Positions 1 to 64,000 of a stretch of DNA of 64,000 bases are shown here, piece after piece. A model generated the notes under the pieces. It was not told the DNA's origin. It did not search any database and saw only the letters and a list, made by a program, of their open reading frames with translations. Position 1 is the first letter of the stretch. Each line of letters opens with the position of its first letter. The position numbers and the translations under genes are program-made. This stretch comes from a virus, in IMG/VR virus record IMGVR_UViG_3300036853_000446, positions 343,635 to 407,634 of that record, one strand, 5' to 3'.

Positions 1-67
1 CTCCACATCCTATTGCTCGGGATAAGCGCGGATACTGAAGACGTCCTCAGCCCAGTGCGTCCGGTCG

Positions 68-475
68 GTGGCGACGCCGATCTCAGAAGGGGTGTCCGCA
101 GGGCGCTTGCTTGTCTCGACGCACTGCGAGAGCGCCTGCAAAAGAGCTGACGGTTTGAACCGCCCTCCGACGTGGCTACGGCCACATCGCGAAAACGAGC
201 CTCTGCCGCCTCGAGGAGCGTTCGAGTACTGGAGACGAGCGAGCGAGCCCGTGCTCAGCTTCCTCCTCGACGAGCCCCGGAATTGGAAGACCCTGGATCA
301 ATGGGCCAAGGACACCCGCTTTGGCAAGAGCCGTCTTCGTCACGTGCTCGCCTGGCTCGAGCAGCGCGGAGAAGCTTACACGTTCACGCAATTGGAGGGA
401 CGAAAGGCGATCATCTATTGGGCTATTCCAGAGACGTTGAAGCCGTGTACCGCTTTGCGACCGCCGCAGAGGTGA
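68..475 (+). CDS. Hypothetical protein, possible winged-helix
   Basis: I do not recognise a family. The C-terminal two thirds (from about residue 45) look like a real folded protein with the feel of a winged helix-turn-helix: a helix near 'PVLSFLLDEP', then 'WKTLDQWAKDTRFGKSRLRHVLAWLE' split over two helices, then a short beta wing ending in 'IIYWAI'. The start is uncertain; GTG at 68 gives 135 residues, and GTG at 92 and TTG at 107 are in frame. No convincing ribosome binding site precedes any of them. The 3' end overlaps the convergent 2H phosphoesterase gene by about 50 bases. Confidence 0.4.
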   Translation: MATPISEGVSAGRLLVSTHCESACKRADGLNRPPTWLRPHRENEPLPPRGAFEYWRRASEPVLSFLLDEPRNWKTLDQWAKDTRFGKSRLRHVLAWLEQRGEAYTFTQLEGRKAIIYWAIPETLKPCTALRPPQR

Positions 476-1025
476 AACGGTCAACAACCCTCCGGGCCAT
501 GGCCGCCACCACCGCGTTGGTTGGGTTCAGTGCCAGGGGGAACGTCACCGTGAGCTTGCGGTCCCCCTCGTCACCGCCCCACATGCTGATCTCGTGCGCG
601 CCCCATTCGATGGTTGGGATTCGAAACTCTTCGACGGCGTCGGGCGCGTAGGCCAGGGTCACATGCGGCCTAAACGTACGGAATTTCTTGTTGAACTCGA
701 CGCCAGCCTCATCGAACGCCGCCACCAGATTGTTGCGCAGCGTGTGCAGGTCATCGGACTCGATGTGCGCGACGACAGGGTGTGACTCGTCGCCGCTAAT
801 GGGAAAGCTCGCGACCCGCGACGTCCCTACGGTGAATGGTCGCGTCCGGGCCGTGACCGCGTAGGTGGCCTTGATGGCTTCGGCGAGCATGTCTATAGGC
901 ACGTCGTCACCGATATAAATCAGCGTAATGTGCTGGTGGTCCCTTGGCGTCTTGTCCCCGGGGACTTCAATGTCGCTCAAGAGACGTGACGTGGGCGCGG
1001 GAATCGGCAGTCCGATCATCGCCAT
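423..1025 (-). CDS. 2H phosphoesterase (2'-5' RNA ligase-like)
   Basis: The protein has the two His-x-Thr motifs of the 2H superfamily (LigT/ThpR type): 'HITL' at residues 32-35 and 'HVTL' at 120-123, at the usual spacing in a roughly 200-residue protein. Known members hydrolyse 2',3'-cyclic phosphates or 2'-5' linkages; phage versions act in RNA repair or degrade cyclic oligonucleotide signals, but the substrate here is unknown. The C-terminus ends in 'SAAVAKRYTASTSLE', which matches the RVAxRY-like motif found at the termini of several other proteins in this window. The gene lies 2 bases after the stop of the upstream HExxH gene on the same strand. Confidence 0.8.
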   Translation of the reverse strand: MAMIGLPIPAPTSRLLSDIEVPGDKTPRDHQHITLIYIGDDVPIDMLAEAIKATYAVTARTRPFTVGTSRVASFPISGDESHPVVAHIESDDLHTLRNNLVAAFDEAGVEFNKKFRTFRPHVTLAYAPDAVEEFRIPTIEWGAHEISMWGGDEGDRKLTVTFPLALNPTNAVVAAMARRVVDRFTSAAVAKRYTASTSLE

Positions 1026-1027
1026 AT

Positions 1028-2437
1028 TTAAAGATCCTCTTTTCCTGTCATGACGGCTTCGAAGCGCTCGAGGATCTTGTCATCCCAATTACCTCTGGTG
1101 CCGAAATGCCCGAGAGCAAACAGCTCAGCGAAGGATTCACTCCCGCCGAAGCCCTCGGTACGGCTGTAGCTGGTCGTGCGCCACTGTTCCCGGTCGAAGT
1201 CTTCGGGCAGCCGGTTGAACCTCTCGAACCGGTGGCCCAGCTCATGCACCAGGATGTAGTCGGCACTCCCATAACTTCCTTCGCCGCGCTTCATGACCGC
1301 GGGCGTGGCCTTGACCCACATCTCGTCCTTGGCATGGATGTACCTGCCTTGTGACTTGATCTGCCCGGCGCCTTGAAAGACGACCGTGAGCGATCCTTTG
1401 AGTGCCTTGGCGCGCCATCCCTTTATCCGACCGAAGACGGCATCAATTTTCTCAGCATACTTCCGGAAGTTGACCTCGCTGATACTGGCTCGGCTCACGT
1501 AGACGGCATGCGCGAGCTTCAACTCGACAATCTGCTCCTTATTGCCGGCTGAACCATCTCCCTCGACCGTGAAGTATCGAACGAGGTCATCAAGGGCTGG
1601 CTCGAGGTGGCTCGACCAACCCCACCCCCACTGACCGTTAAAGTCAAAGAGTGAGGCACGGGCCGTTGAGTAATCACGGCTGTACTCCTCGAGCATTTTG
1701 AGGAAGCGGTTTGCTTCTTCCTTCAGCTTCTTCTGCCCTTTGGGCGTCTTCGCAGAGTCGACACGGAAGGTCTTCCGAAACCAGGCTGCAAACTCTTGAA
1801 CCTTGCCCTTGTCCTCTCGACTGAGCGGGGCGTCAGCGGGGTACGCCTTCACTCGCCCTTGGAGGTCGTCGACCTTTCGGACGAGTTCCTCCTTGAGGCC
1901 TGCCCGGAACACCCGCATCCCGGCCGCGGTGATATCCCAGAAATCACCCGCCTGGCTCTGGCCAGCGAGCTTCACGAGGCCTTGGGCCTTCAGGGCGTCG
2001 AGCTGCCCCTTGGGCGCTAGGACCACGCCCCCGTGGGCCATGATGCAAAGCTCATGCGTATGGGCGCCTGAAGCCTCCTTCTTGCCCCTCCAGCCGCCAC
2101 CGAAGCCGTTGTACTGCTTCACCGCCCACGCGATGCCGTACGGATTGGGCATGTGCTCGTAGCCCCTACCCTCGTTCGGCGCGTGGATGGTTCGTCCCGA
2201 CTGCGTGAATTCACGTCGGTCACCGTTCGCGACCTCGAGGCATTTGTCCCAGAGGTGCGGATTCGTTGCTTCGGAATCGTCCCTCAGGTTCGGCTCTGAG
2301 GGCGCCGTCTTCACGGCCCTCTTGACAGGGCGCTTGGCGGCCCTCTCGACCGGCTTGGGCGCGTCTTCCCGCCACGCGGGGGCTGAGGCACGAGCCTCCT
2401 CAGCCCAACGCAGCTGTCCCGTCCTCGACGTCTCCAC
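1028..2437 (-). CDS. HExxH zinc metallopeptidase-like protein
   Basis: A 469-residue protein with a metallopeptidase signature near the C-terminus: 'VHELGHRFERFN' (H398-E399-H402) and, about 35 residues later, 'ESFAELFALG', whose Glu could be the third zinc ligand. The layout matches the three HExxH proteins at 9.3-12.9 kb, so this is an unlinked relative. The first 60 residues are Lys/Arg/Ala/Pro-rich and probably disordered. A second region around residues 80-130 is rich in Gly, Trp and His ('GFGGGWRG', 'SGAHTHEL'). The start is GTG at 2437; no upstream in-frame ATG was seen. The protein might be a virion-carried protease or an inactive structural relative. Confidence 0.65.
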   Translation of the reverse strand: METSRTGQLRWAEEARASAPAWREDAPKPVERAAKRPVKRAVKTAPSEPNLRDDSEATNPHLWDKCLEVANGDRREFTQSGRTIHAPNEGRGYEHMPNPYGIAWAVKQYNGFGGGWRGKKEASGAHTHELCIMAHGGVVLAPKGQLDALKAQGLVKLAGQSQAGDFWDITAAGMRVFRAGLKEELVRKVDDLQGRVKAYPADAPLSREDKGKVQEFAAWFRKTFRVDSAKTPKGQKKLKEEANRFLKMLEEYSRDYSTARASLFDFNGQWGWGWSSHLEPALDDLVRYFTVEGDGSAGNKEQIVELKLAHAVYVSRASISEVNFRKYAEKIDAVFGRIKGWRAKALKGSLTVVFQGAGQIKSQGRYIHAKDEMWVKATPAVMKRGEGSYGSADYILVHELGHRFERFNRLPEDFDREQWRTTSYSRTEGFGGSESFAELFALGHFGTRGNWDDKILERFEAVMTGKEDL

Positions 2438-2476
2438 GCATGGAGCCAGTCATTTAGTAGATTAGCGGGCCTCTGC

Positions 2477-3109
2477 TTATGCCGCGCCCATGCTATAAGC
2501 CGCCCGAACCTCTGGCAGCGGTTTGACTTTCAGGACGACGCCGCCCATTTCGAAGAAACCAGCGATCTTCCGGTGTTGCTTCGACCCGGGCGCAATGTGG
2601 GGGCAAACGTCTTCGAATGCTCCGAGGCTCGTAACGAGCGTCTCGCGCTGTACCCCGGGGTAGTTGATGTAGCCAATTCGCTTGGCTTCCCTCGGCGACA
2701 TCTCTGCCGGCGTCGCTCCTCCTCTGACCGACGGAGGCGGTAACAAGAAGGTGCCACTCTTACGGCGTAGCATGATCTGTTTGGCGTTCGTCTTGACAAG
2801 CCCCGTTTCGACTACCACGGAAGCGGTCGTCGAAACGGGCGACGGGGTTGAGAGTGCACGCTGCGTCGGCTGCATCGGCGGCGCGCCGGGTTCGCCCTTT
2901 TGCCATGTAGGGACGACCACGCGGCGTCTCGATGTCGGTTCCGCATCGAGCTTTTGGCCAAAATAGACCTTCTCGATCCAGGCCTTCTGTTTGTCGCTAC
3001 AGCGATTGAATCGGTGGATCCGATCCCACATGTCAGTGAAAGATTCGCGCTCGCGCTGATTGAGTTCAGCCCGTCGAAGCACAACGGCGAGCATGTCCTT
3101 GGCTGTCAT
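2477..3109 (-). CDS. Hypothetical protein with helical N-terminal domain
   Basis: A 210-residue protein of unknown function. Residues 1-55 form a predicted helical unit that ends in 'CSDKQKAWIEKVYFGQKL', a pattern I associate with small helical domains in other large-phage proteins. A Pro/Thr/Ser-rich linker follows (about 75-100), then a basic second domain with a Cys/His pair ('DVCPHIAPGSKQH'). The ATG is well supported: an AGGAG sequence lies 8 bases upstream. The gene heads a leftward transcription unit, and a TTGACA-like element lies about 130 bases upstream of the start. Confidence 0.65.
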   Translation of the reverse strand: MTAKDMLAVVLRRAELNQRERESFTDMWDRIHRFNRCSDKQKAWIEKVYFGQKLDAEPTSRRRVVVPTWQKGEPGAPPMQPTQRALSTPSPVSTTASVVVETGLVKTNAKQIMLRRKSGTFLLPPPSVRGGATPAEMSPREAKRIGYINYPGVQRETLVTSLGAFEDVCPHIAPGSKQHRKIAGFFEMGGVVLKVKPLPEVRAAYSMGAA

Positions 3110-3551
3110 TCTTCTCTCCTGGGGACTCCCGATGAGTCAAGAGCGAGGCTTGCCTTTTTCTGGAAGGCCGCGACTCAACTCTGTTCGTCCCCCGCAGACG
3201 ATAAACGCTCTCCGCGTTCAGTTAACGCTCCCACGCGATCTTGTCAACGACTCAACTATAGCATCCCGATGTGGCAGGACCCAAATCTCGAAGCCACGAA
3301 ATAGTGTCACCCGGCGAGAGCACATCGCCCAATTGGGTCGAGCCTGTGTGGAGAAAGCACGAGCTTTCAATACCCCGCCCCTGTACCAAACCATCCGGGC
3401 GATCCCGCCGTTCTGGCGTCTCCGGCGCTTCCGGCTTTTCCGGTGTAACGGTTATCACGTTTATCCGAGAGGCTCATGTGATAGCAACAAAGTTCGCTGT
3501 CGGTGCACCATATCTCATCGTTGCATCTGACGAGATATGGGGGCGAGCTTG
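3110..3551. promoter_or_regulatory. Divergent intergenic region, 9-bp repeats
   Basis: About 440 bases separate the leftward gene starting at 3109 from the rightward NTPase gene at 3552. On the minus strand there is a perfect TTGACA at 3242-3247, but no good -10 at 17 bases (TAACTG). Four degenerate 9-base direct repeats, consensus tccggcgct, lie at 3412-3447. One plus-strand frame stays open across much of the region and is listed separately with low confidence. Promoter assignment is inference only. Confidence 0.3.
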
Positions 3552-3552
3552 A
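3271..3552 (+). CDS. Doubtful small ORF upstream of NTPase
   Basis: This 93-codon frame starts with GTG at 3271 and its stop codon shares one base with the ATG of the NTPase gene (TGATG), an arrangement typical of translational coupling. The product includes a short Ser-Gly-x run ('SGVSGASGFSG') made by the 9-base repeats, then a hydrophobic stretch ('VTVITFI'). There is no recognisable domain and no clear ribosome binding site. The coupling is the only positive argument; it may equally be untranslated control region. Confidence 0.25.
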   Translation: MAGPKSRSHEIVSPGESTSPNWVEPVWRKHELSIPRPCTKPSGRSRRSGVSGASGFSGVTVITFIREAHVIATKFAVGAPYLIVASDEIWGRA

Positions 3553-4124
3553 TGACGTCGCGAGTTGCCTTCTGCGGCGCCAGTGGGACGGGCAAGACAA
3601 CGCTGACCGAGTGGGTCAAGACCACGTACTCTCTGCCCATCAATCCGGTGGGAAGCCGTAACGTCGCACGCGCGATGGGGTTCAGCAACGCCTACGAGAC
3701 GGATGCGGCCGGCAAAAGATCGGAATTTCAGATACGACTGATGCGGGAAAAGATCGAATGGGAAGCCGACCACAACGAGTTTGTGACGGATCGGACCACG
3801 TTCGACAATCTTACCTATTCGACGCTCCACGGCTGCTCGAGCATCGACGCCGCGCAGTTTGAAGCCGCGTGCACTGGCATGAACCGCTACGAATGCGTCA
3901 TCTATTGCCCAGTCTCCGTATTCATCGACTTGGGGGACGATCCCGAGCGTCTATCGAGCATGACTTATCAACAGCTCTATGACGCAGCGTTGTGGGGGCT
4001 TCTGCAGAAATTTCGCCCGCCCGGTACTCGACTCGTTACCATGCCATTCCCAAAGCTCGAGCACCGGAAAGACTTCCTACGTCAGCTGCTGCGAACCGGC
4101 CGCGAAGGCGAAGAGGACTCCTAG
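3552..4124 (+). CDS. P-loop NTPase, NadR/AAA_28-like
   Basis: A roughly 190-residue nucleotide-binding protein. The Walker A motif 'GASGTGKT' is at residues 9-16 right after the first beta strand, and 'VTDRTTFDNLTYSTLHG' (about 75-90) resembles the acidic motif plus helix of AAA_28/NadR-type ATPases and nucleoside or nucleotide kinases. Phage members of this group often act on deoxynucleosides, NAD precursors or RNA ends; I cannot say which. ATG 3552 is preferred over ATG 3537 because the protein then begins one residue before its first beta strand and shares TGATG with the preceding frame. Confidence 0.7.
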   Translation: MTSRVAFCGASGTGKTTLTEWVKTTYSLPINPVGSRNVARAMGFSNAYETDAAGKRSEFQIRLMREKIEWEADHNEFVTDRTTFDNLTYSTLHGCSSIDAAQFEAACTGMNRYECVIYCPVSVFIDLGDDPERLSSMTYQQLYDAALWGLLQKFRPPGTRLVTMPFPKLEHRKDFLRQLLRTGREGEEDS

Positions 4125-4149
4125 AGGAGCCCTAGACCAGCTCCGGGAT

Positions 4150-4908
4150 TCAGCTGGCTGCGCGTAGGGCCGCGATGATGTCGGCCTTTGTCATGCCGTA
4201 CTTGGTCTCGACGCCCTTCTCGGTTGCGGCGGCGATCAGCTTCTTCTTGCTCCACGATTCGTAGTGCTCGGCATTATCGTCAGACACCTCAGCCTCCTCA
4301 GCGTCATGTGCGGGCGTCACAGCGATGGTGTCGGCAGCGTCAGAAATCGACTCTGCAGCTCCTGCGATCGAATCGGCGGCTTCCGCAATCGACTCTGCGG
4401 CCTCGGTGCGGCGCTCTGCACGATCCCCTCGCGGTGGCTCGCTCGCCCTGGGACCCACCAGAGTGGGCTCATCAACCGAGACGGGTTCAACCGAGGCGGG
4501 TTCAACCGAGACGGGCTCGTACTCATCAGCAACCGAGGCGGACTCATCCGAGACGGGCTCCTGGGTCGAGTTTACGGAAGTCTCCCGCGGGAGATCTTCT
4601 AACGGAGCTGCTTTCGGAGGGTCTTCCGACGGAGCTGCTTCTCGAGCTGGCTCAGACGATTGAGCTGGCTCGGATGGCCCAAATGATTCAGTGGGTTGAG
4701 CTGGCTCGGATGATTGAGCTGGCTCGGATGGCTCGGATGGTGGCTCCCCGATTGCCGCACGGCACAAGGCCGAAAGCCCTGCCGGCGAGGCGTCCGTGCC
4801 CCCCATTTCCTGGGCGTAATGGTCGCCGCGGGCGATCGTGTAGCCACGCAGCTCGGAGAGTCGAGCACGGCGGAGTAGGTCAGTGAGATCGGGGAGGTTG
4901 AGGCTCAT
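4150..4908 (-). CDS. Repeat-rich protein with C-terminal SAP/HeH-like domain
   Basis: A 252-residue acidic protein in three parts: a short N-terminal region (1-55); a long low-complexity middle made of Ser-Glu-Pro-Ala repeats ('SEPAQSSEPAQ') and Glu-Pro-Val-Ser repeats, then a helical run ('AAESIAEAADSIAGAAESI'); and a C-terminal domain of about 35 residues ('WSKKKLIAAATEKG...MTKADIIAALRA') with the helix-extended loop-helix pattern of SAP, HeH or Rho-N domains, which bind nucleic acid. The gene probably encodes a tethered DNA- or RNA-binding protein. The ATG has an AAGGA about 12 bases upstream. The middle repeats are also visible in the DNA and may vary in number between relatives. Confidence 0.65.
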   Translation of the reverse strand: MSLNLPDLTDLLRRARLSELRGYTIARGDHYAQEMGGTDASPAGLSALCRAAIGEPPSEPSEPAQSSEPAQPTESFGPSEPAQSSEPAREAAPSEDPPKAAPLEDLPRETSVNSTQEPVSDESASVADEYEPVSVEPASVEPVSVDEPTLVGPRASEPPRGDRAERRTEAAESIAEAADSIAGAAESISDAADTIAVTPAHDAEEAEVSDDNAEHYESWSKKKLIAAATEKGVETKYGMTKADIIAALRAAS

Positions 4909-5005
4909 TTGGGGTTGGGTCCTTCCAACTTCCTCGGGGTCATAAAAGGATTTTTGTTCCGCTCACGTCGGGACCGGGCGGATCGCCCCGGTGTATGCCG
5001 AGCCC

Positions 5006-5479
5006 ATGATCGATCTCGCGGTCTTCCACCGAAATCTATTGGGCCTCGACCCAAAGAGAACCCCCGTCGAATTCCGTCTCACCAAAACACATGAACGCCT
5101 CTACGCGGCAAGCCGCGAGTCAGCCCGCCACGGATTTCTCCTCCCTTCAAACCGAAACCTCGAGAGTTGGGAGCACTTTCTGGGGACCTTCGTCTTGGCG
5201 TACGGCCAAACTCCGATTGGCTCCGTGACCTTTGCCGTGAGCGCGCCCGTCCGCCGGTGGGCGAATGAACAGCTCAAGAAGGTCGCGCACCACATCTTTT
5301 CGTCACGCGCCAAGGCGTCGAGAGCGAGCATTGACGACCTCTTCTCGAAGTTTCAACGACTCGAAATCGGGTCGAGCGTCCTGCAGATGGCAGAGCCCGA
5401 GCGATGGGTCGCGTATGGGTTCACCGACGAGGACATCCTAACCCCTTGGATGCGCAACCGACTCCTCATTGCAGCATGA
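5006..5479 (+). CDS. Hypothetical protein, coupled to next gene
   Basis: A 157-residue protein starting 'MIDLAVFHRNLLGLDP'. No known domain is recognised; it looks mixed alpha/beta and cytosolic. ATG 5006 is chosen over the GTG at 4991. Its TGA overlaps the ATG of the next gene by 4 bases (ATGA), so the two are translationally coupled and probably act together. Confidence 0.6.
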   Translation: MIDLAVFHRNLLGLDPKRTPVEFRLTKTHERLYAASRESARHGFLLPSNRNLESWEHFLGTFVLAYGQTPIGSVTFAVSAPVRRWANEQLKKVAHHIFSSRAKASRASIDDLFSKFQRLEIGSSVLQMAEPERWVAYGFTDEDILTPWMRNRLLIAA

Positions 5480-6075
5480 ATGTGACCCTTCCTCTGAACC
5501 CTAAAGACCTCTGTGTCGCCCTCGACCGAGAGGCCCCCGCCCACCTGACACTTGCTCCTTTCGACCTCGACGACGTCAGAGCCACACTTCGCCGTCGCCG
5601 TCCTCTACTGCTCCTCGAGTCGAATTCGGGGGCAATGGTCGACGTCGTGGAAGCGCTGCGGCCACATATCGAGATCTTCATCGACAGCCTGGTCCGCGTC
5701 GCCGATCTCGTGATCGGCGATGATTTACAGCAGGTTCTCGATCTCGGTCTTTATAATCCGCGGCTCGGCGTCCTGTTCGAGACCCTGTGGGCTGCGCGAT
5801 TCGAGCACCTCGAGCATCGGGATTTCTCAGCCCCTTTCCTCGAGCTGACGAAGACGACATTCGACGATCCGTCTGCCCTGATTCGCAATGACGCGCTCCT
5901 CTTCTGGTTAACCCTCCTCCGGCAAAACGATGCCACGACCACGAGACAGGTCATTCTCGTCATCAGGAGCCCTGGCGGTCTGGACCCCGCGATGTGCGCC
6001 TTCGTTCGTGCGGCCGAGCATTGGATATCGCTCGGCTCTCCCGTCCGCATCGTCACGGAGGCGACCGTCAGTTGA
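5476..6075 (+). CDS. Hypothetical protein, second gene of pair
   Basis: A 199-residue protein, starting at the ATG inside the ATGA overlap with the preceding gene. It is rich in Leu, Asp and Arg and reads as alpha/beta ('PLLLLESNSGAMVDVVEAL', 'QVILVIRSPGGLDPAM'). The C-terminal strand-turn-helix recalls a Rossmann-like or ClpP-like half but has no diagnostic catalytic residues. Function unknown. The 3' end overlaps the convergent gene by 8 bases. Confidence 0.6.
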   Translation: MNVTLPLNPKDLCVALDREAPAHLTLAPFDLDDVRATLRRRRPLLLLESNSGAMVDVVEALRPHIEIFIDSLVRVADLVIGDDLQQVLDLGLYNPRLGVLFETLWAARFEHLEHRDFSAPFLELTKTTFDDPSALIRNDALLFWLTLLRQNDATTTRQVILVIRSPGGLDPAMCAFVRAAEHWISLGSPVRIVTEATVS

Positions 6076-6556
6076 GCACCTTCGAAGGGTCGGGAGGTAG
6101 CTCCGGCGTCTCGAACTCGTTCGGAATCCCGGCCTTCCGCAGGGCATGCGCGCGACCCAGCTCGATCAGCTTATACGCAGCATTATGAAGGGCCTTGTCC
6201 GCTTTGGAGGCTTCGAGCCGCGCTTGGACGGCCTGCGCCGTCCCGACCATCTCGTTCATCCTCTGCGCGGCGACTTGATTCGCCATGTCGGCGTAGCCCG
6301 CCTGGAGCAGGGCCTGCTCCCACTCGAGAAACAGCTCCCGCGCCTCATGAACCGGGTGCTCCGCCGTCCCTAAGACTTCCACCTGAGCCCGACGCCGCGC
6401 GAGTGCGTCCCAAAACACAGCGGCGGCCTCGTCGGGCGTATAGTCCGGCCCATAGATCAGCCTGCCGTCCGGTTTTATCGTCACGAGCACTCGAGACGCC
6501 GACGTGCCGATGACCAAATCCTTCTCCGAAGGTGAATCGTCTCGTGAATCGCCCAT
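6068..6556 (-). CDS. Hypothetical helical protein
   Basis: A 162-residue protein. The N-terminal 40 residues contain a small beta unit ('VLVTIKPDGRLIYGPDYTPDEAA'); the rest is largely helical, Ala/Glu/Arg-rich and may form a coiled coil (about 60-140). No family recognised. It is a single minus-strand gene between two plus-strand runs; its upstream region is shared with the divergent Cys-rich miniprotein gene. Confidence 0.6.
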   Translation of the reverse strand: MGDSRDDSPSEKDLVIGTSASRVLVTIKPDGRLIYGPDYTPDEAAAVFWDALARRRAQVEVLGTAEHPVHEARELFLEWEQALLQAGYADMANQVAAQRMNEMVGTAQAVQARLEASKADKALHNAAYKLIELGRAHALRKAGIPNEFETPELPPDPSKVLN

Positions 6557-6673
6557 AAAATCCGCGCCAGTCCGATGGTCGCCCCATTCTAGCGCGCTAC
6601 CGAAGTTTACGGCAAGCTGCCTTCGGGTTGCGGCGGTCCGCGCGCATCACCAAGGTCACACCGAGTTGCTCCC

Positions 6674-6701
6674 GACTCTTTAGGGAGTCACTCTTTATAG
6701 T
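6674..6701 (+). promoter_or_regulatory. Possible -10 and operator before Cys-rich gene
   Basis: A TATAGT hexamer (6696-6701) lies 7 bases before the ATG at 6709. An 8-base direct repeat, ACTCTTTA, occurs at 6675-6682 and 6690-6697, the second copy overlapping the hexamer, and the inverted repeat GACTC/GAGTC spans 6674-6689. No matching -35 was seen. If used, the transcript would start at or next to the ATG (leaderless), consistent with the lack of a ribosome binding site. Confidence 0.35.
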
Positions 6702-6708
6702 AACCCAA

Positions 6709-6915
6709 ATGAAGTGGATGTTGCTCGCGCTCTTGGCCCTCGGAACTCCCTCTCGAGAGTCACACTGTTTCCATAACTGCTCGCAATGCGCCTTCCGGTG
6801 TAAACGCGCGAGTGACCCTGAAACGTGTCGCCAAACTTGCTTCGAACTCAAACGCGAGTGTTGCCAAAGTTGCAAGTCAGGACCAGGACCTCAAAAGACC
6901 TGCGCCTGCACATAA
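6709..6915 (+). CDS. Secreted Cys-rich miniprotein
   Basis: A 68-residue protein with a hydrophobic signal-like N-terminus ('MKWMLLALLALGTPS') followed by about 50 residues containing 11 cysteines in regular spacing (C-x3-C-x2-C-x3-C pattern, later Cys-Cys and C-x-C). This looks like an exported, disulfide-bonded or metal-binding peptide. It has no recognised family. The last 100 bases overlap the start of the RNase HII frame if GTG 6812 is used there. No ribosome binding site is present; a -10-like element sits 7 bases upstream. Confidence 0.55.
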   Translation: MKWMLLALLALGTPSRESHCFHNCSQCAFRCKRASDPETCRQTCFELKRECCQSCKSGPGPQKTCACT

Positions 6916-7573
6916 ACAGAAGGCCAACGCTCTCCTCGAGAAATCCACTGCGGAGTGGATCCTCGGCTCGGACGAGGCCGGTTATGGTACACTCGCGGGC
7001 AGTCTGGTCGTCGTCGCCATGGCGGTCCGTCGATCGTGGGGCGATCCTGAGGTTACCGATTCAAAGGTGCTTTCTGACACAAAACGTCGGAGCATCGTGC
7101 GACGCTACCGTGGGGCTGAGGACGTCTTCAGGGTCGTCCACACGACGTCTCCTCGAGGGATCGATGAGGTGGGTGTTTGGACCTCACTGATCAACGCTCA
7201 CAATCAGGTGCATGAAGCTTTAGAAGCCAAACTGCGAGCCGTAGACCCATGGGGCGAGCTGCTTCACATCGTGGATGGTCTGGAGAACGCGCGAAGACGC
7301 CTCGACGCCCGTTTCACCCCACTATCCTCGGCGGACCTCTATGTTCCGGCCGTCTCGCTGGCGAGTTGCTTCGCCAAAGTCGTTCAATGTGAGTTGATGG
7401 ATCTTGCTGCGAAAAGCTACCCAGGATATGGCTTCGAGAGGCACCGCGGCTACGATACGCCGCAGCATCGAGAGGCGCTCGCGCGACTCGGGGTCACTCC
7501 GATCCACCGCAAGAGTTACCGGACTATCCGGGACCTGCTGAGCGCCGATGGCTTCTCTGCTGATCGTGGATGA
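6812..7573 (+). CDS. rnhB: Ribonuclease HII
   Basis: RNase HII cleaves the RNA strand of RNA-DNA hybrids and single ribonucleotides in DNA. Family motifs are clear: 'GSDEAGYGTLAG' (D54, E55), 'TDSKVLSDTKR', 'HIVDG' (D155), 'ASCFAKVVQ', and 'YPGYGFERHRGYDTPQH'. Where most enzymes have Arg-Asp after the AKV motif, this one has Cys-Glu (E194), so the fourth acidic ligand is probably Glu. The only in-frame start is GTG 6812, which adds about 45 residues before the catalytic fold, beginning 'MTLKRVAKLAS', a weak match to the terminal RVAxRY motif. A role in primer removal would suit the phage polymerase further right. Confidence 0.9.
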   Translation: MTLKRVAKLASNSNASVAKVASQDQDLKRPAPAHKQKANALLEKSTAEWILGSDEAGYGTLAGSLVVVAMAVRRSWGDPEVTDSKVLSDTKRRSIVRRYRGAEDVFRVVHTTSPRGIDEVGVWTSLINAHNQVHEALEAKLRAVDPWGELLHIVDGLENARRRLDARFTPLSSADLYVPAVSLASCFAKVVQCELMDLAAKSYPGYGFERHRGYDTPQHREALARLGVTPIHRKSYRTIRDLLSADGFSADRG

Positions 7574-7949
7574 TGACCTCATGGTCCAACGCGCTCTGAT
7601 ACGTGCCCTTCGCGAACACATCTGCGTTGCAGCTTGCAACGGCTGCGAGGCCCTCCGATTGCTCGGCGTCCAGCCCTTTGACCTCGTCATCTCGGACGTC
7701 GACATGCCCGTGATGAATGGCCTCGACTTCTACAGGAAGGCCCGCGAGCTTTTCCCGAACCTTCGGATCATTTTCCGGACGGGATCCAAAGTACCGGGAC
7801 TTGCGTCGATCGGGGTCCCGGTCCTACCAAAGGACTGGCCTTTGACCGACACGCTCGAGGCGATCGATTCTTTCGTAACGCGCGGTGTAACGCACATGGA
7901 TGCCGGCACTCTTCAAGGCAAAGCCCTTTCTGAAATGGGCGGGCGGTAA
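7548..7949 (+). CDS. Stand-alone response-regulator receiver domain
   Basis: A single CheY-like receiver of 133 residues with no output domain. The acidic pocket 'VDDD' (8-10), phosphoacceptor D50 in 'VISDVDMPVMNG', a Thr in 'FRTGS' and Lys95 in 'VLPKDWP' are all in place, so it should be phosphorylatable. No histidine kinase is encoded nearby, so it may be driven by host kinases or act as a phosphate sink. The start overlaps the RNase HII 3' end by 26 bases and the end overlaps the methylase by 50 bases, suggesting one operon. Confidence 0.85.
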   Translation: MASLLIVDDDLMVQRALIRALREHICVAACNGCEALRLLGVQPFDLVISDVDMPVMNGLDFYRKARELFPNLRIIFRTGSKVPGLASIGVPVLPKDWPLTDTLEAIDSFVTRGVTHMDAGTLQGKALSEMGGR

Positions 7950-8766
7950 GACTCGTCTCCTCGAGACGCTATCGAATCTTCTCCCCGAGACGATCGACAC
8001 CTACTACGAGCCCTTCATCGGCGGCGGGGCTTTGTTCTTTCACCTCGCACACGAGCAGCGCTTTCGGCACGCGATCCTCAACGATTTCAATCCCGAACTG
8101 GTCAACTGCTACCAAGTCGTCCGCGACGCAGTGGAGGCCCTCATCGCGCAGCTAAAGACATTCCAGGTGACCCGCGACGAGTTTTACGCCGTGCGCGCGC
8201 TCGACCCTCTCGCGCTGTCTACCGTCCACCGGGCTGCCCGCACGATCTATCTGAATCGCACGTGTTTCAACGGCCTGTATCGGCTGAACAAGCGCGGCGC
8301 ATTCAACGTGCCGCGGGGCGATTACAAGGATCCTCGCGTTGTCGATGAGGGCAACCTCCACGCTTGCTCTGCTCTGCTTCATTCGGTGACGCTGCGCGAG
8401 GGCGGTTTCGTTCAGGCCGTAAAAGGGGTCGTCAGCGGGGACGCCGTCTATTTCGATCCCCCCTACGTGCCGCTCAACGCAACCAGCAATTTCAAGAGCT
8501 ACACGAAGGAGGGCTTCACGTTGGACGACCAGCAGCGGCTCGCCGAATGCTTTCGAGAGCTGGCGGATCGCGGCGTCTTCGTTCTCGAATCGAACTCGGA
8601 CACGGCCACCGTCCATAACCTCTACAAGGGTTTCGAGAGACGGGTCGTTCGGATGCGCCGCAACATCAACAGCAAGGCCGACAGTCGAGGCGCCGTCAAC
8701 GAGTTGGTCGTCATGGTCCGACCCGGCGGTGGCGAAGAATGGGATCACCGTGGCTATCAATCCTAA
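7900..8766 (+). CDS. dam: D12-class DNA adenine methyltransferase
   Basis: A 288-residue N6-adenine methyltransferase of the Dam/D12 class. Motif X 'FLKWAGGKTRLL' (10-21), motif I 'YYEPFIGGGALFF' (35-47) and the catalytic 'DPPY' (186-189) are intact, as is 'FVLESNSDT' in the C-terminal half. The expected target is GATC or a related short site. No cognate restriction enzyme gene is adjacent (a degenerate HNH gene lies convergent, 200 bases on), so protection of phage DNA or regulation is more likely than a full restriction-modification system. Confidence 0.9.
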   Translation: MPALFKAKPFLKWAGGKTRLLETLSNLLPETIDTYYEPFIGGGALFFHLAHEQRFRHAILNDFNPELVNCYQVVRDAVEALIAQLKTFQVTRDEFYAVRALDPLALSTVHRAARTIYLNRTCFNGLYRLNKRGAFNVPRGDYKDPRVVDEGNLHACSALLHSVTLREGGFVQAVKGVVSGDAVYFDPPYVPLNATSNFKSYTKEGFTLDDQQRLAECFRELADRGVFVLESNSDTATVHNLYKGFERRVVRMRRNINSKADSRGAVNELVVMVRPGGGEEWDHRGYQS

Positions 8767-9031
8767 GGACTGGCTCGGAAGGGATCGGCGACTGCACCGA
8801 ACCCTCGTAATTGCCCTCATCGTCGTGCTGGCCACCCTTCGTGATACGTTCTGGCGAGACGCTCTCACTTATGTGGGTCTGGTCCTGATCGGTATTCACG
8901 CGGAATTCCGCCATGCTGCCTTACGGCATCTGATCGCCAGTCGCCCTTTCGACGATTTCGTCAGAGCCTACCGTCCTCGAGGACGAGATGGGCGGGATGC
9001 CAACCCGCCCGAACCTCGCATCTACAGTTAG
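8729..9031 (+). CDS. Small membrane protein
   Basis: A roughly 100-residue protein with one or two hydrophobic segments ('TLVIALIVVLATL' and 'LTYVGLVLIGI', residues about 25-57) and a basic, polar C-terminal tail. The start may be GTG 8729 or GTG 8750, both overlapping or abutting the methylase end. Two short transmembrane segments could suit a holin-like or inner-membrane role, but no lysis gene is adjacent, so this is only a structural description. Confidence 0.5.
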   Translation: MAKNGITVAINPKDWLGRDRRLHRTLVIALIVVLATLRDTFWRDALTYVGLVLIGIHAEFRHAALRHLIASRPFDDFVRAYRPRGRDGRDANPPEPRIYS

Positions 9032-9269
9032 CGCAGAGCAGCGTGCAACGGTCGAGAGCGGGTTGGATTTGCTCCCAACTCGAGGAGGACGAGATGTAGA
9101 AAGCGCGGTCGCGGGTGTCGGCGAAATGGAAATGCAGCGCCGCCGGACAGCGACAGTAGCCACAGATCTGGCAACGCCCGCCCTTGTACGCGAGGGCCCT
9201 TTCCTTGAGTCTGAGGTGCCGCCGGTGGGCTCGGAAGCGACGCTGCCACCGCTCATCGAGTTCGCCCAT
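8961..9269 (-). CDS. HNH-endonuclease-like protein with altered active site
   Basis: A 102-residue protein with the zinc scaffold of small phage HNH nucleases: 'CQICGYCRCPAALHFHF' (first Cys pair, C33/C36) and 'CTLLCANCRCEV' (second Cys group near 75-82). In active members the core reads Leu-x-Phe-His-His and Cys-His-x-Glu; here these are 'LHFHF' and 'CRCE', so two of the key His residues look replaced. It may be a degenerate or non-nuclease DNA-binding form. The 3' end overlaps the convergent membrane-protein gene. Confidence 0.6.
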   Translation of the reverse strand: MGELDERWQRRFRAHRRHLRLKERALAYKGGRCQICGYCRCPAALHFHFADTRDRAFYISSSSSWEQIQPALDRCTLLCANCRCEVRAGWHPAHLVLEDGRL

Positions 9270-9289
9270 AGCCCCGTCTTACACCGCCT

Positions 9290-10396
9290 TCAGAGGGTCA
9301 GCTCAAAGCGCTTCATCACCGACGAAGGTATCGGCATGTTGAACACGTACGTCGCGAACGTCTCAGCGAAATCCTCACGCACGTTCGTCGCCGCGTAGCT
9401 CGACACGGTTTCTACCTTCACGGATTTCAGCCGAACGTATCGGTGATTGGGGCGCACGACTTGCCGTTCGACCCAAGCTCCCGCCTCGCTGTAGGCTCGC
9501 CAGTAATCCTTCGGTGAGGCTCCGATCTCCTTCAGATACTCGGCGACGGGAAGCCCCTTCTCTCGGAGAAATTTCTTCGCAGCCGCCGGCCTGAACTCGC
9601 CCTTCACGAGTGCTTGAAACAGATCCTGCCGCTGGTCGACGGTAAGTCCGCCCGCCGAGTACAGGTCCTCGTACTGCTCTTGCTGTGCCGTCGAGAGATG
9701 CTTGTGCCATCGCCGGTGCCCTATCTCGTGTACCAGCGTGAAGACGTCCGAGTGTTGATTTTTCGCATCTACGGTCAGCGCGATCGAGTCGCTGGCCTTA
9801 AAATATTCCCCTGCAACGCCAGGGCGACTCACTTTCGTATCCAGCAGGACTTCCCCGTACAGCAGGTCTCCGAACCCCTTTGCACGGACACGATCGGAGG
9901 CTTTGTCCAGCACCTCGAGGGGCTCGGCGTACTCCGACACGGAAAAGCCGTACTTGTTGACGATCTGCCATGGCCCATGGCTGAAGGTCTTCTCAACCTT
10001 AGCGTAGCCTTCGATCCGGTCTGCGACACGGCTCAACGACTTGAGCGTGTCTGCAAGCGACTCGAGGTGGTTGTGAATATGAATGTCTTGGATCGTCTCG
10101 TCGAGTTCGAGAGATCGGGAGTCGAAAGCTCTCTGAAGGTGCCGCAACCACCCGATCACGTTTTTCAGCTTCCGCTGCTCGTCTGGCCGCGAGAACTTGA
10201 TGTTGTCGAGCGCCGACGCGAGTGGCGCCAGCTCCCGTCCAAGTTCGAGGAACCGCTCCTTGGCTGCGGGAATGTTCTTCGCCTGGAGGAGGGCTTCGAT
10301 TCGCGGCCGCGCCGCCCTGAACGCTTGAATGGCGTCGTTCACGAGCTGTTTCGAGGCGTAGCGGGTCGCGACCCGGTACACCATCGTACTGGTCAC
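9290..10396 (-). CDS. HExxH metallopeptidase-like protein, array member 3
   Basis: Last gene of the leftward array. The GTG at 10396 lies inside a GTGA overlap with the upstream stop, giving 368 residues; the protein then starts 'VTSTMVYRVATRYASKQ', carrying the terminal RVAxRY motif. Residues 20-150 are helical. The zinc motif 'VHEIGHRRWHKH' starts at about H223, and 'REDFAETFATYV' about 115 residues later gives a possible third Glu ligand. The regions 'SHGPWQIV', 'LEVLDKA' and 'DLLYGEVLLDTK' match the next gene upstream, showing these are paralogues. Function unknown: possibly a virion maturation or ejected host-targeting protease. Confidence 0.7.
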   Translation of the reverse strand: MTSTMVYRVATRYASKQLVNDAIQAFRAARPRIEALLQAKNIPAAKERFLELGRELAPLASALDNIKFSRPDEQRKLKNVIGWLRHLQRAFDSRSLELDETIQDIHIHNHLESLADTLKSLSRVADRIEGYAKVEKTFSHGPWQIVNKYGFSVSEYAEPLEVLDKASDRVRAKGFGDLLYGEVLLDTKVSRPGVAGEYFKASDSIALTVDAKNQHSDVFTLVHEIGHRRWHKHLSTAQQEQYEDLYSAGGLTVDQRQDLFQALVKGEFRPAAAKKFLREKGLPVAEYLKEIGASPKDYWRAYSEAGAWVERQVVRPNHRYVRLKSVKVETVSSYAATNVREDFAETFATYVFNMPIPSSVMKRFELTL

Positions 10397-11526
10397 AGAA
10401 GCGACTCCATGATCGCGCCAATGCCCGGGGGCAGGTTCTTCCCCATGACATAGTGCGCGAATGCTTCCGCAAAGTTCTCCATCCAGCCGCCTGTCTTCCC
10501 GTAGCTCGTGACGTACTCGGGCTCGCGGACGACCTCCTTCGTCTTGATGGTAAAGTCCTTGCCGCTGACGACTGCCTTGCGCAGCTCCGCTTCGACGTCC
10601 TCCCCCTTCACGAACCGAACGCCAAGCTTTTGGGCAACGGAGCCAGCCGGCGTGCCGATGGTATGCCCCATCCACTCCAGGAACAGCTCCGATGGTTTCG
10701 GCTGGGGCTTGCCGTCACGCCGCGCCTTCGCGATGTCGATGTATTCGGCCGCGACGTTCTCCCGAGCCCCGGCGTCATATGTGATCTCGCGGTGCTCGGG
10801 CGTCGTGGAAAGACGCATGAACTCGTCCCGCTGGTCCTTGTTCTTCCAGAACTTGTAGAAGTACCGGTGCCCAAACTCGTGGCACAAGGCGTGGACGTCT
10901 CCGATGTTGCCCCGGGCCTTGAGGCTCAAGTAGACAACGTCGTTGGTCACATTGTAACGAGCGGCCGCCATATGATTCGACAGATTCTTGACGATGAAGA
11001 CCCGCCCGTAGAGGACCTTTGGAAACTTTGGCTGGAGGATCTTGTAGGCCTTGTCGAGCGCCTCGAGACATTCTCGAACTTTAGGCCCCGTGACTCCGTG
11101 AGGCACGATCTCGAAAACGCCGTGCTGGAAGGTCTTGTCGTCGGCCTTGTTGATGATACCCTGCAGCCATTTGATTTCGAACGCGAGTTGGCCAAAAAGC
11201 TCCTGAGGAGCTGCGTCTGGTTCGAGCACCAGTCGTCCAAGAGCGCGAATGATGGTCAATGCTCTCTTCTGATGGCGGGGGCCGAGGGCGGAGTACCAGT
11301 CCGCGTCCACAGACCATCGGTCACCGTTACGTATGACATCGAGTTCCGCGAGCGCCTGCTCTACCAGGGCCACGTTGAACTTACCCGTACTCAGGCCCTG
11401 AACGACGGGGCCCAGAGCGCCGCGCGACAGGATGTATCGCGCCGCTACCCGCCCGGTCATCACAGCGGCTGCGGCCACCCGCGCCTTTACAGCCCACCGC
11501 GTGGCCACCCGAGCCGTCAGGTTCAC
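10393..11526 (-). CDS. HExxH metallopeptidase-like protein, array member 2
   Basis: Starts at GTG 11526 within a GTGA overlap, giving 377 residues. The N-terminus carries two copies of the terminal motif, 'ARVATRW' and 'GRVAARYILSRG', within the first 35 residues. The zinc motif 'CHEFGHRYFYKF' begins at about H216 and the downstream 'ENFAEAFAHYV' at about 350 supplies a candidate third ligand. It shares 'QHGVFEIV', 'LEALDKA' and 'KVLYGRVFIVK' with array member 3. Upstream in-frame codons back to 11658 exist but would read through the neighbouring gene and lack support. Confidence 0.7.
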   Translation of the reverse strand: MNLTARVATRWAVKARVAAAAVMTGRVAARYILSRGALGPVVQGLSTGKFNVALVEQALAELDVIRNGDRWSVDADWYSALGPRHQKRALTIIRALGRLVLEPDAAPQELFGQLAFEIKWLQGIINKADDKTFQHGVFEIVPHGVTGPKVRECLEALDKAYKILQPKFPKVLYGRVFIVKNLSNHMAAARYNVTNDVVYLSLKARGNIGDVHALCHEFGHRYFYKFWKNKDQRDEFMRLSTTPEHREITYDAGARENVAAEYIDIAKARRDGKPQPKPSELFLEWMGHTIGTPAGSVAQKLGVRFVKGEDVEAELRKAVVSGKDFTIKTKEVVREPEYVTSYGKTGGWMENFAEAFAHYVMGKNLPPGIGAIMESLL

Positions 11527-12884
11527 GCGACACCTTGAAGCGACAGATAGCGCTCTGCCACTCGCGTCGCGGCCAGTTTGGCCCCACCCAACCCACAAAC
11601 CTGGCTGAAGAACTCCCGCGTCCATGGTTTGACGGCGCGAGGCCCCTTCGTAATCCACAGGCGAAAGACTTCGGCGAAGGCTTCCATCGGGTTCGTATTG
11701 CCGTAGTCGGTCGTCTCTTCGATCAGAACCGGCTCCCCTACCTTGGTCTCGAGAAATTTCGTGTAGGCTGCGGGGTCAAAGACTTTCACGTCCCAAGGCA
11801 TGAGAATCATCTTAGCTAGCTCTCGAAACTTGGCTTCATCCGCGGCACCCCCCGCGTGAGGCAGAACCGCCCGTAACCGATCGTCGTCCCCGTCCAGAGC
11901 CCTTAGTGTTTGAGAGTCAACCTTACGAATGATCAGGTCGGCGAACCTACGCACGTCGTCGCGCGTGATCTTCACCGACCGCGACATCATGACCTCCTCC
12001 CAGTGGTTTCGTGCCTGCACCGGCAATTCCCGAAAGTAGAAGCGGTGCCCACACTCGTGTACGAAAGTTCCGTGACCAGAATCGTCTCCCACGATTCCGA
12101 GCGAATACATGCTCAATGTGTCGGTCGCGGGCTGATACATCCCGGTTGTTGCCCACTCTTTCGCCTTCGTGTCGAAGTCGACCGTTACCGTCAGCCCTTT
12201 GACTGCCCCTCCGAATCCAGACCGTTTGATCTCGTCGACTCGTTGCCTGAGGCTTCGAAGGAAGGACTCGAGATCATTCTGATCATCATCGTCACGTCCA
12301 AAGTTCAGTAGCACGACGTGGACGCCGCCTACCTCCAAATGGTCGACCGGGATGTAACGCTCGACTTTGCCTTCTGGTGACATTTCAAGGTAGTCGTCGA
12401 TTTCCTTCAGCGCCTTCGTTGCCTTCAGTTGATAGCGCTTGATATTGCGGTCACGTTCGTGTCGAAGCTTCGACCAGTCGGGCTCCTTGCTCGGGTGGAA
12501 GACGGGGAAGAGCTGGTGGGCATCGAGTTCGTGCCTGAGGTCCCACGCGCTCGTTCGAATCGCCTTCTCCATGTGGGTTTCGGGCCGGTCCGACGCATGG
12601 GTCTTCGGGAGGAGTTCGCGATAAACCCACTCCTCAAAGTTTTCCCGAAAGTTACGAAACAGACTTCGGGCCTGCTCGAACACGGCGCGCGCATCACGAA
12701 CGCGAGTCACGTCCGCGTCGTAGGGTACATCGGCGTCGATGGAGCGGTAGATCTTCGTCATGATGCGGAGGTCTTTCCGCCACCGATCAACAGTACTCTT
12801 GTCGAGGGTCCTCGCGCTTCGACCGCCGGTTGACAGATAGCGATGGACTAGACTCGCCGTGAGAGGTTCTCCGTCCATGATCAC
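11523..12884 (-). CDS. HExxH metallopeptidase-like protein, array member 1
   Basis: A 453-residue member starting at GTG 12884 in a GTGA overlap with the topoisomerase stop. The motif 'FVHECGHRFYFRE' begins at about H276, and 'MEAFAEVFRLW' about 125 residues later fits the third-ligand position. The preceding strand region ('KGLTVTVDF', 'MYQPATDTLSMY') resembles the HExxH protein at 1.0-2.4 kb. Here the RVAxRY-like motif is at the C-terminus instead ('AATRVAERYLSLQGVA'), with only a weak N-terminal version ('LVHRYLS'). Function unknown. Confidence 0.7.
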   Translation of the reverse strand: MIMDGEPLTASLVHRYLSTGGRSARTLDKSTVDRWRKDLRIMTKIYRSIDADVPYDADVTRVRDARAVFEQARSLFRNFRENFEEWVYRELLPKTHASDRPETHMEKAIRTSAWDLRHELDAHQLFPVFHPSKEPDWSKLRHERDRNIKRYQLKATKALKEIDDYLEMSPEGKVERYIPVDHLEVGGVHVVLLNFGRDDDDQNDLESFLRSLRQRVDEIKRSGFGGAVKGLTVTVDFDTKAKEWATTGMYQPATDTLSMYSLGIVGDDSGHGTFVHECGHRFYFRELPVQARNHWEEVMMSRSVKITRDDVRRFADLIIRKVDSQTLRALDGDDDRLRAVLPHAGGAADEAKFRELAKMILMPWDVKVFDPAAYTKFLETKVGEPVLIEETTDYGNTNPMEAFAEVFRLWITKGPRAVKPWTREFFSQVCGLGGAKLAATRVAERYLSLQGVA

Positions 12885-13699
12885 CGCTCCAGATAGATTT
12901 CTGCGACGCAGGCCGCGGTCTTGACCATCTTGTCCATCACGCTGCCATCTTTCAAATACGCATCGGATAACCCAGGCACGAGGTATTGATTCTCCAGCGT
13001 ACCGGCCTCGTGGCCAACAGCCTCTGCTGTGGTCTCGAGTGCCTTCTTGAACTCCTTCTTGAGCTGAGTCTTACGCTCTTTCGGATCGGTTGGAAGCTTT
13101 CCACCTTTGCTCCGGACCGCCTTGAGTTCCGTCTTCATGGTTTCGTTTGCATGAAGTCCGCGAATGTCCTTGGCACTGATGTCAAATTCGTCGAGAAAGG
13201 TATTCACCTTCTCCGCCGTGATCTTACCCCCTTCATGGCAGAAGAGATCGCCGTCTTTGCAGTTCTCATGAGCATGTTTGAGAGCCGAGACGAGGGCCTT
13301 GTCGGTCACGGTCTTCTTCTGCTTGACTCCGCTCTTGCCTGTGTAGCTGATCGTAGCCTTGGCCTTGCCAAAGCTCACGTGGCTCTTCTGCCACCCGGTC
13401 ACGCCCACGTGACCGAGTTCTTCCTTCGAAGTATCATTGCCGACCCGTTCCGCGGTGTGATCCATCAACCCGACGACGAGCGCCGTCAGGGCCGTCTCGG
13501 GGTCCTTTGACGCGAGGTCCTTCTTGACGCGGGCGCGGAGCTTGTGGACGCTCTTCCGCAGCTTCTCGAGCCGTTTGGCCTTGTCGCTGTTGCGCTTGGC
13601 AATTTGCCGCTCGGAATACTCGTAGACGACCGTGTCCGAGTCCGGGATTTTCTTCTTGGATTTGTAACGAGCGGCAACTCGGGCAGCAATGGACGTCAC
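12881..13699 (-). CDS. Type IB DNA topoisomerase (eukaryote/pox type)
   Basis: A 272-residue type IB topoisomerase relaxes supercoils through a 3'-phosphotyrosyl intermediate. The family blocks read in order: 'HTAERVGND' (Arg of the catalytic set), 'GVTGWQKSHVSF', 'ISYTGKSGVKQ', 'GDLFCHEGGKITAEKVNTFL', 'ISAKDIRGLHANE' (Arg/His region), and 'TLENQYLVPGL' with catalytic Tyr about 239. The N-terminus 'VTSIAARVAARYKSKKK' carries the RVAxRY motif and a basic stretch. GTG 13699 is the start. It heads the leftward operon with three HExxH genes and may be packaged or act on replicating phage DNA. A tyrosine integrase was considered; the motif order fits TopIB better. Confidence 0.85.
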   Translation of the reverse strand: MTSIAARVAARYKSKKKIPDSDTVVYEYSERQIAKRNSDKAKRLEKLRKSVHKLRARVKKDLASKDPETALTALVVGLMDHTAERVGNDTSKEELGHVGVTGWQKSHVSFGKAKATISYTGKSGVKQKKTVTDKALVSALKHAHENCKDGDLFCHEGGKITAEKVNTFLDEFDISAKDIRGLHANETMKTELKAVRSKGGKLPTDPKERKTQLKKEFKKALETTAEAVGHEAGTLENQYLVPGLSDAYLKDGSVMDKMVKTAACVAEIYLER

Positions 13700-13812
13700 C
13701 CCCCTGCCGCGGCAACAGAGGATTAGGGGCCGGCGATTCTGCGCGTCCGGCGAAACCCGTTCGGGTGACGGCGCGGCCGGGGGCTAACTTCCACTTGTGC
13801 AGCTCCCCTGGC

Positions 13813-15105
13813 ATGAGCCTCTCGGAGTCACCGTCGAACAATCTACCGGTCGCCATCTATCATGCCTTCGACCTGCCATTCACCGAGGTCGAAAGTCTCG
13901 TGGAAGTCATTGCAAAGCAGGGTTACTCTCACGTTCAGATCCCGCCCGCTCAGAAGTCGAACGACGCGGGCGGCGCGTGGTACGAGCGCTATCAGCCCGT
14001 TGACTACACCGTGATCGAGGGACGAGGGAGCGAAGCCGAACTCGAGAGTCTGACCAAGGCGGCCCATGCCTGCGGCCTGCGAGTGATCGCCGATGTCGTT
14101 TTCAACCAAATGGCCAACAGCCCGCCTTACTACGATAAGGAAACGGGCAAGCTCGATTTCCCCGGCTTGACTCCAGAGGACTTTCATCCCAAGAAGGACA
14201 TCGATTACGGGAACCCAGACCTGATCAGAGACGGTTGGCTCAACGGCGATTTGCCGGACCTGGACCATACCCGACCCGCCGTGCAGCGGCTTCAGAAGGG
14301 GCACCTCGCCAAGTTGCTCGCGCTCGGCATCGACGGCTTCCGGTTTGACGCCGCCAAGCACATGGCGATGAGCACCCTGCAAGACTATCTCGAATTCATC
14401 AACGTCGAGACCAACAACGAGGCCTGGAATTACCTCGAGGTCATCGAGGGCGATGGCATCTCGGGAGATAGCTACCAAAGCATCGCTGCCGTTACCGATT
14501 TTCGTCTCTACCATGCCGTCCGCGATGCCTTTTCCTTTGGAGGAGACCTAAAGAATTTGCGCATGCCACGCGGACTCGACGACTCGCGCAGCGTCCTTTT
14601 TGGCATGAATCACGACACCGATACGAACAATACCGAAGGCCTCAACGAGATGGCTTACGCCGAACGAAGTGATTCGCTGCTCGCAACGGCCTACGTGCTG
14701 GCCCGCGAGAACGGGGTCCCCCTCGTGCTCCATAGTGACAATCAGGTCGACTATATCCAGGCCGGCGCGAAGTTCCGGCAGATCATGCGAGCGAAATCGG
14801 GCGAAGGTCTATCCGTCACGGAGAATGTGCTCGGGATCGTCGAGGGAGACACGATACTCGTCATGGAACGGGGGACCGAAGGACTCTTCATCGTCAACAA
14901 GGCCGCAGAGACCTTCGATATTTCGAAGCTCGACGTGACGTTTACTCACCTCGGTGGGCGCTACCGCGAGCTGCGCCACGGCTTTACGATGGACATCGAA
15001 CGGAAAGACGATCGGAAGGCCATCGTCAACTGGGGCGATACGAATCGAGATGGCCTGTACATCAAGGGAAGGGATGCCCTCTATTTCGTCCGCGCCGCTT
15101 CATAG
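13813..15105 (+). CDS. GH13 alpha-amylase-family enzyme
   Basis: A roughly 430-residue glycoside hydrolase family 13 protein, expected to act on alpha-glucans. Conserved regions: I 'VIADVVFNQ' (usual His replaced by Gln), II 'GIDGFRFDAAKHM' (nucleophile Asp), III 'YLEVIEGDG' (acid/base Glu, most likely the first), IV 'FGMNHDT' (third Asp). The (beta/alpha)8 barrel is followed by a short C-terminal beta domain. No signal peptide is seen from ATG 13813; an in-frame GTG at about 13764 would add 16 residues. It is an isolated plus-strand gene between minus-strand genes, its end overlapping the DHH gene by 25 bases, which suggests later acquisition. It may be a metabolic gene acting on host glycogen. 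Confidence 0.85.
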   Translation: MSLSESPSNNLPVAIYHAFDLPFTEVESLVEVIAKQGYSHVQIPPAQKSNDAGGAWYERYQPVDYTVIEGRGSEAELESLTKAAHACGLRVIADVVFNQMANSPPYYDKETGKLDFPGLTPEDFHPKKDIDYGNPDLIRDGWLNGDLPDLDHTRPAVQRLQKGHLAKLLALGIDGFRFDAAKHMAMSTLQDYLEFINVETNNEAWNYLEVIEGDGISGDSYQSIAAVTDFRLYHAVRDAFSFGGDLKNLRMPRGLDDSRSVLFGMNHDTDTNNTEGLNEMAYAERSDSLLATAYVLARENGVPLVLHSDNQVDYIQAGAKFRQIMRAKSGEGLSVTENVLGIVEGDTILVMERGTEGLFIVNKAAETFDISKLDVTFTHLGGRYRELRHGFTMDIERKDDRKAIVNWGDTNRDGLYIKGRDALYFVRAAS

Positions 15106-16040
15106 GCAGAGATGACCAGCTGGAGCATCTTGTACGGGTTCGGAGAGTCGAGGGTCATCGGCACATTGAATCCCGCAGCTTTCGTGTGCCCCCCTCCCCC
15201 GTGAGCAAGGGCCAAACTGCCGCAGTCATACGAACCCCGCGAGCGCGAACTGCAGAGGAGCTTGAAGCCGCCCTCTTCATGGGCGATGTCGTACGCCACG
15301 ACCAGGTCGATCTTTGCCCCCATCGCCTCGGCCACGTCGCTCGACCATTTCACGCCCTGAAACAGGGCGACCCGAGTACCCACGGGGCTCGTCCAGTGGT
15401 AGGCTCTCTCGGTAATCTTGGCGACCGTCTTGAGCTTCTTGGCCCAGAGATGCCCGCCAAGGCTGAGTTCGCTTCGCCAAAAAGCGGGCCCGTCCTTCAG
15501 CAAGTGCTCGAGGGGCCAGAACCTCAAGGCCTCGGCCATCTCACAGGCTTTATTCCAATCCGGGTCCCCCGTTTGCCACGTGTCACGGATGCCGCTCAAT
15601 CGGGCGAACTCGCGGACAATGAGGGGCTCGGCGTCGAGCAGCTCCGCTGACCCCTTCAGCGGCCTCCAGACGTGCTCGTAGGCGAGCACGGCACCGCAGA
15701 CCCCAGGGTCCTTGTCCTCGTCCCCAAAGACCCCGAGGCCCGCCTGGACGAACGCCTGAACGCTACTCCCCTTCTTGTGATGGTCGAGAACGATGGTTCC
15801 CGCGTCGATGAAGGCCTGCGCCCTCTCTTCCGGGGGGCTGAAATCCACGAACATCATGCCCGGCACAGCCTCGAGGTTCGATTTCTCAGTGGTACCGTGG
15901 TCAATGACCCGGATTTCGGGGCGACCCGCGCCGTAGGCGTCGGCCACGATCATGGCGGATGCGACGCCGTCTGGGCAACTGTTGCCGTGGCTGATGACGA
16001 GTTTGATGTTCCGAAGTTGCTCGAGCGTGAAATATCCCAT
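15081..16040 (-). CDS. DHH-family phosphoesterase
   Basis: A 319-residue DHH/DHHA1 protein. Motif I 'SHGNSCPDG' (17-25), an Asp in 'FVDFSPP' (66), the DHH motif 'LDHHKK' (85-90), and the DHHA1 substrate loop 'AHGGGGHTKAAGF' (279-291) are present, so the enzyme should be a Mn-dependent phosphodiesterase. Relatives include RecJ exonuclease, nanoRNase NrnA and c-di-AMP phosphodiesterases; the short length and absence of an OB domain favour the NrnA/oligonucleotide type. Likely role: degrading short nucleotides or cyclic signals. The 3' end overlaps the amylase gene on the other strand. Confidence 0.85.
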   Translation of the reverse strand: MGYFTLEQLRNIKLVISHGNSCPDGVASAMIVADAYGAGRPEIRVIDHGTTEKSNLEAVPGMMFVDFSPPEERAQAFIDAGTIVLDHHKKGSSVQAFVQAGLGVFGDEDKDPGVCGAVLAYEHVWRPLKGSAELLDAEPLIVREFARLSGIRDTWQTGDPDWNKACEMAEALRFWPLEHLLKDGPAFWRSELSLGGHLWAKKLKTVAKITERAYHWTSPVGTRVALFQGVKWSSDVAEAMGAKIDLVVAYDIAHEEGGFKLLCSSRSRGSYDCGSLALAHGGGGHTKAAGFNVPMTLDSPNPYKMLQLVISAYEAARTK

Positions 16041-16085
16041 TCAGTGGCGTTACACCGCGCCAGGAAGCGATCAGGTTTCTAGCGC

Positions 16086-16841
16086 TCAGTTTTCGAGGCG
16101 GTGCTTCTTCTCACGAATGGCGTCGAACAGCTCATTGCGCAACCGTTGGCTGGCGATACTGGCCATTCTCCCCCGCGAGGCCCGGTACCACGTCTCGAGT
16201 TCGTCCATGCCTGCGATCCCGGAAAGCTCCGCCAAGAGGACCTGCTGTGTCAGCACCTCGGTCGTCTGCCTGGGCGGGTCGACGAAATCGCGATTGGTCG
16301 TCGCCTCGGGATGTTCCTCGATCTTCTGGTGGGTGGCCGCCAGCTGCGGAGCGAGGTCGAGGAGACGGTTTATTCCCTCACGGGCTTTTGCCGCCGAGTC
16401 TTGGTCGAAGCCGTACGCCGCGTTGATGTAGATTTGCAGAGCCTGCCAGGCGTGGAGAATGAGATCGAAGTGGGCCTGCGTCTTGCAGTTCGGTATTGCC
16501 TGCTTGATGGCATCCTCGATCATTTGGGCTGGTGTCTCCGCCGGTGTCTCCGCCGGTGTCTTCGCCGGTGTCTTCGCTGGCGTCTGCATTGGTGTCTCGG
16601 CTGACGACGGGGTTACGACCTGCTTCTCCTGCTTCTCCCGAGCCTCGACCTTCAGCGCTTCGAGATCGATACCCGCGGGCTGGCCCAGGGCCTCGAGGAG
16701 GCGCTCGATGTACGCGAGGCCCTCATCCTTCGAGAGAAGGTCTCGAAACAGACCCCGCAGTGCGTGCTGAAAGTCCTCATCGCCGTGTTCCTGTCGAATC
16801 CTTTGAAGAGTTTCGACCATTTGTTGGAGATTGATCTGCAT
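16086..16841 (-). CDS. Hypothetical protein with TPAE repeat linker
   Basis: A 251-residue protein in three parts: a helical N-terminal domain (1-75), a linker of Thr-Pro-Ala-Lys/Glu repeats (about 80-105) encoded by a 12-base tandem repeat, and a helical C-terminal region ending 'RMASIASQRLRNELFDAI'. No family recognised. The Pro-rich linker suggests two separate binding modules, as in phage scaffold or regulatory proteins. ATG 16841 lies 7 bases from the upstream stop. Confidence 0.6.
   Translation of the reverse strand: MQINLQQMVETLQRIRQEHGDEDFQHALRGLFRDLLSKDEGLAYIERLLEALGQPAGIDLEALKVEAREKQEKQVVTPSSAETPMQTPAKTPAKTPAETPAETPAQMIEDAIKQAIPNCKTQAHFDLILHAWQALQIYINAAYGFDQDSAAKAREGINRLLDLAPQLAATHQKIEEHPEATTNRDFVDPPRQTTEVLTQQVLLAELSGIAGMDELETWYRASRGRMASIASQRLRNELFDAIREKKHRLEN
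16531..16602 (+). repeat. 12-bp tandem repeat, 6 units
   Basis: Six degenerate units of ggtgtctccgcc in tandem. On the minus strand they encode the Thr-Pro-Ala-Glu/Lys linker of the gene at 16086-16841. The first two units are identical, suggesting recent slippage. Confidence 0.85.
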
Positions 16842-16847
16842 GTCTTC

Positions 16848-17156
16848 TCAGGCTTGCGTCTTGTGGAGGCGATTACGTTGGGACTCGATTAACCGCGTGA
16901 ACAACTTGTCGGCGGCTCGTTTGGCACGATGCGGCGCCACGCCGAATCTCAGCATCAGTCGTTCGGCGGTCCCTCGCATCAGCTGGGGGGCGGCCTGTGG
17001 GTCCTTGAGAATCGACCAGCACGGTTTGCAGTAGACGAGCGAGGCGGGCGGTTTCACACCCGCCTTGACAAAGGTGATTTCCTCATCAGCCCTCAACTCG
17101 AGACACACACAGCTTGCATCGGGCGTCGACCGCTCGCAAACAATGCAGGTCTTCAT
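16848..17156 (-). CDS. Small Cys-motif (zinc-ribbon-like) protein
   Basis: A 102-residue protein with 'CIVC' at residues 4-7, a 'CVC' at about 16-18 and 'YCKPCW' at about 42-47, arranged like a four-Cys zinc-binding module. The C-terminal half is basic and helical ('RLMLRFGVAPHRAKRAADKLF'). It overlaps the upstream YkgJ-type gene by 4 bases (ATGA), so the two are coupled. Possible nucleic-acid binding; no precise function. Confidence 0.65.
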   Translation of the reverse strand: MKTCIVCERSTPDASCVCLELRADEEITFVKAGVKPPASLVYCKPCWSILKDPQAAPQLMRGTAERLMLRFGVAPHRAKRAADKLFTRLIESQRNRLHKTQA

Positions 17157-17788
17157 GTAGAACGACTCAACATTTTGAGCAGCGTCAGCGGGATCTCTTC
17201 CAGCTGAATTTCTTCCTCGACGATCTGACAGCCGAGCAGGATGGCCACCGAGAGAGGAACATGCTCATCCAGGCCCCGCACGTGGTCGCGACTCGCCTTC
17301 GAGGCACGACGCTCGGCTTCCGAGAATTCCGCCGTCTCCCGTTGAGTGTTCTCGAATGTCTCGGGGCCAAAATAGACCGAGCGGCACATGTCCGGATCCT
17401 TCGTGGACGAGGTGACGCGACATCGGAACGGTCGACTGTAGTAGACGCTGCAAAGGCCATCGACGAGGAGCGGACACGGGATGGCCGCCATCAACCAGAT
17501 CTCTGGCGCTGCACCGAAGGTCAAATGCGCGTGACGCTCGAGACTGGTCTTCAGCTGCGATCGCCATAGGCCATCCTGCTGGAGAACCCGATACAAGGAG
17601 ATGCCCTCCCAGATCGAGATCGTGACGGGGTAGTGGCAGCAATGATTGCAACCTTTGTGGCAGGTGATGTTCTCGAGGCCCACCTTCATGGCAAACGAAA
17701 CTGCGAGCCTGGATTTGGCGAGACGGCAGGAGGCAAGCCCCTGCTCCACCACGAGAGGGAGGTGGCGAACGCCTGAATCAGTCGACAA
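17153..17788 (-). CDS. YkgJ/UPF0153-type CxxxCxxCC protein
   Basis: This protein carries the cysteine cluster of the YkgJ family ('CHKGCNHCCHYPV', then 'CPLLVDGLCSVYYSRPFRCR'), thought to chelate zinc or an iron-sulfur cluster. Family members are small, poorly characterised bacterial proteins, sometimes linked to protein methylation or modification. The start is uncertain: TTG 17788 has a GGAGG 3 bases before it; GTG 17752 is the alternative. It overlaps neighbours on both sides in a tight minus-strand operon. Confidence 0.75.
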   Translation of the reverse strand: MSTDSGVRHLPLVVEQGLASCRLAKSRLAVSFAMKVGLENITCHKGCNHCCHYPVTISIWEGISLYRVLQQDGLWRSQLKTSLERHAHLTFGAAPEIWLMAAIPCPLLVDGLCSVYYSRPFRCRVTSSTKDPDMCRSVYFGPETFENTQRETAEFSEAERRASKASRDHVRGLDEHVPLSVAILLGCQIVEEEIQLEEIPLTLLKMLSRST

Positions 17789-18266
17789 AATCCTCCCCGT
17801 CGAGGTAGTCCATCAGGCCGCGCTTCTCGCTAACCCCCGACGCCCTCACCTTGCGCTCGGCCATCGACCCATACCGCTTGGTGATGACGATACGACTGGC
17901 GCTACCATTCTTGTATTGGGCGATGAGAACTTCGCCGACCTTGAGCTTCAGCGCCGGGGTCATGAAGATCGAGCCCCCAGCGCGCGCCATGTCGCTTGGC
18001 ACCCATTCAACGAGTGGCTCGAGGCACCTCGACCGAGCCCCCCGGGTCAGGGAGAGCTTGACGAGAGGGCCCGCGCTCGGCTTCACGCGGGCCGTAATGA
18101 CGGGCCAATCGCTGGGGTTCGCCATGACTTGAGCCCCGGGGTCATCGTCGGCGATCTCTTCGAGATCACCACCCCACCGGATGAGGGTCACCGTTCTGAC
18201 GTTTTTGTCTTGTTTATAGACACGCCAGCGGTGACCCCCATATTTGACGAGGGCCCCGAGATCCAT
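17778..18266 (-). CDS. Hypothetical protein, possible SH3-like fold
   Basis: A 162-residue beta-rich protein. The first 50 residues ('LGALVKYGGHRWRVY...VTLIRWGGDLEEI') look like a small SH3- or Tudor-like barrel; later 'LKVGEVLIAQYKNGSASRIVI' resembles a second barrel. No family assigned. The stop lies in the overlap with the YkgJ-type gene and the ATG is 2 bases from the upstream stop. Confidence 0.55.
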   Translation of the reverse strand: MDLGALVKYGGHRWRVYKQDKNVRTVTLIRWGGDLEEIADDDPGAQVMANPSDWPVITARVKPSAGPLVKLSLTRGARSRCLEPLVEWVPSDMARAGGSIFMTPALKLKVGEVLIAQYKNGSASRIVITKRYGSMAERKVRASGVSEKRGLMDYLDGEDFVD

Positions 18267-18268
18267 CG

Positions 18269-19237
18269 TCAGGCCGCGTTTGCGCCAGCGAACGGGCCAT
18301 CGAGCACGTTCGATCCGAGGTCTTCGACACCATTGGAGCCGTGACTCTTCTTGCCGTTCGGCTTGCGCACCGTGACTTCTTTCTTGGCCGCGCCACCCTT
18401 GACCGGTACTGCAGCCTTGGCAGTAGCAGGCGAGGGGGTAACGGGGGCCGGTGGCGTGCCAGGCGTGCTGGGCGTGGGATCGGATCCGCCCCTCTTCACC
18501 CGGTAAACCCCGCGCTTGACGCGATCGAAATCGTCGGCAATGTGCGTCGACAGAATGAGGCTGATATAGCCGCTGAGATTCGTGCTCGTTGGAACCCAGG
18601 CCGCATTGTGCGCCCTCAAAAGCTCGATGGCCTCGGGGATCGTTACATCGCGCGAGCCCATCACGACCTTGAGCCTCTCAGTCAGTGGCGGGCCTCTCTC
18701 AGCAGAGACGCGGGCAACCTTGACCCCCCCGTTCTTCTTCGTCTTGACGGCCTTTGGCGGCTTCACCTTATCGGCTGACTTGTCTGCAGCCTTATCGGCT
18801 GCCTTGTCGGCTGCCTTGTCCGCAGCCTTGTCCGCTGCTTTTGACTTCGTCGCCGAGGCTGCAGCCGTCGAAATCACGGCCGCCGCTTGTGCGGCTGTAG
18901 CGATCTTTTTGCCCCCTGAGCCCTTCGGGCGCCCTCCGCGCTTCTTCGCGGGCGCCTCGACAGGCGCAACAACCTCAACCATTGGCCTGGCCGCCGGGGC
19001 TACCGCTTGCTCTGCCTCTGCCTCCTCTTCATTATCGTTCTTGACCAATGACTCGGCGGCCACGAGGTAGCTCGTCGCGATGACCCTCTTCTCATTGGCG
19101 CTCTTCAGCAGCCTTCCACTCTGTTTCTGCAGATCTACGATCCGCTCCGCGAGGACGGATCCGTCCGTCTCCTCTTTCTCGGCCTCCGTCAACAACTGCC
19201 GAGCCTCGATCATCTTCGCAAATAGTAATGCACTCAT
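18269..19237 (-). CDS. Histone-like AT-hook protein with HARE-HTH-like domain
   Basis: A 322-residue Lys/Ala-rich protein that should bind DNA. Domains: helical N-terminus (1-65); an AT-hook-like motif 'KKRGGRPKGSGGKK' near 98-111; a Lys-Ala-Ala-Asp repeat tail ('KAADKAADKAADK', about 135-157) like bacterial histone-H1-like proteins; a winged-helix unit ('TERLKVVMGSRDVTIPEAI...HIADDFDRVKRGVYRVKR', about 185-250) close to HARE-HTH/RpoE-delta domains; then a Thr/Pro-rich tail. It may compact or organise the phage genome. ATG 19237 has a strong AAGGAG 8 bases upstream, and a TTGACA sits 75 bases upstream. Confidence 0.7.
   Translation of the reverse strand: MSALLFAKMIEARQLLTEAEKEETDGSVLAERIVDLQKQSGRLLKSANEKRVIATSYLVAAESLVKNDNEEEAEAEQAVAPAARPMVEVVAPVEAPAKKRGGRPKGSGGKKIATAAQAAAVISTAAASATKSKAADKAADKAADKAADKAADKSADKVKPPKAVKTKKNGGVKVARVSAERGPPLTERLKVVMGSRDVTIPEAIELLRAHNAAWVPTSTNLSGYISLILSTHIADDFDRVKRGVYRVKRGGSDPTPSTPGTPPAPVTPSPATAKAAVPVKGGAAKKEVTVRKPNGKKSHGSNGVEDLGSNVLDGPFAGANAA
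18768..18839 (+). repeat. 12-bp tandem repeat, 6 units
   Basis: Six degenerate 12-base units (consensus ttgtcggctgcc) encoding the Lys-Ala-Ala-Asp tail of the AT-hook protein on the minus strand. Confidence 0.8.
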
Positions 19238-19311
19238 CTCGCTAACTCCTTTTCGGTTCTCCTCCCTCGAAACGAGAGATTCATCAAGAACGACTCCGGA
19301 ACACTTGGGAA

Positions 19312-19317
19312 TGTCAA
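19312..19317 (-). promoter_or_regulatory. Possible -35 (TTGACA) of histone-like gene
   Basis: A perfect TTGACA on the minus strand, 75 bases before the ATG at 19237. No clear -10 at 16-18 bases is present (GTCGTT region), so this is weak. The similar TTGACA at 3242-3247 also precedes a leftward gene. Confidence 0.25.
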
Positions 19318-19333
19318 GTACAAGTTGTAAGGT

Positions 19334-19651
19334 TCATGATTCACTCTGTGTGAGTCTTTCGATCACACTCTCTTGAGAGGGACTCATGTCGATGGATTTT
19401 TTGTTGGTGAAGAAGCACTGCTTGAGTTGAAAACAGGTCGCGACGACGTCCGGACCTGCCTTCAGCCCTTCACAGGATTCGCATAGCGATGAGCCGAAAT
19501 TCTTCGAGAACCGATCGCGCGCGGCGTCGTTCGAAAACGCTCGAATCTCTTTGATGAATTCATTCACGGCCGCCCAAGCCTTGGCGGGGTCTCCCTCGGA
19601 AAAGGTCTCGTAGATCGCTCGCTCGTAGCGATCGATCTCCGTCGAACTCAA
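19334..19651 (-). CDS. Hypothetical protein with Cys pairs
   Basis: A 105-residue protein, starting at TTG 19651 within a TTGA overlap with the upstream gene; a longer frame to 19804 would read through that gene's codons and is less likely. The N-terminal 60 residues are helical ('YERAIYETFSEGDPAKAWAAV'), followed by 'CESC' and two further Cys ('ATCFQLKQCF') that could bind a metal. No family recognised. Confidence 0.55.
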   Translation of the reverse strand: MSSTEIDRYERAIYETFSEGDPAKAWAAVNEFIKEIRAFSNDAARDRFSKNFGSSLCESCEGLKAGPDVVATCFQLKQCFFTNKKSIDMSPSQESVIERLTQSES

Positions 19652-19869
19652 AATTCTCGGTCTAGGTCCTGATCGCAAACGATCCCTAGAGATCGCAGGG
19701 TTTTCTCCTCCTGATTCAGCTCCAGGGCTCTCTCGAGGCCCAGCACTCGGCGGTCCGCCACCTTCCGTGCTCGCACCAAAGCCTTCTGACAAAGAGCCCT
19801 CCACTCTCGCGGCGTCGATGCGGCGCGCGGTATGACCGGTTCGCGATTACGCAGTACGGTTTTCGGCAT
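19648..19869 (-). CDS. Small basic helical protein
   Basis: A 73-residue protein ('MPKTVLRNREPVIPRAA...'), rich in Arg and Leu, mostly one or two helices. Its ATG overlaps the end of the upstream gene by 23 bases and its stop overlaps the next gene (TTGA). Function unknown. Confidence 0.5.
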   Translation of the reverse strand: MPKTVLRNREPVIPRAASTPREWRALCQKALVRARKVADRRVLGLERALELNQEEKTLRSLGIVCDQDLDREF

Positions 19870-20296
19870 GTGTCGAGTCTTCCTGATTCAGCTCGCTGCT
19901 GCGTCGGAGATGCATGCCCACTGCCGAACCGGATCCAGCGGCAGCATGAACGCCATCAACACGGCCTTCTTCTCTCTCGGACATGACCTGCATTCGAAGA
20001 GTGGACTCCAGTCGCCTCCAGGCGTCCAAAGGCGCGTCTAACGGTTTCTCGAACACCACGGCCTGAAGCCGTAAGCTGACCTCCCGCTGAATCTCGATCT
20101 CCGCCGAAAGGGTCTCGTAATCATCGGCGAGCGCGTTCGCCAACATTTCGAGTCGAGCCGTCTGCTCCTCCAGGTCCTTGATGACCTTGGGCAGCTCCGT
20201 CGTTCCGCTCAAAGCTTGAACGGCGCTCTGCACTTGGGTCACGGCCTCATGAAGTTTCGTGACCCCTTGCCGTCGAAGACGTCGTGCGGCGCTCAT
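19847..20296 (-). CDS. Coiled-coil hypothetical protein
   Basis: A 149-residue protein starting at the ATG inside the ATGA overlap at 20293-20296. Residues 20-100 form a long amphipathic helix ('LEEQTARLEMLANALADDYETLSAEIEIQ' split over heptads), a likely coiled coil. No enzymatic motif. The shorter start is preferred over the longer GTG/ATG frame to 20389. Confidence 0.6.
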   Translation of the reverse strand: MSAARRLRRQGVTKLHEAVTQVQSAVQALSGTTELPKVIKDLEEQTARLEMLANALADDYETLSAEIEIQREVSLRLQAVVFEKPLDAPLDAWRRLESTLRMQVMSEREEGRVDGVHAAAGSGSAVGMHLRRSSELNQEDSTHAENRTA

Positions 20297-20670
20297 CGGC
20301 GTGCCGTGGGGGGTCGACCCCGAAAGACCGAATAAAAGGGTATACCGGCGGGGTTGCGAGCCTCGCGAGCCTGTAGTTCGTCGGACCACTCGATGTTCGG
20401 GAGGAGCCGGGTAACATTAATGAGCTGACGCAATTGCGGGTTCGACGTCACCTTGGGCAGATCCTCCCGGGCGCGGGGATCGTGCTCGAGGATATCGACA
20501 ACTTGCCGTTCGGATAGCAAGTCGAGCATGCAGATGCCGCGCTTCCCGGTGGAAAGATCAACGACGCCCTCGACCCACACGTTGTTGACGACGTCGAGGT
20601 CACAGTACGTCTCGGGCTCTGAGCCCGCGCACGTTTCGTATCCGGTTTCTGAGGGGTCGACAGCGGACAT
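20293..20670 (-). CDS. Hypothetical small protein
   Basis: A 125-residue acidic protein. Its ATG is preceded by AAGGAAG 5 bases upstream, a good ribosome binding site, and its stop overlaps the next gene by 4 bases. Two Cys in the first 25 residues ('ETCAGSEPETYCDLD') are the only distinctive feature. Function unknown. Confidence 0.6.
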   Translation of the reverse strand: MSAVDPSETGYETCAGSEPETYCDLDVVNNVWVEGVVDLSTGKRGICMLDLLSERQVVDILEHDPRAREDLPKVTSNPQLRQLINVTRLLPNIEWSDELQAREARNPAGIPFYSVFRGRPPTARR

Positions 20671-20679
20671 GTTCTTCCT

Positions 20680-20985
20680 TCAAGGCGCGTCTTGGAGCCA
20701 ATCAACACGGTGCAGCAATACTTTTTGAGGCTCGCCCGGGCAAACGAGGTAGGACCTCAAATATAGGTGAGGTCTGCGTCTCCGAACCTCGTGGCCCCCG
20801 AGGGCATAGCGCGCGTCCCCCTTCCCTACGGATGCTTCTCCTGGAGATAAAGCCCTGACCAACAGTTGAGCCAGCTGGTTGAAATCGGTGGTTACAGTCG
20901 CGCTCGAGACTTCACTGTCCGTGAGATCCAAAGAGTCCTCGTCCGGCGGCATCGAGGGAACAAACGTGGCCTTTGCATCAGTCAT
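20680..20985 (-). CDS. Hypothetical small protein
   Basis: A 101-residue protein with an acidic, disordered N-terminal half and a basic C-terminal half ('GHEVRRRRPHLYLRSYLV'). It overlaps the upstream DUF1848-like gene by 8 bases and so is probably co-expressed. No family recognised. Confidence 0.5.
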   Translation of the reverse strand: MTDAKATFVPSMPPDEDSLDLTDSEVSSATVTTDFNQLAQLLVRALSPGEASVGKGDARYALGGHEVRRRRPHLYLRSYLVCPGEPQKVLLHRVDWLQDAP

Positions 20986-21796
20986 TTGTTGATCCCTTCA
21001 ACATTCTGAGCCTGGTTGTGTTGCGCTTCTTGGGAGAAGTGGCCTGATTTGCGGAGTAACAGTACAGACAACCATAGGGGCAGGCCTCATTCTGCGAGAA
21101 AGGGTCTACCAACAGCGCGCAACCGCAACCTTCCCCTTTGATCTTGGGACCAAACCGCAACCCATCCTCACAGATCCCCCGCCGCACGCGCTCGTCGATG
21201 GGTGTGGATAAGTCATCGTTGCACAGGATCAACTCGAGGGTCGTGACCTTGGACAGTCTCGAAAGGAGGGCTTGCCTTTCATCCCGAGTTCGGGTTTCGG
21301 GAGCCCAATCGTTGTCTTGGACGAACGCGAGATAGACGTCTTTGATCCCTAAGGTCGTGGCTCGAGCCGCGATGCGTTGGAAACGCTCGACGGCGTCATT
21401 AACGATCGGCACGGGCGAAAACCGCCAACGGACGTTCTCGACCCCAAAGGCCTCGACGGCGCTTGCCAGTAAATCGAGGCCCTCCTCTATCCCCGGCGCT
21501 TTCGATTCGACCTCGTGCCAGCCGGTGAGGGTAAAGTGGATGACCTTTTGGTAGGCGCTCAATATTCGAGCGTCTTTGACCAGGTTCCGGCAGTTTCGGG
21601 TCCAGAAAACGAGCCCAAGAGTGTCGGCCGGGTCCAGGGACCACCGATCGGGGAGCCCGGTTCTGGGATCCATCGCAATCATGCTTCTTTCTGCAAGCTG
21701 GGTCCGAAACCACTCCCACTTTCCCGCGGGCAGATCGGTCCAGCGTGACAGACTATAGGGAAAGCCTTCGGCGAGACCTCGACGTATTTGGCTCAT
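20978..21796 (-). CDS. DUF1848-like protein with C-terminal Cys cluster
   Basis: A 272-residue protein that resembles the DUF1848 family: N-terminal 'SLSRWTDLPAGKWEWF', 'LVFWTRNCRNLV', 'HFTLTG', and a C-terminal Cys cluster 'CGCALLVDPFSQNEACPYGCLYCYS'. The last part recalls the CxxxCxxC iron-sulfur motif of radical SAM enzymes, although at the C-terminus; DUF1848 proteins are linked to that superfamily. Reaction unknown. It is an unusual gene for a phage and may modify nucleic acid or protein. Confidence 0.7.
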   Translation of the reverse strand: MSQIRRGLAEGFPYSLSRWTDLPAGKWEWFRTQLAERSMIAMDPRTGLPDRWSLDPADTLGLVFWTRNCRNLVKDARILSAYQKVIHFTLTGWHEVESKAPGIEEGLDLLASAVEAFGVENVRWRFSPVPIVNDAVERFQRIAARATTLGIKDVYLAFVQDNDWAPETRTRDERQALLSRLSKVTTLELILCNDDLSTPIDERVRRGICEDGLRFGPKIKGEGCGCALLVDPFSQNEACPYGCLYCYSANQATSPKKRNTTRLRMLKGSTND

Positions 21797-21834
21797 GACC
21801 TTTGATCCCTACACCGGTGGAGCGGGGGCAAATC

Positions 21835-22350
21835 TCATAGGTTTGGGATCGCCTTCCGGAGTCCTTCGAGAGCAATATCGAGCCAAGCCGAGAAGTGTTT
21901 GTGCCAAATCTCGAGTCGGCGCACATCGTAGGCGATTTGGTTCCGTTTGAATCCCGGCCGCTCGAGGAACTCGGTTACCTCCGTCGCGAACTCGATTTGT
22001 GCTTTCGTCGGCGGGTCGAGATAGGATTCGATTCGAGAGGCCGTTTCTGGATTTGCATCCATGACGTCATCGTAAAGAGCGAGCAGCTCACGTTGGATGC
22101 TGGTGAAAGGCTCCCAAAAGTCGATGAAATCATCCTGCCAGACGAAGTCCCCATCCAAATCCTTCCGTGACGAGAGCCGCGCCCCCCTCAGCGTGGCGGG
22201 GAAAGTCGAAGACCACGCCTTGTATTTCTCGAGCTGGGCCAAAGCCTCCTCGAAAAGGGCCCGGCTCTCGTCGACAGCGAGGTGCTGCCGCGCCACGCGG
22301 TCCGACATGATTCGCTCGGTAACCCGGAGGGCGATGGTTTGGCGGGGCAT
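21835..22350 (-). CDS. Hypothetical helical protein
   Basis: A 171-residue, mostly helical protein with several conserved-looking Trp/Phe positions ('FVWQDDFIDFWEPF'). The N-terminus contains 'RVTERIMSDRVARQHLA', a possible diverged copy of the terminal RVAxRY motif. The ATG 22350 has a short AAGGG just upstream. Function unknown. Confidence 0.55.
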   Translation of the reverse strand: MPRQTIALRVTERIMSDRVARQHLAVDESRALFEEALAQLEKYKAWSSTFPATLRGARLSSRKDLDGDFVWQDDFIDFWEPFTSIQRELLALYDDVMDANPETASRIESYLDPPTKAQIEFATEVTEFLERPGFKRNQIAYDVRRLEIWHKHFSAWLDIALEGLRKAIPNL

Positions 22351-22373
22351 GCCCTTTGGCGCCGATAAAAGGA

Positions 22374-23624
22374 CTAGGCTCGCGCGGCTTGGACTTGGGT
22401 CCTCTCGACAATGACAGGGCCGGCGACACCGTTGACGAAATCGGCCGTGACCCGAAGGGCCAAAACCTCGGGACGGCTCGGGATATCGAGGTCGTAGGGC
22501 AATAGCAGCCTCTTCAGAGTGCCCCGCAGCGCGCGGGCCCCGGTCTCCCTGGCCTTGGCTTTCTTCGCGATCGCGAGCAAGGCGTTCGAGTCGAACTGCA
22601 GCTCGACATCGTCCATGGCGTAGAGTGCCTGCAGTTGCTTCACGATGGCGTCTTTTGGCTCGGTCAAGACGCGCACCAGCTCGGCCTCGGTCAGCGGCAA
22701 GACGCTCGTGAGCACGGGCAGCCGTCCTGCCAGTTCGGGGATGATGCCAAACTCGATGATGTCCTCGTCGATCAGGCTCGGGTAAAGGTCGGCGTCGGAC
22801 ACATTCTCTCGCAGCTTGTTCCCAAACCCGAGCTTGGCCGTCTTGTTGAGCCGGTTGCCGATCGTGTTTTGGATTCCGGCGAAACTTCCCATGGCGATGA
22901 ACAGGATGTTCGTCGTATCGACGACGATGGCCTCCTTGGTCACGTCGCCCACGCGGGCCCCCAGCCCCTTGGATACGGTCACCTCGCCGCCCTCCACCAT
23001 CTTTAGGAGGGCCTGCTGGACGCCTTCACCGCTGACGTCCCGATACCCCGCCACCTCGCGACCCGTCTTGCGCCCGATCTTGTCGATCTCGTCGATGACG
23101 ATAATCCCCCATTTCGCCTTCTCGACGTCCCAGGAGCATTTCTCGAGGAGCCCTTGAAGCAGGCTTTCGGGGTCGTCCCCCGCATACCCGGCCTGAGTGA
23201 TGCGCGTGGCGTCTCCGATGTGGATGGGCACTCGGAGCATCCGGGCGATCGTGCGAGCTATTTGCGTCTTGCCGGACCCCGTCGGCCCCACGATCAGGAT
23301 GTTGCTCTTCTCAATGTCGACGGTTTCTCCCTTGAAGGTGAAGCCGCGCCGCACGGCGTCCCGCCGCTTGTAGTGTTCGTAGACGGCCGCCGCGATCGTG
23401 CGCTTCGCTAGGTCCTGCCCAATCACGTAGTCGTCGAGGCGAGCGAGTATCTCCCGCGGTTTCGGCAGCGGGACGTCCGACGGGTCTTCTTTAGGTTTTG
23501 CTGATAATGCTCGGATGCCATCACGCAGACACCCATCGCAGATGAAGGCGTTTGGGTCGCGCGTGGAAGGGACGAGGATTTTGACTTCGTTTCGAGGGCG
23601 ACGACAGAATGAACAATTGACCAT
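22374..23624 (-). CDS. clpX: ClpX-type AAA+ unfoldase
   Basis: A full-length ClpX (about 416 residues from ATG 23624). The N-terminal zinc domain keeps C4, C7, C29 and C32. Walker A 'GPTGSGKT' (113-120), Walker B 'IIVIDEID' (174-181) and the pore loop 'GYAG' (146-149, GYVG in most ClpX) are present. The loop that docks ClpP, 'LGFG' (265-268), is kept, so the phage unfoldase could use host ClpP; no clpP gene lies in the window. It may redirect host proteolysis or remodel phage complexes. An in-frame GTG at 23642 would add 6 residues. Confidence 0.9.
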   Translation of the reverse strand: MVNCSFCRRPRNEVKILVPSTRDPNAFICDGCLRDGIRALSAKPKEDPSDVPLPKPREILARLDDYVIGQDLAKRTIAAAVYEHYKRRDAVRRGFTFKGETVDIEKSNILIVGPTGSGKTQIARTIARMLRVPIHIGDATRITQAGYAGDDPESLLQGLLEKCSWDVEKAKWGIIVIDEIDKIGRKTGREVAGYRDVSGEGVQQALLKMVEGGEVTVSKGLGARVGDVTKEAIVVDTTNILFIAMGSFAGIQNTIGNRLNKTAKLGFGNKLRENVSDADLYPSLIDEDIIEFGIIPELAGRLPVLTSVLPLTEAELVRVLTEPKDAIVKQLQALYAMDDVELQFDSNALLAIAKKAKARETGARALRGTLKRLLLPYDLDIPSRPEVLALRVTADFVNGVAGPVIVERTQVQAARA

Positions 23625-23650
23625 CAGAAAACGCCAATACACCGATGATT

Positions 23651-23884
23651 TCAGGTTCTCAGGGTCTCAGAATCGCCATCGGTGTCCGCGGCGAACGCTG
23701 CGAGAATGATTGCAGCCTTGACCTTGGCAGCCTCCCAAGACTCGGCGCTCAAGGTCTGAACGATCGGATACGGTTTGCGCCATCTGAAGTCGACACAGTC
23801 GTTGTGGGCGCTGTATCTCACCGGGCAGAGCAAGCAATCCCGCAAGTCCTCGGTGAAGAGCAGCGTGTATTCAGACGTCGTCAT
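23651..23884 (-). CDS. Hypothetical small Cys-containing protein
   Basis: A 77-residue protein beginning 'MTTSEYTLLFTED', with a Cys triplet 'DCLLCPVRYSAHNDC'. The ATG lies inside the 3' end of the amidase gene (14-base overlap). An N-terminally longer frame to 23929 is less likely. It may be a small metal-binding partner; no family recognised. Confidence 0.5.
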   Translation of the reverse strand: MTTSEYTLLFTEDLRDCLLCPVRYSAHNDCVDFRWRKPYPIVQTLSAESWEAAKVKAAIILAAFAADTDGDSETLRT

Positions 23885-24593
23885 AGACGATGCAGGGCTT
23901 CGACCACTCGAGTCCCCGACAGTGCACACGGCCCTCCGGATTGATGATGCAGATGCCGCCTTCTCCGAAGTCGTTATTTTCCTCCAGCCCGAATCTGTTG
24001 CTAACGATCAGATGAACTCGATTTCGTTTGGCAAACCTCACCCATGAGCCGCTCGGGAACGCGCCATTGCCGAAATTCGCACTGTACGCGATGACATCCG
24101 CGTCTCCCGCTTCGTAGAGATCATTCAGGGAATCCGACTTGTCTCTCACGTCTCGGCAGATCAGGAGACCGATTCGCTTCCCTTCGACCGTCACGACCGG
24201 GGGACTCATCGTTCCGGGCGTGGCCCAGAGCCAGTCATTTCCCCATTGATTTAGCTTCCGGCACGAAGACTGAAGCCCACCGGGTCCAACGAGCGCCTGG
24301 CAGTTGTATAGATTCCCATCGTCACCAAGCTCCATGAATCCGTACGCCACGTGCACGTCGAAGCGCGAGCACAGGCTCATCATCGAACGACAAGTGCGCC
24401 CGTCTTCAACGGATTCGGCAAATGGGCGAGCCTCATCGTCATAGAGGAAGGAATACCCACACGTCGCGAGTTCGGGCAGGACGACGACACGGGCCCCCGC
24501 CTGCGCAGCCTGCGCGGTGAGTTTCAGCATTTGACTCAGGTTGGCCGCGTAGTTCTTAAACCTTGGGGCCATCTGGACGGCAGCGACGAGCAT
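23871..24593 (-). CDS. Nitrilase-superfamily amidase
   Basis: A 240-residue carbon-nitrogen hydrolase that should cleave a non-peptide C-N bond. The Glu-Lys-Cys triad is visible: E41 in 'LPELATCGY', K113 in 'CRKLNQWGN', C146 in 'GLLICRDVR'. The fold signature 'VAAVQMAP' opens the protein. Branches include omega-amidase, N-carbamoyl-putrescine amidase and the glutaminase part of NAD synthetase; I cannot choose among them. Rare in phages; it could supply ammonia or a polyamine or NAD precursor. Confidence 0.8.
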   Translation of the reverse strand: MLVAAVQMAPRFKNYAANLSQMLKLTAQAAQAGARVVVLPELATCGYSFLYDDEARPFAESVEDGRTCRSMMSLCSRFDVHVAYGFMELGDDGNLYNCQALVGPGGLQSSCRKLNQWGNDWLWATPGTMSPPVVTVEGKRIGLLICRDVRDKSDSLNDLYEAGDADVIAYSANFGNGAFPSGSWVRFAKRNRVHLIVSNRFGLEENNDFGEGGICIINPEGRVHCRGLEWSKPCIVYDDV

Positions 24594-24648
24594 CGCCTAC
24601 GCGGGTCCACAAGTGGATCAAGTGCCTCGCGTCAGACCCTGAAATCCG

Positions 24649-25020
24649 TCAACTCGGAAACTGCCGCGTCCAGAACTTGTTGGCCGTCCCCCGCCAGCGG
24701 CGGTTGTAACCGGGCAATCTGGCTGCCTGGACGTTCACGATCGGAATTGCCCCCTCGGTCGTCTTCGAGACCAAGAGGTAACCGGCCTGGCTCGGCAGGA
24801 TGAGAGCGCGGGCTTCCTCTTGAAAGAACGGGAGGAGCGCCTCGAGTCGCGGACAGTCCGTCTTGAACCGAACAAATGTCGTCGCCCCAACGCTCAGCGG
24901 CCCATAGGGTTCGAGGAAGTCGAACTTTAGGCCGATGGCGTTGGCGTACTTAAAGAATGTCTGGATCCCGTGAACCTCTCGCTCGCCGGCTTTGATCTCG
25001 ACGGCGGCAAAATGGCTCAT
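24649..25020 (-). CDS. Hypothetical protein
   Basis: A 123-residue protein starting 'MSHFAAVEIKAGE'. Its ATG shares one base with the TGA of the upstream gene, so it is coupled. The sequence looks alpha/beta ('VGATTFVRFKTDCPRLEALLPFF') and has no recognised motif. A longer frame to 25146 is rejected because it would read the next gene's region. Confidence 0.55.
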   Translation of the reverse strand: MSHFAAVEIKAGEREVHGIQTFFKYANAIGLKFDFLEPYGPLSVGATTFVRFKTDCPRLEALLPFFQEEARALILPSQAGYLLVSKTTEGAIPIVNVQAARLPGYNRRWRGTANKFWTRQFPS

Positions 25021-25220
25021 CAGACGAGGCCCTCTTTTGCCGCGAGCCAATACGGCAGCGAGATGTCTCCGTCTTCTCCTACCTTGCCCAGCGAGCCGCA
25101 GTAGGCTCGGGGCACCCAAACCTCGTCGCCCGTATCGAACCTGCAAAGGAGAGCGCTCTCCGTTGCAGCGACGACTGTCTTGACGGTCATGTCTACGTCT
25201 TCTTCGTCATCATGTGCCAT
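25020..25220 (-). CDS. Small acidic protein
   Basis: A 66-residue protein with an acidic N-terminus ('MAHDDEEDVDM') and a small beta barrel-like remainder. GGAGG lies 8 bases before the ATG, a strong ribosome binding site. Function unknown. Confidence 0.55.
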   Translation of the reverse strand: MAHDDEEDVDMTVKTVVAATESALLCRFDTGDEVWVPRAYCGSLGKVGEDGDISLPYWLAAKEGLV

Positions 25221-25262
25221 TTGAATCCCTCCGATGTAGTGAGTGCCCGCCTTTTGGGTGGC

Positions 25263-25523
25263 TCAAACGGGCTCTACACCGGAGGGCCTGGCCCTCTCGT
25301 ATCGAACGAGCGAACCGATCTTCTCGACGATTTTTACGACGAGATTCTCCATAAAGAGGTCTTCGAGCAGCCGTTCGGCGTCCTCGAGACTCCACAATGC
25401 GCCGCACGCGAGGGCCACCTCACCCACCAACATCGGGCGGCACTGCTTCTCCATCAGCTCGAGCGCCAGCGCTTTGGCTTCGTCCCGAGTGGCTCGGCGC
25501 TCTTTACGTTCCCAATCGCTCAT
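25263..25523 (-). CDS. Hypothetical small helical protein
   Basis: An 86-residue charged protein with two helices and a short strand ('LMEKQCRPMLVGEVALACGALWSL' region). It overlaps the previous gene by 20 bases. It resembles a winged-helix fragment but this is not certain. Confidence 0.5.
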   Translation of the reverse strand: MSDWERKERRATRDEAKALALELMEKQCRPMLVGEVALACGALWSLEDAERLLEDLFMENLVVKIVEKIGSLVRYERARPSGVEPV

Positions 25524-25764
25524 GGTCAGGCCCGCGATCCCCCACCAAAAGAAGGTCGTCCAAGGTCGTAGGCGGTTGCTCGATCGGATTGATAGACAGC
25601 ACCTTGACGCCCAAATCTTCCAAGCGGCGGCGCACTTCCTCGATGTCCCGGGTCATGACCGTGAAGACGTTACAGCCTGGCTCGAGGAAGGCCTCCGGGT
25701 TGACGATCGAAACTTCCAGCGTGGTGTGAGCAACGATACTGAACTGCTTCATAACTTGACTCAT
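25504..25764 (-). CDS. Hypothetical small protein
   Basis: An 86-residue alpha/beta protein ('FSIVAHTTLEVSIVNPEAFLE... VFTVMTRDIEEVRRRLEDLGVKVLSI' split over two strands). The strand-helix-strand end could be a small ferredoxin-like half. Lies 10 bases after the upstream gene. Confidence 0.5.
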   Translation of the reverse strand: MSQVMKQFSIVAHTTLEVSIVNPEAFLEPGCNVFTVMTRDIEEVRRRLEDLGVKVLSINPIEQPPTTLDDLLLVGDRGPDHERLGT

Positions 25765-25773
25765 GATCTTCTT

Positions 25774-26967
25774 TCAGGATGGCTCGACCGAAGATGCCCG
25801 CGCGATCCCGACAATCGACAGGACCTGGACCTTACGGAGGTCGACGTAGATCGTGTAGGGGACGGTCGCGGTGACCTCCCAGCGATCGGACAGTTCTCTG
25901 GTTTGTACTCCAAAGTTACTCGAGACAGAGAGCGACCCGACACAGCCGCTCATCCCGATGGTATCGGCACTTTCCACCGGAAAGACCTTCGTCTTGGCAG
26001 AACCGAGCAGCGAGAAAATGTCGGGGTCGCTCACCCAGAGTTCCTGCGACGCAAACAGCTGGTCCCTCACGCAATCCACGTTGAGCGGCACGATAGACCC
26101 GGCTTGTTCCTTAGCGCGGAAGCTCAATTGCCGGGCGATATCCCTGACCCATGCCTGGGGCGCGACGCTACGCAACGCCCCGAGCCGATTGTATCCCAGG
26201 TTGATCGTCCTCATGTCCTGGATGCCGAGGACTGACCGGGAACGGGCGACGCCCTCGATACGGACGAGGCAGGTCGTGTCGGTCGATACCTCGCGGGTGA
26301 AGCGCCTCAGAAACATACCGGCGGTGCCACCGGCGCGCCACAGCAGCTCGGACGGGTCATCCTCGGACAGCTCCTTGGCAAGGCTCGTCCGCCCAGCCCT
26401 CGACGCCACCCGCAAGCGACCATCCCCCTCGTCCCGCAAGAGATCCGTCTGATGGGAGCGCGCGACCAGGCTCGAGACGGTGTCCCCTTCCCGCGCGCGC
26501 TCGTGCCGACCGGTGACCAGTGCGGTCTCCAAGGCGGGGCTCAGCCGCGGAAGCGCTTGCCCCATGATTCCCGACTCTCTCGGAAGGACGCCGGGATCGT
26601 GGAGGTCACCCTCGGCCACGACCAATTGAACCCGTCCCGTCTCCTTGTCGACGAGAAACACGCCCTCCTCGAGGGGCGCGCCCGGGAGGCACGCGAGCTG
26701 GTGGTATTCGTCGGCCAGGTATTGGCAAGCGTCGGCGACCTCGTCGAACGAGTGCCCGTCAGCCCGAACGAACACGCGGGTGACCAGCATGTCTCGAAGC
26801 CACTCCACGGATTTATGCTCGGCCTTGAACTGCACGAACAGCGCCCGAAGGTCAGTGTCCCGCTGGAGCACGCCTCGAACAAAGAGCAACAACGGTGCCA
26901 CCGGGTTGGCAGTGGACCGAACCAGGACCGTCGGCGCCTCGCGGCCCTGGACGACGAGAAGGCTCAC
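25774..26967 (-). CDS. Hypothetical protein next to Ycf46-like ATPase
   Basis: A 397-residue protein of unknown family. Its ATG overlaps the ATPase stop by 4 bases (ATGA), so it is expressed with it and is probably part of the same system. The N-terminal 190 residues are mixed alpha/beta; the C-terminal 200 are rich in beta strands ('VTATVPYTIYVDLRKVQVLSIVG'). Several short Arg/Asp pairs are seen, but no nucleotide-binding motif. It may be the effector or substrate-binding partner of the AAA cassette. Confidence 0.55.
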   Translation of the reverse strand: MSLLVVQGREAPTVLVRSTANPVAPLLLFVRGVLQRDTDLRALFVQFKAEHKSVEWLRDMLVTRVFVRADGHSFDEVADACQYLADEYHQLACLPGAPLEEGVFLVDKETGRVQLVVAEGDLHDPGVLPRESGIMGQALPRLSPALETALVTGRHERAREGDTVSSLVARSHQTDLLRDEGDGRLRVASRAGRTSLAKELSEDDPSELLWRAGGTAGMFLRRFTREVSTDTTCLVRIEGVARSRSVLGIQDMRTINLGYNRLGALRSVAPQAWVRDIARQLSFRAKEQAGSIVPLNVDCVRDQLFASQELWVSDPDIFSLLGSAKTKVFPVESADTIGMSGCVGSLSVSSNFGVQTRELSDRWEVTATVPYTIYVDLRKVQVLSIVGIARASSVEPS

Positions 26968-28583
26968 TCCAACCCGCCCTCGAGTAGCCGCGTCGTATTG
27001 CTGCTCTTCTTGGTGCTCGCGTAGCGTGCCCGCAACCCGTCACGAGAATCCTCATCGTAACCGACCCAGTTGATGACCTCGCGCACCTCGGTGTCCATCG
27101 TCTTGAGGATCCGGGGCTTCGTGCGCAGCTCCCTCTCGAAGATCTCATAGTCGAGCCGAGGCTTCTTGCGGACAAACGACTGGCGAAGCGCGGCCTCGAC
27201 CGCCTGTGCCATCTCCCTCGGGACCATGTTCTCCGAAGCCTCGGCCAGCCGTCGGAGGTTGAATTCGGAGATCTGCCCTTCGCTGAGATTGCCGAGCGTG
27301 CTCAGATGGATCTTGAGGATGTCAACCCGATCGTCCTCCGAGGGCAAGTCGAAGAAGAATCGCTCGCTGATTCGATTCGTAAACTCGACGGGCAGCGTCT
27401 TCAACGAGTTGGCGGTCAATGCCAAACAGACCTCGGCGCTCGTCTCCTGATGCCACGTGGACAGGATGCCGAGCGAACGCGCCGTCGTGCCCGCATCCGA
27501 GAATGAACTCGAGTGGGCCCCGCTGAACGACTTCTCCGCCTCGTCGACCATCGCGATGCAAGGCGACATGGCCTCGAGATAGCGGGTGACACGATACGTA
27601 TTGGCTTCGGTGTTGCCGACGCCAGAGTCACGAAGTTTGCCGAGTTCGAGCTGGATGAGCTGCACCCCCCAAGCTCGACTCAATGCCTTGACGGAGAGGG
27701 ATTTGCCGCAGCCCCAGACGCCGATACACAGCACACCCTTCGGCGGTCGAAGACCGAATGCCTTGCCCGCCGCCGTCCACGAGTGCCGAGTCTCCTCAGC
27801 CCAAGCCTTGAAGCGATCGACACCCCCGACGCGCTCGAAGCTCTCCTCAGAGGTATCGATCAGCTTGAGCAAGTCGGTCTTTCGGATCCGCTCGCGCTTG
27901 TACTGGAGGATGCACTCCTTCGTGACGATGCCCCGCTTCTCGGGGTCAGGATCGTTCTTGGTAATGCCGATCGACTGCCCCGCGGCGCTCGTGACCTGAT
28001 AGGCGGTGAGGCCGCTAAACCACGTGTGAGCGTCCGCTGGCAGGGTACTTCTGACATTTTCGGAGAGTCCGTCGAGGACCTCCTGGATCTCTTCCCCGGT
28101 CAAGAGGTCGTCTCGAATGACGTGGACGTAGCTCGCGAGCTTTGGCGGGATCACGAGCGACGCCCCGATGAAATAGATGCACTTGACGATCTTGAGGTTG
28201 CTGTTGACCTGGTGAATGATGTTGAGGATGCGCCGCACGACGTCATCGTTCTGCAGGAACCGCTCGGGGTCTGTGATCAGGTAATAGTGCACGCGATCCT
28301 GCGTGTCCTCCATGAAGATTGACTCCAGGACCTTGATGATATTCGCGTGGTGCTCATCACGAGCGAGCGAGCGTTGCTTCAGGTTGACCTGATACTGCTC
28401 GACCGGGATGAGACCGAACGCCGCGTTGAACACCTTGACGGAAACGCTGGGGGCCCCCTTCTTGGAGGCCTTTCTCTTGACGAACGAGTTGGCGATCGAG
28501 TTGATGACCCTGTCCTCTTCTTCGGTCACGACGTAGTTGACATACGTCATGCACTTCAAGTTTCGCTTCAAATCAGGATGCAT
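26964..28583 (-). CDS. Ycf46-like AAA ATPase
   Basis: A 539-residue ATPase. Residues 70-175 look like the Ycf46 N-terminal domain ('VHYYLITDPERFLQNDDVVRRIL', 'IPPKLASYVHVI', split over the domain), and 'ESFERVGGVDRFKAW' leads into the AAA module: Walker A 'GVWGCGKS' (288-295), Walker B 'IAMVDEAEK' (343-351), then a sensor-like 'ALTANS'. Homologues in cyanobacteria and plastids (ycf46) often sit beside DUF1257 and DUF2997 genes; both occur here immediately upstream. Probably an unfoldase or remodeller of unknown target. Confidence 0.8.
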   Translation of the reverse strand: MHPDLKRNLKCMTYVNYVVTEEEDRVINSIANSFVKRKASKKGAPSVSVKVFNAAFGLIPVEQYQVNLKQRSLARDEHHANIIKVLESIFMEDTQDRVHYYLITDPERFLQNDDVVRRILNIIHQVNSNLKIVKCIYFIGASLVIPPKLASYVHVIRDDLLTGEEIQEVLDGLSENVRSTLPADAHTWFSGLTAYQVTSAAGQSIGITKNDPDPEKRGIVTKECILQYKRERIRKTDLLKLIDTSEESFERVGGVDRFKAWAEETRHSWTAAGKAFGLRPPKGVLCIGVWGCGKSLSVKALSRAWGVQLIQLELGKLRDSGVGNTEANTYRVTRYLEAMSPCIAMVDEAEKSFSGAHSSSFSDAGTTARSLGILSTWHQETSAEVCLALTANSLKTLPVEFTNRISERFFFDLPSEDDRVDILKIHLSTLGNLSEGQISEFNLRRLAEASENMVPREMAQAVEAALRQSFVRKKPRLDYEIFERELRTKPRILKTMDTEVREVINWVGYDEDSRDGLRARYASTKKSSNTTRLLEGGLE

Positions 28584-28637
28584 GGGGTCCGATACACCGC
28601 ACGTTCGTTTGTTCCAGCGTTTGTTTCAGCGTTTGCT

Positions 28638-28964
28638 TCAGGCGACCGCGACGTTTGCCGTGAGGCGAATCGTTCCATCCCCGAGAACGGTTCGCTCTTC
28701 GAGGTAGCCTCCATCTGCGATACGGTTCATCCAAAGGGCCTCGCTGTAAGCAACGCCGAAGGCGAGGACGGCATCCTTCGAATGAAGATCGGAATCCCCG
28801 ACGAAGGCACCCGTCGTCATGTTGAGCGAGGCTCCGAATAACGGACCGCCGTCAAAGGCCACACGGCTACCGCTGATCTTGTAGAGCCATTCCCTGTCGT
28901 TGCAGACCTTCTCGATGGCGGCCTGGTTGGTGATCTCGGTCTTGATCGTTATCTTGTGTGACAT
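28638..28964 (-). CDS. DUF1257/Ycf35-like small protein
   Basis: A 108-residue protein starting 'MSHKITIKTEITNQ', which matches the start of DUF1257 proteins ('MSHFSTIKTEI'). The ATG has a strong GAGGAG 6-8 bases upstream. DUF1257 is plastid ycf35-related and found with Ycf46-like ATPases. Length and strand-helix order fit. Function unknown; possibly an adaptor or substrate of the ATPase. Confidence 0.7.
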   Translation of the reverse strand: MSHKITIKTEITNQAAIEKVCNDREWLYKISGSRVAFDGGPLFGASLNMTTGAFVGDSDLHSKDAVLAFGVAYSEALWMNRIADGGYLEERTVLGDGTIRLTANVAVA

Positions 28965-28983
28965 CTCATTCTCCTCGGACCCG

Positions 28984-29169
28984 TCAGACGGATCCTTCAC
29001 TCATGTTCTCGTGAACCTCGTCGCAATCGGGGCCCGTGCGCTCGTCAGCCTCGATCGACATGCCCTGCACGAGGTGGTGCGAGACTTTGGTGCAGTGCTC
29101 GCCGTGCTCGCGGTCCAGGACCTCGTAAACCACTTTCCCGTCCGGCCTGATGTCGACTTGAATTCTCAT
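28984..29169 (-). CDS. DUF2997-like small protein
   Basis: A 61-residue protein. 'IQVDIRPDGKVVYEV' followed by 'GEHCTKVSHHLVQ' fits the short DUF2997 family (strand, PDGKV, then a conserved Cys and helix). It sits between the DUF1257-like and Cys-motif genes, the usual setting of this family next to Ycf46/DUF1257. Function unknown. Confidence 0.65.
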   Translation of the reverse strand: MRIQVDIRPDGKVVYEVLDREHGEHCTKVSHHLVQGMSIEADERTGPDCDEVHENMSEGSV

Positions 29170-29213
29170 TTTATATCGCTTCCCTTCAGGTGACCTGCCA
29201 AGCCCTTACACCG

Positions 29214-29882
29214 TCACGCCGTAAACTTGATTCTCGCGCCAACCTTCACGATGGGTGGGCCCACTTCCAAGGGCGTCGAGCTTGGCACTGGCGGAGCAAT
29301 CCAGCGGTCGACGGGCTTTGGCGGGGCAGCACTGCCAGAGTCGAGAACGAGGCCCTGTGAAAAGGGCGTGTTCAGCGGCGCCCGGGACACTGGAGGGGAC
29401 CCTGACGGCGCTGGCACTGGCGATCTGGCTTCTGGCGTCCGGGCCACTTGGGCTTCTGGCGAGGCGCCCACCGATTCGGCCATTGACTCGGCCACGGATT
29501 CTGCCGTGGGTTCATTCGACGGCGGCGTTGGCGCCCTTGGACCCCGAACCGTCCGGGGCTTCACGGGCGCTTCCGATTCATCTTGGAACGCCCGCGGATC
29601 CATCCACTCGGACTTTCCGTCGACCTCCGGGATTCGGCCCGTGTTGATCTCGATGAACCGCTTCGCCGAGATGAGCGAATACAGAGGGTCATCTTTAGAC
29701 ATGCGCGCGGGGTTTTCAAAAAGGCGCTCCTCCCATGTCGCCACGCGCGTCTCGAACAAGCCACCGGCACGACTCCGCGAGCACTCGGGCTGGACGCACC
29801 GCACACAGAACGTGGCCTGAAACTCGGTCAATGGCACGCCATGGTCGTTGCAGACCGCGAGGTAATCGCGTCGCTCAGCCAT
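29214..29882 (-). CDS. Cys-motif protein with Ala/Pro linker, cassette member
   Basis: A 222-residue protein. The N-terminal 50 residues hold 'FCVRCVQPECSRSR', likely a zinc- or Fe-S-binding cluster, then a helical 'TWEERLFENPARMSKDD' region; I have the impression that this Cys unit recurs beside DUF1257/DUF2997 genes in other large phages, but cannot confirm it. From about 105 it is Pro/Ser/Ala-rich and disordered. The ATG overlaps the polymerase gene by 8 bases, coupling it to replication. Confidence 0.6.
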   Translation of the reverse strand: MAERRDYLAVCNDHGVPLTEFQATFCVRCVQPECSRSRAGGLFETRVATWEERLFENPARMSKDDPLYSLISAKRFIEINTGRIPEVDGKSEWMDPRAFQDESEAPVKPRTVRGPRAPTPPSNEPTAESVAESMAESVGASPEAQVARTPEARSPVPAPSGSPPVSRAPLNTPFSQGLVLDSGSAAPPKPVDRWIAPPVPSSTPLEVGPPIVKVGARIKFTA

Positions 29883-32800
29883 TCAATACCTCTTCTCTCT
29901 CGACCCACGAATCCAGTAGGTCGAGCCGCCGCAAGTTGATCTCGAGTTCCTGTACGTGCACGCGGTACCCCTCTTGAGCCGAATATAAAAGGACTCGATC
30001 GGGGCCCCCCGCGAGGAATTCGATGACCATCTCCTTTTCCGGCTGATCGAGTCGAATGCCTTCGATCTTGGCCGCCGCGAGTGCCCCGGCCACCGCAATG
30101 GCGTTTTTCTTGGTGACGTGAAATGGCCTGAGTTTGAAGGAAGCGATCTTCGTAGTGGTCCGATGCCTTGGAGATCCGTTGCCGTTCGCCGGTGATAAAG
30201 CCGTCGGCAACGCTGGAGGCTCCGTCTTTATCGCCACGGTCTCGAGTGCCACGGTCTCGAGTGCCACGGTCTCGAGTGCCACGGTCTCGAGTGCTACGGT
30301 CTCGAGTGCTACGGTCTCGAGTGCTACCGTGTCCGGCGCCGTATCTACCACCGCCCCTGCCACCAGCTCCGGCTTCGGAGCAAGGGTCGCCACCGGTGAA
30401 GCGGGGACGACGGAGAGATGCCTCGAGGGCGGCAGCGAAGCCGTCACACCTCCGAGCACCAGAACCTCTGGATGGGGATTGATCTCGACGCCCTCGAGAT
30501 ACGCCGGGCGCGGCGTGGTGCCTTTGAGGATGGCCGACCACGAGATCTTGGCAGCCCACGAGGGTCCGATCTCGGCTTCGGCGATGAGCGGGACTCTCCA
30601 CTCCTTCATTACCGACGGGTGTTCCATGATCTTGACGATGATGGGCACCGCCTCCCCGACGCGCTCCTCGCGGATCTCGAACACGATTTCATCGTGCACG
30701 GTCATGAGAATGCGCACACTGTCGTCACCGCCGTTCTTGAGCCATCCCCGCAGATCCAATTCACGCAGAAGCCGGACGAGGCTGATCTTCAGGATGTCCG
30801 CCCCAGATCCCTGGATCGGAAAATTGATCGCCTTTCGCTCGCAAGCAGCCCGAATCTTACTAGCCTCCTGCGCAGCCTCAGGCTCGGGCAAAGGCTCCTT
30901 ATTTGTTGCTCGGCGATTGCGCTGGATCTGGTCTCGGTCAATGCTTGCGTCAGGAATCGCAATGAAGCGTCCGAACGCCGTGTAGATGCCGAGCTTATTC
31001 TTGACAGACTCCTTCTGCCCCCTCACCCACTTTGCGAACTGAGGCACCGAAGAGTCAAACGCCGCCTTCAAGCGCGCCCCCTCGACCTTGTCACAACCAG
31101 TGGCCCGCTGGACGGCATCGACTCCCCCTCCATATATAAGCGCGAAATTTGCCGTTTTACCGGCGTTTCTTCGGATTTTGTAGTCCGGAGAGCCCTTCGT
31201 CAGTCCGGGGAAGAATGCCTGGGCCGTCAGAAAGTGCAGGTCAGCAGACTCTCCGGTCTGAGTCTCCTTCTCGTACTCGGCGATCCATTTCTGTTCGCCG
31301 GACATCGAAGCCGCGATGCGCAGCTCTTGCGAGGCGTAATCGACCTTGACCATCACGTACTTCGGTCGAGCGATGAACATCCTTCTCAGGCTGTGTGCGA
31401 CCTTCGGCTTCTTCGGGTCGTCGCGTGCCGGGATCCCTTGAATGGGAATGCCGGCGTAACCCTGATCTGGAGCGCCACTCGGCGCCGTGAACCTGCCCGT
31501 TGCAGCGCCCGTCGGTTTGAAGTTTAGGCGTAACTGATCCAATAGGTCCGTGTTGTTGGCCAGGTTCTGCAGGTACGTGCCGCGGACCTTGTTGATTCGC
31601 CGGTGTTTGAGGACCAGGGTGAAGACCTCCGGCGCTCCCACTTCCTTCGTGTATTCTTCGATTGTCTTCTCGTCGGTTTTGAACTGGCCTTCCTTTGTCT
31701 TCTCGGGCTTGTCGCCTTTCCAGACGCCCTTCGGGCCGAACAAGAAATCCGCGAGTTGAGCCGATGAAGACGGGTTGAATTCCTTGGGGAAGCCGAGACC
31801 CACGGCCTGATTTCGAATGACCTTTTCGGTTGCGACGAGTTCCTCGTCCGCCTCCTCGAGCAGGCTGGCAATCTCGCCCTTGTTAATGAGAACGCGCGTG
31901 CGCTCGATGATGCGGACGACCTGCACAACCTGCTTTTCAAGGGTGTAAAATTTCAGGAACGGATTCCTTTCCCTGACCTTAGGCCCCAGGAGCTTGCACA
32001 GCAGGTTGGTGCAAATGCCGTCCGAGCATCCGTAAAGAACGACATTGTGACCCTCGCCATCCTCTCGAGGGATCAGCTCCTCGAGCTTGCGATCGCGCTT
32101 CTTCATCCCTCGAGCAAAGAGTTTCGCGAACTCGATCATCTCGTAGGCGTGGGAGTTCCCAGTCTCCGGATCAACGATGGGCGGCAACCGGAGCCGTGCA
32201 TTTTCCTTCAGATTCTGTTCCGCGTCGGAATCGAGCGCGTAGACCATCAACATGCCGTCCTCGAACGAGAACGGATTCCAGATGTCGATGCCCGTGATCG
32301 GGTACAGCATTTCTTGGTCGAACTTGGCGTGCCAGAATTCGATGATGACGCGCGGCGGCGTCTCGAAATCCTCCTCCTTCGCTCCGAGGATGTCTCGGAA
32401 ACCCTCTTTCAAGACGGGTTGAGCCGCCAGGCAGAGGCGCGTGATCTCGGACTCCGCCTGCTCGACCGAGTCGATGTTGACGAGGCCCTCATGCACGTTG
32501 CCCTTGTGGCGCACGGGGATGTAATAACCCTCGCCTTCGAGGCCGATGCAGTAGCCGATGATGCTATGTTGCGTGTAAGGGCTCCCGTCGAGGCGGTACT
32601 CGATCCGCGTGTCGAGGCCCTGCGTCTCGGTGTCGAGTGCGACGTGGCCAACCTGGATGGCGCGGTCAACCAGTTCGCGAACCTTGTCCGCGGACCTGAC
32701 CAACTCCATCCGATGGAATTTCATCCACCCCTTGGTGAGGGGCACCTCCTCGCTCATGAGCTTCAGGTCGTCGAGGGCTGCGTCGTTGCCCTTCGACATT

Positions 32801-32928
32801 GGCCTGAGCGCAAGGGCCGTTGCGGGCCCCATTCTCTTCTCAATCACCGCGTCAACGGTGACGCTTCCGTCAAGTTGACCGACCACATCCTCCAGGCCGG
32901 GATCCGTGTCATTCGTCATGCGGTTCAA
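29875..32928 (-). CDS. polA: Family A DNA polymerase with C-terminal extension
   Basis: A 1017-residue (TTG 32928) or 1014-residue (ATG 32919) polymerase; the TTG overlaps the upstream stop as TTGA. The 3'-5' exonuclease motif 'ALDTETQGLD' has D99/E101. Polymerase motif A 'VDYASQELRIAA' (D530), motif B 'RRNAGKTANFALIYG' (586-600) and motif C 'VHDEIVFE' (745) are intact. After about 790, where the polymerase fold ends, come a linker, seven Glu-Thr-Val-Ala-Leu repeats (866-900) and a separate C-terminal domain of about 100 residues. The added domain may bind a replication partner such as the helicase. Confidence 0.9.
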   Translation of the reverse strand: MNRMTNDTDPGLEDVVGQLDGSVTVDAVIEKRMGPATALALRPMSKGNDAALDDLKLMSEEVPLTKGWMKFHRMELVRSADKVRELVDRAIQVGHVALDTETQGLDTRIEYRLDGSPYTQHSIIGYCIGLEGEGYYIPVRHKGNVHEGLVNIDSVEQAESEITRLCLAAQPVLKEGFRDILGAKEEDFETPPRVIIEFWHAKFDQEMLYPITGIDIWNPFSFEDGMLMVYALDSDAEQNLKENARLRLPPIVDPETGNSHAYEMIEFAKLFARGMKKRDRKLEELIPREDGEGHNVVLYGCSDGICTNLLCKLLGPKVRERNPFLKFYTLEKQVVQVVRIIERTRVLINKGEIASLLEEADEELVATEKVIRNQAVGLGFPKEFNPSSSAQLADFLFGPKGVWKGDKPEKTKEGQFKTDEKTIEEYTKEVGAPEVFTLVLKHRRINKVRGTYLQNLANNTDLLDQLRLNFKPTGAATGRFTAPSGAPDQGYAGIPIQGIPARDDPKKPKVAHSLRRMFIARPKYVMVKVDYASQELRIAASMSGEQKWIAEYEKETQTGESADLHFLTAQAFFPGLTKGSPDYKIRRNAGKTANFALIYGGGVDAVQRATGCDKVEGARLKAAFDSSVPQFAKWVRGQKESVKNKLGIYTAFGRFIAIPDASIDRDQIQRNRRATNKEPLPEPEAAQEASKIRAACERKAINFPIQGSGADILKISLVRLLRELDLRGWLKNGGDDSVRILMTVHDEIVFEIREERVGEAVPIIVKIMEHPSVMKEWRVPLIAEAEIGPSWAAKISWSAILKGTTPRPAYLEGVEINPHPEVLVLGGVTASLPPSRHLSVVPASPVATLAPKPELVAGAVVDTAPDTVALETVALETVALETVALETVALETVALETVAIKTEPPALPTALSPANGNGSPRHRTTTKIASFKLRPFHVTKKNAIAVAGALAAAKIEGIRLDQPEKEMVIEFLAGGPDRVLLYSAQEGYRVHVQELEINLRRLDLLDSWVEREEVLNG
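30241..30330 (+). repeat. 15-bp tandem repeat, 6 units in polA
   Basis: Six 15-base units (consensus ctcgagtgccacggt; the first three identical) within the DNA polymerase gene, encoding the Glu-Thr-Val-Ala-Leu linker. Each unit holds a CTCGAG site. Confidence 0.95.
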
Positions 32929-33356
32929 TCATCGAAGACCGCGATGACATACACCTGTTCCTTCCAAAGAAAGACGAGGTCACCCGCCAATCTCTTGGCG
33001 GCTGCCGTCAAGCCATCGAAGCCTGCGGGCTCGTAACACCAGGGCAGCTTCAATGATCCAACCCGACAAACGCGCGGCTGATACAACGGGCATATGCGCT
33101 GCTTGTCGCATTTCTCGCTCGGCAGCTTTTGCAGGGCCCCCTCGGTAGAAATCCCGAGAGCGGCGACGAACGGCGACGAATATCCGTTCAACAGATGATC
33201 GTACGCGCTCCGGGGGACTCTGCTGATCAAGCCCCCCAACAGCGTCGTCCGCAGCTCTTCCCAACCCACCTCCCACGTACCGTCAGAAGTCTCGGTGATT
33301 GCATGGATCTCGAGACGCCCCTTCTCTCGGGTGGGGACACTTATCCGTCGAGACAC
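32925..33356 (-). CDS. Hypothetical protein with four-Cys cluster
   Basis: A 143-residue protein starting at GTG 33356, which overlaps the primase-fragment stop by 16 bases; the longer frame to 33425 reads primase codons and is rejected. Residues 80-108 hold 'CDKQRICPLYQPRVC' and a further Cys, a likely metal site. The surrounding sequence is alpha/beta. Position between primase and polymerase suggests a replication accessory role. Confidence 0.55.
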   Translation of the reverse strand: MSRRISVPTREKGRLEIHAITETSDGTWEVGWEELRTTLLGGLISRVPRSAYDHLLNGYSSPFVAALGISTEGALQKLPSEKCDKQRICPLYQPRVCRVGSLKLPWCYEPAGFDGLTAAAKRLAGDLVFLWKEQVYVIAVFDD

Positions 33357-33949
33357 GCGGTTGTCTTCATATGAATGCGGTCGAGCAACGCCTGCAGCAC
33401 GTGAACGCCCCGCTCGGGGGTCCACAGGTCATTGCCGACTCTGAATTTGACTCGATCCAGAATGCTGCCGGCGTTCAAATATCCCCGCATATCGCCCTGC
33501 GTCCTGTAGGCCGACTTACTAGCGAGGAGCCGCCCCTCACACGCGAGGTATACCCTCTCGAACCGTTCTCCCTCCGTGTCGACCTTGGGAGCAGCGTCCC
33601 ACACTCCCTCGGGAATCTCGGGCGTCTCGAGATTGTACTCGCGCTCCAGCCGGGACACCGCCTGACCGAACGTGAGGTTGTTGAACTTCTTCCAGAGGCC
33701 TATCGCGTCCCAACCGGTCTCTTGGCACACGAAGCACCAGACATGGCTCGGGCTCGTGTCACGCGCTGGGTAGATGCGCGCCGATGGCTTCTTGTCCTCT
33801 CCGTGAAACGGGCAGGAGAACTGTTCCTCCCTGTCTTCGCCCGCCTGCGTGAGACTGAGCCCGTTCCGGCGCACGACGTCGTATGCCGTCACCTGCTCGT
33901 GAATGGCGGCAACGCGCTGCCGGTACCACTCCTTCTGGACGTCATTCAT
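33341..33949 (-). CDS. CHC2 zinc-finger primase fragment (DnaG-type N-terminus)
   Basis: A 202-residue protein holding only the zinc-binding domain of DnaG-type primases: C46, H49 in 'SCPFHGEDKKPSARIY' and C72, C75 in 'WCFVCQETGW'. The TOPRIM catalytic core is absent, so this product cannot prime alone. A catalytic subunit may lie outside the window, or the host primase may be used. ATGA overlap with the helicase gene. Confidence 0.8.
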   Translation of the reverse strand: MNDVQKEWYRQRVAAIHEQVTAYDVVRRNGLSLTQAGEDREEQFSCPFHGEDKKPSARIYPARDTSPSHVWCFVCQETGWDAIGLWKKFNNLTFGQAVSRLEREYNLETPEIPEGVWDAAPKVDTEGERFERVYLACEGRLLASKSAYRTQGDMRGYLNAGSILDRVKFRVGNDLWTPERGVHVLQALLDRIHMKTTACLDG

Positions 33950-35403
33950 ACTATGCGGTCCAGAATGTTTGACGTGAGGTCGTCCGGTCCGGACGTCATG
34001 TCTTCACCCATCTGGACGACGCGCGTGAGGCGTCGGGTGGCGAAATCGATGCCGATGATCATTGGCAAAAATAGAGGGTTGTCACGGTTCTTGAGGTTGC
34101 AGTAGCGCGCGCGCCCCTCCCTTCTGAGCTGGTCGTCCAAGTATGACGTCGTCACGACGTCCGCCGACCGCTCCGCTTCGTTCGCTGAGGCCAAAGCCCT
34201 GAGCTTGTATCGCCCGTCGTTCTTGTCAGCGTCGTCCTTTCCCTGTCGGTTAATCTGAAAGAGAAGGAGCAGCGCGATCCCAACCCCTTGGTTGAACTGA
34301 AGCGCGAGCTTCTTCGCGTCTCGAATGACCGAGTTGAGCCCGATATTGAAGTCTTTGAACTTGTCCGCTGGCGTGACGATTCCGCCGTGATCGATGACGA
34401 TGAACCCCAGGTCGACCTCCCGCCCATGGGCCTCGGCAGCCGCCTTGATGTCGTTGACGGTGACGTCGTGGTCGGGGGTCCAGACCTCAAAATGAGCGTA
34501 GTCTTCGTTCGTGTAGAAATCATCGAGGACGACTTTGTAAAACGTCGCCTCCTGATCCGTCAGCGCTCCATCGCGCACGTTGCGATATTCGAGCGTGAGG
34601 TTGTATCCGCGTTCCGCCCATTTATGGTGGGTCGAATGCATGACGCAAACGATGTTACGAATCTGGATGAGAGGCATCTCGAGCGACACGAAGAAGACGC
34701 TCGTCTTGTAACGTGTCACGAGCTGATAACACCAGTTCAGCCCCGTAACGGTTTTCAACTCCCCGCTGTACGCGGCGTGAACCCACAACTCACCGACTTT
34801 GGCTCCTTTGCAGACCGCGTCGATCTCGTCGATGCCGAAGAGTTTGCCCACCGCCTGCTCGGGAGCGGCATGCGCCTTCTGGTAGTCGAGCCACGCCTCT
34901 GGCGCTTCCTGTCGTAGGTTCGCGCGCGTCTTGACGCTCGACTGTTCGACGAGCAGCTCTGCGGCCTTTCGTTGAAAATAGAGGACAGCCTCTTTGACGC
35001 CTTCGAGGCGCTGCTTCTCCTTCCCTTCTCCGACGACGAGGCCTTTTTGCGCGATCTCTTGGGTATCCTTCAAGACGGCAGAGAGACTTGCGCGATGCTG
35101 GTCCTCGAGCACCGTCCGCAAGACATGCGAATAGTTGGCGCCTTCATAGGCCATCGCGGCGGCGATGTCCTTGAGACGTTCGACCGTCTCGATATCGTCA
35201 ATCTTGCTAAAGAACTCGACGAGGACCTTGGCTGAAGGCAGGTCCAGCTCTGCAGCGTGAAAATCCTTTACGTATTTGAAGATCTTTCGGTCGGTGGATT
35301 GGATCCAGCTGACCTTGGATGTCCTCAGCTTGTTGTAATTGGCGACGAGCCCCTCCCGCGAGAGACCACCCCAATCTATGACGCCACGGAGCAGTCGTTT
35401 CAT
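33946..35403 (-). CDS. dnaB: DnaB-type replicative helicase
   Basis: A 485-residue helicase. The N-terminal 170 residues are helical, as in DnaB; the RecA-like core carries a divergent P-loop 'HAAYSGELKT' (209-218, lacking the usual Gly before Lys), 'SVFFVSLEMPLIQIRN' and the Walker B 'FIVIDHGGIV'. A later 'LLLLFQINRQGK' fits the H4-type sensor. It should unwind DNA ahead of the phage polymerase. The variant P-loop is also seen in other large phages and probably still works; this needs testing. Confidence 0.85.
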   Translation of the reverse strand: MKRLLRGVIDWGGLSREGLVANYNKLRTSKVSWIQSTDRKIFKYVKDFHAAELDLPSAKVLVEFFSKIDDIETVERLKDIAAAMAYEGANYSHVLRTVLEDQHRASLSAVLKDTQEIAQKGLVVGEGKEKQRLEGVKEAVLYFQRKAAELLVEQSSVKTRANLRQEAPEAWLDYQKAHAAPEQAVGKLFGIDEIDAVCKGAKVGELWVHAAYSGELKTVTGLNWCYQLVTRYKTSVFFVSLEMPLIQIRNIVCVMHSTHHKWAERGYNLTLEYRNVRDGALTDQEATFYKVVLDDFYTNEDYAHFEVWTPDHDVTVNDIKAAAEAHGREVDLGFIVIDHGGIVTPADKFKDFNIGLNSVIRDAKKLALQFNQGVGIALLLLFQINRQGKDDADKNDGRYKLRALASANEAERSADVVTTSYLDDQLRREGRARYCNLKNRDNPLFLPMIIGIDFATRRLTRVVQMGEDMTSGPDDLTSNILDRIV

Positions 35404-35407
35404 GGGT

Positions 35408-36382
35408 TCATCGGCGATTCTTTGACTTTTGGTACCGGGACTTCGACTTTGGCGTGTCTATCGTGGGGACCCAGCCCCGCGCGGCAGTCTTCGGCTCACC
35501 ATCGTCAGATGCCTCTGACTCGTCAGATTCGGGGCCTTCCGCCGTGGCATCCTCCGCCGCGGTGTCTTCCGGAGCGGTGTCTTCCGGTCCGGGGACGGTC
35601 ACGCCATCCTCGTCTTCGTAGTACCCCGGCTCGACGGCTTCGAACGCAAAAAGGTGCATCTCCTCGAACGCAGACTCGACGAGCCGGACGACGTTGTCGT
35701 CACACGAGGCCATGTTGAGTGGCGCGAAAGTCTGATCGGGCGGCTCGACCAACCACGTCGCCTTGCCGAGGCCCAGGCGGAGCGATATGGCCTCCCGAAG
35801 GACATCGGCGGCGGCGCGGTTCGCATAGATGACGTGCCCGAGACGAATGACGACGAGGTCTGGACTCGAAAGCAGGTCCTCTAGCGAATTGCTGATCAAC
35901 AGCTCCCCGTCTTCCGACCGTTGTGAGGCCAAGCGGTTCTTGACGCTGGCCTTACCGAGGTAGACGTTCAGCAGCGTCATGTCCGTGACGATTCTCACGA
36001 AGAATCCGGGTTTCTTACTGCCGATGACCCACTTGAAATGGCCGAGGAACGTCCTCCAGTTCACCTGCCGGATGAACAGATCGTCCGTCGTCCGATCGAC
36101 ACCCCCGGTCGTTTGATAGAGTGGCGTCGACGCATAGTGCCGCACCTTCAAGAGTTGCGGGTCGATCCCCAACAGGCGTTGTCTCAACGAGATGACGCGC
36201 ATATTGGGGCAATCGACAGAAACCAGCTCTTCGCCGCGATGCATCAGAATTGCGCCGCCCGACGGGTATTTCAGCGTGTTTCTGCAGCCAGGCACCGGGG
36301 CCATCTTGCAGACCTTGCAAGTCTGCGGCGGATCGGAATCTGAGGGCACACCACCCAATACACCGCTACTCGGTGAGGGCAT
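35408..36382 (-). CDS. Hypothetical protein between helicase genes
   Basis: A 324-residue protein (ATG 36382, 17-base overlap with the SNF2 gene). Residues 20-35 hold 'CKVCKMAPVPGC', a likely metal cluster; residues 85-240 form a mixed alpha/beta core ('PDLVVIRLGHVIYANRAAADVL', split over elements); the C-terminus is highly acidic then basic ('KSKSRYQKSKNRR'). The position next to DnaB suggests a helicase loader, but no Walker A is visible, so this is only inference. Confidence 0.5.
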   Translation of the reverse strand: MPSPSSGVLGGVPSDSDPPQTCKVCKMAPVPGCRNTLKYPSGGAILMHRGEELVSVDCPNMRVISLRQRLLGIDPQLLKVRHYASTPLYQTTGGVDRTTDDLFIRQVNWRTFLGHFKWVIGSKKPGFFVRIVTDMTLLNVYLGKASVKNRLASQRSEDGELLISNSLEDLLSSPDLVVIRLGHVIYANRAAADVLREAISLRLGLGKATWLVEPPDQTFAPLNMASCDDNVVRLVESAFEEMHLFAFEAVEPGYYEDEDGVTVPGPEDTAPEDTAAEDATAEGPESDESEASDDGEPKTAARGWVPTIDTPKSKSRYQKSKNRR

Positions 36383-38204
36383 CTGCCTTGAGCGCACGCA
36401 GAACCTCGACGACGCTGACCGGACCACTCTTGAAATCGAGCGCGCCAACGGCGGCCTCGCCGATGACCTTGTCGATGAGGCTCTTCGCCTCCCGCAGCAG
36501 CGCGTACACGTGATGGTCGATCGTCTTGTTCTTCTTCAACGACGGGCGTTCTGCCATCAGGTGATACGTGACGACACCCTTGTGGGGGCTACCGATGCGG
36601 ATCATGCGCCCGAGGATCTGGACGTAATCCCCCCAAGTCCATGGCAGCTCGTAAAACACCATCGCCCGTGCCATTTGCAAGTTGATGCCGATTCCGCCAG
36701 CCGTCGTGATGAACACGACCCGGACGTCCGAGGTAATGTCCTGGAAGGTCTCTTGAGCCGAGGCACGCTGCTTGTCGTTCTGGGCTCCCGTGATCGCCAC
36801 GGTCTTGATTCGCTTTGACTCCAGAATCTTCTGGAGTCGCGGCACTAGACTCGCGAAGCGGGTGTAGACGATAACCTTTTCCCCTTCCAGCTCTCCGCCG
36901 TCAGAGACGAGATCGACTAAGGCCTGTTCTTTCGAGCCCAGGGCACCGACCTTGTGCGTCTTCATGTCGAGCGTGGCGAAATCCAAACCGCCCGTCACGT
37001 CCGATCCCGCCTCGAATTTGAGCATGCTGAGGGAATTGACGACCTGCTGGCAGTAGTTGAGGGCCACGAGCGTCTTGTGCTCCTCGTAGTCTTTGACGCT
37101 TCCGTCACCGAGTTCGATGATGCCCGTCAGCGCCTGAGCGTACTTGGCGTCCTCGGCAGCGTTCAGCTCGCAAACGAGGTCCTTCGAGATGAGCACGGGC
37201 AACTCGTCCGAGATATCCTGCTTGTTTCGACCGAGATAGAAGGGATCGATCTGACGTCGAAAACCGTCGAGGTTCTTGTATCCGACAATGATGGGTATCT
37301 TGCGTGCCGTGCCCGGGATCTTCTGCAACTCGGTGACGCAAAAATCCCTCATGAATGCCGTCTTCGTGGTGAAGACCCCCGGCTTGATGACCTTGTAAAT
37401 GCAGTAACCCTCGATGAGCTTGGATTTGAGAAGGGTTGCCGTCAGCCCATAGACGCGCTCTGCCCGGTCGCTGAGAAAGCGGGTGACCTCGGAGGTTTTG
37501 GTCTTATCGTTGGCAAACGCCTGGGCCTCGTCGAAGAAGACGACGAGCTTCGACCCGTTCCGGCTGGCGTCGAGCAGCACCTGGTCGAGAACGCCGGGAA
37601 CGACCGCCTTCGTTGGGTCTGGCTTGCCCTTGGCATCGACGGGTCGCACGCCCTCCGCATTCCAGTCGCGGAGCAGCAGGGCGTAGTTTAGCACCATGAC
37701 GACCCGTTCCCCGTCGGCCGCAGCCGGAGCCAGGAGCCAGTCCGCGTAGCTGGTCTTGCGCTGCGCGAGAGGCGACTCGCCGCCCTTCGTCGTCGCTGAC
37801 GTCTCCACGACGATCGGACGGATGCCCGTCGTGAACCGCAGGATCTCCCGCGCCCATTGCCGCACGGTCGATTTCGGGGTCACGATGACGACCTTGACCT
37901 CCGGGCTGCGCTCCATCATGTGGGAGAACGCCGCGATGGCTTCTAGGGTTTTCCCGGTGCCGGTCGCGTCCCCCAACACCATCCGCTGCAGCGCGAGCAG
38001 GTGGTAAGCCCCCTGCACCTGGTAGTATCGCAGGCTGAAGGGCTGCTCGATGCCGTCGAGGCCCTTGCAACGGTTGCGCATGAAGCGCGACGGCTTAAGC
38101 TCGACGGTCTTTGATTCGCGAACCTTCTTCAGAAGTTCGAGCGTCTTTTCGAGCTTCGCTTGCCGCACGGGGTCGATCGGCGGCGTCTTTTTTCGAGTGG
38201 CCAT
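36366..38204 (-). CDS. SNF2-type superfamily 2 helicase
   Basis: A 612-residue SF2 ATPase with both RecA lobes: Walker A 'GDATGTGKT' (78-86), DEAD-box variant 'FFDEAQAF', 'YGLTATLLK' (motif III), and motif VI 'QILGRMIRIGSP'. 'VIVYTRFASLVPRLQK' and 'GGIGINLQMARAMVFYELPWTW' are typical of Snf2 C-lobes. Phage SNF2 proteins such as UvsW-like enzymes remodel branched DNA or DNA-protein complexes. Minus strand, upstream of the replication genes. Confidence 0.85.
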   Translation of the reverse strand: MATRKKTPPIDPVRQAKLEKTLELLKKVRESKTVELKPSRFMRNRCKGLDGIEQPFSLRYYQVQGAYHLLALQRMVLGDATGTGKTLEAIAAFSHMMERSPEVKVVIVTPKSTVRQWAREILRFTTGIRPIVVETSATTKGGESPLAQRKTSYADWLLAPAAADGERVVMVLNYALLLRDWNAEGVRPVDAKGKPDPTKAVVPGVLDQVLLDASRNGSKLVVFFDEAQAFANDKTKTSEVTRFLSDRAERVYGLTATLLKSKLIEGYCIYKVIKPGVFTTKTAFMRDFCVTELQKIPGTARKIPIIVGYKNLDGFRRQIDPFYLGRNKQDISDELPVLISKDLVCELNAAEDAKYAQALTGIIELGDGSVKDYEEHKTLVALNYCQQVVNSLSMLKFEAGSDVTGGLDFATLDMKTHKVGALGSKEQALVDLVSDGGELEGEKVIVYTRFASLVPRLQKILESKRIKTVAITGAQNDKQRASAQETFQDITSDVRVVFITTAGGIGINLQMARAMVFYELPWTWGDYVQILGRMIRIGSPHKGVVTYHLMAERPSLKKNKTIDHHVYALLREAKSLIDKVIGEAAVGALDFKSGPVSVVEVLRALKADALTE

Positions 38205-38294
38205 TCAGGCCACGAGTTACACCGGCGGGCGAAAGACAAACTCCGACGGCCCGAAACTTCAAGGGTGCACATGGCCGCTCACGCGACGTTCAAC

Positions 38295-38633
38295 CTATGA
38301 CGAGCTGTACAGCGGCACACGCTGCGTAAACCCTAGACAGGTGGTGCCGAACCCCGAGGACCACCCCCACACGCCGAGGATGCGGACGGTCTGCGCGGAT
38401 TCATCAATCGTGTAGTAGACGTGGTGCTTCGTACGAGCGAGCAACCACCGGTGAACGGTTCTTCCCCGGCCGTCTGTGAACGGGGCCATGACGCGGGGCA
38501 TGGCCAGGATAGCGGCAATGACGACCGCGAAATCTTCGGAGAAAGCGCCCGGCGAACCCCTGCGGTTCTCACGCCACCATGAATCGATGTGCTCGGCTTG
38601 GTTAATGGCGAGAGCGGTGAAAACGAGCTTCAT
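38295..38633 (-). CDS. ParE/RelE-type toxin
   Basis: A 112-residue toxin-like protein. 'AINQAEHIDSWWREN' and 'HRWLLARTKHHVYYTI' with 'VRILGVWG' match the ParE/RelE fold; ParE types act on gyrase, RelE types on mRNA. The last 20 residues look like a short added tail. Its ATG overlaps the antitoxin stop by 4 bases. Confidence 0.8.
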   Translation of the reverse strand: MKLVFTALAINQAEHIDSWWRENRRGSPGAFSEDFAVVIAAILAMPRVMAPFTDGRGRTVHRWLLARTKHHVYYTIDESAQTVRILGVWGWSSGFGTTCLGFTQRVPLYSSS

Positions 38634-38875
38634 GCAGAGTTGCGAGCGAGTAGGCGGCGCACGATTTCGTCGCCCTCGACGACTCGACCTTCTCGGATCG
38701 CCCGGAACCCAGCGTCGAGCACACGCTCTAGCTCAGCCCGATCTTCAGGGGTCATATCGTCCAGACTGTCTTCCTCCTCAACGACGACAACGCCGAGCGC
38801 CGTCCCCTCGGGGAGGTCCGTAGGCTCGTCAACGACGATGCGACCGTTTTGGACGTGGGCTTTGAGCGAGACCAT
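38630..38875 (-). CDS. Antitoxin of ParE-type pair
   Basis: An 81-residue protein beginning 'VSLKAHVQNGRIVVDEPTDLPEG', the strand pattern of short antitoxins found before ParE-type toxins, then an acidic linker and a helix ('LERVLDAGFRAIREG') that would wrap the toxin. No ribosome binding site is present; a TTGTCA-17-TATCCT promoter ends 7 bases before the ATG, so the mRNA is probably leaderless. Confidence 0.75.
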   Translation of the reverse strand: MVSLKAHVQNGRIVVDEPTDLPEGTALGVVVVEEEDSLDDMTPEDRAELERVLDAGFRAIREGRVVEGDEIVRRLLARNSA

Positions 38876-38882
38876 TCAGGAA

Positions 38883-38911
38883 AGGATAACGTAAATCCCT
38901 CGGAATGACAA
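38883..38911 (-). promoter_or_regulatory. Sigma70-like promoter of toxin-antitoxin pair
   Basis: On the minus strand, TTGTCA (38906-38911), a 17-base spacer and TATCCT (38883-38888), both matching the consensus in most positions. The -10 ends 7 bases before the ATG at 38875, so transcription would begin at the start codon. Confidence 0.55.
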
Positions 38912-38974
38912 CGCCTTGGCCACCGAGCCGGCATTTGCGCGGCAAGGTCGAGTTTACGCCCTGTCGTGCCCTTA

Positions 38975-39610
38975 TCAAAAGGCGAAGTAGACGCCCGCGT
39001 TGACGTTGTGGAGGGGCTCCGTCCAACCGATTCCGTATCCCGCGTAGATACCGAAGTTGGTGGTGAGATCGAACCCGAGCCCTGCCCCGACGCTGCGAAA
39101 GCCGGCGGCGACGTTGAAATTGACCCACTCGAAAAAAGCCAGGTCAATCAAGATGCCCGCATCGACGCCGCTCTCGAAACTGCCGTGCGAGAGCTTGAAC
39201 GGGAGATAGCTGAGATATGCCTTGGGTCGAAAGCGGAAGCCGTAGGTCTCCGGAGTCTTCATACCGGCGGTGATTTGAACCTCACCGGTTGCGTCGACGT
39301 CGAGATGGCACCACTTCATCCGAATCGTGAACGGCCTTTTTGGGTCGGCCCCCGTATAGAAGACGCGACCGTCTTCGTCGGTCACGATCACCACTCGGTC
39401 GACATCGAAGACGGGTTTTTCGTGTTCGAGGCATTGGCGATCCCTCGCAATCGTCAAGAAGGTGTCTAGGTCTTTCTGAGGGAGACAGACGTAGCCCTGG
39501 GGAGCTTTGCAAGGGTCCTGCGCGTCCGCGAAGGAGGGAGCCATCGCGGACGCCATGGTCAGCACGGTTGCCGTGAGGACGCGCTTTTGCAGACGCTGCG
39601 ACACCGTCAT
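38975..39610 (-). CDS. Exported outer-membrane beta-barrel-like protein
   Basis: A 211-residue protein with a signal peptide (basic 'RLQKR', hydrophobic 'VLTATVLTMASAMA', cleavage likely after Ala30). The mature part has alternating amphipathic strands and ends in 'NAGVYFAF'; the final aromatic residue is the Bam signature of outer-membrane barrels. Probably an envelope protein made by the phage, such as a receptor-masking or superinfection-exclusion factor. ATGA overlap with the next gene. Confidence 0.65.
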   Translation of the reverse strand: MTVSQRLQKRVLTATVLTMASAMAPSFADAQDPCKAPQGYVCLPQKDLDTFLTIARDRQCLEHEKPVFDVDRVVIVTDEDGRVFYTGADPKRPFTIRMKWCHLDVDATGEVQITAGMKTPETYGFRFRPKAYLSYLPFKLSHGSFESGVDAGILIDLAFFEWVNFNVAAGFRSVGAGLGFDLTTNFGIYAGYGIGWTEPLHNVNAGVYFAF

Positions 39611-40698
39611 GCGGCATCCTCGACAGCGGCAGACTCCAGAATCTCTTTGAGTTCGGGAGGCGAGGTTACCACCTGGGCAAGCGCCTTCAGAATCGGTTTG
39701 CCCCCGCCGCGCATCTTCGTGATGACCTTGTGACTGCCCGGAGAGTAGTACGTCCCGAAGATGGCCTTCAGGATACCCTTCTTGTCGAGCGCCTTGGACA
39801 GCTCCGGGCCGAGCTGAAATTCACGGCCATTGACCGTAATCACAACGGGGTTCCCTTCCCCGAGCTTCCCATAGACGATGTTGATCCGAATGTCCCTCTT
39901 GCGGTTCTGCCAGGGGTCGTCCTCGCCAACCAATCCGAGCAGGCTGACCGCGTCCTTGAAGGAAACCGCCTTGGTCAGATGGTCATCCATGCGCTCGGTA
40001 AACTTGGCCCCTTCGGGTATCATGTTGACTTTGGCCCCGTAGCCCTTCTTCAACTCGTGCGGAAATTCCCCGTAGAGGTCTCGAATCACTTTCGGGGCGA
40101 GCGTTCGGAATTCCCCGCGGACCTTCCTTTGAAGCATCCACCACTCGTCGATGTCTTCTCCAGTGTATGCATTCCTCGCCGTGTAATGCTGGGCGGCGAC
40201 GAACACGTGGGTCTCTCCATCCACGCCATAAAGGACGTAAGCCGATGATCGGGTGTCACCGTACCCGCCATAGCTCGTCTGGGTCTTGAATTTCCAATCG
40301 ACCTGATGGACGCCCGCCTCGGCGAACGCCTCCTCGAAGGTGATCCGCACGGGATCTGGCTTAGGACGCCCCTTTGGATTGGCGATTGGGCCATCCCAGG
40401 GTTCCGTCTCGGGTGCCGGCGGATCGCGAGGGGCGCCTAGATCGCGGTCGGGTCGCAAGTGCCCCGTCAGAACGTCTTTCGCAATGTTGTAGGGCTTGAG
40501 GGCGGTCTGGTCCGCCGCCTCCGCCGGATTCTCCCGTAGGATCTCGGTGACCTTGGCCCTGTACGCCGTCTGCACCTGAGCATCCGTCGGTCTGTCCGTT
40601 GAAGGAAAACCTAGCGTCTCGAGCGCTTCGGCGTAGGTGAAAGCCTTGAAAACCCGGTAGCGGGTGGCGACGCGAGAAGCGATGCTGGGCATATCCAT
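39607..40698 (-). CDS. J-domain-like protein with terminal RVAxRY motif
   Basis: A 363-residue protein starting 'MDMPSIASRVATRYRVFKA', a strong copy of the terminal motif. Residues 20-75 ('FTYAEALETLGFPSTDRPTDAQVQTAYRAKV' in parts, then 'ALKPYNIAKDVLTG') look like the helices of a DnaJ J-domain, but the HPD tripeptide is replaced ('ENP'), so Hsp70 stimulation is doubtful. The remaining 280 residues are mixed alpha/beta and unassigned. Possibly a virion or ejected protein. Confidence 0.6.
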   Translation of the reverse strand: MDMPSIASRVATRYRVFKAFTYAEALETLGFPSTDRPTDAQVQTAYRAKVTEILRENPAEAADQTALKPYNIAKDVLTGHLRPDRDLGAPRDPPAPETEPWDGPIANPKGRPKPDPVRITFEEAFAEAGVHQVDWKFKTQTSYGGYGDTRSSAYVLYGVDGETHVFVAAQHYTARNAYTGEDIDEWWMLQRKVRGEFRTLAPKVIRDLYGEFPHELKKGYGAKVNMIPEGAKFTERMDDHLTKAVSFKDAVSLLGLVGEDDPWQNRKRDIRINIVYGKLGEGNPVVITVNGREFQLGPELSKALDKKGILKAIFGTYYSPGSHKVITKMRGGGKPILKALAQVVTSPPELKEILESAAVEDAA

Positions 40699-40719
40699 AA
40701 GGCTGATAGAACCTTTTTT

Positions 40720-41340
40720 CTATTTGCCGTACTTCGCGAGCAGGTCATCGACGTCCGTCGCCCGGATAGAGGACGTACTCTTCACTGTCACGTGCTTTAT
40801 CTCTTGATCGACGATGATGACGTGCTCGACGTCCTGAGCCCTTACACCGTCGGGCACGGCGACCTCGATTGGCTTCGTTGCGCCGGGCGGTGTCACTTTG
40901 ATCGTCTTCGGATCTGAAAAGAGGCCCGGCATCTCGATCGCCACGACATGCGCTTGTGTGATGCCCTTCGAATCGGCTTCGCCGATGTGGATGAGCGTTC
41001 CGTCCGCCCGAATGCGCTCGGGAGGTATCGAGTTGGCGACGGCGATCGCCTTCTGGGTGACCTTCTTGCCGAGCAGCATGCCGATCAGGCCACCGACCTG
41101 GATATTCTTCGCGCCGAATAGGATCAGAAGCGCGGCCCCCAAGACGAGCACGACCACGGGAATGGGCGCGATGACGTACTTGCGCAGAAGCGGCCAAAGC
41201 TTCAGCGCACTAGAGGGCCTCGGCGAGGACGGCGGAGGCTCCGAAATTCCCGTCGGTGGCTCGGGCGGAGCCGGCGGCGCGCTCGAGGGCTGAGTCACGT
41301 CGATGATCATCGGGGTCGGGTAGCGGTCGTCGTCGGTCAT
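40720..41340 (-). CDS. Membrane-anchored hypothetical protein
   Basis: A 206-residue protein: Pro/Ser-rich N-terminal 45 residues, one transmembrane segment ('IPVVVLVLGAALLILFG', about 59-75), then a soluble C-terminal domain with strands ('VEHVIIVDQEIKHVTVKS'). The N-terminal tail would be cytoplasmic. It is coupled (ATGA) to the next gene and may form a membrane complex with it. Confidence 0.6.
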   Translation of the reverse strand: MTDDDRYPTPMIIDVTQPSSAPPAPPEPPTGISEPPPSSPRPSSALKLWPLLRKYVIAPIPVVVLVLGAALLILFGAKNIQVGGLIGMLLGKKVTQKAIAVANSIPPERIRADGTLIHIGEADSKGITQAHVVAIEMPGLFSDPKTIKVTPPGATKPIEVAVPDGVRAQDVEHVIIVDQEIKHVTVKSTSSIRATDVDDLLAKYGK

Positions 41341-41768
41341 GTGCTCGCCTCTGGCGACTTCGGCGGTAACGACAGCGGACCAGGGCTTAGCGAGCCGGGC
41401 ATTTCGATCCCCTTACTCGCGAGCACCCTCTTGACGACCTTGTAGATGGCGCTCGAGAACCACCCCACGACGCCGCCATAGAAGATGCGCCCAACCGCTG
41501 TCTGTACGGATTCGGGAAAGAAGTAGGTGATCTTGAGCAGACCGAGCAGACCACCTACAAACACCGGAATTCCGTAAAGAATTACCTGCTGGTACCAGCG
41601 TGCGAGCCTCGTGCTATACGTAATGGAGGGGGCGTTTTCGTCCGCTTTCTTTCGGAGCGCTGGCCACTGTGTCTCGACGACGCGACGGATAAAGAACGTC
41701 GCGATCACGATCGAGACGGCAAAGACCATGGTTCCCAAGTTGAGGAGCTGATTGAGGGCGCTGTCCAT
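41337..41768 (-). CDS. Membrane protein, three predicted segments
   Basis: A 143-residue protein with hydrophobic stretches at about 12-28, 65-80 and 93-110, and a Pro/Ser-rich C-terminal tail. The size and the three segments recall class I holins, but no endolysin gene is adjacent, so the role is unproven. ATG 41768. Confidence 0.5.
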   Translation of the reverse strand: MDSALNQLLNLGTMVFAVSIVIATFFIRRVVETQWPALRKKADENAPSITYSTRLARWYQQVILYGIPVFVGGLLGLLKITYFFPESVQTAVGRIFYGGVVGWFSSAIYKVVKRVLASKGIEMPGSLSPGPLSLPPKSPEAST

Positions 41769-41851
41769 GTGGTGTTCCCGAGCCTTTCACCCATGGCGGG
41801 GGTATCAATAAATTAAAGGATCAAATCCGCGGACCCGTCCCTATTCACGGG

Positions 41852-41871
41852 GAGGAGGGCTGAAATAGCCC
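41852..41871 (+). promoter_or_regulatory. RBS with hairpin before lipoprotein gene
   Basis: AGGAGG at 41852-41857 lies 23 bases before the ATG at 41881, too far to act normally. The stem GGGCT/AGCCC (41857-41861 and 41867-41871) folds out 15 bases and would bring the site to about 9 bases from the start. A structure-dependent ribosome binding site is proposed. Confidence 0.35.
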
Positions 41872-41880
41872 AAAAACCGA

Positions 41881-44025
41881 ATGAGCCGTTTTCGCGAGAT
41901 CCTGGTCCTGAGTCTGCTGGTCGCGGGTTGCGGCGGTGACGCCAATGACACTCTAAAGTCAGCCGGAGGCACCAGTGGCACACAGAACGTCACGCTCGGT
42001 GGCGCAGACTCGACGCCGGGCGTCGGAGGCTCGAACGCCGTCGATCAGGGCGGCGCTGGTGGTAGCACGAGCGGCAGCGCGGGAGCCTCGAGCCAAGCTG
42101 GTTCTGACCAGGGCGGCACGGGTGGCTCGGACGTCATCCCCCAAGGCGGCTCGGATCAAGGCGGCGCTGGTGGCTCGGATCCCATCGATCAGGGCGGCGC
42201 TGGTGGCTCGGTCGGGGGCCAAGGTGGTTCTGACCAAGCCGGTACTGGTGGTTCTGATCAGGGCGGCACGGGCGGCACGGATCAAGGGGGCACGGGTGGC
42301 TCAGGTGGCTCAGACGTCGACCCCGTGCCGGAGTGCGACTACCAGGGCGGAACCTGTACCGGCCTGCTTTACCAGGGATGCGACTACGGTGAGTACGACG
42401 AGTACCAGTGCCAGCTGAACTGCGTCGACAACATCGGCTGCTACGGCTCGTGCGCCAACGGAGACACTCGATGCACGGGCGAGACGGTCGAAACCTGCGT
42501 AGACTACGAGTGGGCGGTCAGTAACCAGTGCCCCTTCCAGTGCGTGAACGGGGCCTGTGAGGGCGCCTGCACGCCAGGAACGGTCGTTTGCGAGGGCACC
42601 TCGACGGCGACCTGCGGATCGGACTTCCATTATGGGAGCCCGGTCGCCTGTCCCACTCACCCTTTCGGCGTGACGTCCTGCTCGGCGGGGATCTGCGGCC
42701 TCACGCCGGTCGCCTGTGACTCGGGCACGGCCGACTGCGACGGCAACTGGTCGTGCGAGTCGAGCCTCTCGAGCACGACGACCTGCGGTGCGTGCAACGT
42801 GGCCTGCCCCTCGGTGACCAACGCGACGGCGACCTGTGACGGAGTGTCTTGCGGCTTCAGCTGTAATGACGGCTTCGCGGATTGCGACGGCAACGCGGCC
42901 AACGGCTGCGAGCAGAACATCTCCACCAACGCCCTCAATTGCGGCGCGTGCGGGTCGAGTTGCTACGGGACGACCTGTGACGCCGGTCAGTGCGAGTTCG
43001 ATTTCGAGGTCGTAAGCGACTACAGCGGGGACGGCACGGTGGTCAACAACCTGACCGTGAGTGCCACGCATGTCTATTGGCTCACGCAGCGCGAGCTGCG
43101 CCGGGCGCCGAAGGCTGGCGGCGAGTACGAGACGCTGGCCACGCTTGCAGGAACGACCGGCCTTACGAGGCCCGTTGTCGTCGTCGAGGCAGGCAAGGTT
43201 TGTTGGGCCGCATCTGACGGCGTTTACACCATGCTCGAGACGGGCGGCACGCCGACGCGGATCTTCGCCACGACCAATCTCACGTCGGTGACCGGCCTGG
43301 TAGGCGCCAACGGCAAGCTCTACTGGAATGACTCTCAGGTCGAGTCGGGCAACAACTGCATCACGCCGTCGACCTTCAACGACCAGAACGCCTTCCTGAC
43401 CTGCAGTCAGTCTCACCGAACAACCTTCCGCACCTACGACCTCGGGACGCACAGCTTCTCGAGCTGGCAACTCTCCGGAAGCGAGTATTCGCCGCCACTC
43501 GCCGTGGTCGGCAACGAGATGTTCGTGGGTGACTATCAGGCGAACTTTGCGGGCAACGCCGGATACGAGATCCGGCTTTCTGCCTTCAATGCAACGACCG
43601 GCGCCTCCCTACGGCAGATCGGCGGCACGCTGCGCCACAATGGCACCTTCAACTCGGCACAGATCCAACTGCTCGGCACGGCCGTCTCGGCTGGCACGAT
43701 GGTATACTCGGGTCTGTTTCACGGTGGCGACGTTAGAGACGCGATTGTCACGGCACCCCTCACGGGTGGTGACCAACTCCTCACGAACAAACTGATCTCG
43801 ACCGTTCTGAGTGGTGAACTCGCCGCTGACGCGACGACGGTCTACTACCTTGAGGGCGGCAACTTTACTAGTGTGCAAGCCGTGTCGCTCACGGGCGTAC
43901 CTCTCGAGCCGATCTTCCACGGCGAGACCGCCGAAGGCATGCAGATCGCGCTCGACGACACCTACGTCTACTTCACCGCGTACGCGAATGGGGGCGAGCG
44001 GGCTATTCTGCGCGCTCCCAAATGA
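41881..44025 (+). CDS. Myxococcota-type Cys-rich lipoprotein with beta-propeller
   Basis: A 714-residue exported lipoprotein. Lipobox 'LLVAGC' (C17), then a Gly/Ser linker (about 30-155) of GGAGGS units, a Cys-rich region (about 155-370) with repeats such as 'CDGNAANGCEQN' and 'NCGACGSSCYG' typical of Myxococcota secreted proteins, and a C-terminal six- or seven-blade beta-propeller-like domain ('THVYWLTQRELRRAPKAGG', 'TYVYFTAYANGG'). A plus-strand island in a minus-strand region. Probably coats the host surface after infection, or was taken from the host. No phage structural role is evident. Confidence 0.75.
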   Translation: MSRFREILVLSLLVAGCGGDANDTLKSAGGTSGTQNVTLGGADSTPGVGGSNAVDQGGAGGSTSGSAGASSQAGSDQGGTGGSDVIPQGGSDQGGAGGSDPIDQGGAGGSVGGQGGSDQAGTGGSDQGGTGGTDQGGTGGSGGSDVDPVPECDYQGGTCTGLLYQGCDYGEYDEYQCQLNCVDNIGCYGSCANGDTRCTGETVETCVDYEWAVSNQCPFQCVNGACEGACTPGTVVCEGTSTATCGSDFHYGSPVACPTHPFGVTSCSAGICGLTPVACDSGTADCDGNWSCESSLSSTTTCGACNVACPSVTNATATCDGVSCGFSCNDGFADCDGNAANGCEQNISTNALNCGACGSSCYGTTCDAGQCEFDFEVVSDYSGDGTVVNNLTVSATHVYWLTQRELRRAPKAGGEYETLATLAGTTGLTRPVVVVEAGKVCWAASDGVYTMLETGGTPTRIFATTNLTSVTGLVGANGKLYWNDSQVESGNNCITPSTFNDQNAFLTCSQSHRTTFRTYDLGTHSFSSWQLSGSEYSPPLAVVGNEMFVGDYQANFAGNAGYEIRLSAFNATTGASLRQIGGTLRHNGTFNSAQIQLLGTAVSAGTMVYSGLFHGGDVRDAIVTAPLTGGDQLLTNKLISTVLSGELAADATTVYYLEGGNFTSVQAVSLTGVPLEPIFHGETAEGMQIALDDTYVYFTAYANGGERAILRAPK

Positions 44026-44083
44026 ATCGTAACTCGAACCCTAAACTCCAACCCCATACCCATACTCAAATCCGGATCAAAGT

Positions 44084-44126
44084 CGGGCTCTCATTCGTAC
44101 TAGATTCGAACCTAGGGCAGAGCCCG
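44084..44126. repeat. Inverted repeat between lipoprotein genes
   Basis: An 8-base inverted repeat, CGGGCTCT (44084-44091) and AGAGCCCG (44119-44126), with an inner CTAG/CTAG stem. It lies 11 bases before the ATG at 44138. There is no U-tract, so a simple terminator is unlikely; it may be an operator or attenuator. Confidence 0.4.
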
Positions 44127-44137
44127 GAAAACCAAAC

Positions 44138-44623
44138 ATGAAACTCCTAAGTGCACTCCTCCTCGTCGTCCCCTTCTTCGCCCTCGCCTGCGGCGCCTCG
44201 CCGACCTCAGTCTCTACGGACGACATCAATTCGGCCCGCCAGGCCCTCGAACAGAACGAGAGCGCAAGCGTCGTCGCTCCGTCGGTCGATGCAGTCGAGA
44301 CCGAAGAGGCCGCCCCACTCGCCCTCGTGGCGGCAGACGCGGGCGCCCCTGCCCTGGAGACGGTCCCCGAAGTCTTAGTGGGCGACGCTGGTGCCGCGGT
44401 GGCTCCTGAAGCCCCCGCTCCTGAAGTCTTAGTGGGCGACGCTGGTGCCGCGGTGGCTCCTGAAGCCCCCGCTCCCATGTGCACAGAGAACGAAACCCGT
44501 CGTAGTGCCCCTCCGAATGAGCAGTACCGCGAGACTTGCATGAGCGGTGAGTGGACGTTCTGCCTGGCAAGCAACTGCCCCTTCAGCATCTATATGGACG
44601 TCGCTCAGACGGACGGGCAGTAA
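44138..44623 (+). CDS. Repeat-bearing lipoprotein
   Basis: A 161-residue lipoprotein with signal and lipobox 'FFALAC' (C18). Two identical 18-residue units ('EVLVGDAGAAVAPEAPAP', about 78-113) form the middle, followed by a small Cys-containing end ('NEQYRETCMSGEWTFCLASNC'). No known family. Plus strand, 112 bases after the large lipoprotein, probably a second surface protein. Confidence 0.65.
   Translation: MKLLSALLLVVPFFALACGASPTSVSTDDINSARQALEQNESASVVAPSVDAVETEEAAPLALVAADAGAPALETVPEVLVGDAGAAVAPEAPAPEVLVGDAGAAVAPEAPAPMCTENETRRSAPPNEQYRETCMSGEWTFCLASNCPFSIYMDVAQTDGQ
44369..44476 (+). repeat. 54-bp tandem duplication
   Basis: Two nearly identical 54-base copies (44369-44422 and 44423-44476, differing at one base) inside the lipoprotein gene, encoding the 18-residue repeat. 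The near identity suggests a recent duplication. Confidence 0.95.
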
Positions 44624-44626
44624 CTC

Positions 44627-44962
44627 CTAGTCACCGTAGACGACTTGATCGGACACTTCGATCGGCGAAACGGGTGACTCGGGAGCTGGTGGCTCCGGCA
44701 CTGATGGCGGCAAAGGCGTCGAGTCAATCAGATCATCGGTCGCCTCGGGTGCCTCAATGTCGGGCACGGCCTCGAGTTGGGACGGGAGGGTGCCCCCCGT
44801 CCAATGTCTCAAGACAGTCTGCTGTTGGCGCGCGAGGCCACGCTGCTCGGGCGTCGCCGTAGGGTCGGACAAGACGCCCTGCAGCCGTCGTTGAGCGTCC
44901 CCTGCGGCCCGGGCGCGCAACGGCGTTGGGATGTCTTTGTAGGTGAGCCTCTTGATTCCCAT
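44627..44962 (-). CDS. Hypothetical small protein
   Basis: A 111-residue protein; helical basic N-terminus ('MGIKRLTYKDIPTPLRARAAG') and Pro/Glu-rich C-terminus. It follows the large tail gene by 3 bases and is likely co-transcribed with it. Could be a chaperone or small structural protein. Confidence 0.5.
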   Translation of the reverse strand: MGIKRLTYKDIPTPLRARAAGDAQRRLQGVLSDPTATPEQRGLARQQQTVLRHWTGGTLPSQLEAVPDIEAPEATDDLIDSTPLPPSVPEPPAPESPVSPIEVSDQVVYGD

Positions 44963-44965
44963 GAT

Positions 44966-47900
44966 TTAGTCTCCGATTCTCGGTTTGAGCGAAACCTTAT
45001 GACCGAGCACAATCTTCGATAGATTCGATGCATCGAGGTTGAAGCGCGCGCCGTCGTGCGTGAGCGGCCGTCCCGAGATGCGATAGAGGTCTGCTGCGGA
45101 AAAGCCTTCCCCCGAGCCCTGCGTTCCGCAGAGGACGAAGGCGGGCACGGTGTTGGTCGTGTGCCTGCGAATGGCCGTGGTGACGATGAGAAGCATCAGC
45201 TCGCTGCCCGCGGAGACCTCGGATGCCCCGATCGCGGTGACCGTGTTGCGCACCAGGTAGGCGATGCCACACAGGGTGGCGTTGCTCGTGACCGACGGCT
45301 CGAGCCGCGCAAAGGCTCCCGCCAGCTCGCCGCCGGGGAACGGACCAGATGCCACGAACGCCGAGCCCCCGCGCGTGGTCCTGTAGTTCGTCAAGACGGA
45401 CATGTTGCCGGTCTCGCCATCGACGTGCACGAGGACCTGCCCGGGCCCACCGCTGCCCGGCGTAGCTGTCTGGACGGGCAGAGCGACCTGTTCGAGGGAG
45501 CTGCTCCGAGCCACGTTCACGAGCTGGCCAAGTGATGGATCTCTGAACAAGAGGCCGACCGCTCCCGCGCCAGAGTCGATGGACTCCCCACGGAAATCGC
45601 GCGAGCCAAACAGCGCTCCCATCGGCAACTGCTCCGTGCACCCGTGGTAGCTCGTGCCGAGCGCGAAATGGTCGTCAGCGCTCGACAGGGCGCCATAGGA
45701 GTACGTGGGACGGGGCGAGACGGGGTTCTCAGGTGGATATAGAGCGGCGTTTTCGTATCCGGCACTCCGGAAGTCGAGTTCGCCCCTCGTGCTCGAAAAA
45801 TCCCCCGCGATGCGGCCCGTTCCGAGCGTCGTCATGAAGCCCTTGGACGCCAAGACCTGGAGGACCTTCTGATTCGGCTTCGTGAGCGATTTCTCATCAA
45901 TTTCGGTGTAGCCAATACTGTTCGCGACGCCCGACGTCAGCGGGCCGACGCTCTGACCGATGTCCTGCTGACTGAGCTGACTGCCCCAAGCATCCCCCTG
46001 GTAAGGCGTGCGACTGTAGGTGACAGCGATCGAGTCCGAGTTTTGCGAAGGCGCGGGCACAACCAGCGACACACCACCCGTCGGGACGTTTGGGTTAACC
46101 GTGGCATTCTGCGCTGGCACACGGTCCTTCGTGAGGACGATGCGACAATCCTGCTCGAGGTCGAATGCGCCACGATCGAAGCCGAATATGTTTGACTCGA
46201 TGACATAGTGCGCGGCCTCAAACGAAGTCAGGGCGTGCGGGCTTTTCGTGATATCGATCGCATCCGCATTGAGGATGAACGTCGAGTCGCCGTCATCGTC
46301 GATCTCGATCCATAGGACGGGCCCATCGAAATACTGGCGTAAGAGGTTGACAGCGCCCGACCCCGTCCGGCTACGGGTCGAGGGGTCGTAGGCAGACCCG
46401 GCATGGGTCCCCGTCTTATAGTCGTCAGCGTCGTAAACCGCAAAGAGTCGTGCAATGCCGTAAAAAGGAGGGAGTTCGAGCCCTCGACGGCCCAGTCCTC
46501 GTTTGTCATTGAAGAAGCGGGCACCCGCGAATGACGTGCCCCCATCCACAAAGGCCACATTGAACGTTGCAGGCGTCCGTGTCGATGCAATGGTGCCCAA
46601 CTCAATCGTTGAGAACGAGGCAAATGTTCGAGCCGGTGGAAGGGGGACCAACGTCCGAATCTCCGAGGTACTGAGATTTCCTTCGGTGACCAGGAACCCG
46701 AAGTTTATACCCTCTGGGAATGTAGCGTCCGTCGTATGACGGACAGGGACATGAACAGCTCCCCATCCAGGTATGAGACTTCTAGGCAAAACGATATACG
46801 TGTTTTTTCGAGTGGCGGTCGTGTCGTACATCCCGCTGAACAGATCGAGTGGATCAGTTCGTGGACCCCACTTATCGCTCGGGTTCGGCATGAGTCCATC
46901 CGCCGCTCCGGACCCGTGAATCACGTCATTCTTGATGGCTTGAAAATGGTTGACGGCATCAGTGCCAAACGAACTTGAGGGGAGGGCAACTTTCCTAAAT
47001 GGTGTCAGAAGGAGTGTCTTGCTCCCCGGATCGACGTAGCTCTCCGCAGTCGTAGGCAGCTGTCCAGCAAACATGCCCTTCCGAAACTTTGACCATAGTG
47101 GCGCCCACGCGGCACTCATCGGAACGTGATTTGCCGGGATACCTTGCTGCCTCGTCAAAGTCCCCGAAGTCGGGTTGAGAAATGCCACGCTGTGCACGCT
47201 GTCCGGCTTGCGGGCAAGGCCTCGTCCAGCTCCGTACTGAACATGAAAGGTGATGAAGAGGGCCTTCTGCACGCCGCCCGTGAAGGCTGACCCGAGGGTA
47301 ATAACCAGATCTGAATTGATGCCGCTGGGCGTCGCAACAGTGAAGCCTGCGCTACCGACAGCGAGATCACTCGCGTCGCCCGCGATGCGGATCTTCACCA
47401 CGGGTTGCGACGCAGCGTCAATCGCCGGGAACTGCACCTGATCGCCGTCCGATCCAGGCACGGTGTTGTCTTTGAACTGTGAGATCGGGACCGTAATGAT
47501 GTCCCCCTCGGAGAACTTCCCGTCTGTGACCGCAGTGCTCGTCGCGATCAAGTTGAGGTCCCAAACCGCAGAGATCGCATGTCCGGAGCGATCTGGCGGG
47601 TTCGCGATGAATTCGATCGGCTGCAAACACGAAGCGTCCGACCAGATCTGCCGAATGTTGTCTGGGCTATCGAGCCTCGAAACCCCCAGTGCAGCGGCGG
47701 ACGCTGAGATCTTGTCCTGGTAGAGAACGAAGGGGCCTTGAGGCCCGGCCCCGGACCGCTTCCAATTCGCGCGCAGCTCGCCGCGCAAGAGTTGGTCCAG
47801 AGCCTGGTCGAGTAACGACGAATACTCGAAGCCGCTCGGGTTGACCATGTGTCGCAGGTCGAGGATGTCCGTCTTCGCAATCTGATCGGCGAAGAGCCCG

Positions 47901-49081
47901 TCGGGACGCCCCGGAAACAGGGTAACGGGCGTCCCCGGGGCATGTGACTCCGCCTTGCTCCCAAGCTGGCCACGGATGATCGTCGCCGTCACGCCCGTGA
48001 TTGACGGGTACGACATGACCTCGTCGCCGACCTTGATCAATACGGGCGTCGCCGGGGTCCCGAGAGGGAGCGCGATGTTGGTCACCGTCGAGAGAGTCAG
48101 CGTTGTTTGCGTTGCCGACATCGGCGCGGCGAGCACGGCTACGGCTGTGAAGTTCCTCCAACCCGTACGGTCGATCGAGGTCGGGTTCCGGTTGAACGCT
48201 CCGTTCAAATTCTGCCCTGGGTCTCCGTCCCAAGGAACCGAATTGCGCCGGAACACGGCGCACATGGGAATGGCGTACGTGTAGCCGTCGACGGTCCCGA
48301 GCGAATTGGCGGTGCCGTCCCCCGCGCGCCAGAGGCCCGGGTCCCCGAGCGCCTGCCGCATGTTCGTGAACTGGTGCGCTGTGTCCGAACCGGCCGCGCC
48401 GCGTCCCTTGACGTTGGCCGGGTCGAAGCCATCCGGGAAAGTCTGAAGACCTACGAGTCCCGTCACGACACGAATCCGGTACTGGATTTGAACCCGCTGC
48501 GTCGTCTCGAAACCTAAAGATGGATCGATCATGTCGTCCGAAAGGAACGAATAACCCCCTTCGACATTGCCGTAGCGATAAACCCCCGAACTCGACGGCT
48601 TATTGAGAGCGCTCGGGCTCGGAGGAAGCCGTGCCTGCCACACCTCCAGAAAAACAACATCGATGCGCCCCCCGCCCGAGTTGCTTGGCGGAGGCGCCAG
48701 CGTGATGCGGTTCCAGGTGTCTGCGTCGTTCGGTGCGCCCGGCGGCGTACCCGTCAGCGTGCCGGTCACGGGAATGAGCCAGCCGTTGACCGAGGCCCAC
48801 TGGATAGCCTTCATCTCGCCCGTGCGCTGCTGCCCGAACCGGAACCAGTTCGACCACGTGGGTCTCGTAACGTAAGAGTCGCTGTCTTGAATGCCGGTCC
48901 CGAGCCATCCCGACGGGGTTGTCTGGCTCACAACCGAACGCAGCGACTCTTGGGAGATGTCCGAGAGGAGGCTAAACTCGGCATCTAACGGGGGTCGGCC
49001 CTGCTGGAAGATGACGTTCGTAAACTGCGTCTGCGCCGCATCGACGACTCGTGAGACTCCAGGACCGTAATTCTTAACCAT
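44966..49081 (-). CDS. Large tail-fibre/baseplate-like protein A
   Basis: A 1371-residue protein starting at ATG 49081, which has GGAG 8 bases upstream. The N-terminal 350 residues match the tail protein at 53623-56316: 'QQGRPPLDAEF' (cf. 'QSSKPVLDSEL'), 'SGWLG', 'NGWLIPV', 'VFLEVWQARLPPSPS', 'RVQIQYRIRVV', 'GLWRAGDG' and 'AVFRRN'. The rest is beta-rich, with many Thr/Ser/Gly. The domain order suggests a fibre with a conserved attachment head. Longer in-frame GTG/ATG starts to 49162 are less likely. Confidence 0.7.
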   Translation of the reverse strand: MVKNYGPGVSRVVDAAQTQFTNVIFQQGRPPLDAEFSLLSDISQESLRSVVSQTTPSGWLGTGIQDSDSYVTRPTWSNWFRFGQQRTGEMKAIQWASVNGWLIPVTGTLTGTPPGAPNDADTWNRITLAPPPSNSGGGRIDVVFLEVWQARLPPSPSALNKPSSSGVYRYGNVEGGYSFLSDDMIDPSLGFETTQRVQIQYRIRVVTGLVGLQTFPDGFDPANVKGRGAAGSDTAHQFTNMRQALGDPGLWRAGDGTANSLGTVDGYTYAIPMCAVFRRNSVPWDGDPGQNLNGAFNRNPTSIDRTGWRNFTAVAVLAAPMSATQTTLTLSTVTNIALPLGTPATPVLIKVGDEVMSYPSITGVTATIIRGQLGSKAESHAPGTPVTLFPGRPDGLFADQIAKTDILDLRHMVNPSGFEYSSLLDQALDQLLRGELRANWKRSGAGPQGPFVLYQDKISASAAALGVSRLDSPDNIRQIWSDASCLQPIEFIANPPDRSGHAISAVWDLNLIATSTAVTDGKFSEGDIITVPISQFKDNTVPGSDGDQVQFPAIDAASQPVVKIRIAGDASDLAVGSAGFTVATPSGINSDLVITLGSAFTGGVQKALFITFHVQYGAGRGLARKPDSVHSVAFLNPTSGTLTRQQGIPANHVPMSAAWAPLWSKFRKGMFAGQLPTTAESYVDPGSKTLLLTPFRKVALPSSSFGTDAVNHFQAIKNDVIHGSGAADGLMPNPSDKWGPRTDPLDLFSGMYDTTATRKNTYIVLPRSLIPGWGAVHVPVRHTTDATFPEGINFGFLVTEGNLSTSEIRTLVPLPPARTFASFSTIELGTIASTRTPATFNVAFVDGGTSFAGARFFNDKRGLGRRGLELPPFYGIARLFAVYDADDYKTGTHAGSAYDPSTRSRTGSGAVNLLRQYFDGPVLWIEIDDDGDSTFILNADAIDITKSPHALTSFEAAHYVIESNIFGFDRGAFDLEQDCRIVLTKDRVPAQNATVNPNVPTGGVSLVVPAPSQNSDSIAVTYSRTPYQGDAWGSQLSQQDIGQSVGPLTSGVANSIGYTEIDEKSLTKPNQKVLQVLASKGFMTTLGTGRIAGDFSSTRGELDFRSAGYENAALYPPENPVSPRPTYSYGALSSADDHFALGTSYHGCTEQLPMGALFGSRDFRGESIDSGAGAVGLLFRDPSLGQLVNVARSSSLEQVALPVQTATPGSGGPGQVLVHVDGETGNMSVLTNYRTTRGGSAFVASGPFPGGELAGAFARLEPSVTSNATLCGIAYLVRNTVTAIGASEVSAGSELMLLIVTTAIRRHTTNTVPAFVLCGTQGSGEGFSAADLYRISGRPLTHDGARFNLDASNLSKIVLGHKVSLKPRIGD

Positions 49082-49194
49082 TTGGCATCTCCATCTGATC
49101 CGTCCCGCTTTACTTACCCATGCTCGTGTTCGGGGCGCCCCGCCTGTATCGAATGGTATCAATACAATCCCGATTTGAACGACCTACCACGACG

Positions 49195-49238
49195 TCTCGC
49201 GAGAACTTGATTCAGCACCATTTTGGCTTTGCGCCAAA
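49195..49238. promoter_or_regulatory. Palindrome and hairpin in divergent intergenic
   Basis: Between the minus-strand tail gene (start 49081) and the plus-strand lipoprotein gene (49278) lie the 10-base palindrome TCTCGCGAGA (49195-49204) and the stem TTTGGC/GCCAAA (49222-49227, 49233-49238). They may mark an operator for the divergent pair. No -35/-10 pair could be fixed. Confidence 0.3.
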
Positions 49239-49277
49239 TATCTAGATCAACGAAAGGGCCCCACCCGTACTGAGATC

Positions 49278-49844
49278 ATGAACGCTTCGAAGACCCTTCT
49301 AGCCCTCCTCGCCCTCCTCGCGGTTGGTTGCGCACAGAGTACTTCAGACGTCAGAGTCAGCGGGTCGGCTAGTTCAGCTCCACCGGCAGCGGCGACAGAA
49401 ACCGCACCGGAAAAGGTCGATCCACAGCCCTGCGGTCTGGCACTCGACCCAGTCCCTCAGTTGCTCGCGGAGACCACGGTGTCCGCCGCACGTTGGTCTG
49501 CGGCAACCGGCTGCGATGTACGAGTCGAAGTTGGCGGCTTGCCGGTCCGTTTCGCGACTCCTGAAGAACTGACCATGGAGGACGGTGGGCATGCACGCGG
49601 TGTGGCGTCGTTCGGCGACGACGGCCAAGTCAAGTTCATTGGTTACCGCAGCGGCTCGATGAATGACTGGACGGTCGATATGACACTGACACACGAGCTG
49701 GGCCATGCACTCGGCTGCCACTCGCACACCAACGATGGCAGCGTGCTCGACTCGCCGTCTCAGCTCTACTCGAAGATCACTGCCAATGCGCTAGAGTGTG
49801 TCTGCGCCTCGCTCAACTGCGAAGTGTTCGTTCCGGAAGCGTAA
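49278..49844 (+). CDS. Lipoprotein with HExxH motif
   Basis: A 188-residue lipoprotein: lipobox 'LLAVGC' (C18), disordered 20-50, then a compact domain with 'THELGHALGCHSH' (H139-H143). This is close to the metzincin motif HExxHxxGxxH, but the third His falls one residue off (H148 or H150 instead of H149), so zinc binding may be altered. Two more Cys follow ('ECVCASLNC'). Unlike the cytosolic HExxH array, this is exported. Plus-strand single gene. Confidence 0.7.
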   Translation: MNASKTLLALLALLAVGCAQSTSDVRVSGSASSAPPAAATETAPEKVDPQPCGLALDPVPQLLAETTVSAARWSAATGCDVRVEVGGLPVRFATPEELTMEDGGHARGVASFGDDGQVKFIGYRSGSMNDWTVDMTLTHELGHALGCHSHTNDGSVLDSPSQLYSKITANALECVCASLNCEVFVPEA

Positions 49845-49850
49845 CCCCTC

Positions 49851-51164
49851 TTACACGAACACACGCGACGGGATGCTCTGATAGAGCTTTTGTGTCGTGG
49901 TGTTCAAGCCAAAGAGCAAGCCGTTGACGGCGACCACGGAGTCGATGCTGCTGTTCAGGGCGTGGAAGGTGACGCCGAGATCGTCGCTTACTTGAAGTCG
50001 ACCGTCGCCGACGAGGTACACGAGGCCGGTCATTGGATCGACTGCAACCTCAAGACTGGAAACCACGCTAAAGTAGACGAACGTCCAGTTGACGGCACCC
50101 GTGTCCGGCGAGCGATAGAGCCGCACCCCGCCCGTGTTGCGCACGGCCGCCAACCAGAAATAGCCGCGCGGATCCCAGGTAAGTGAACCGAAGGAGGTCG
50201 CGCTGCCCGTCGTTGAGCCCGCCGGAAGAGCCGTCTGCGTCCACGCGATGCCGTCAGCACTTTGAGCCATAAAGGTCGTGCTCGTTCCCGTATTGACTCC
50301 AAGGCAGAGCGAGCGTCCGCTCGTCTTCGAGGAGCAGAGCCGTTTGGGCTGGTCGCCGGCAACGCCGTTGAGCGATCGGCTCGTCCAGCTTGCCGCGGCC
50401 GCCGTGGGGGAGCTGAAGATGGCATTCGTGGTTGTCTGGCAGATGGCGAGCCACTGCGTGTTATTGTGGCTGATATCGAGTCCCGGATTGCCGCCGAAGC
50501 TGTTGGCCGCGGTCACGGTCGTCCATGACGCGCCCGCATCATCCGAGTAGGAAAGCGGCGATGTCGAGTCCCGCACCCCCGCAATGCGGGCGGCGAGGTC
50601 GACGCCAGCCTGCGCCACGGCTTTGAAGAAAATGAGGGGACCAGCGGCTTCGAGCGTGCCTTCGGCCGTCAACGGATACATGGGGGCATCCGTGAAGACG
50701 CGAATGAAGCCGGGCGACGTGGACGCACCGAGCGCGAGCGCCCGCCCGTTGGTGACCGGACTAGCGATCTCACGCATCGAGATCGCCAGCGAAAGGTTCA
50801 AAGGCGCGACAATCGTTGCGAGCCCATCGAGTGCAGCGCCAACATCGGCTGGGGGATCCGTCCAGCTGCTGGGCACTCCCGGTGCGTAGAGGACTTTCGT
50901 CGCCGTGCGCGAGGCGAGATCGTCGAGCGCCCCAGCGACCTCCGTCGGATCGGGGTCCGCCCAGTTGGCAGGCACCCCGGGCGTATAAACGAGGTCCGTT
51001 GCAGTTCGGGCATCGAGCGCGGTATCAACGATCGGAAGGACAACCTCAGTTACACCGCGCGTGTACCAGATGCCATTTGCGCCCTTCTGGATGATGTCGT
51101 TCTCCTCCGCATCAGCCGACGTTCCCGTCGAACCCAGCGCGCGCGGTAGACGTCGTTCTGTCAT
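49851..51164 (-). CDS. Tail-fibre-like protein with BNR/Asp-box repeats
   Basis: A 437-residue protein. The N-terminal part holds two copies of a 35-residue unit ('LVYTPGVPANWADPDP...' and 'VLYAPGVPSSWTDPP...'). The C-terminal 250 residues contain Asp-box-like repeats ('YSDDAGASW', 'SADGIAW', 'VSDDLGVTF'), which form beta-propellers in sialidases and fibre tips. Its gene overlaps the next by 4 bases (ATGA). Probable host-surface binding or glycan-processing fibre. Confidence 0.65.
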   Translation of the reverse strand: MTERRLPRALGSTGTSADAEENDIIQKGANGIWYTRGVTEVVLPIVDTALDARTATDLVYTPGVPANWADPDPTEVAGALDDLASRTATKVLYAPGVPSSWTDPPADVGAALDGLATIVAPLNLSLAISMREIASPVTNGRALALGASTSPGFIRVFTDAPMYPLTAEGTLEAAGPLIFFKAVAQAGVDLAARIAGVRDSTSPLSYSDDAGASWTTVTAANSFGGNPGLDISHNNTQWLAICQTTTNAIFSSPTAAAASWTSRSLNGVAGDQPKRLCSSKTSGRSLCLGVNTGTSTTFMAQSADGIAWTQTALPAGSTTGSATSFGSLTWDPRGYFWLAAVRNTGGVRLYRSPDTGAVNWTFVYFSVVSSLEVAVDPMTGLVYLVGDGRLQVSDDLGVTFHALNSSIDSVVAVNGLLFGLNTTTQKLYQSIPSRVFV

Positions 51165-52975
51165 GGGGTGAACCTCGAGCCCATATCGGCGGTGAAGATC
51201 GTAAATGAGTCGACGTCGACCACGACGTTCGGCGCCCCGGCGCCTTGATAGATTCGCATGCCGAAATTCAGGCTCGGGGCCACCGGAATGTTAGCCGAGC
51301 CTCCCGCCAGCCGACTTCCGTTGAATATGGGGTCCCAAGTTCCATCGCTAAAGTAATACTCGAGCACGTAACGCTTGTTGACTACAACAGTCCCCGCGCT
51401 CAGCGTCGTGGACATCACACCACTCGCCTGTCTCAGCCCAACCACGCTCCCAGCGGGCGCCCCACCAACTCTCAAGAAGAGCCCGTTTGCGCCCAAGTTG
51501 GCCGCATCGATGTTGTCGCCGAAGCCAACATCGATCAAGTAAGCCACGCCTGGACTTGCCGTGACCGGTCTCAAAATCGCTCGGAAGCCGAGCAGTTGAG
51601 TGGGAGAAAACAGGTTGGAGGTTGGAAGATCTCCCAGGTGAATATAGCCGCTGGTGCCATCGGCGACCGTGCAGCGCAACACACCAACCTCACCCGCGAC
51701 GCCCGCTGCCCGTGACAGAAGCATGCCGTCTCCTCCGGCAGTGAATCCGTCAACAGGAAGGATGTTCGTGATGAGGCCGGCGAACTCCGCGTGCAAGGCC
51801 ACCTTTCGAGCGCTCCAATTGAACATGGGCGTCGACTGAAGCCGACCGATGCGTGAGTCGACTCGACCATCCACCCGCGCCAAAGCGGTGAAATCTTCCA
51901 CGAGACCGTGGGTCTCCGAAAGAATCGACCATTCAGCGACCGATTTCGCGATCAAGGTGACCGACCCGTAATTTTGCGCGATCACATATTGGGCTGTCCC
52001 GGCAATGCTGCTCACCCCGAGCACGCCGGAGACCTTGACGTTGTTCGTTGCCGCGGTGCCGTCGACGTCCGATATCGTCAGCGTGGCGCCGACCCGAATC
52101 GCAGTCGGCAGGGTGATGGTTTTCGTTCCCGCGACCCAGGCGGCGTTACTCGTTTGAACGAGGACGTGAATCTCGTTTGCCGAATTCGCGCTCCCGGCTG
52201 CCAACGAAATCGTGTCTGTGACCGTGACGACCGAGGCGGACTCGCTAACGGTGGTCCAAGCAATTGCCGCCGTCGATGACGTTCGGGCCAGCGTCAGGGC
52301 CCCTTGATTCGAAAGGATGACGGTACTTGGGCGTCCATCGATCAGGTCACTGCCGCCGCGCGTGATGGTGACGCTGTTGGCCGAACTCACCGTCTTGATG
52401 AAGACAATGACGTCGCCGAGCTGGGAACGCGCCGGCAGCGTAAGCGTGATGTCGCCCGTCGTCGTGTCGACGAGGACGACCTGGCTCGAGCCCGCACGGG
52501 GCAAGGTGACACTCGAGTTGACGGTGAGGGTTGCGGGCCTTTCCGAGATTGCGGCCCAGCCCCTATTTTCGTCGATGCAGACGAAGGACCGCGCTGGGAA
52601 GGGCGGCGCCCCGAGGCGCTCGGTGTCATTGAAGCCATGAATCGTGCCGAAGAGAGCGCCAGAAGCGGCCTGGATTGTCACTTCCTTGAGGCCACTGCCG
52701 CTGGCGCCTGCGCCAATGAAGGTGACCACGTCCCCGACGTGCGGTTCAAGAGGCAGCTTGATCGTGTAGGTGCCCGTCAAAGACACGACCACGGTCAGGT
52801 ATTTGCTCAACCGCGGTAGCGTCGTTGCCGAGCTGACCGTCAGAACTGTGAAATCAGATTCCTGGATGTTCGCAGGGGTCCCCGAGGGAATGGTCAGTGC
52901 GGACGCCGAAACGACGTTTGCCGGCAGTTTGCCAGGACCAAATCGCAGAGAGGTGGGTAATTTGACGGACGGCAT
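51161..52975 (-). CDS. Tail-fibre-like repeat protein
   Basis: A 604-residue beta-rich protein. Residues 40-345 contain several similar units of about 80-100 residues ('LTVVVSLTGTYTIKLPLEPHVGD', 'VVLVDTTTGDITLTLPARSQLGD'; in parts) typical of fibre shafts, then a C-terminal domain with lectin-like strands ('NKRYVLEYYFSDGTWDPIFNG'). No enzymatic residues are seen. Coupled to the neighbouring fibre gene. Confidence 0.6.
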   Translation of the reverse strand: MPSVKLPTSLRFGPGKLPANVVSASALTIPSGTPANIQESDFTVLTVSSATTLPRLSKYLTVVVSLTGTYTIKLPLEPHVGDVVTFIGAGASGSGLKEVTIQAASGALFGTIHGFNDTERLGAPPFPARSFVCIDENRGWAAISERPATLTVNSSVTLPRAGSSQVVLVDTTTGDITLTLPARSQLGDVIVFIKTVSSANSVTITRGGSDLIDGRPSTVILSNQGALTLARTSSTAAIAWTTVSESASVVTVTDTISLAAGSANSANEIHVLVQTSNAAWVAGTKTITLPTAIRVGATLTISDVDGTAATNNVKVSGVLGVSSIAGTAQYVIAQNYGSVTLIAKSVAEWSILSETHGLVEDFTALARVDGRVDSRIGRLQSTPMFNWSARKVALHAEFAGLITNILPVDGFTAGGDGMLLSRAAGVAGEVGVLRCTVADGTSGYIHLGDLPTSNLFSPTQLLGFRAILRPVTASPGVAYLIDVGFGDNIDAANLGANGLFLRVGGAPAGSVVGLRQASGVMSTTLSAGTVVVNKRYVLEYYFSDGTWDPIFNGSRLAGGSANIPVAPSLNFGMRIYQGAGAPNVVVDVDSFTIFTADMGSRFTP

Positions 52976-52987
52976 GTTCTAAGACCC

Positions 52988-53620
52988 TCAGTAGATGACG
53001 GACCACGAGCCCGTGTGGACGAGGCGTGACCGCGGACCCACGTCCAAAGGTCCGTTCATCAGAAATTCGGCGCGCAAAGAGCTGCCCTCCTCCCCTGGGT
53101 TAACCACCACGAGGGCGCCACTCGTCGTCTCGGTGTAGTCACCGGCGCCGTCGTAGTTCAGCGTTGCTCTGGCTGGATAGAGCCCTTCGGGTTGCTCCAC
53201 ATAGTAGCGCTCAATCCTGCCGTTTGAATCCACGTAACGCCACGTGTTGTGTTCGTAGACTAGGATGAACTGCAGCACCGTTGAGAACAGGTCAACCGTT
53301 GTCGTAGAGATATGGCCACCAATTGTCGACCGCGACCCGAGCTTACCCATACCTATGGGAAAGACGTCATCTGGGTCGAGGAGGTCATCATAAACAATCC
53401 TCGCGAATCCAGGGTACTGCGCCAGGATCCCCTGGTATTTCTGCGCCAAAAGGTCGGACAAATTGCTCGGGTTATCGACTCGAATGCCCTCCGGAATCTT
53501 TACGGGGATCAGACCATCGACACGGAACTCCGTCTGGGCTCCGGACGTCATGACGACATCGACGATGCGCGCGTCGGCGATCGTTGGAACATGCATGTCA
53601 AAGAGATAGTAGGTGCTCAT
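52988..53620 (-). CDS. Hypothetical tail-region protein
   Basis: A 210-residue protein between two fibre genes. The N-terminal part is mixed alpha/beta ('DLLAQKYQGILAQYP'); the rest is beta strands ('LQFILVYEHNTWRYVDSNGRIERYYVEQ', in parts). Ends 'RLVHTGSWSVIY'. Probably a short structural or adaptor protein. Confidence 0.55.
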   Translation of the reverse strand: MSTYYLFDMHVPTIADARIVDVVMTSGAQTEFRVDGLIPVKIPEGIRVDNPSNLSDLLAQKYQGILAQYPGFARIVYDDLLDPDDVFPIGMGKLGSRSTIGGHISTTTVDLFSTVLQFILVYEHNTWRYVDSNGRIERYYVEQPEGLYPARATLNYDGAGDYTETTSGALVVVNPGEEGSSLRAEFLMNGPLDVGPRSRLVHTGSWSVIY

Positions 53621-53622
53621 CT

Positions 53623-56316
53623 TTAGGTAATCTCACCCATCCCGACCTGCGGGCTCGATGAGAGCGGATTGCCCTTGAGCCGATAGACGCTAGCCGACGT
53701 AAAGTTCAGCGACAGATCCGGGTCAAACCCGACGAAGTTCTCAGCATCGAACTCAGACCACCTGGAAAGAAGCACGGCCACGAGTGTTCCCTTGGGCCCT
53801 ATCGGGCCGTCTTCTGCTAGCTCGGCGATCATGGGCAACACGTTCTTGTGTCGTTTGCCGTCCGAAAGAGGCTGGGCGAAGGCGCTCGGAATGTAGAACC
53901 TCAGTGCTTCGTCCCCTCGACTGCGCTCTACCTGATTGAAGAAGGTGCGCCCTTCGGCATCGATGTCTCCGCCGCCGCGAATAAAGGTCAGCAATTCCGG
54001 GCTCGGGACCCCAGGGATCAACGTCGCGAGCTGTAGGAACCCACTCTGAGCGTTGAAATCCGCGATACTGACGAGACCACTGCCATCGAGTTCGTGGTCA
54101 CCAGAGAAGGACCCTGCGGACGAAGGGTAAACTCCAGGACTCTGAACGTACTGCTGGGGAAACGGATACGCCTCGTCGAGGGAGCCAGAGCCCGTGACGA
54201 GCGTGTACATGAAGGGAGCGATGTAGCGCGGAATCACCCTCAAGAACGTTCCGAGCAGTTCGGTCCTCAGCGTCTGCGGAGCGCGCGTTTCGTACCAAAT
54301 GGTCATTTGGACGGCGTTGTTCGGGATGGGACGAATGGCCTGATAGTCGACGTTGATGATATCGCCAAAACTCGGGGCGCCGTTCGGGTTCCACGCCGAA
54401 GCCTCGCTGCTGACGAAAAGAAAGTGCCCGTCATTCGAAACAACCACGGATCCCTCGTACGTGCTGCTCGTGGTGACGTTCGTTACGACTCCTACTTGCA
54501 CCACGCGGTCTGGAACGTATAACGGGAACGTGTCCGGCAGAGCGTCGGGGAATGCGAAGCTGACCCGCTGACTAAAGGTCAGGGTCGATGTCGAATAGCC
54601 GAGGAAAACCTCCCTGTGTGGCGCGTCTGCGGCCGTAGCTATCGATCCGAACGAGTACGGCGCGGTCTCAGGCAACTGCGCGGGATTCTCGAGAACACAG
54701 GCGATCTGGTCACTGGTCGGCGTCTTGCTGAGGCCCCCCGCCGTTACCTCCGAACCACCCGGATATGAGACGAGCAACGTGACATAAACGTCGCTCGTCG
54801 ACGGAGCGGCGAACCCGAACCCGAACGAGATTGGACCCGTTGTTCCGAGGCCAGAAATGTGCGTGAACTCGGTGCTACTACCGTTATAGGCGCCAGTTGC
54901 AGCGTCGTCGATAAATCCGTGATAGCTCGTCGCCGCGGTCGTGTCGGCGCCAACCCAATACAAGACGTCCAAGATGACGACGTTGGTGGGAGCCGCGTTG
55001 ACGAAGTTGGCATTGCCATGCGGATGAATGCGAAACGGGTCCGTCGAACCAGTCGGGTCGATCGTGAGAACTGAGCCGTTGTCCCAAACCTCTGCGCCTC
55101 CATCCTGGTCGGTCGGCACAAACCGCACGACCACCGTCTCGAGGATGGGCCGATCGCTGAACCGCCGACAGACTCCATCAAAACCAGCGCGAATTTGCTG
55201 AGCACCGGGGTTGTCCGTGGGCCCGATTTCGTCGGCCCAAATGTTGGTGTGACCTTTGGAGCCGCCCCCGAGAGGCGTCGTTGCGATCTCGGTCCGGAGG
55301 GCATTGTCGAGAATCAGATTGACGTTCTTCTGCAACAACTCCTGGAGGTCCCAGCCCGTCGTGCTGATGCTCGTTCGGAGGTCAATGACGTCGCGTTCGA
55401 CGATGATGTTGGCTGGCAAGCCGTCAGGACGACCTGACCCGCCGTTATGGTTCGTGTCCCGGGCGAAGGGGGCCGTGTTACGCCGAAACACCGCAAGAAG
55501 TGGCAGAGCATAGATAAAGCCGTCGACCGAGCCAATCTCGTTCGCGGGGTTACCGTCGCCCGCGCGCCAGAGGCCACCGTCTCCGGCGCTCGATCGAGAT
55601 GTGTAATTGAAGACCGTCGCTGTACCATTGGCATCCTCCGGGCTCGCGGGCACCGAGAATGCCACCGCCAGGGGGTCGGCAATTCCAGAGGGGTATAGAT
55701 CGAGGTCGATCCCGTTGATGACTCTCAAGCGATACTGAATCTGGACGCGCTTCGTGGTTTCGGCGCCTACGTTGGCGTCGATGATATCGTCTGCGTAGTT
55801 GAGGTTGAGATCGTCAGAGCCGTCGATCTTGACGTTGCCATTACGCCAGATGCGGCCCGTCGGAGACTTGCCGTCCGTGGACGGTGAAGCCGAAAGCAGG
55901 CGTCGCCATACCTCCAGAATCACGAGATCGGTGCGCAAAGCACCAACTCCTTCGGGAGGGGCGCCCAAATCCAAGCGGTTGAGACTCAGGCCGCCCGTTG
56001 ACCCAATGCCGGTAACAACGGGAATGAGCCAACCGTTCACCAAGGCGTTCATGCCGGGCACGGTGATCTCGTTGCTGGTCGGACTGAAGATGAAGATTCC
56101 GCTCGAATGACTCGACGTATCGAACACGTCACTTCCGAGCCACCCCGAATGCGCGAGCTGCAGAAAGCTCCGGTTACGCGCCTGGATGACGTCCTGAGTT
56201 TGGTTCAGCTCGGAATCGAGGACGGGCTTGCTGGATTGGTAGACCGTCGATTCGAAGTTACGTCCTTCAACATCGAGATAGGCCGATACCCCAGCGCCAA
56301 AGCTCTTGGTCGTCAT
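53623..56316 (-). CDS. Large tail-fibre/baseplate-like protein B
   Basis: An 897-residue paralogue of the 1371-residue tail protein (shared 'VYQSSKPVLDSEL', 'SGWLG', 'NGWLIPV', 'VILEVWRRLLSASPS', 'GGLWRAGDG', 'AVFRRN'). After about residue 330 the two diverge, so the shared head is likely an attachment domain and the tails are different receptor-binding parts. ATG 56316, 2 bases from the next gene's end. Confidence 0.7.
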   Translation of the reverse strand: MTTKSFGAGVSAYLDVEGRNFESTVYQSSKPVLDSELNQTQDVIQARNRSFLQLAHSGWLGSDVFDTSSHSSGIFIFSPTSNEITVPGMNALVNGWLIPVVTGIGSTGGLSLNRLDLGAPPEGVGALRTDLVILEVWRRLLSASPSTDGKSPTGRIWRNGNVKIDGSDDLNLNYADDIIDANVGAETTKRVQIQYRLRVINGIDLDLYPSGIADPLAVAFSVPASPEDANGTATVFNYTSRSSAGDGGLWRAGDGNPANEIGSVDGFIYALPLLAVFRRNTAPFARDTNHNGGSGRPDGLPANIIVERDVIDLRTSISTTGWDLQELLQKNVNLILDNALRTEIATTPLGGGSKGHTNIWADEIGPTDNPGAQQIRAGFDGVCRRFSDRPILETVVVRFVPTDQDGGAEVWDNGSVLTIDPTGSTDPFRIHPHGNANFVNAAPTNVVILDVLYWVGADTTAATSYHGFIDDAATGAYNGSSTEFTHISGLGTTGPISFGFGFAAPSTSDVYVTLLVSYPGGSEVTAGGLSKTPTSDQIACVLENPAQLPETAPYSFGSIATAADAPHREVFLGYSTSTLTFSQRVSFAFPDALPDTFPLYVPDRVVQVGVVTNVTTSSTYEGSVVVSNDGHFLFVSSEASAWNPNGAPSFGDIINVDYQAIRPIPNNAVQMTIWYETRAPQTLRTELLGTFLRVIPRYIAPFMYTLVTGSGSLDEAYPFPQQYVQSPGVYPSSAGSFSGDHELDGSGLVSIADFNAQSGFLQLATLIPGVPSPELLTFIRGGGDIDAEGRTFFNQVERSRGDEALRFYIPSAFAQPLSDGKRHKNVLPMIAELAEDGPIGPKGTLVAVLLSRWSEFDAENFVGFDPDLSLNFTSASVYRLKGNPLSSSPQVGMGEIT

Positions 56317-56353
56317 GCCAGGTCGCCCTCATTCCCCGTGAAGATCACGTACT

Positions 56354-56992
56354 TCACGTCGTGATCCGCCAAGTCACGGTAAAGGTCGACGTTGTGGGTT
56401 TCGAAATTACGTTGTAGGAGAGGTAATTCAAAAGCGTCTCTCGCGTCGTGAGGTCGACCGTGGGGTCATATGGCCCGTTGGGCGGCGTCACCGGGTTCTT
56501 GATCGACATGTTCGAGCTGATGTTCCCGCCGATGATCCCCATCTCGACGAGTGGCCCCACGGCTTCCGATTCCGAGAACGTCGTCGTGAAGTCGACTACG
56601 TTCGTTGGGTAGTCTACCGGTACCCCGGTCGAGTCGATGAATTGCTTGGACGCAAACGTTTTTCGCGAGATCTCGGCATAGAGCGCTCGCTGAGTGTTCG
56701 TTGCCGGGGGCGGGGACAGGGGGTTCCAGCCGCTATCGCCCGAACCAACAGCGAGCACGAATCCGCCGAACGGCACCTCCAGGCTGTCACGGAGGAGGCG
56801 GGCCACCAACACGCTGGCATCCATCGTGATGACGTTTTTCTTCTCCCATGAATGCTCGAGCGCACCCGTTCGTGCGTTTCGAAGCTCCATGAAGACGTCG
56901 CCTCGAGGACCTCGGACTTTCTCTTCGTATCGGCCCGACAAGGTCGCACTGAAAGCGCTGCTTGCATTCCGAACGGCATCAACAATCTTCAT
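56354..56992 (-). CDS. Tail-associated structural protein
   Basis: A 212-residue protein. 'RGPRGDVFMELRNARTGALEHSWEKKNVI' (in parts) and 'GGFVLAVGSGDSGWNP' occur in a set of small phage tail proteins that I know only by pattern. The C-terminal half is beta-rich. It lies just upstream of tail protein B. Confidence 0.55.
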   Translation of the reverse strand: MKIVDAVRNASSAFSATLSGRYEEKVRGPRGDVFMELRNARTGALEHSWEKKNVITMDASVLVARLLRDSLEVPFGGFVLAVGSGDSGWNPLSPPPATNTQRALYAEISRKTFASKQFIDSTGVPVDYPTNVVDFTTTFSESEAVGPLVEMGIIGGNISSNMSIKNPVTPPNGPYDPTVDLTTRETLLNYLSYNVISKPTTSTFTVTWRITT

Positions 56993-57057
56993 TTTTACAT
57001 CTCACTCGACGAGCACGAGGCTCCTCACGGAGATGCGGGGCTATAAGCAAAAAAGCG

Positions 57058-58623
57058 TCAGGCGATGGCAAAGGGACCGACGGTCGGTCCGGCGCCGATC
57101 GGCGCCTGATTATCCGCTGTCCTGAACGCTCCTAGCGCGGCATCAATGCCGGGAAAGGTTCCCCAACGGCCGTCGTTCAGGAACGCGGCCCGCGTGATGT
57201 CGATCGGCTCGACCAGGAGTCCTTCCGGGGTGCCATCTTCCGGCGCCAGGACGCCGTCTTCACGCTGGTCGGCAAGACTAGAGATGGCTTGGCCACGGCG
57301 ATGCGCAGTCGCCCACAGAATGCTTCTCATGCGCTGAGCGACGCCGGGCGTCGCAGAAGCCGGGTTGATTATGTCCGTCCACTCATCGATTTGATCGACA
57401 ATGGTCGTGAGCGTGCCCGCTTCGGCGCGAGCTGCTGGACCGAATAGCTCGGACTCAAACTCGGCCGACACCACGTACTGATGGTGGTTGGTTCTGACGA
57501 GAGAGCGATTGCGCCACCGATTTAAGGGCTCTCCGATCACGTGTGCGACGAGTGTGCCCGGCGCAAAGGACTGGGCGTCGAGGAGGCCAAGTGTGACCGT
57601 GACGAGCCCGCGTGTCGGCGGGCCTGGGGAGGCGCCAATCAGATCGCTCGCTCCAGCCGCAGCCGGGAATGTAAACAGCGGAATCCCGGCCGCGCCAAGG
57701 TCGCTCGGAATCGAGTAAACGTCATAAGCCCTCGTGCAAACGCGGACACTGTCGATTTCGATAACGGAGTTTGCAGCGTTTGCGCCGAAAGCCGGCGAAA
57801 AGAAGATCTGACCGTCAGGAGCGCCAAGGAGTCCTCCTTTTGCCTCCCCTGAAAAGCTCCCGAATCTCAAGCGAAAGGGTCGCGGGATGGCCTCTTTCCA
57901 TTGAAGAAGGACACCTTCAGGCCGAATGGTGCGCCCCGCTTGACTACGAACGAGCACGCCGACCTGGAGGCTGTAGTACGCGAGAGGTATCAAATCCTCA
58001 GCGAGGATGAGCTGACCGCGGGTGTCGTCAGGCCCAGTCTGCTCGACTCTCTGGATGTTGGAAGCCAAACCATCGAGCCTGCTCAGCTGATAGTTTAAAG
58101 GATCGACGAAAGCGTCGTCGATCTGCATGGCCTCGCTGAACCGCAGCTGCACCTTGCGCCGGCTCTGAATTGCGGCAGCAAATGACGCCCGAGCCGGATC
58201 GCCATCGAACGTCGCCTCCGCATGCGCGGGATCAAGAAAGTCCGCACCTATCGCCTGGATGCGCCCCGATGTCGCGTTCACCACGACGACGTAGGGAATT
58301 TGGTCCTGCCTCGAGGTGCGCAGGATGACGGCGGTATTTCCAGAAGGATCGACGTCAGAGACGGTCAGACCAGCAATCGTGTAGTTGACCGGATTGAAAT
58401 TCGCAGCGTGAGTCAGGTCGAGAGTCGCCGTAAAGTCGACTCTTACAAGCACCTCCGACAGGGAAGTTGCAGTCGAAACCTCAAACAGCACGTCGCCCAG
58501 CTGTGGCCCCGTGCCAAATCTAAAGCTCCCGAAGCCTCCTGTCATGAGTTTGTCTTCTCTGAGCTGGTTATCCGCGGCCGCATCCGCCCAAAGAGTCTCA
58601 ATAGGAAGATCCTGACCCGCCAT
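57058..58623 (-). CDS. Tail protein with Ig/invasin-like domains
   Basis: A 521-residue protein with two Ig-like beta-sandwich units ('VLVRVDFTATLDLTHAANFNPVNYTIAGL', in parts; 'VQLRFSEAMQIDDAFVDPLNYQL') close to the SbsA/invasin-type domains used in adhesion, then a conserved C-terminal region ('EWTDIINPASATPG'). Probably a fibre or baseplate component. Confidence 0.6.
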   Translation of the reverse strand: MAGQDLPIETLWADAAADNQLREDKLMTGGFGSFRFGTGPQLGDVLFEVSTATSLSEVLVRVDFTATLDLTHAANFNPVNYTIAGLTVSDVDPSGNTAVILRTSRQDQIPYVVVVNATSGRIQAIGADFLDPAHAEATFDGDPARASFAAAIQSRRKVQLRFSEAMQIDDAFVDPLNYQLSRLDGLASNIQRVEQTGPDDTRGQLILAEDLIPLAYYSLQVGVLVRSQAGRTIRPEGVLLQWKEAIPRPFRLRFGSFSGEAKGGLLGAPDGQIFFSPAFGANAANSVIEIDSVRVCTRAYDVYSIPSDLGAAGIPLFTFPAAAGASDLIGASPGPPTRGLVTVTLGLLDAQSFAPGTLVAHVIGEPLNRWRNRSLVRTNHHQYVVSAEFESELFGPAARAEAGTLTTIVDQIDEWTDIINPASATPGVAQRMRSILWATAHRRGQAISSLADQREDGVLAPEDGTPEGLLVEPIDITRAAFLNDGRWGTFPGIDAALGAFRTADNQAPIGAGPTVGPFAIA

Positions 58624-58715
58624 TCATGCGGGTACATTGAGGGATGGGGATGATGACCGCGACGACGTGACGGCCTGGTCGGTCCGGTAGGCCGCGGTAA
58701 GGTTACGCTTGGCGG

Positions 58716-59009
58716 CTAGAGTTGCTGGTAGGTGGGCACGAGGGCCGCCAACGCGACATTGAGAACATCGAGAGCTTCCTTCGTGGACAGAAAGGCGGCG
58801 TTCGCCGCTGCCCACCCGACGGTCTCGTGCGCGGTGGAGATTGCGTCGTCCAGCGCAATATTTGCCGCATCAACCGCCGTCTGCTCAGCCATGACCAACG
58901 CCGCAGTCTCGACGTTTTTGTTCACGAAGGCGTCGAGGGCGGCGTCAAACGCGACTTTTGCCGCGACGACTTCGGTTGCCATGACGCCGAGTTCTTGTGC
59001 TGTAGCCAT
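58716..59009 (-). CDS. Small helical protein
   Basis: A 97-residue Ala-rich protein, one or two long helices ('AAKVAFDAALDAFVNKN', 'AAANAAFLSTKEALDVLNVAL'). ATG 59009 has GGGAG 6 bases upstream; an upstream ATG at 59021 is in frame. Possibly a chaperone or trimerisation adaptor for the following fibre. Confidence 0.55.
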   Translation of the reverse strand: MATAQELGVMATEVVAAKVAFDAALDAFVNKNVETAALVMAEQTAVDAANIALDDAISTAHETVGWAAANAAFLSTKEALDVLNVALAALVPTYQQL

Positions 59010-59049
59010 TTGGTCTCCCACTCCTTGATTGTGTTAGGGACTGAACGTC

Positions 59050-60879
59050 TCAGGGCATCATGGTCAGCATCACAGAAGCGTCTGCGCCGTTGCCGCCCGC
59101 GCCACTATTGCCTATCAAGCTGGGATGCGCGTAGGGCCCTCCGCCTCCGCCTCCGCCTCCGGGGAAACCGCCGTTGCCGCCGTTGCCGGCTGCCACACCC
59201 GCCACCAGAGACGACGCCCCACCACCACCGCCAGCCCCGGCGTGGTCTGCGTTACCGGCCATACCAGCGACACCCGAGCCTCCGCCACCGGTACCGCCGC
59301 CTGCGCCGCCCGCCGACCCGGCTACAGACCCACCTGCGCTCGCGGCATAGTTCACGCCGGCATCGGAATAGCCGCCAGCACCGCCGCCGCCACCGCCACG
59401 AGTTGCATCCCCGCCGGGTAAGCATCCAACGTGCTGGAGGCCTGCGGGAGTACTCGCGCCAGCACCGCCACCACTTTCTGCCTTCCCGGCCGCCGTTATC
59501 GCGATGCTGCTATTTGAAGTCCCGCTAGTGGCTCCACCGGTGCCTGTGCAATTGACCCCGGCGCCGAGAGTGCCGAACCCGCCCGGTGCGCCCCCCAACT
59601 GTCCGACGTTGGATGTCGTTCCGCCAGAACCAGCCCCGAGAGACCCGCCGCCTCCGCCGCCGGCAGCGGTAGGATTGCCGGCACACCCACCACCGCCGGA
59701 AAACGCTGTGTAGGCCCCGAAGGTTGCCGACCCGCCCGCGTTACCGGCCAGGGGCTGGCTGTTGGATGCAGTGATGGCCGCGTGCCCAGTTGGCCCGAGC
59801 GCACACGTGATGGCTATTGGCAACATCGCGACCAGGTCAGCTCGTGATAAGACCAGCTCCAGCCGACACCCGCCACCGCCGCCAGCGCCGCCAATACCGG
59901 CGTTAGCACCTACCAGCCGAGCACCACACGGACCCGAGCCACCGGTACCGACGAGCACGACCAGACCCCAATCTCCAGCACCCAGGTCCGCCGCCGTCGC
60001 AATGGTGGTCGCAGCCTCGACCGTTACCCCTGCAAACGTCGTCCCGATCTTCGCCGACGCCGCGTTGACGAATACCCTGCGTGAGAGATACCCCGGCGCC
60101 GATCCGGTCGCGCCCACGGGACCTGCTGATCCAGTTGCGCCTATAGGTCCCGTCGATCCAGCGATGCCGGTTGATCCCGTTGCGCCTATAAGTCCCGCTT
60201 CACCGATAGGTCCCGTTTCACCGGTAGGTCCCGTCGGTCCAGCAATGCCGGCAGATCCCGTTGCGCCCGTCGCACCTGTCGCTCCGACGGCGCCGTCCGC
60301 ACCTGTCGCGCCGTCGACACCATTTGCCCCGTCCGCACCTGTCGCCCCGTCCGCCCCTGTCGGCCCCGGTTCTCCGCCGACTCCGACCTCGACCGCAAGA
60401 TACAGCTCGTGCTGAGAGCGCCACCATCCCGCATAGGGGAGTGTATCGAGGGCGACGTCGTCGAAATCGACCGCGTTGTTTTGCGATAGCTCGATCTGGT
60501 CAGCACCTTCGTTAACCCACGACGCCTCTTTACTCCCCAACTCGTTGAGCGCGGGAATGAGAAGCCGCTTGTTCGGAGTCCGGATCCCAAAGATACGGCG
60601 CTCGATCGACAGACCGTCCGCTAGCAGTTCGACGAGGTAAGATCCGTAGCAGCCAGGCGACGGCGAAAAAGTCCAGACGTCGGGATCGCCCGTGGCGCTG
60701 AGCGATGCCCTCGCCGTCGTGTCGCCCGGTGGTCCCCACAGCAGACGGAACTCGGTGACGCCCTCGCTGCCGACATTTGTCAGCGTGACGACAGCGCCCG
60801 TGTCTAGCCCGTCGGTGCGCGAGACCCCAGGAGTCCCGTCAGAGAGCCCGACTTGATCGATCCGTATTTGCGCTGCCAT
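59050..60879 (-). CDS. Collagen-like fibre with Gly-rich adhesin end
   Basis: A 609-residue fibre. Residues 1-165 are a head domain; 165-265 are Gly-x-y collagen-like repeats ('[19 protein letters not shown]'); after '[12 protein letters not shown]' the last 330 residues are Gly-rich ('[14 protein letters not shown]', '[15 protein letters not shown]'). Such poly-glycine-II sheets are known from the gp38-type receptor-binding adhesins of T-even and S16-like phages. This is the best candidate for a host-receptor protein here. Confidence 0.75.
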
Positions 60880-60905
60880 CCCCTAAGGGCTGGCAACAAA
60901 AGGAA

Positions 60906-63900
60906 TCACTCAGCGTCGTCGATGTAGACCTCGACGACGCCACCCCCGGGATCTCGCACGATGCGGTAGTCGTGATAATCGCCATCGAGGTAATCGACGG
61001 TCGCCCGGCCCATCACGGCACCGTTGTTGAGGTCAAAGACTTCGACGAAACGTTCACCCGACGGATGCGTCACGAAGCCAATGCCCAGAGTCATGCCGGG
61101 CGCCGAGAGACCGAACCGCACCTGAGAGTCCCCGATACCGAGGGTCGCGTCTTGGGCCAGACGGATTCGGAATGCCGCCGTTGTCACGTGGCTTGGGGCA
61201 TCAGGCAGCGGGGTGTTGTTGAGGTAGGCCGTTTTGGTCCCTGAATCGCCCGTTCCGTACGTCAGAACGCCGCTCGAGACGCCCATCGAGACCTGGCCAG
61301 GGTCGTCGCTGTTGAGGATCCACGGCGTAGGCGAATCCGCATTCTCCGGCAGCGCGTCCGCTTCGTAATTCAGACAGACCTCGTTCTGATAGTTGACTCC
61401 GCCATAGGAAGGATTCGGAGAATCGCCCATCGGCGCGAGAAGGCCTTCCTCGCCAGTCGCCGTCTCGACGAGCTGCAGACTCGTGTAAAGGACGTCTTCC
61501 GGCACGGTGAAGGCGTACCGGGTCTCGCCATCGTTGACGCTGAACGTCCCGGGATCGCTCAAAACCCCACCGGGATCGCTCATCGATCCGACGGGAGTCT
61601 GCGTGACGAAGGGCCTGCGGGTCTCAAATGTCTGGGTCGAGGGCACCGCTGGCGTCCCCTGATTCAACCGCGTAAAGGCCGGGACATCGCCTCGTGAAAG
61701 GAAATCGGGATCAGCCTGAGACGTCGTGCCCGTCGAGCTGCTTCGGAAATTCGTGAGGGGCACCGCCGCGGTGAGGCGTTCGGGACTCTCCATCACGTTC
61801 CACTGGTTCAAGACCTGATGTGGCGGCACCGCATTCAAATCCGTGGCGTTGCGCGTGAGCCCGTATCGAACGAAATCCCATTGAGACTGTTCGAGATGTT
61901 CAGGATTGAACGAGCCGAACGCAATCGCCGGTAGGCCGTGACTCAAGGTCTGAACAACGCCCGCCCCACTCACCGGCAACGAAATCGAATCGTAATCCAC
62001 TCGAATCAAGGGCAACACGCTCTCGTCGAGAAACACCGAGACAGAGCCCGTCGAATCTCTAGCGAGTCGATACTTGTGAGGCACGCTCCAATCCGTCTCC
62101 TGCACGATCCGGTAAGCGACGATGGACGGTTGCGCTGGCCACGAGCTGGTCAAAGTCAGCTTTTGAAGATTGACGCAGGTGGCGACCTCGCAAACGCCCT
62201 TGTTCAAGCCGTCGTCCACGACAATCGAATCTCCCGACTGAATGTTGGCCGCCACGAAGTCCGCGAGAGGGTCCTCGAGCGCGTTGCCCACGACCGTCGC
62301 CGTACCGGACGTCTTGAGGGGCAGATGATATCCGGTCAACGAGTCTCGGTCGGTCCCCTTCCAGAGGCCCATGTAGCGGCGCGGCGACGTCTCGACTCGC
62401 CAGGCGTTGCAGTACGACCAGTCGACGACAGACCGGGCCTCATCGCTCGCTGGGGTCGAGCTGCCAAAGCTGAGCATACCAGTGTCCGGTGCCGGTGCGC
62501 CAAAACCGTTATAGGCGAAGCTGATAAGGAAGGCGCCGTCGGCAAAAACCGTCACGAGATTACCCGCCGTGCTCTTTCGAACCCGATAGGTATGTGGGGC
62601 CCCGTCGTTCCAATTGAATGGGAAACGGGCGGAGACGCCAAGCTCGACGCCGTCAGAATGGAAGGCAACATACCGGACCCCTGCGATCTCGACCAGCATG
62701 ATGCCGATCGCGCGCACGCCGTCGAACACTTGAGCAAACGCGCCGGCAAACCCGGAGCTGTCGGCATCATAGGAGATGACCTCGAGGCGCGTTTCGAAGA
62801 AATAGTCGAAGGTCGAGTCGATAACTCGAAAGGCACTCTCTGAAGGAACGTCGTCCTCGATGAAATAAACGCGGCCGTCAGTCGTGCTCGTGTCCGTGAT
62901 GCGCAAGAGCCGCCCCCGCATCGCCACGGACTGATTGCCAAGGCTTGCTCCCCTCCGTGCCTCGTTGCCCGTCGACCAGACGAAGGGGGCAAACTCGTCC
63001 GGCAGGGACCGTCCGCCGTAAGACAGCCTCGGACAACTCTCAGACGGGAAGAAACACAGCTGCATGAGGCGTGTCCCGTCGTCCACGGCGACCATCAGAC
63101 CGTCGGGGTCGACGCCGTGAGTCTGGGTCAACATCTGGAGGCCCACGTCCACGACGACTTGCGATGACGCTGCGAGGAGGGGCTCGATCTTCACGTAACC
63201 GTGAAAATCACCCCCGATGAGGCCCGCGCTCGCGCTCGTCGCAACGTCCGTAGCGCTCGTCGAATCGAGGATCAAAACGCCCAAAGAGATCCGTGCTGTC
63301 CCGTGAAAGCCAATCGGCGTCCAAGGGGAAGCATCGGCTTCAGGCAATACGTCGCCCTCGTACGACACGAAGCTCGAGGGGCTCGTCTGGAAGGCATTGA
63401 TCGGCTGGCTCAAATAGCGATAGAAATCCCACGTTGACGTCGACATCGCTGGGCGCGAGAGACTGCCAAAGAACACGCCCTGGATTTCATCGAAGGGGGC
63501 ATTCAACTCCTCGAGGAACGGCGCCTCATCGGCCGTCATTCGCAATGTCCCGACGATGGAGCCATCGACGTAGAGTCGGACCACTCCTTCACGGTCGGTA
63601 AACAACCGATAGCTGCGTTGCACGGACCAGTCGAGAGGAACCGGGGCCCCTGTCGCCACCCCGTTCGAGTCGAGCCCGCCCGTCCACGCATCTGCAACGG
63701 CGACGCTGTCTCGAGCCCCCCGCTTCAAGAGACCGATCTTGCGGACCCCGCCGTCATCGAGATAGCCAATGACATAGGCGACGTGTTCGTTGGCGTACCC
63801 CGCGACAATTCCCGTCCACACCCCCTCGCTCGCGGTCACCGCATCGAGCGAGAAACGCCAGGCGGCCGAGAAAACATGATCGAAGCTCAGGTCAATCGCC

Positions 63901-64000
63901 CGTGTCCAAAAGAGCGGCGATCCTGTTGGAAACGTCTGAGCGGAATTGTCGACGACGACAAGTGAGCCCGCCGCGACGACAGGTGCCCCCAAGCCCTTGC
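60906..64000 (-). CDS. Concanavalin-like repeat fibre protein, partial
   Basis: At least 1028 residues, 5' end outside the window (the frame stays open to base 64000). It contains at least four repeats of about 200 residues with the LamG/concanavalin pattern, each with a 'YRL/YRV...R...G.V.VYVDG' core ('RSYRLFTDREGVVRLYVDG', 'HTYRVRKSTAGNLVTVFADG', 'HKYRLARDSTGSVSVFLDE', 'HDYRIVRDPGGGVVEVYID'). Such modules bind carbohydrate and are common in fibre tips. Likely part of the tail adsorption apparatus. Confidence 0.65.
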   Translation of the reverse strand, partial: KGLGAPVVAAGSLVVVDNSAQTFPTGSPLFWTRAIDLSFDHVFSAAWRFSLDAVTASEGVWTGIVAGYANEHVAYVIGYLDDGGVRKIGLLKRGARDSVAVADAWTGGLDSNGVATGAPVPLDWSVQRSYRLFTDREGVVRLYVDGSIVGTLRMTADEAPFLEELNAPFDEIQGVFFGSLSRPAMSTSTWDFYRYLSQPINAFQTSPSSFVSYEGDVLPEADASPWTPIGFHGTARISLGVLILDSTSATDVATSASAGLIGGDFHGYVKIEPLLAASSQVVVDVGLQMLTQTHGVDPDGLMVAVDDGTRLMQLCFFPSESCPRLSYGGRSLPDEFAPFVWSTGNEARRGASLGNQSVAMRGRLLRITDTSTTDGRVYFIEDDVPSESAFRVIDSTFDYFFETRLEVISYDADSSGFAGAFAQVFDGVRAIGIMLVEIAGVRYVAFHSDGVELGVSARFPFNWNDGAPHTYRVRKSTAGNLVTVFADGAFLISFAYNGFGAPAPDTGMLSFGSSTPASDEARSVVDWSYCNAWRVETSPRRYMGLWKGTDRDSLTGYHLPLKTSGTATVVGNALEDPLADFVAANIQSGDSIVVDDGLNKGVCEVATCVNLQKLTLTSSWPAQPSIVAYRIVQETDWSVPHKYRLARDSTGSVSVFLDESVLPLIRVDYDSISLPVSGAGVVQTLSHGLPAIAFGSFNPEHLEQSQWDFVRYGLTRNATDLNAVPPHQVLNQWNVMESPERLTAAVPLTNFRSSSTGTTSQADPDFLSRGDVPAFTRLNQGTPAVPSTQTFETRRPFVTQTPVGSMSDPGGVLSDPGTFSVNDGETRYAFTVPEDVLYTSLQLVETATGEEGLLAPMGDSPNPSYGGVNYQNEVCLNYEADALPENADSPTPWILNSDDPGQVSMGVSSGVLTYGTGDSGTKTAYLNNTPLPDAPSHVTTAAFRIRLAQDATLGIGDSQVRFGLSAPGMTLGIGFVTHPSGERFVEVFDLNNGAVMGRATVDYLDGDYHDYRIVRDPGGGVVEVYIDDAE

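Follow-up and report, generated by a model that had tools for sequence, protein, structure and literature searches.

The metallopeptidase (MPTase) domains of phage polyvalent proteins are zincin-like and occur with ART, GNAT and methylase functions (Iyer et al. 2017, PMC5512222). It has also been proposed that polyvalent proteins are processed by the zincins they contain (PMC5512222). In some jumbo phages, SprT-like metallopeptidases are found in one to three copies, for which different host targets were suggested (PMC7824862). The capsid-targeting sequences of phages T4 and P1 are short N-terminal signals (PMC9026906, PMC9024508), and the T4 targeting peptides are themselves cleaved (PMC9026906). 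The metallopeptidases described here belong to a family that is already known in outline, namely the zincin found in phage polyvalent proteins. The apparent novelty is a short tag at the protein ends, of which literature text searches that covered few subscription papers returned no description.

The window analyzed is a 64,000-nt stretch of the IMG/VR record IMGVR_UViG_3300036853_000446. Three adjacent genes on its minus strand, A (11523..12884, 453 aa), B (10393..11526, 377 aa) and C (9290..10396, 368 aa), code for putative gluzincin-like metallopeptidases, recognized by sequence in A and C and also by predicted fold in B. A fourth candidate, D (469 aa), had been reported at 1028-2437 by the sequence-only reading and was indeed present there, on the minus strand. 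The operon partner of the array is a type IB topoisomerase (TopIB; 12881..13699, minus strand, 272 aa), which matches Pfam PF01028 at 8.7e-26. The 4-base GTGA overlaps claimed for the array were confirmed at the A/B and B/C junctions, where a ribosome site can plausibly be placed 6-8 bases upstream. A may begin at its GTGA, although the GGAG is better spaced for an ATG six bases further on. For B and C, the open reading frames beginning at the first start (11658 and 10675) were too long. A search against Pfam found no second known domain in A-D, and thus not the several effector domains that define polyvalent proteins. PADLOC gave no convincing match and PHROGs only weak ones. Among the latter, a 'tail assembly chaperone' match of A (6e-4) spans the HExxH region and was taken as chance.

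All four proteins share the motif HE.GHR followed by F-A-E-x-F. On the minus strand, the HExxH core lies at 12045..12059 in A (HECGH, residues 276-280), 10867..10881 in B (HEFGH, 216-220), 9716..9730 in C (HEIGH, 223-227) and 1232..1246 in D (HELGH, 398-402). The pair HE.[GA]H...F[AC]E.F occurred four times in the 65 called genes of the window, compared with a mean of 0.0 in 300 rounds of composition-preserving shuffling; the remaining HExxH matches in the window were unrelated or noise. The extra blocks HG..eIV and LE.LDKA were found in B and C. The signature of the whole family is HExxH with Y...E.(F)AE.F located 36-214 residues further on, and HExxH plus Y...E.(F)[ACS]E was conserved in 21 of the 21 proteins compared.

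The AlphaFold2 model of B placed HExxH on a helix at residues 211-225 and the second Glu on a helix at residues 348-360, both confidently, and the catalytic half of the protein was mostly predicted at pLDDT of about 85-97. A model built with 4 sequences only was unusable (pLDDT 42). The viral fold matches of B were significant, down to 1.3e-7, and included a phage "putative peptidase" and an "endopeptidase M34". The top PDB fold matches were gluzincins of the M1, M9, LF-like and selecase types, at a non-significant E of 0.41 at best. Assignment to peptidase family M34 (lethal-factor type) was not supported, as the ATLF profile scored 15.7-17.3 bits against a cut-off of 27.4; the PDB profile match to this type covers 28 residues only. 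Neither a predicted fold devoid of a metal site nor a match to a non-peptidase family was obtained. Going by active-site residues and modeled fold, the HExxH proteins are probably zinc metallopeptidases of the gluzincin type, which should have the corresponding activity. The protease interpretation is therefore upheld at the level of HExxH/Glu conservation, the predicted helices and the viral fold matches.

The family is larger than the array. A profile search detected at least 10 members in the 407-kb phage and an 11th was located at 246 kb, i.e., about seven further genes beyond A-D. The originally noted array understates this set of about eleven zinc-metalloprotease-like proteins. It had been proposed that the array arose by serial duplication in one operon. 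This was rejected on the tree and on cross-phage similarity: A, B and C belong to old subfamilies whose relatives in other phages are as close as, or closer than, A, B and C are to each other, so there was no fresh duplication in situ. Clear recent paralogues are located elsewhere, at 325, 327 and 178 kb, and the slot between TopIB and Dam is occupied by different subfamilies in different phages. The A subfamily is also present in LR_464k, G1_394k and L155/L157, and relatives of C with about 45% identity were found in L146 and L149. An IMG/VR scan with a profile of the long paralogues returned 37 loci; run against 84,980 bacterial and archaeal genomes, it detected no relative. Single-protein IMG/VR scans with A, B and TopIB gave no match, and neither A nor the long paralogue had a tblastn match in cultured phages.

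In Rctr197k, the HExxH domain is a part of a 2175-aa multidomain protein encoded beside a terminase-like gene. This protein shows 31% identity to LR_65k over a stretch of 306 residues, and the family profile matches it at 2.8e-20, which indicates that the peptidase is homologous to the polyvalent-protein MPTase. Both have HExxH and a Glu on a later helix, a distant likeness to LF endopeptidase and a phage origin; the company of ART, GNAT and methylase functions, the head-module context and the classes of cargo also agree (PMC5512222). Unlike the domains of giant polyvalent proteins (PMC5512222), the peptidases here are about eleven separate genes in one phage, and most of them carry a short terminal tag common to unrelated proteins. 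The SprT-like enzymes of jumbo phages offer a similar example of zincin copy-number expansion, but they represent another subfamily, with at most three copies and no reported tag (PMC7824862).

The tag has a consensus of about R-V-A-x-R-[YF]-L and is located near a protein end. On the minus strand of the window, it was found at both ends of A (SLVHRYL at 12834..12854, and RVAERY at 11547..11564, before the LSLQGVA end), in two N-terminal copies in B (RVATRW, 11494..11511; RVAARY, continued by ILS, 11434..11451), and at the N-termini of C (RVATRY, 10358..10375) and TopIB (RVAARY, 13664..13681). No clear tag was seen in D. A 2H phosphoesterase (2'-5' ligase-like; 423..1025, minus strand; Pfam PF13563, 4e-13) has a C-terminal tag (AVAKRY, 447..464) preceded by RVVDRF, and a 363-aa protein (39607..40698, minus strand) with an N-terminus that is J-domain-like by eye starts with RVATRY (40657..40674). 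Altogether, the bearers include nearly all family proteases, the adjacent TopIB, 2H phosphoesterase, GNAT, Dps-like, J-domain and ART-like proteins, and two head-gene products. The ART-like call for the product of 97850-99079 was made by eye, with no library support. Nearly all family members of three phages have the tag at their ends, and it recurs in independent huge phages.

To score the tag, a matrix was built from the protease tags. Among 86 other proteins from regions not chosen by the tag, there were 3 N-terminal and 1 C-terminal matches at a score of at least 12, compared with 0 matches at 20,714 internal positions. For neighbors at independent loci, we obtained 9 N-terminal matches per 18,564 positions versus 4 internal matches per 60,830 (Fisher p = 6e-4), with L123/L129/L133 related to one another, as are L150/L153, and about six families in all. 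These statistics rest on selected stretches of genome, most of which, outside the window and the head region, were picked for holding the motif. In 29 distinct IMG/VR relatives outside the tag definition, the tag was N-terminal in 14 and C-terminal in 3, and 15 of the 29 had no N-terminal match. In LR745208, it is mainly on proteases and TopIB. The tags of G001 are more degenerate and visible only at the protein level; its DNA-level pattern counts were hardly above control. Forward-strand motif matches in the genome were regarded as noise.

The cultured relatives PaBG (PaBG_00182 endopeptidase) and Motura (QDH83424), as well as the 'endopeptidase family M34' of pEa_SNUABM_5, have the same predicted fold, and no family-profile match was found in pEa_SNUABM_5. 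The PaBG and Motura peptidases match the family profile and carry HExxH and the late Glu. They differ from the family described here in that each is a single profile match with no tag, in metabolic surroundings, with no TopIB neighbor in the stretch examined; hence, the tag is separable from the peptidase. The PaBG enzyme is absent from the 14 abundant virion proteins of that phage. Such tag-less enzymes in metabolic regions speak against packaging, and they would suit a functionless tag, left by shared descent or by shuffling of terminal segments, on ordinary intracellular enzymes of host takeover. We consider this improbable, since drift would erase the motif, whereas V-A-x-R-Y/F is kept across highly diverged proteins, at both ends and on unrelated folds.

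The surroundings of the head genes point to the virion. A tagged ART-like gene sits between portal and TerL, a tagged acidic protein adjoins portal, and a tagged 594-aa protein lies just past TerL. A tagged TopIB is located between TerL and portal in G001, and TopIB is just downstream of portal in LR745208. The suggestion that the proteases are virion proteins is now plausible, because of the shared tag, the TopIB partner found beside portal/terminase in two relatives, and the tagged head-module genes. The tag might instead send its bearers to a host adaptor, to the inner membrane or to a compartment in which the phage replicates. Compartments are formed by some jumbo phages, and the motif resembles a short amphipathic helix (B residues 3-34 were predicted helical, at low confidence). 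However, no strong tag is carried by the DNA-replication genes next to the head module, whose products would be expected in a compartment, whereas genes adjacent to portal and terminase have one. Such a destination seems rather unlikely to us.

In relatives, the same modules appear fused, and the tag then marks domain junctions. An 1118-aa fusion of TopIB and an A-type peptidase in L146 carries the tag at 207, 695 and 1106, its peptidase being flanked by the second and third copies; in L151 and LR_277k the tag is found immediately outside the peptidase module. Its retention where modules join suggests that the tag may also be a processing site. It could even be mainly a cleavage site, at which a prohead protease or the HExxH peptidases trim termini and split fused polyvalent proteins, in line with the proposed zincin processing (PMC5512222) and the cleavage of T4 targeting peptides (PMC9026906). 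Yet most bearers are small, single-domain proteins from which a cut would take off just some 10-15 residues, the motif is not followed by any constant residue that could define a scissile bond, and it is doubled at several termini. We regard cleavage as the main role as unlikely, though the least so of these alternatives.

The tag is probably a signal that addresses proteins to the virion for packaging and injection and/or directs their processing. It resembles the targeting sequences of T4 internal proteins and P1 DarB in being a short terminal sequence on otherwise unrelated, here presumed, cargo, and T4/P1 cargo includes injected enzymes, like the cargo proposed here (PMC9026906, PMC9024508). 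The likeness is that of a shared short sequence on cargo; the tag was defined independently of the T4/P1 signals and, unlike them, is also C-terminal and at inter-domain joints. The C-terminal and junction tags fit poorly with a simple N-terminal targeting peptide.

According to the explanation we favor, each peptidase of a huge phage would be an effector of its own, and the end motif would mark the peptidases, together with TopIB, 2H phosphoesterase, GNAT, Dps-like, J-domain and ART-like proteins, as virion cargo. During prohead assembly, the tag would be recognized and its bearers packed inside the head, to enter the host together with DNA. There, the peptidases may cut host, defence or co-delivered phage proteins, and the remaining cargo may act on DNA, RNA and proteins. 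The polyvalent proteins of relatives combine these modules in one chain and retain the tag between them. We give this explanation as a whole a probability of roughly 55%. The family and its size were observed directly, as were the position and recurrence of the tag, the fact that it can be separated from the peptidase, and its occurrence in genes of the head module; packaging, injection, processing and targets are what the explanation proposes.

The expansion of the proteases shows that the modules of polyvalent proteins can also be encoded individually, as tagged genes of their own. A cleavage code, should the tag be one, would reveal how the fused proteins are taken apart. If it is a virion address, finding which proteins huge phages inject becomes a sequence search, dozens of candidate first-minute effectors are named, and large heads could be loaded with proteins by means of a short peptide. 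Tentatively, and at slightly less than even odds, we suggest that a widespread group of uncultured huge phages uses one short, position-flexible peptide code, which may stand close to either terminus or between domains, and that at least twenty different effectors, among them a whole set of divergent metalloproteases, are thereby loaded into the virion to be injected. If true, the injected proteome of these phages would be readable from the genome.

In the window, genes A (11523-12884), B (10393-11526) and C (9290-10396) lie downstream of the gene for a type IB topoisomerase (TopIB, 12881-13699), and gene D lies at 1028-2437, all on the minus strand. The A/B and B/C junctions are GTGA stop/start overlaps; for gene A itself, an ATG six bases in is no less likely to be the start than the GTGA. 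Each of the four products contains HE.GHR and a late F-A-E-x-F, a motif pair counted four times among the 65 genes of the window and absent from shuffles. The window represents bases 343635-407634 of a 407,634-base IMG/VR virus record, in which a profile search revealed further family members at 325 and 327 kb (in tandem), 226, 160, 178 and 206 kb, and a short additional one was found at 246 kb. The HExxH and the Glu are kept in all members, with a conserved Tyr upstream of the Glu.

The peptidase identity was assessed by domain and structure searches. Pfam gave sub-threshold matches only, to Peptidase_Mx and ATLF. In the AlphaFold2 model of B, built from 25 sequences (mean pLDDT 78.5; residues 130-377 mostly ~85-97), the HExxH is predicted to lie on helix 211-225 and E354 on helix 348-360, in agreement with the protease assignment of the sequence-only reading. 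The best viral-structure matches of the model were to proteins of three phages: Achromobacter phage Motura (1.3e-7), Pseudomonas phage PaBG (a 'putative peptidase') and Erwinia phage pEa_SNUABM_5 (a 'putative endopeptidase family M34'). The PDB search returned no significant match; its top weak matches were mostly M1, M9, LF-like and selecase gluzincins. Among the domains of phage polyvalent proteins, such zincins are the most frequent (PMC5512222). Virus Rctr197k carries the same peptidase domain within a 2175-aa multidomain protein adjoining a terminase-like gene. At three other loci (L124, L132, L136), an HExxH gene stands directly upstream of a very large protein, a homologue of window 60906-63992. 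A small, lipoprotein-like, secreted metzincin candidate at window 49278-49844 (+), HELGHALGCHSH, with a weak Reprolysin_5 match, is unrelated to this family.

The proposal that A-B-C arose by serial duplication is not supported by the tree, which, together with cross-phage similarities, placed the genes in old subfamilies with relatives in other phages; the sole close mutual group is that of the 325-, 327- and 178-kb copies. B, C and the 160-kb copy group with proteins of two other huge phages, LR745208 (at 202 kb) and the 435-kb G001 (at 108 kb), and D groups with the G001 protein at 102 kb. A groups with LR745208 464 kb and G001 394 kb, which we take with caution because the branches are long. 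C is ~45% identical to proteins of L146 and L149, B is 36% identical to an LR745208 protein, and A ~31% to L155/L157, against 26-30% between B and C. Locus L134 has the window order (DHH phosphatase, TopIB, one HExxH gene, HNH, Dam, response regulator, RNase HII), and its single HExxH gene belongs to a subfamily other than those in the window's slot. TopIB-HExxH linkage was found in L125, L128, L131, L134, L146, L151 and the window, with a varying slot subfamily, and L149 carries a C-type gene in a different operon. The slot genes appear to be cargo that can be exchanged. Between TopIB and the DHH phosphatase, the opposite strand carries a gene with a GH13/alpha-amylase catalytic domain (13765-15105 (+), Pfam 9e-11), for which no match was seen in the syntenic L134 interval.

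Reading of protein termini revealed a short motif, approximately R-V-A-x-R-[YF]-L, referred to here as the tag. It occurs in A (SLVHRYL and RVAERYL), B (RVATRW and RVAARYIL), C (RVATRY), TopIB (RVAARY) and, C-terminally, a 2H phosphoesterase (AVAKRY; window 423-1025 (-)). The latter gave a sub-threshold match to Acb1 (anti-CBASS) and is a candidate injected anti-CBASS enzyme. A DNA pattern search across the record found more tags, the convincing cases nearly all on the coding minus strand, which holds 143 of the 232 genes called in the stretches read; much of the sequence read beyond the window was selected for motif presence. Unannotated records were called with a simple codon model made for this analysis. 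Further bearers are a GNAT protein, J-domain proteins, an ART-like protein (assigned by eye), other proteases, function-unassigned proteins and a Dps/ferritin-like protein (genome 54.8-55.5 kb, L070:16796-17491), which might protect DNA as part of the virion. Near HExxH genes there is also a family of tagged proteins, 360-406 aa long and sharing a Cys-rich CxxCFRNIKL segment (L123:2624-3706, L129:12085-13203, L133:1729-2949). The tag begins all four LR745208 proteases, three with LVDRYL-type copies, and likewise begins four of five G001 proteases and the G001 TopIB. Tag and enzyme are separable, as the tagless PaBG and Motura relatives show. In L146, a fused protein combines TopIB and an A-type peptidase with a region judged NUDIX-like by eye; its tags lie at 207, 695 and 1106, and those at 695 and 1106 flank the peptidase, matching A's own tag places. 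This layout is compatible with an address on each module, with a cutting site, or with the two combined. No published description of the tag was found in the open literature searched, though one may exist beyond it.

A matrix was built from protease tags only and applied to other proteins. In stretches not selected for the motif (window and head region, 99 kb), 86 other proteins gave three N-terminal matches and one C-terminal match (score >=12), against none at 20,714 internal positions. An independent set of 37 loci was found by a profile of long paralogues; there, the tag was N-terminal in 14 of 29 distinct proteases and C-terminal in 3. In 357 neighbours of these loci, the N-terminal rate was 7.4 times the internal one (9/18,564 vs 4/60,830, p = 6e-4); the nine matches come down to about six families, which makes the effective support weaker than the p-value. 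Of these families, two (L137; L150/L153) are homologous to tagged genes of this phage (147 and 162 kb), and the tag is therefore kept at ~33-34% identity.

The head module lies outside the window: the likely major capsid protein at record 84.9-85.8 kb (83% identical to that of the uncultured phage LR745208), the portal at 93.7-95.5 kb and the terminase large subunit (TerL) at 99.1-101.2 kb. The portal-TerL interval contains the tagged ART-like gene; next to the portal is a large, acidic protein with a tag, and a tagged 594-aa protein follows just past TerL. The G001 homologue of the acidic protein has MAERVASAFL at the corresponding place. In G001, the tagged TopIB fills the TerL-portal interval, and in LR745208 TopIB is directly downstream of the portal. 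The matrix scan found no strong tag on the clamp, clamp-loader and SbcCD-type genes adjoining the head genes. In the Motura relative (L165, record 13-20 kb), the peptidase sits with thymidylate synthase, GroES, queC and tgt rather than head genes. The tagged protein types partly coincide with those of polyvalent proteins, whose presumed route of delivery is together with the DNA. In T4 and P1, short terminal sequences send such proteins into heads (PMC9026906, PMC9024508), and T4 afterwards removes them by cutting (PMC9026906). Based on the tagged head-module genes, the TopIB placement, the tagless clamp and SbcCD-type neighbours and these parallels, we suggest that the tag is probably connected with the head, and that its bearers may be carried in the particle.
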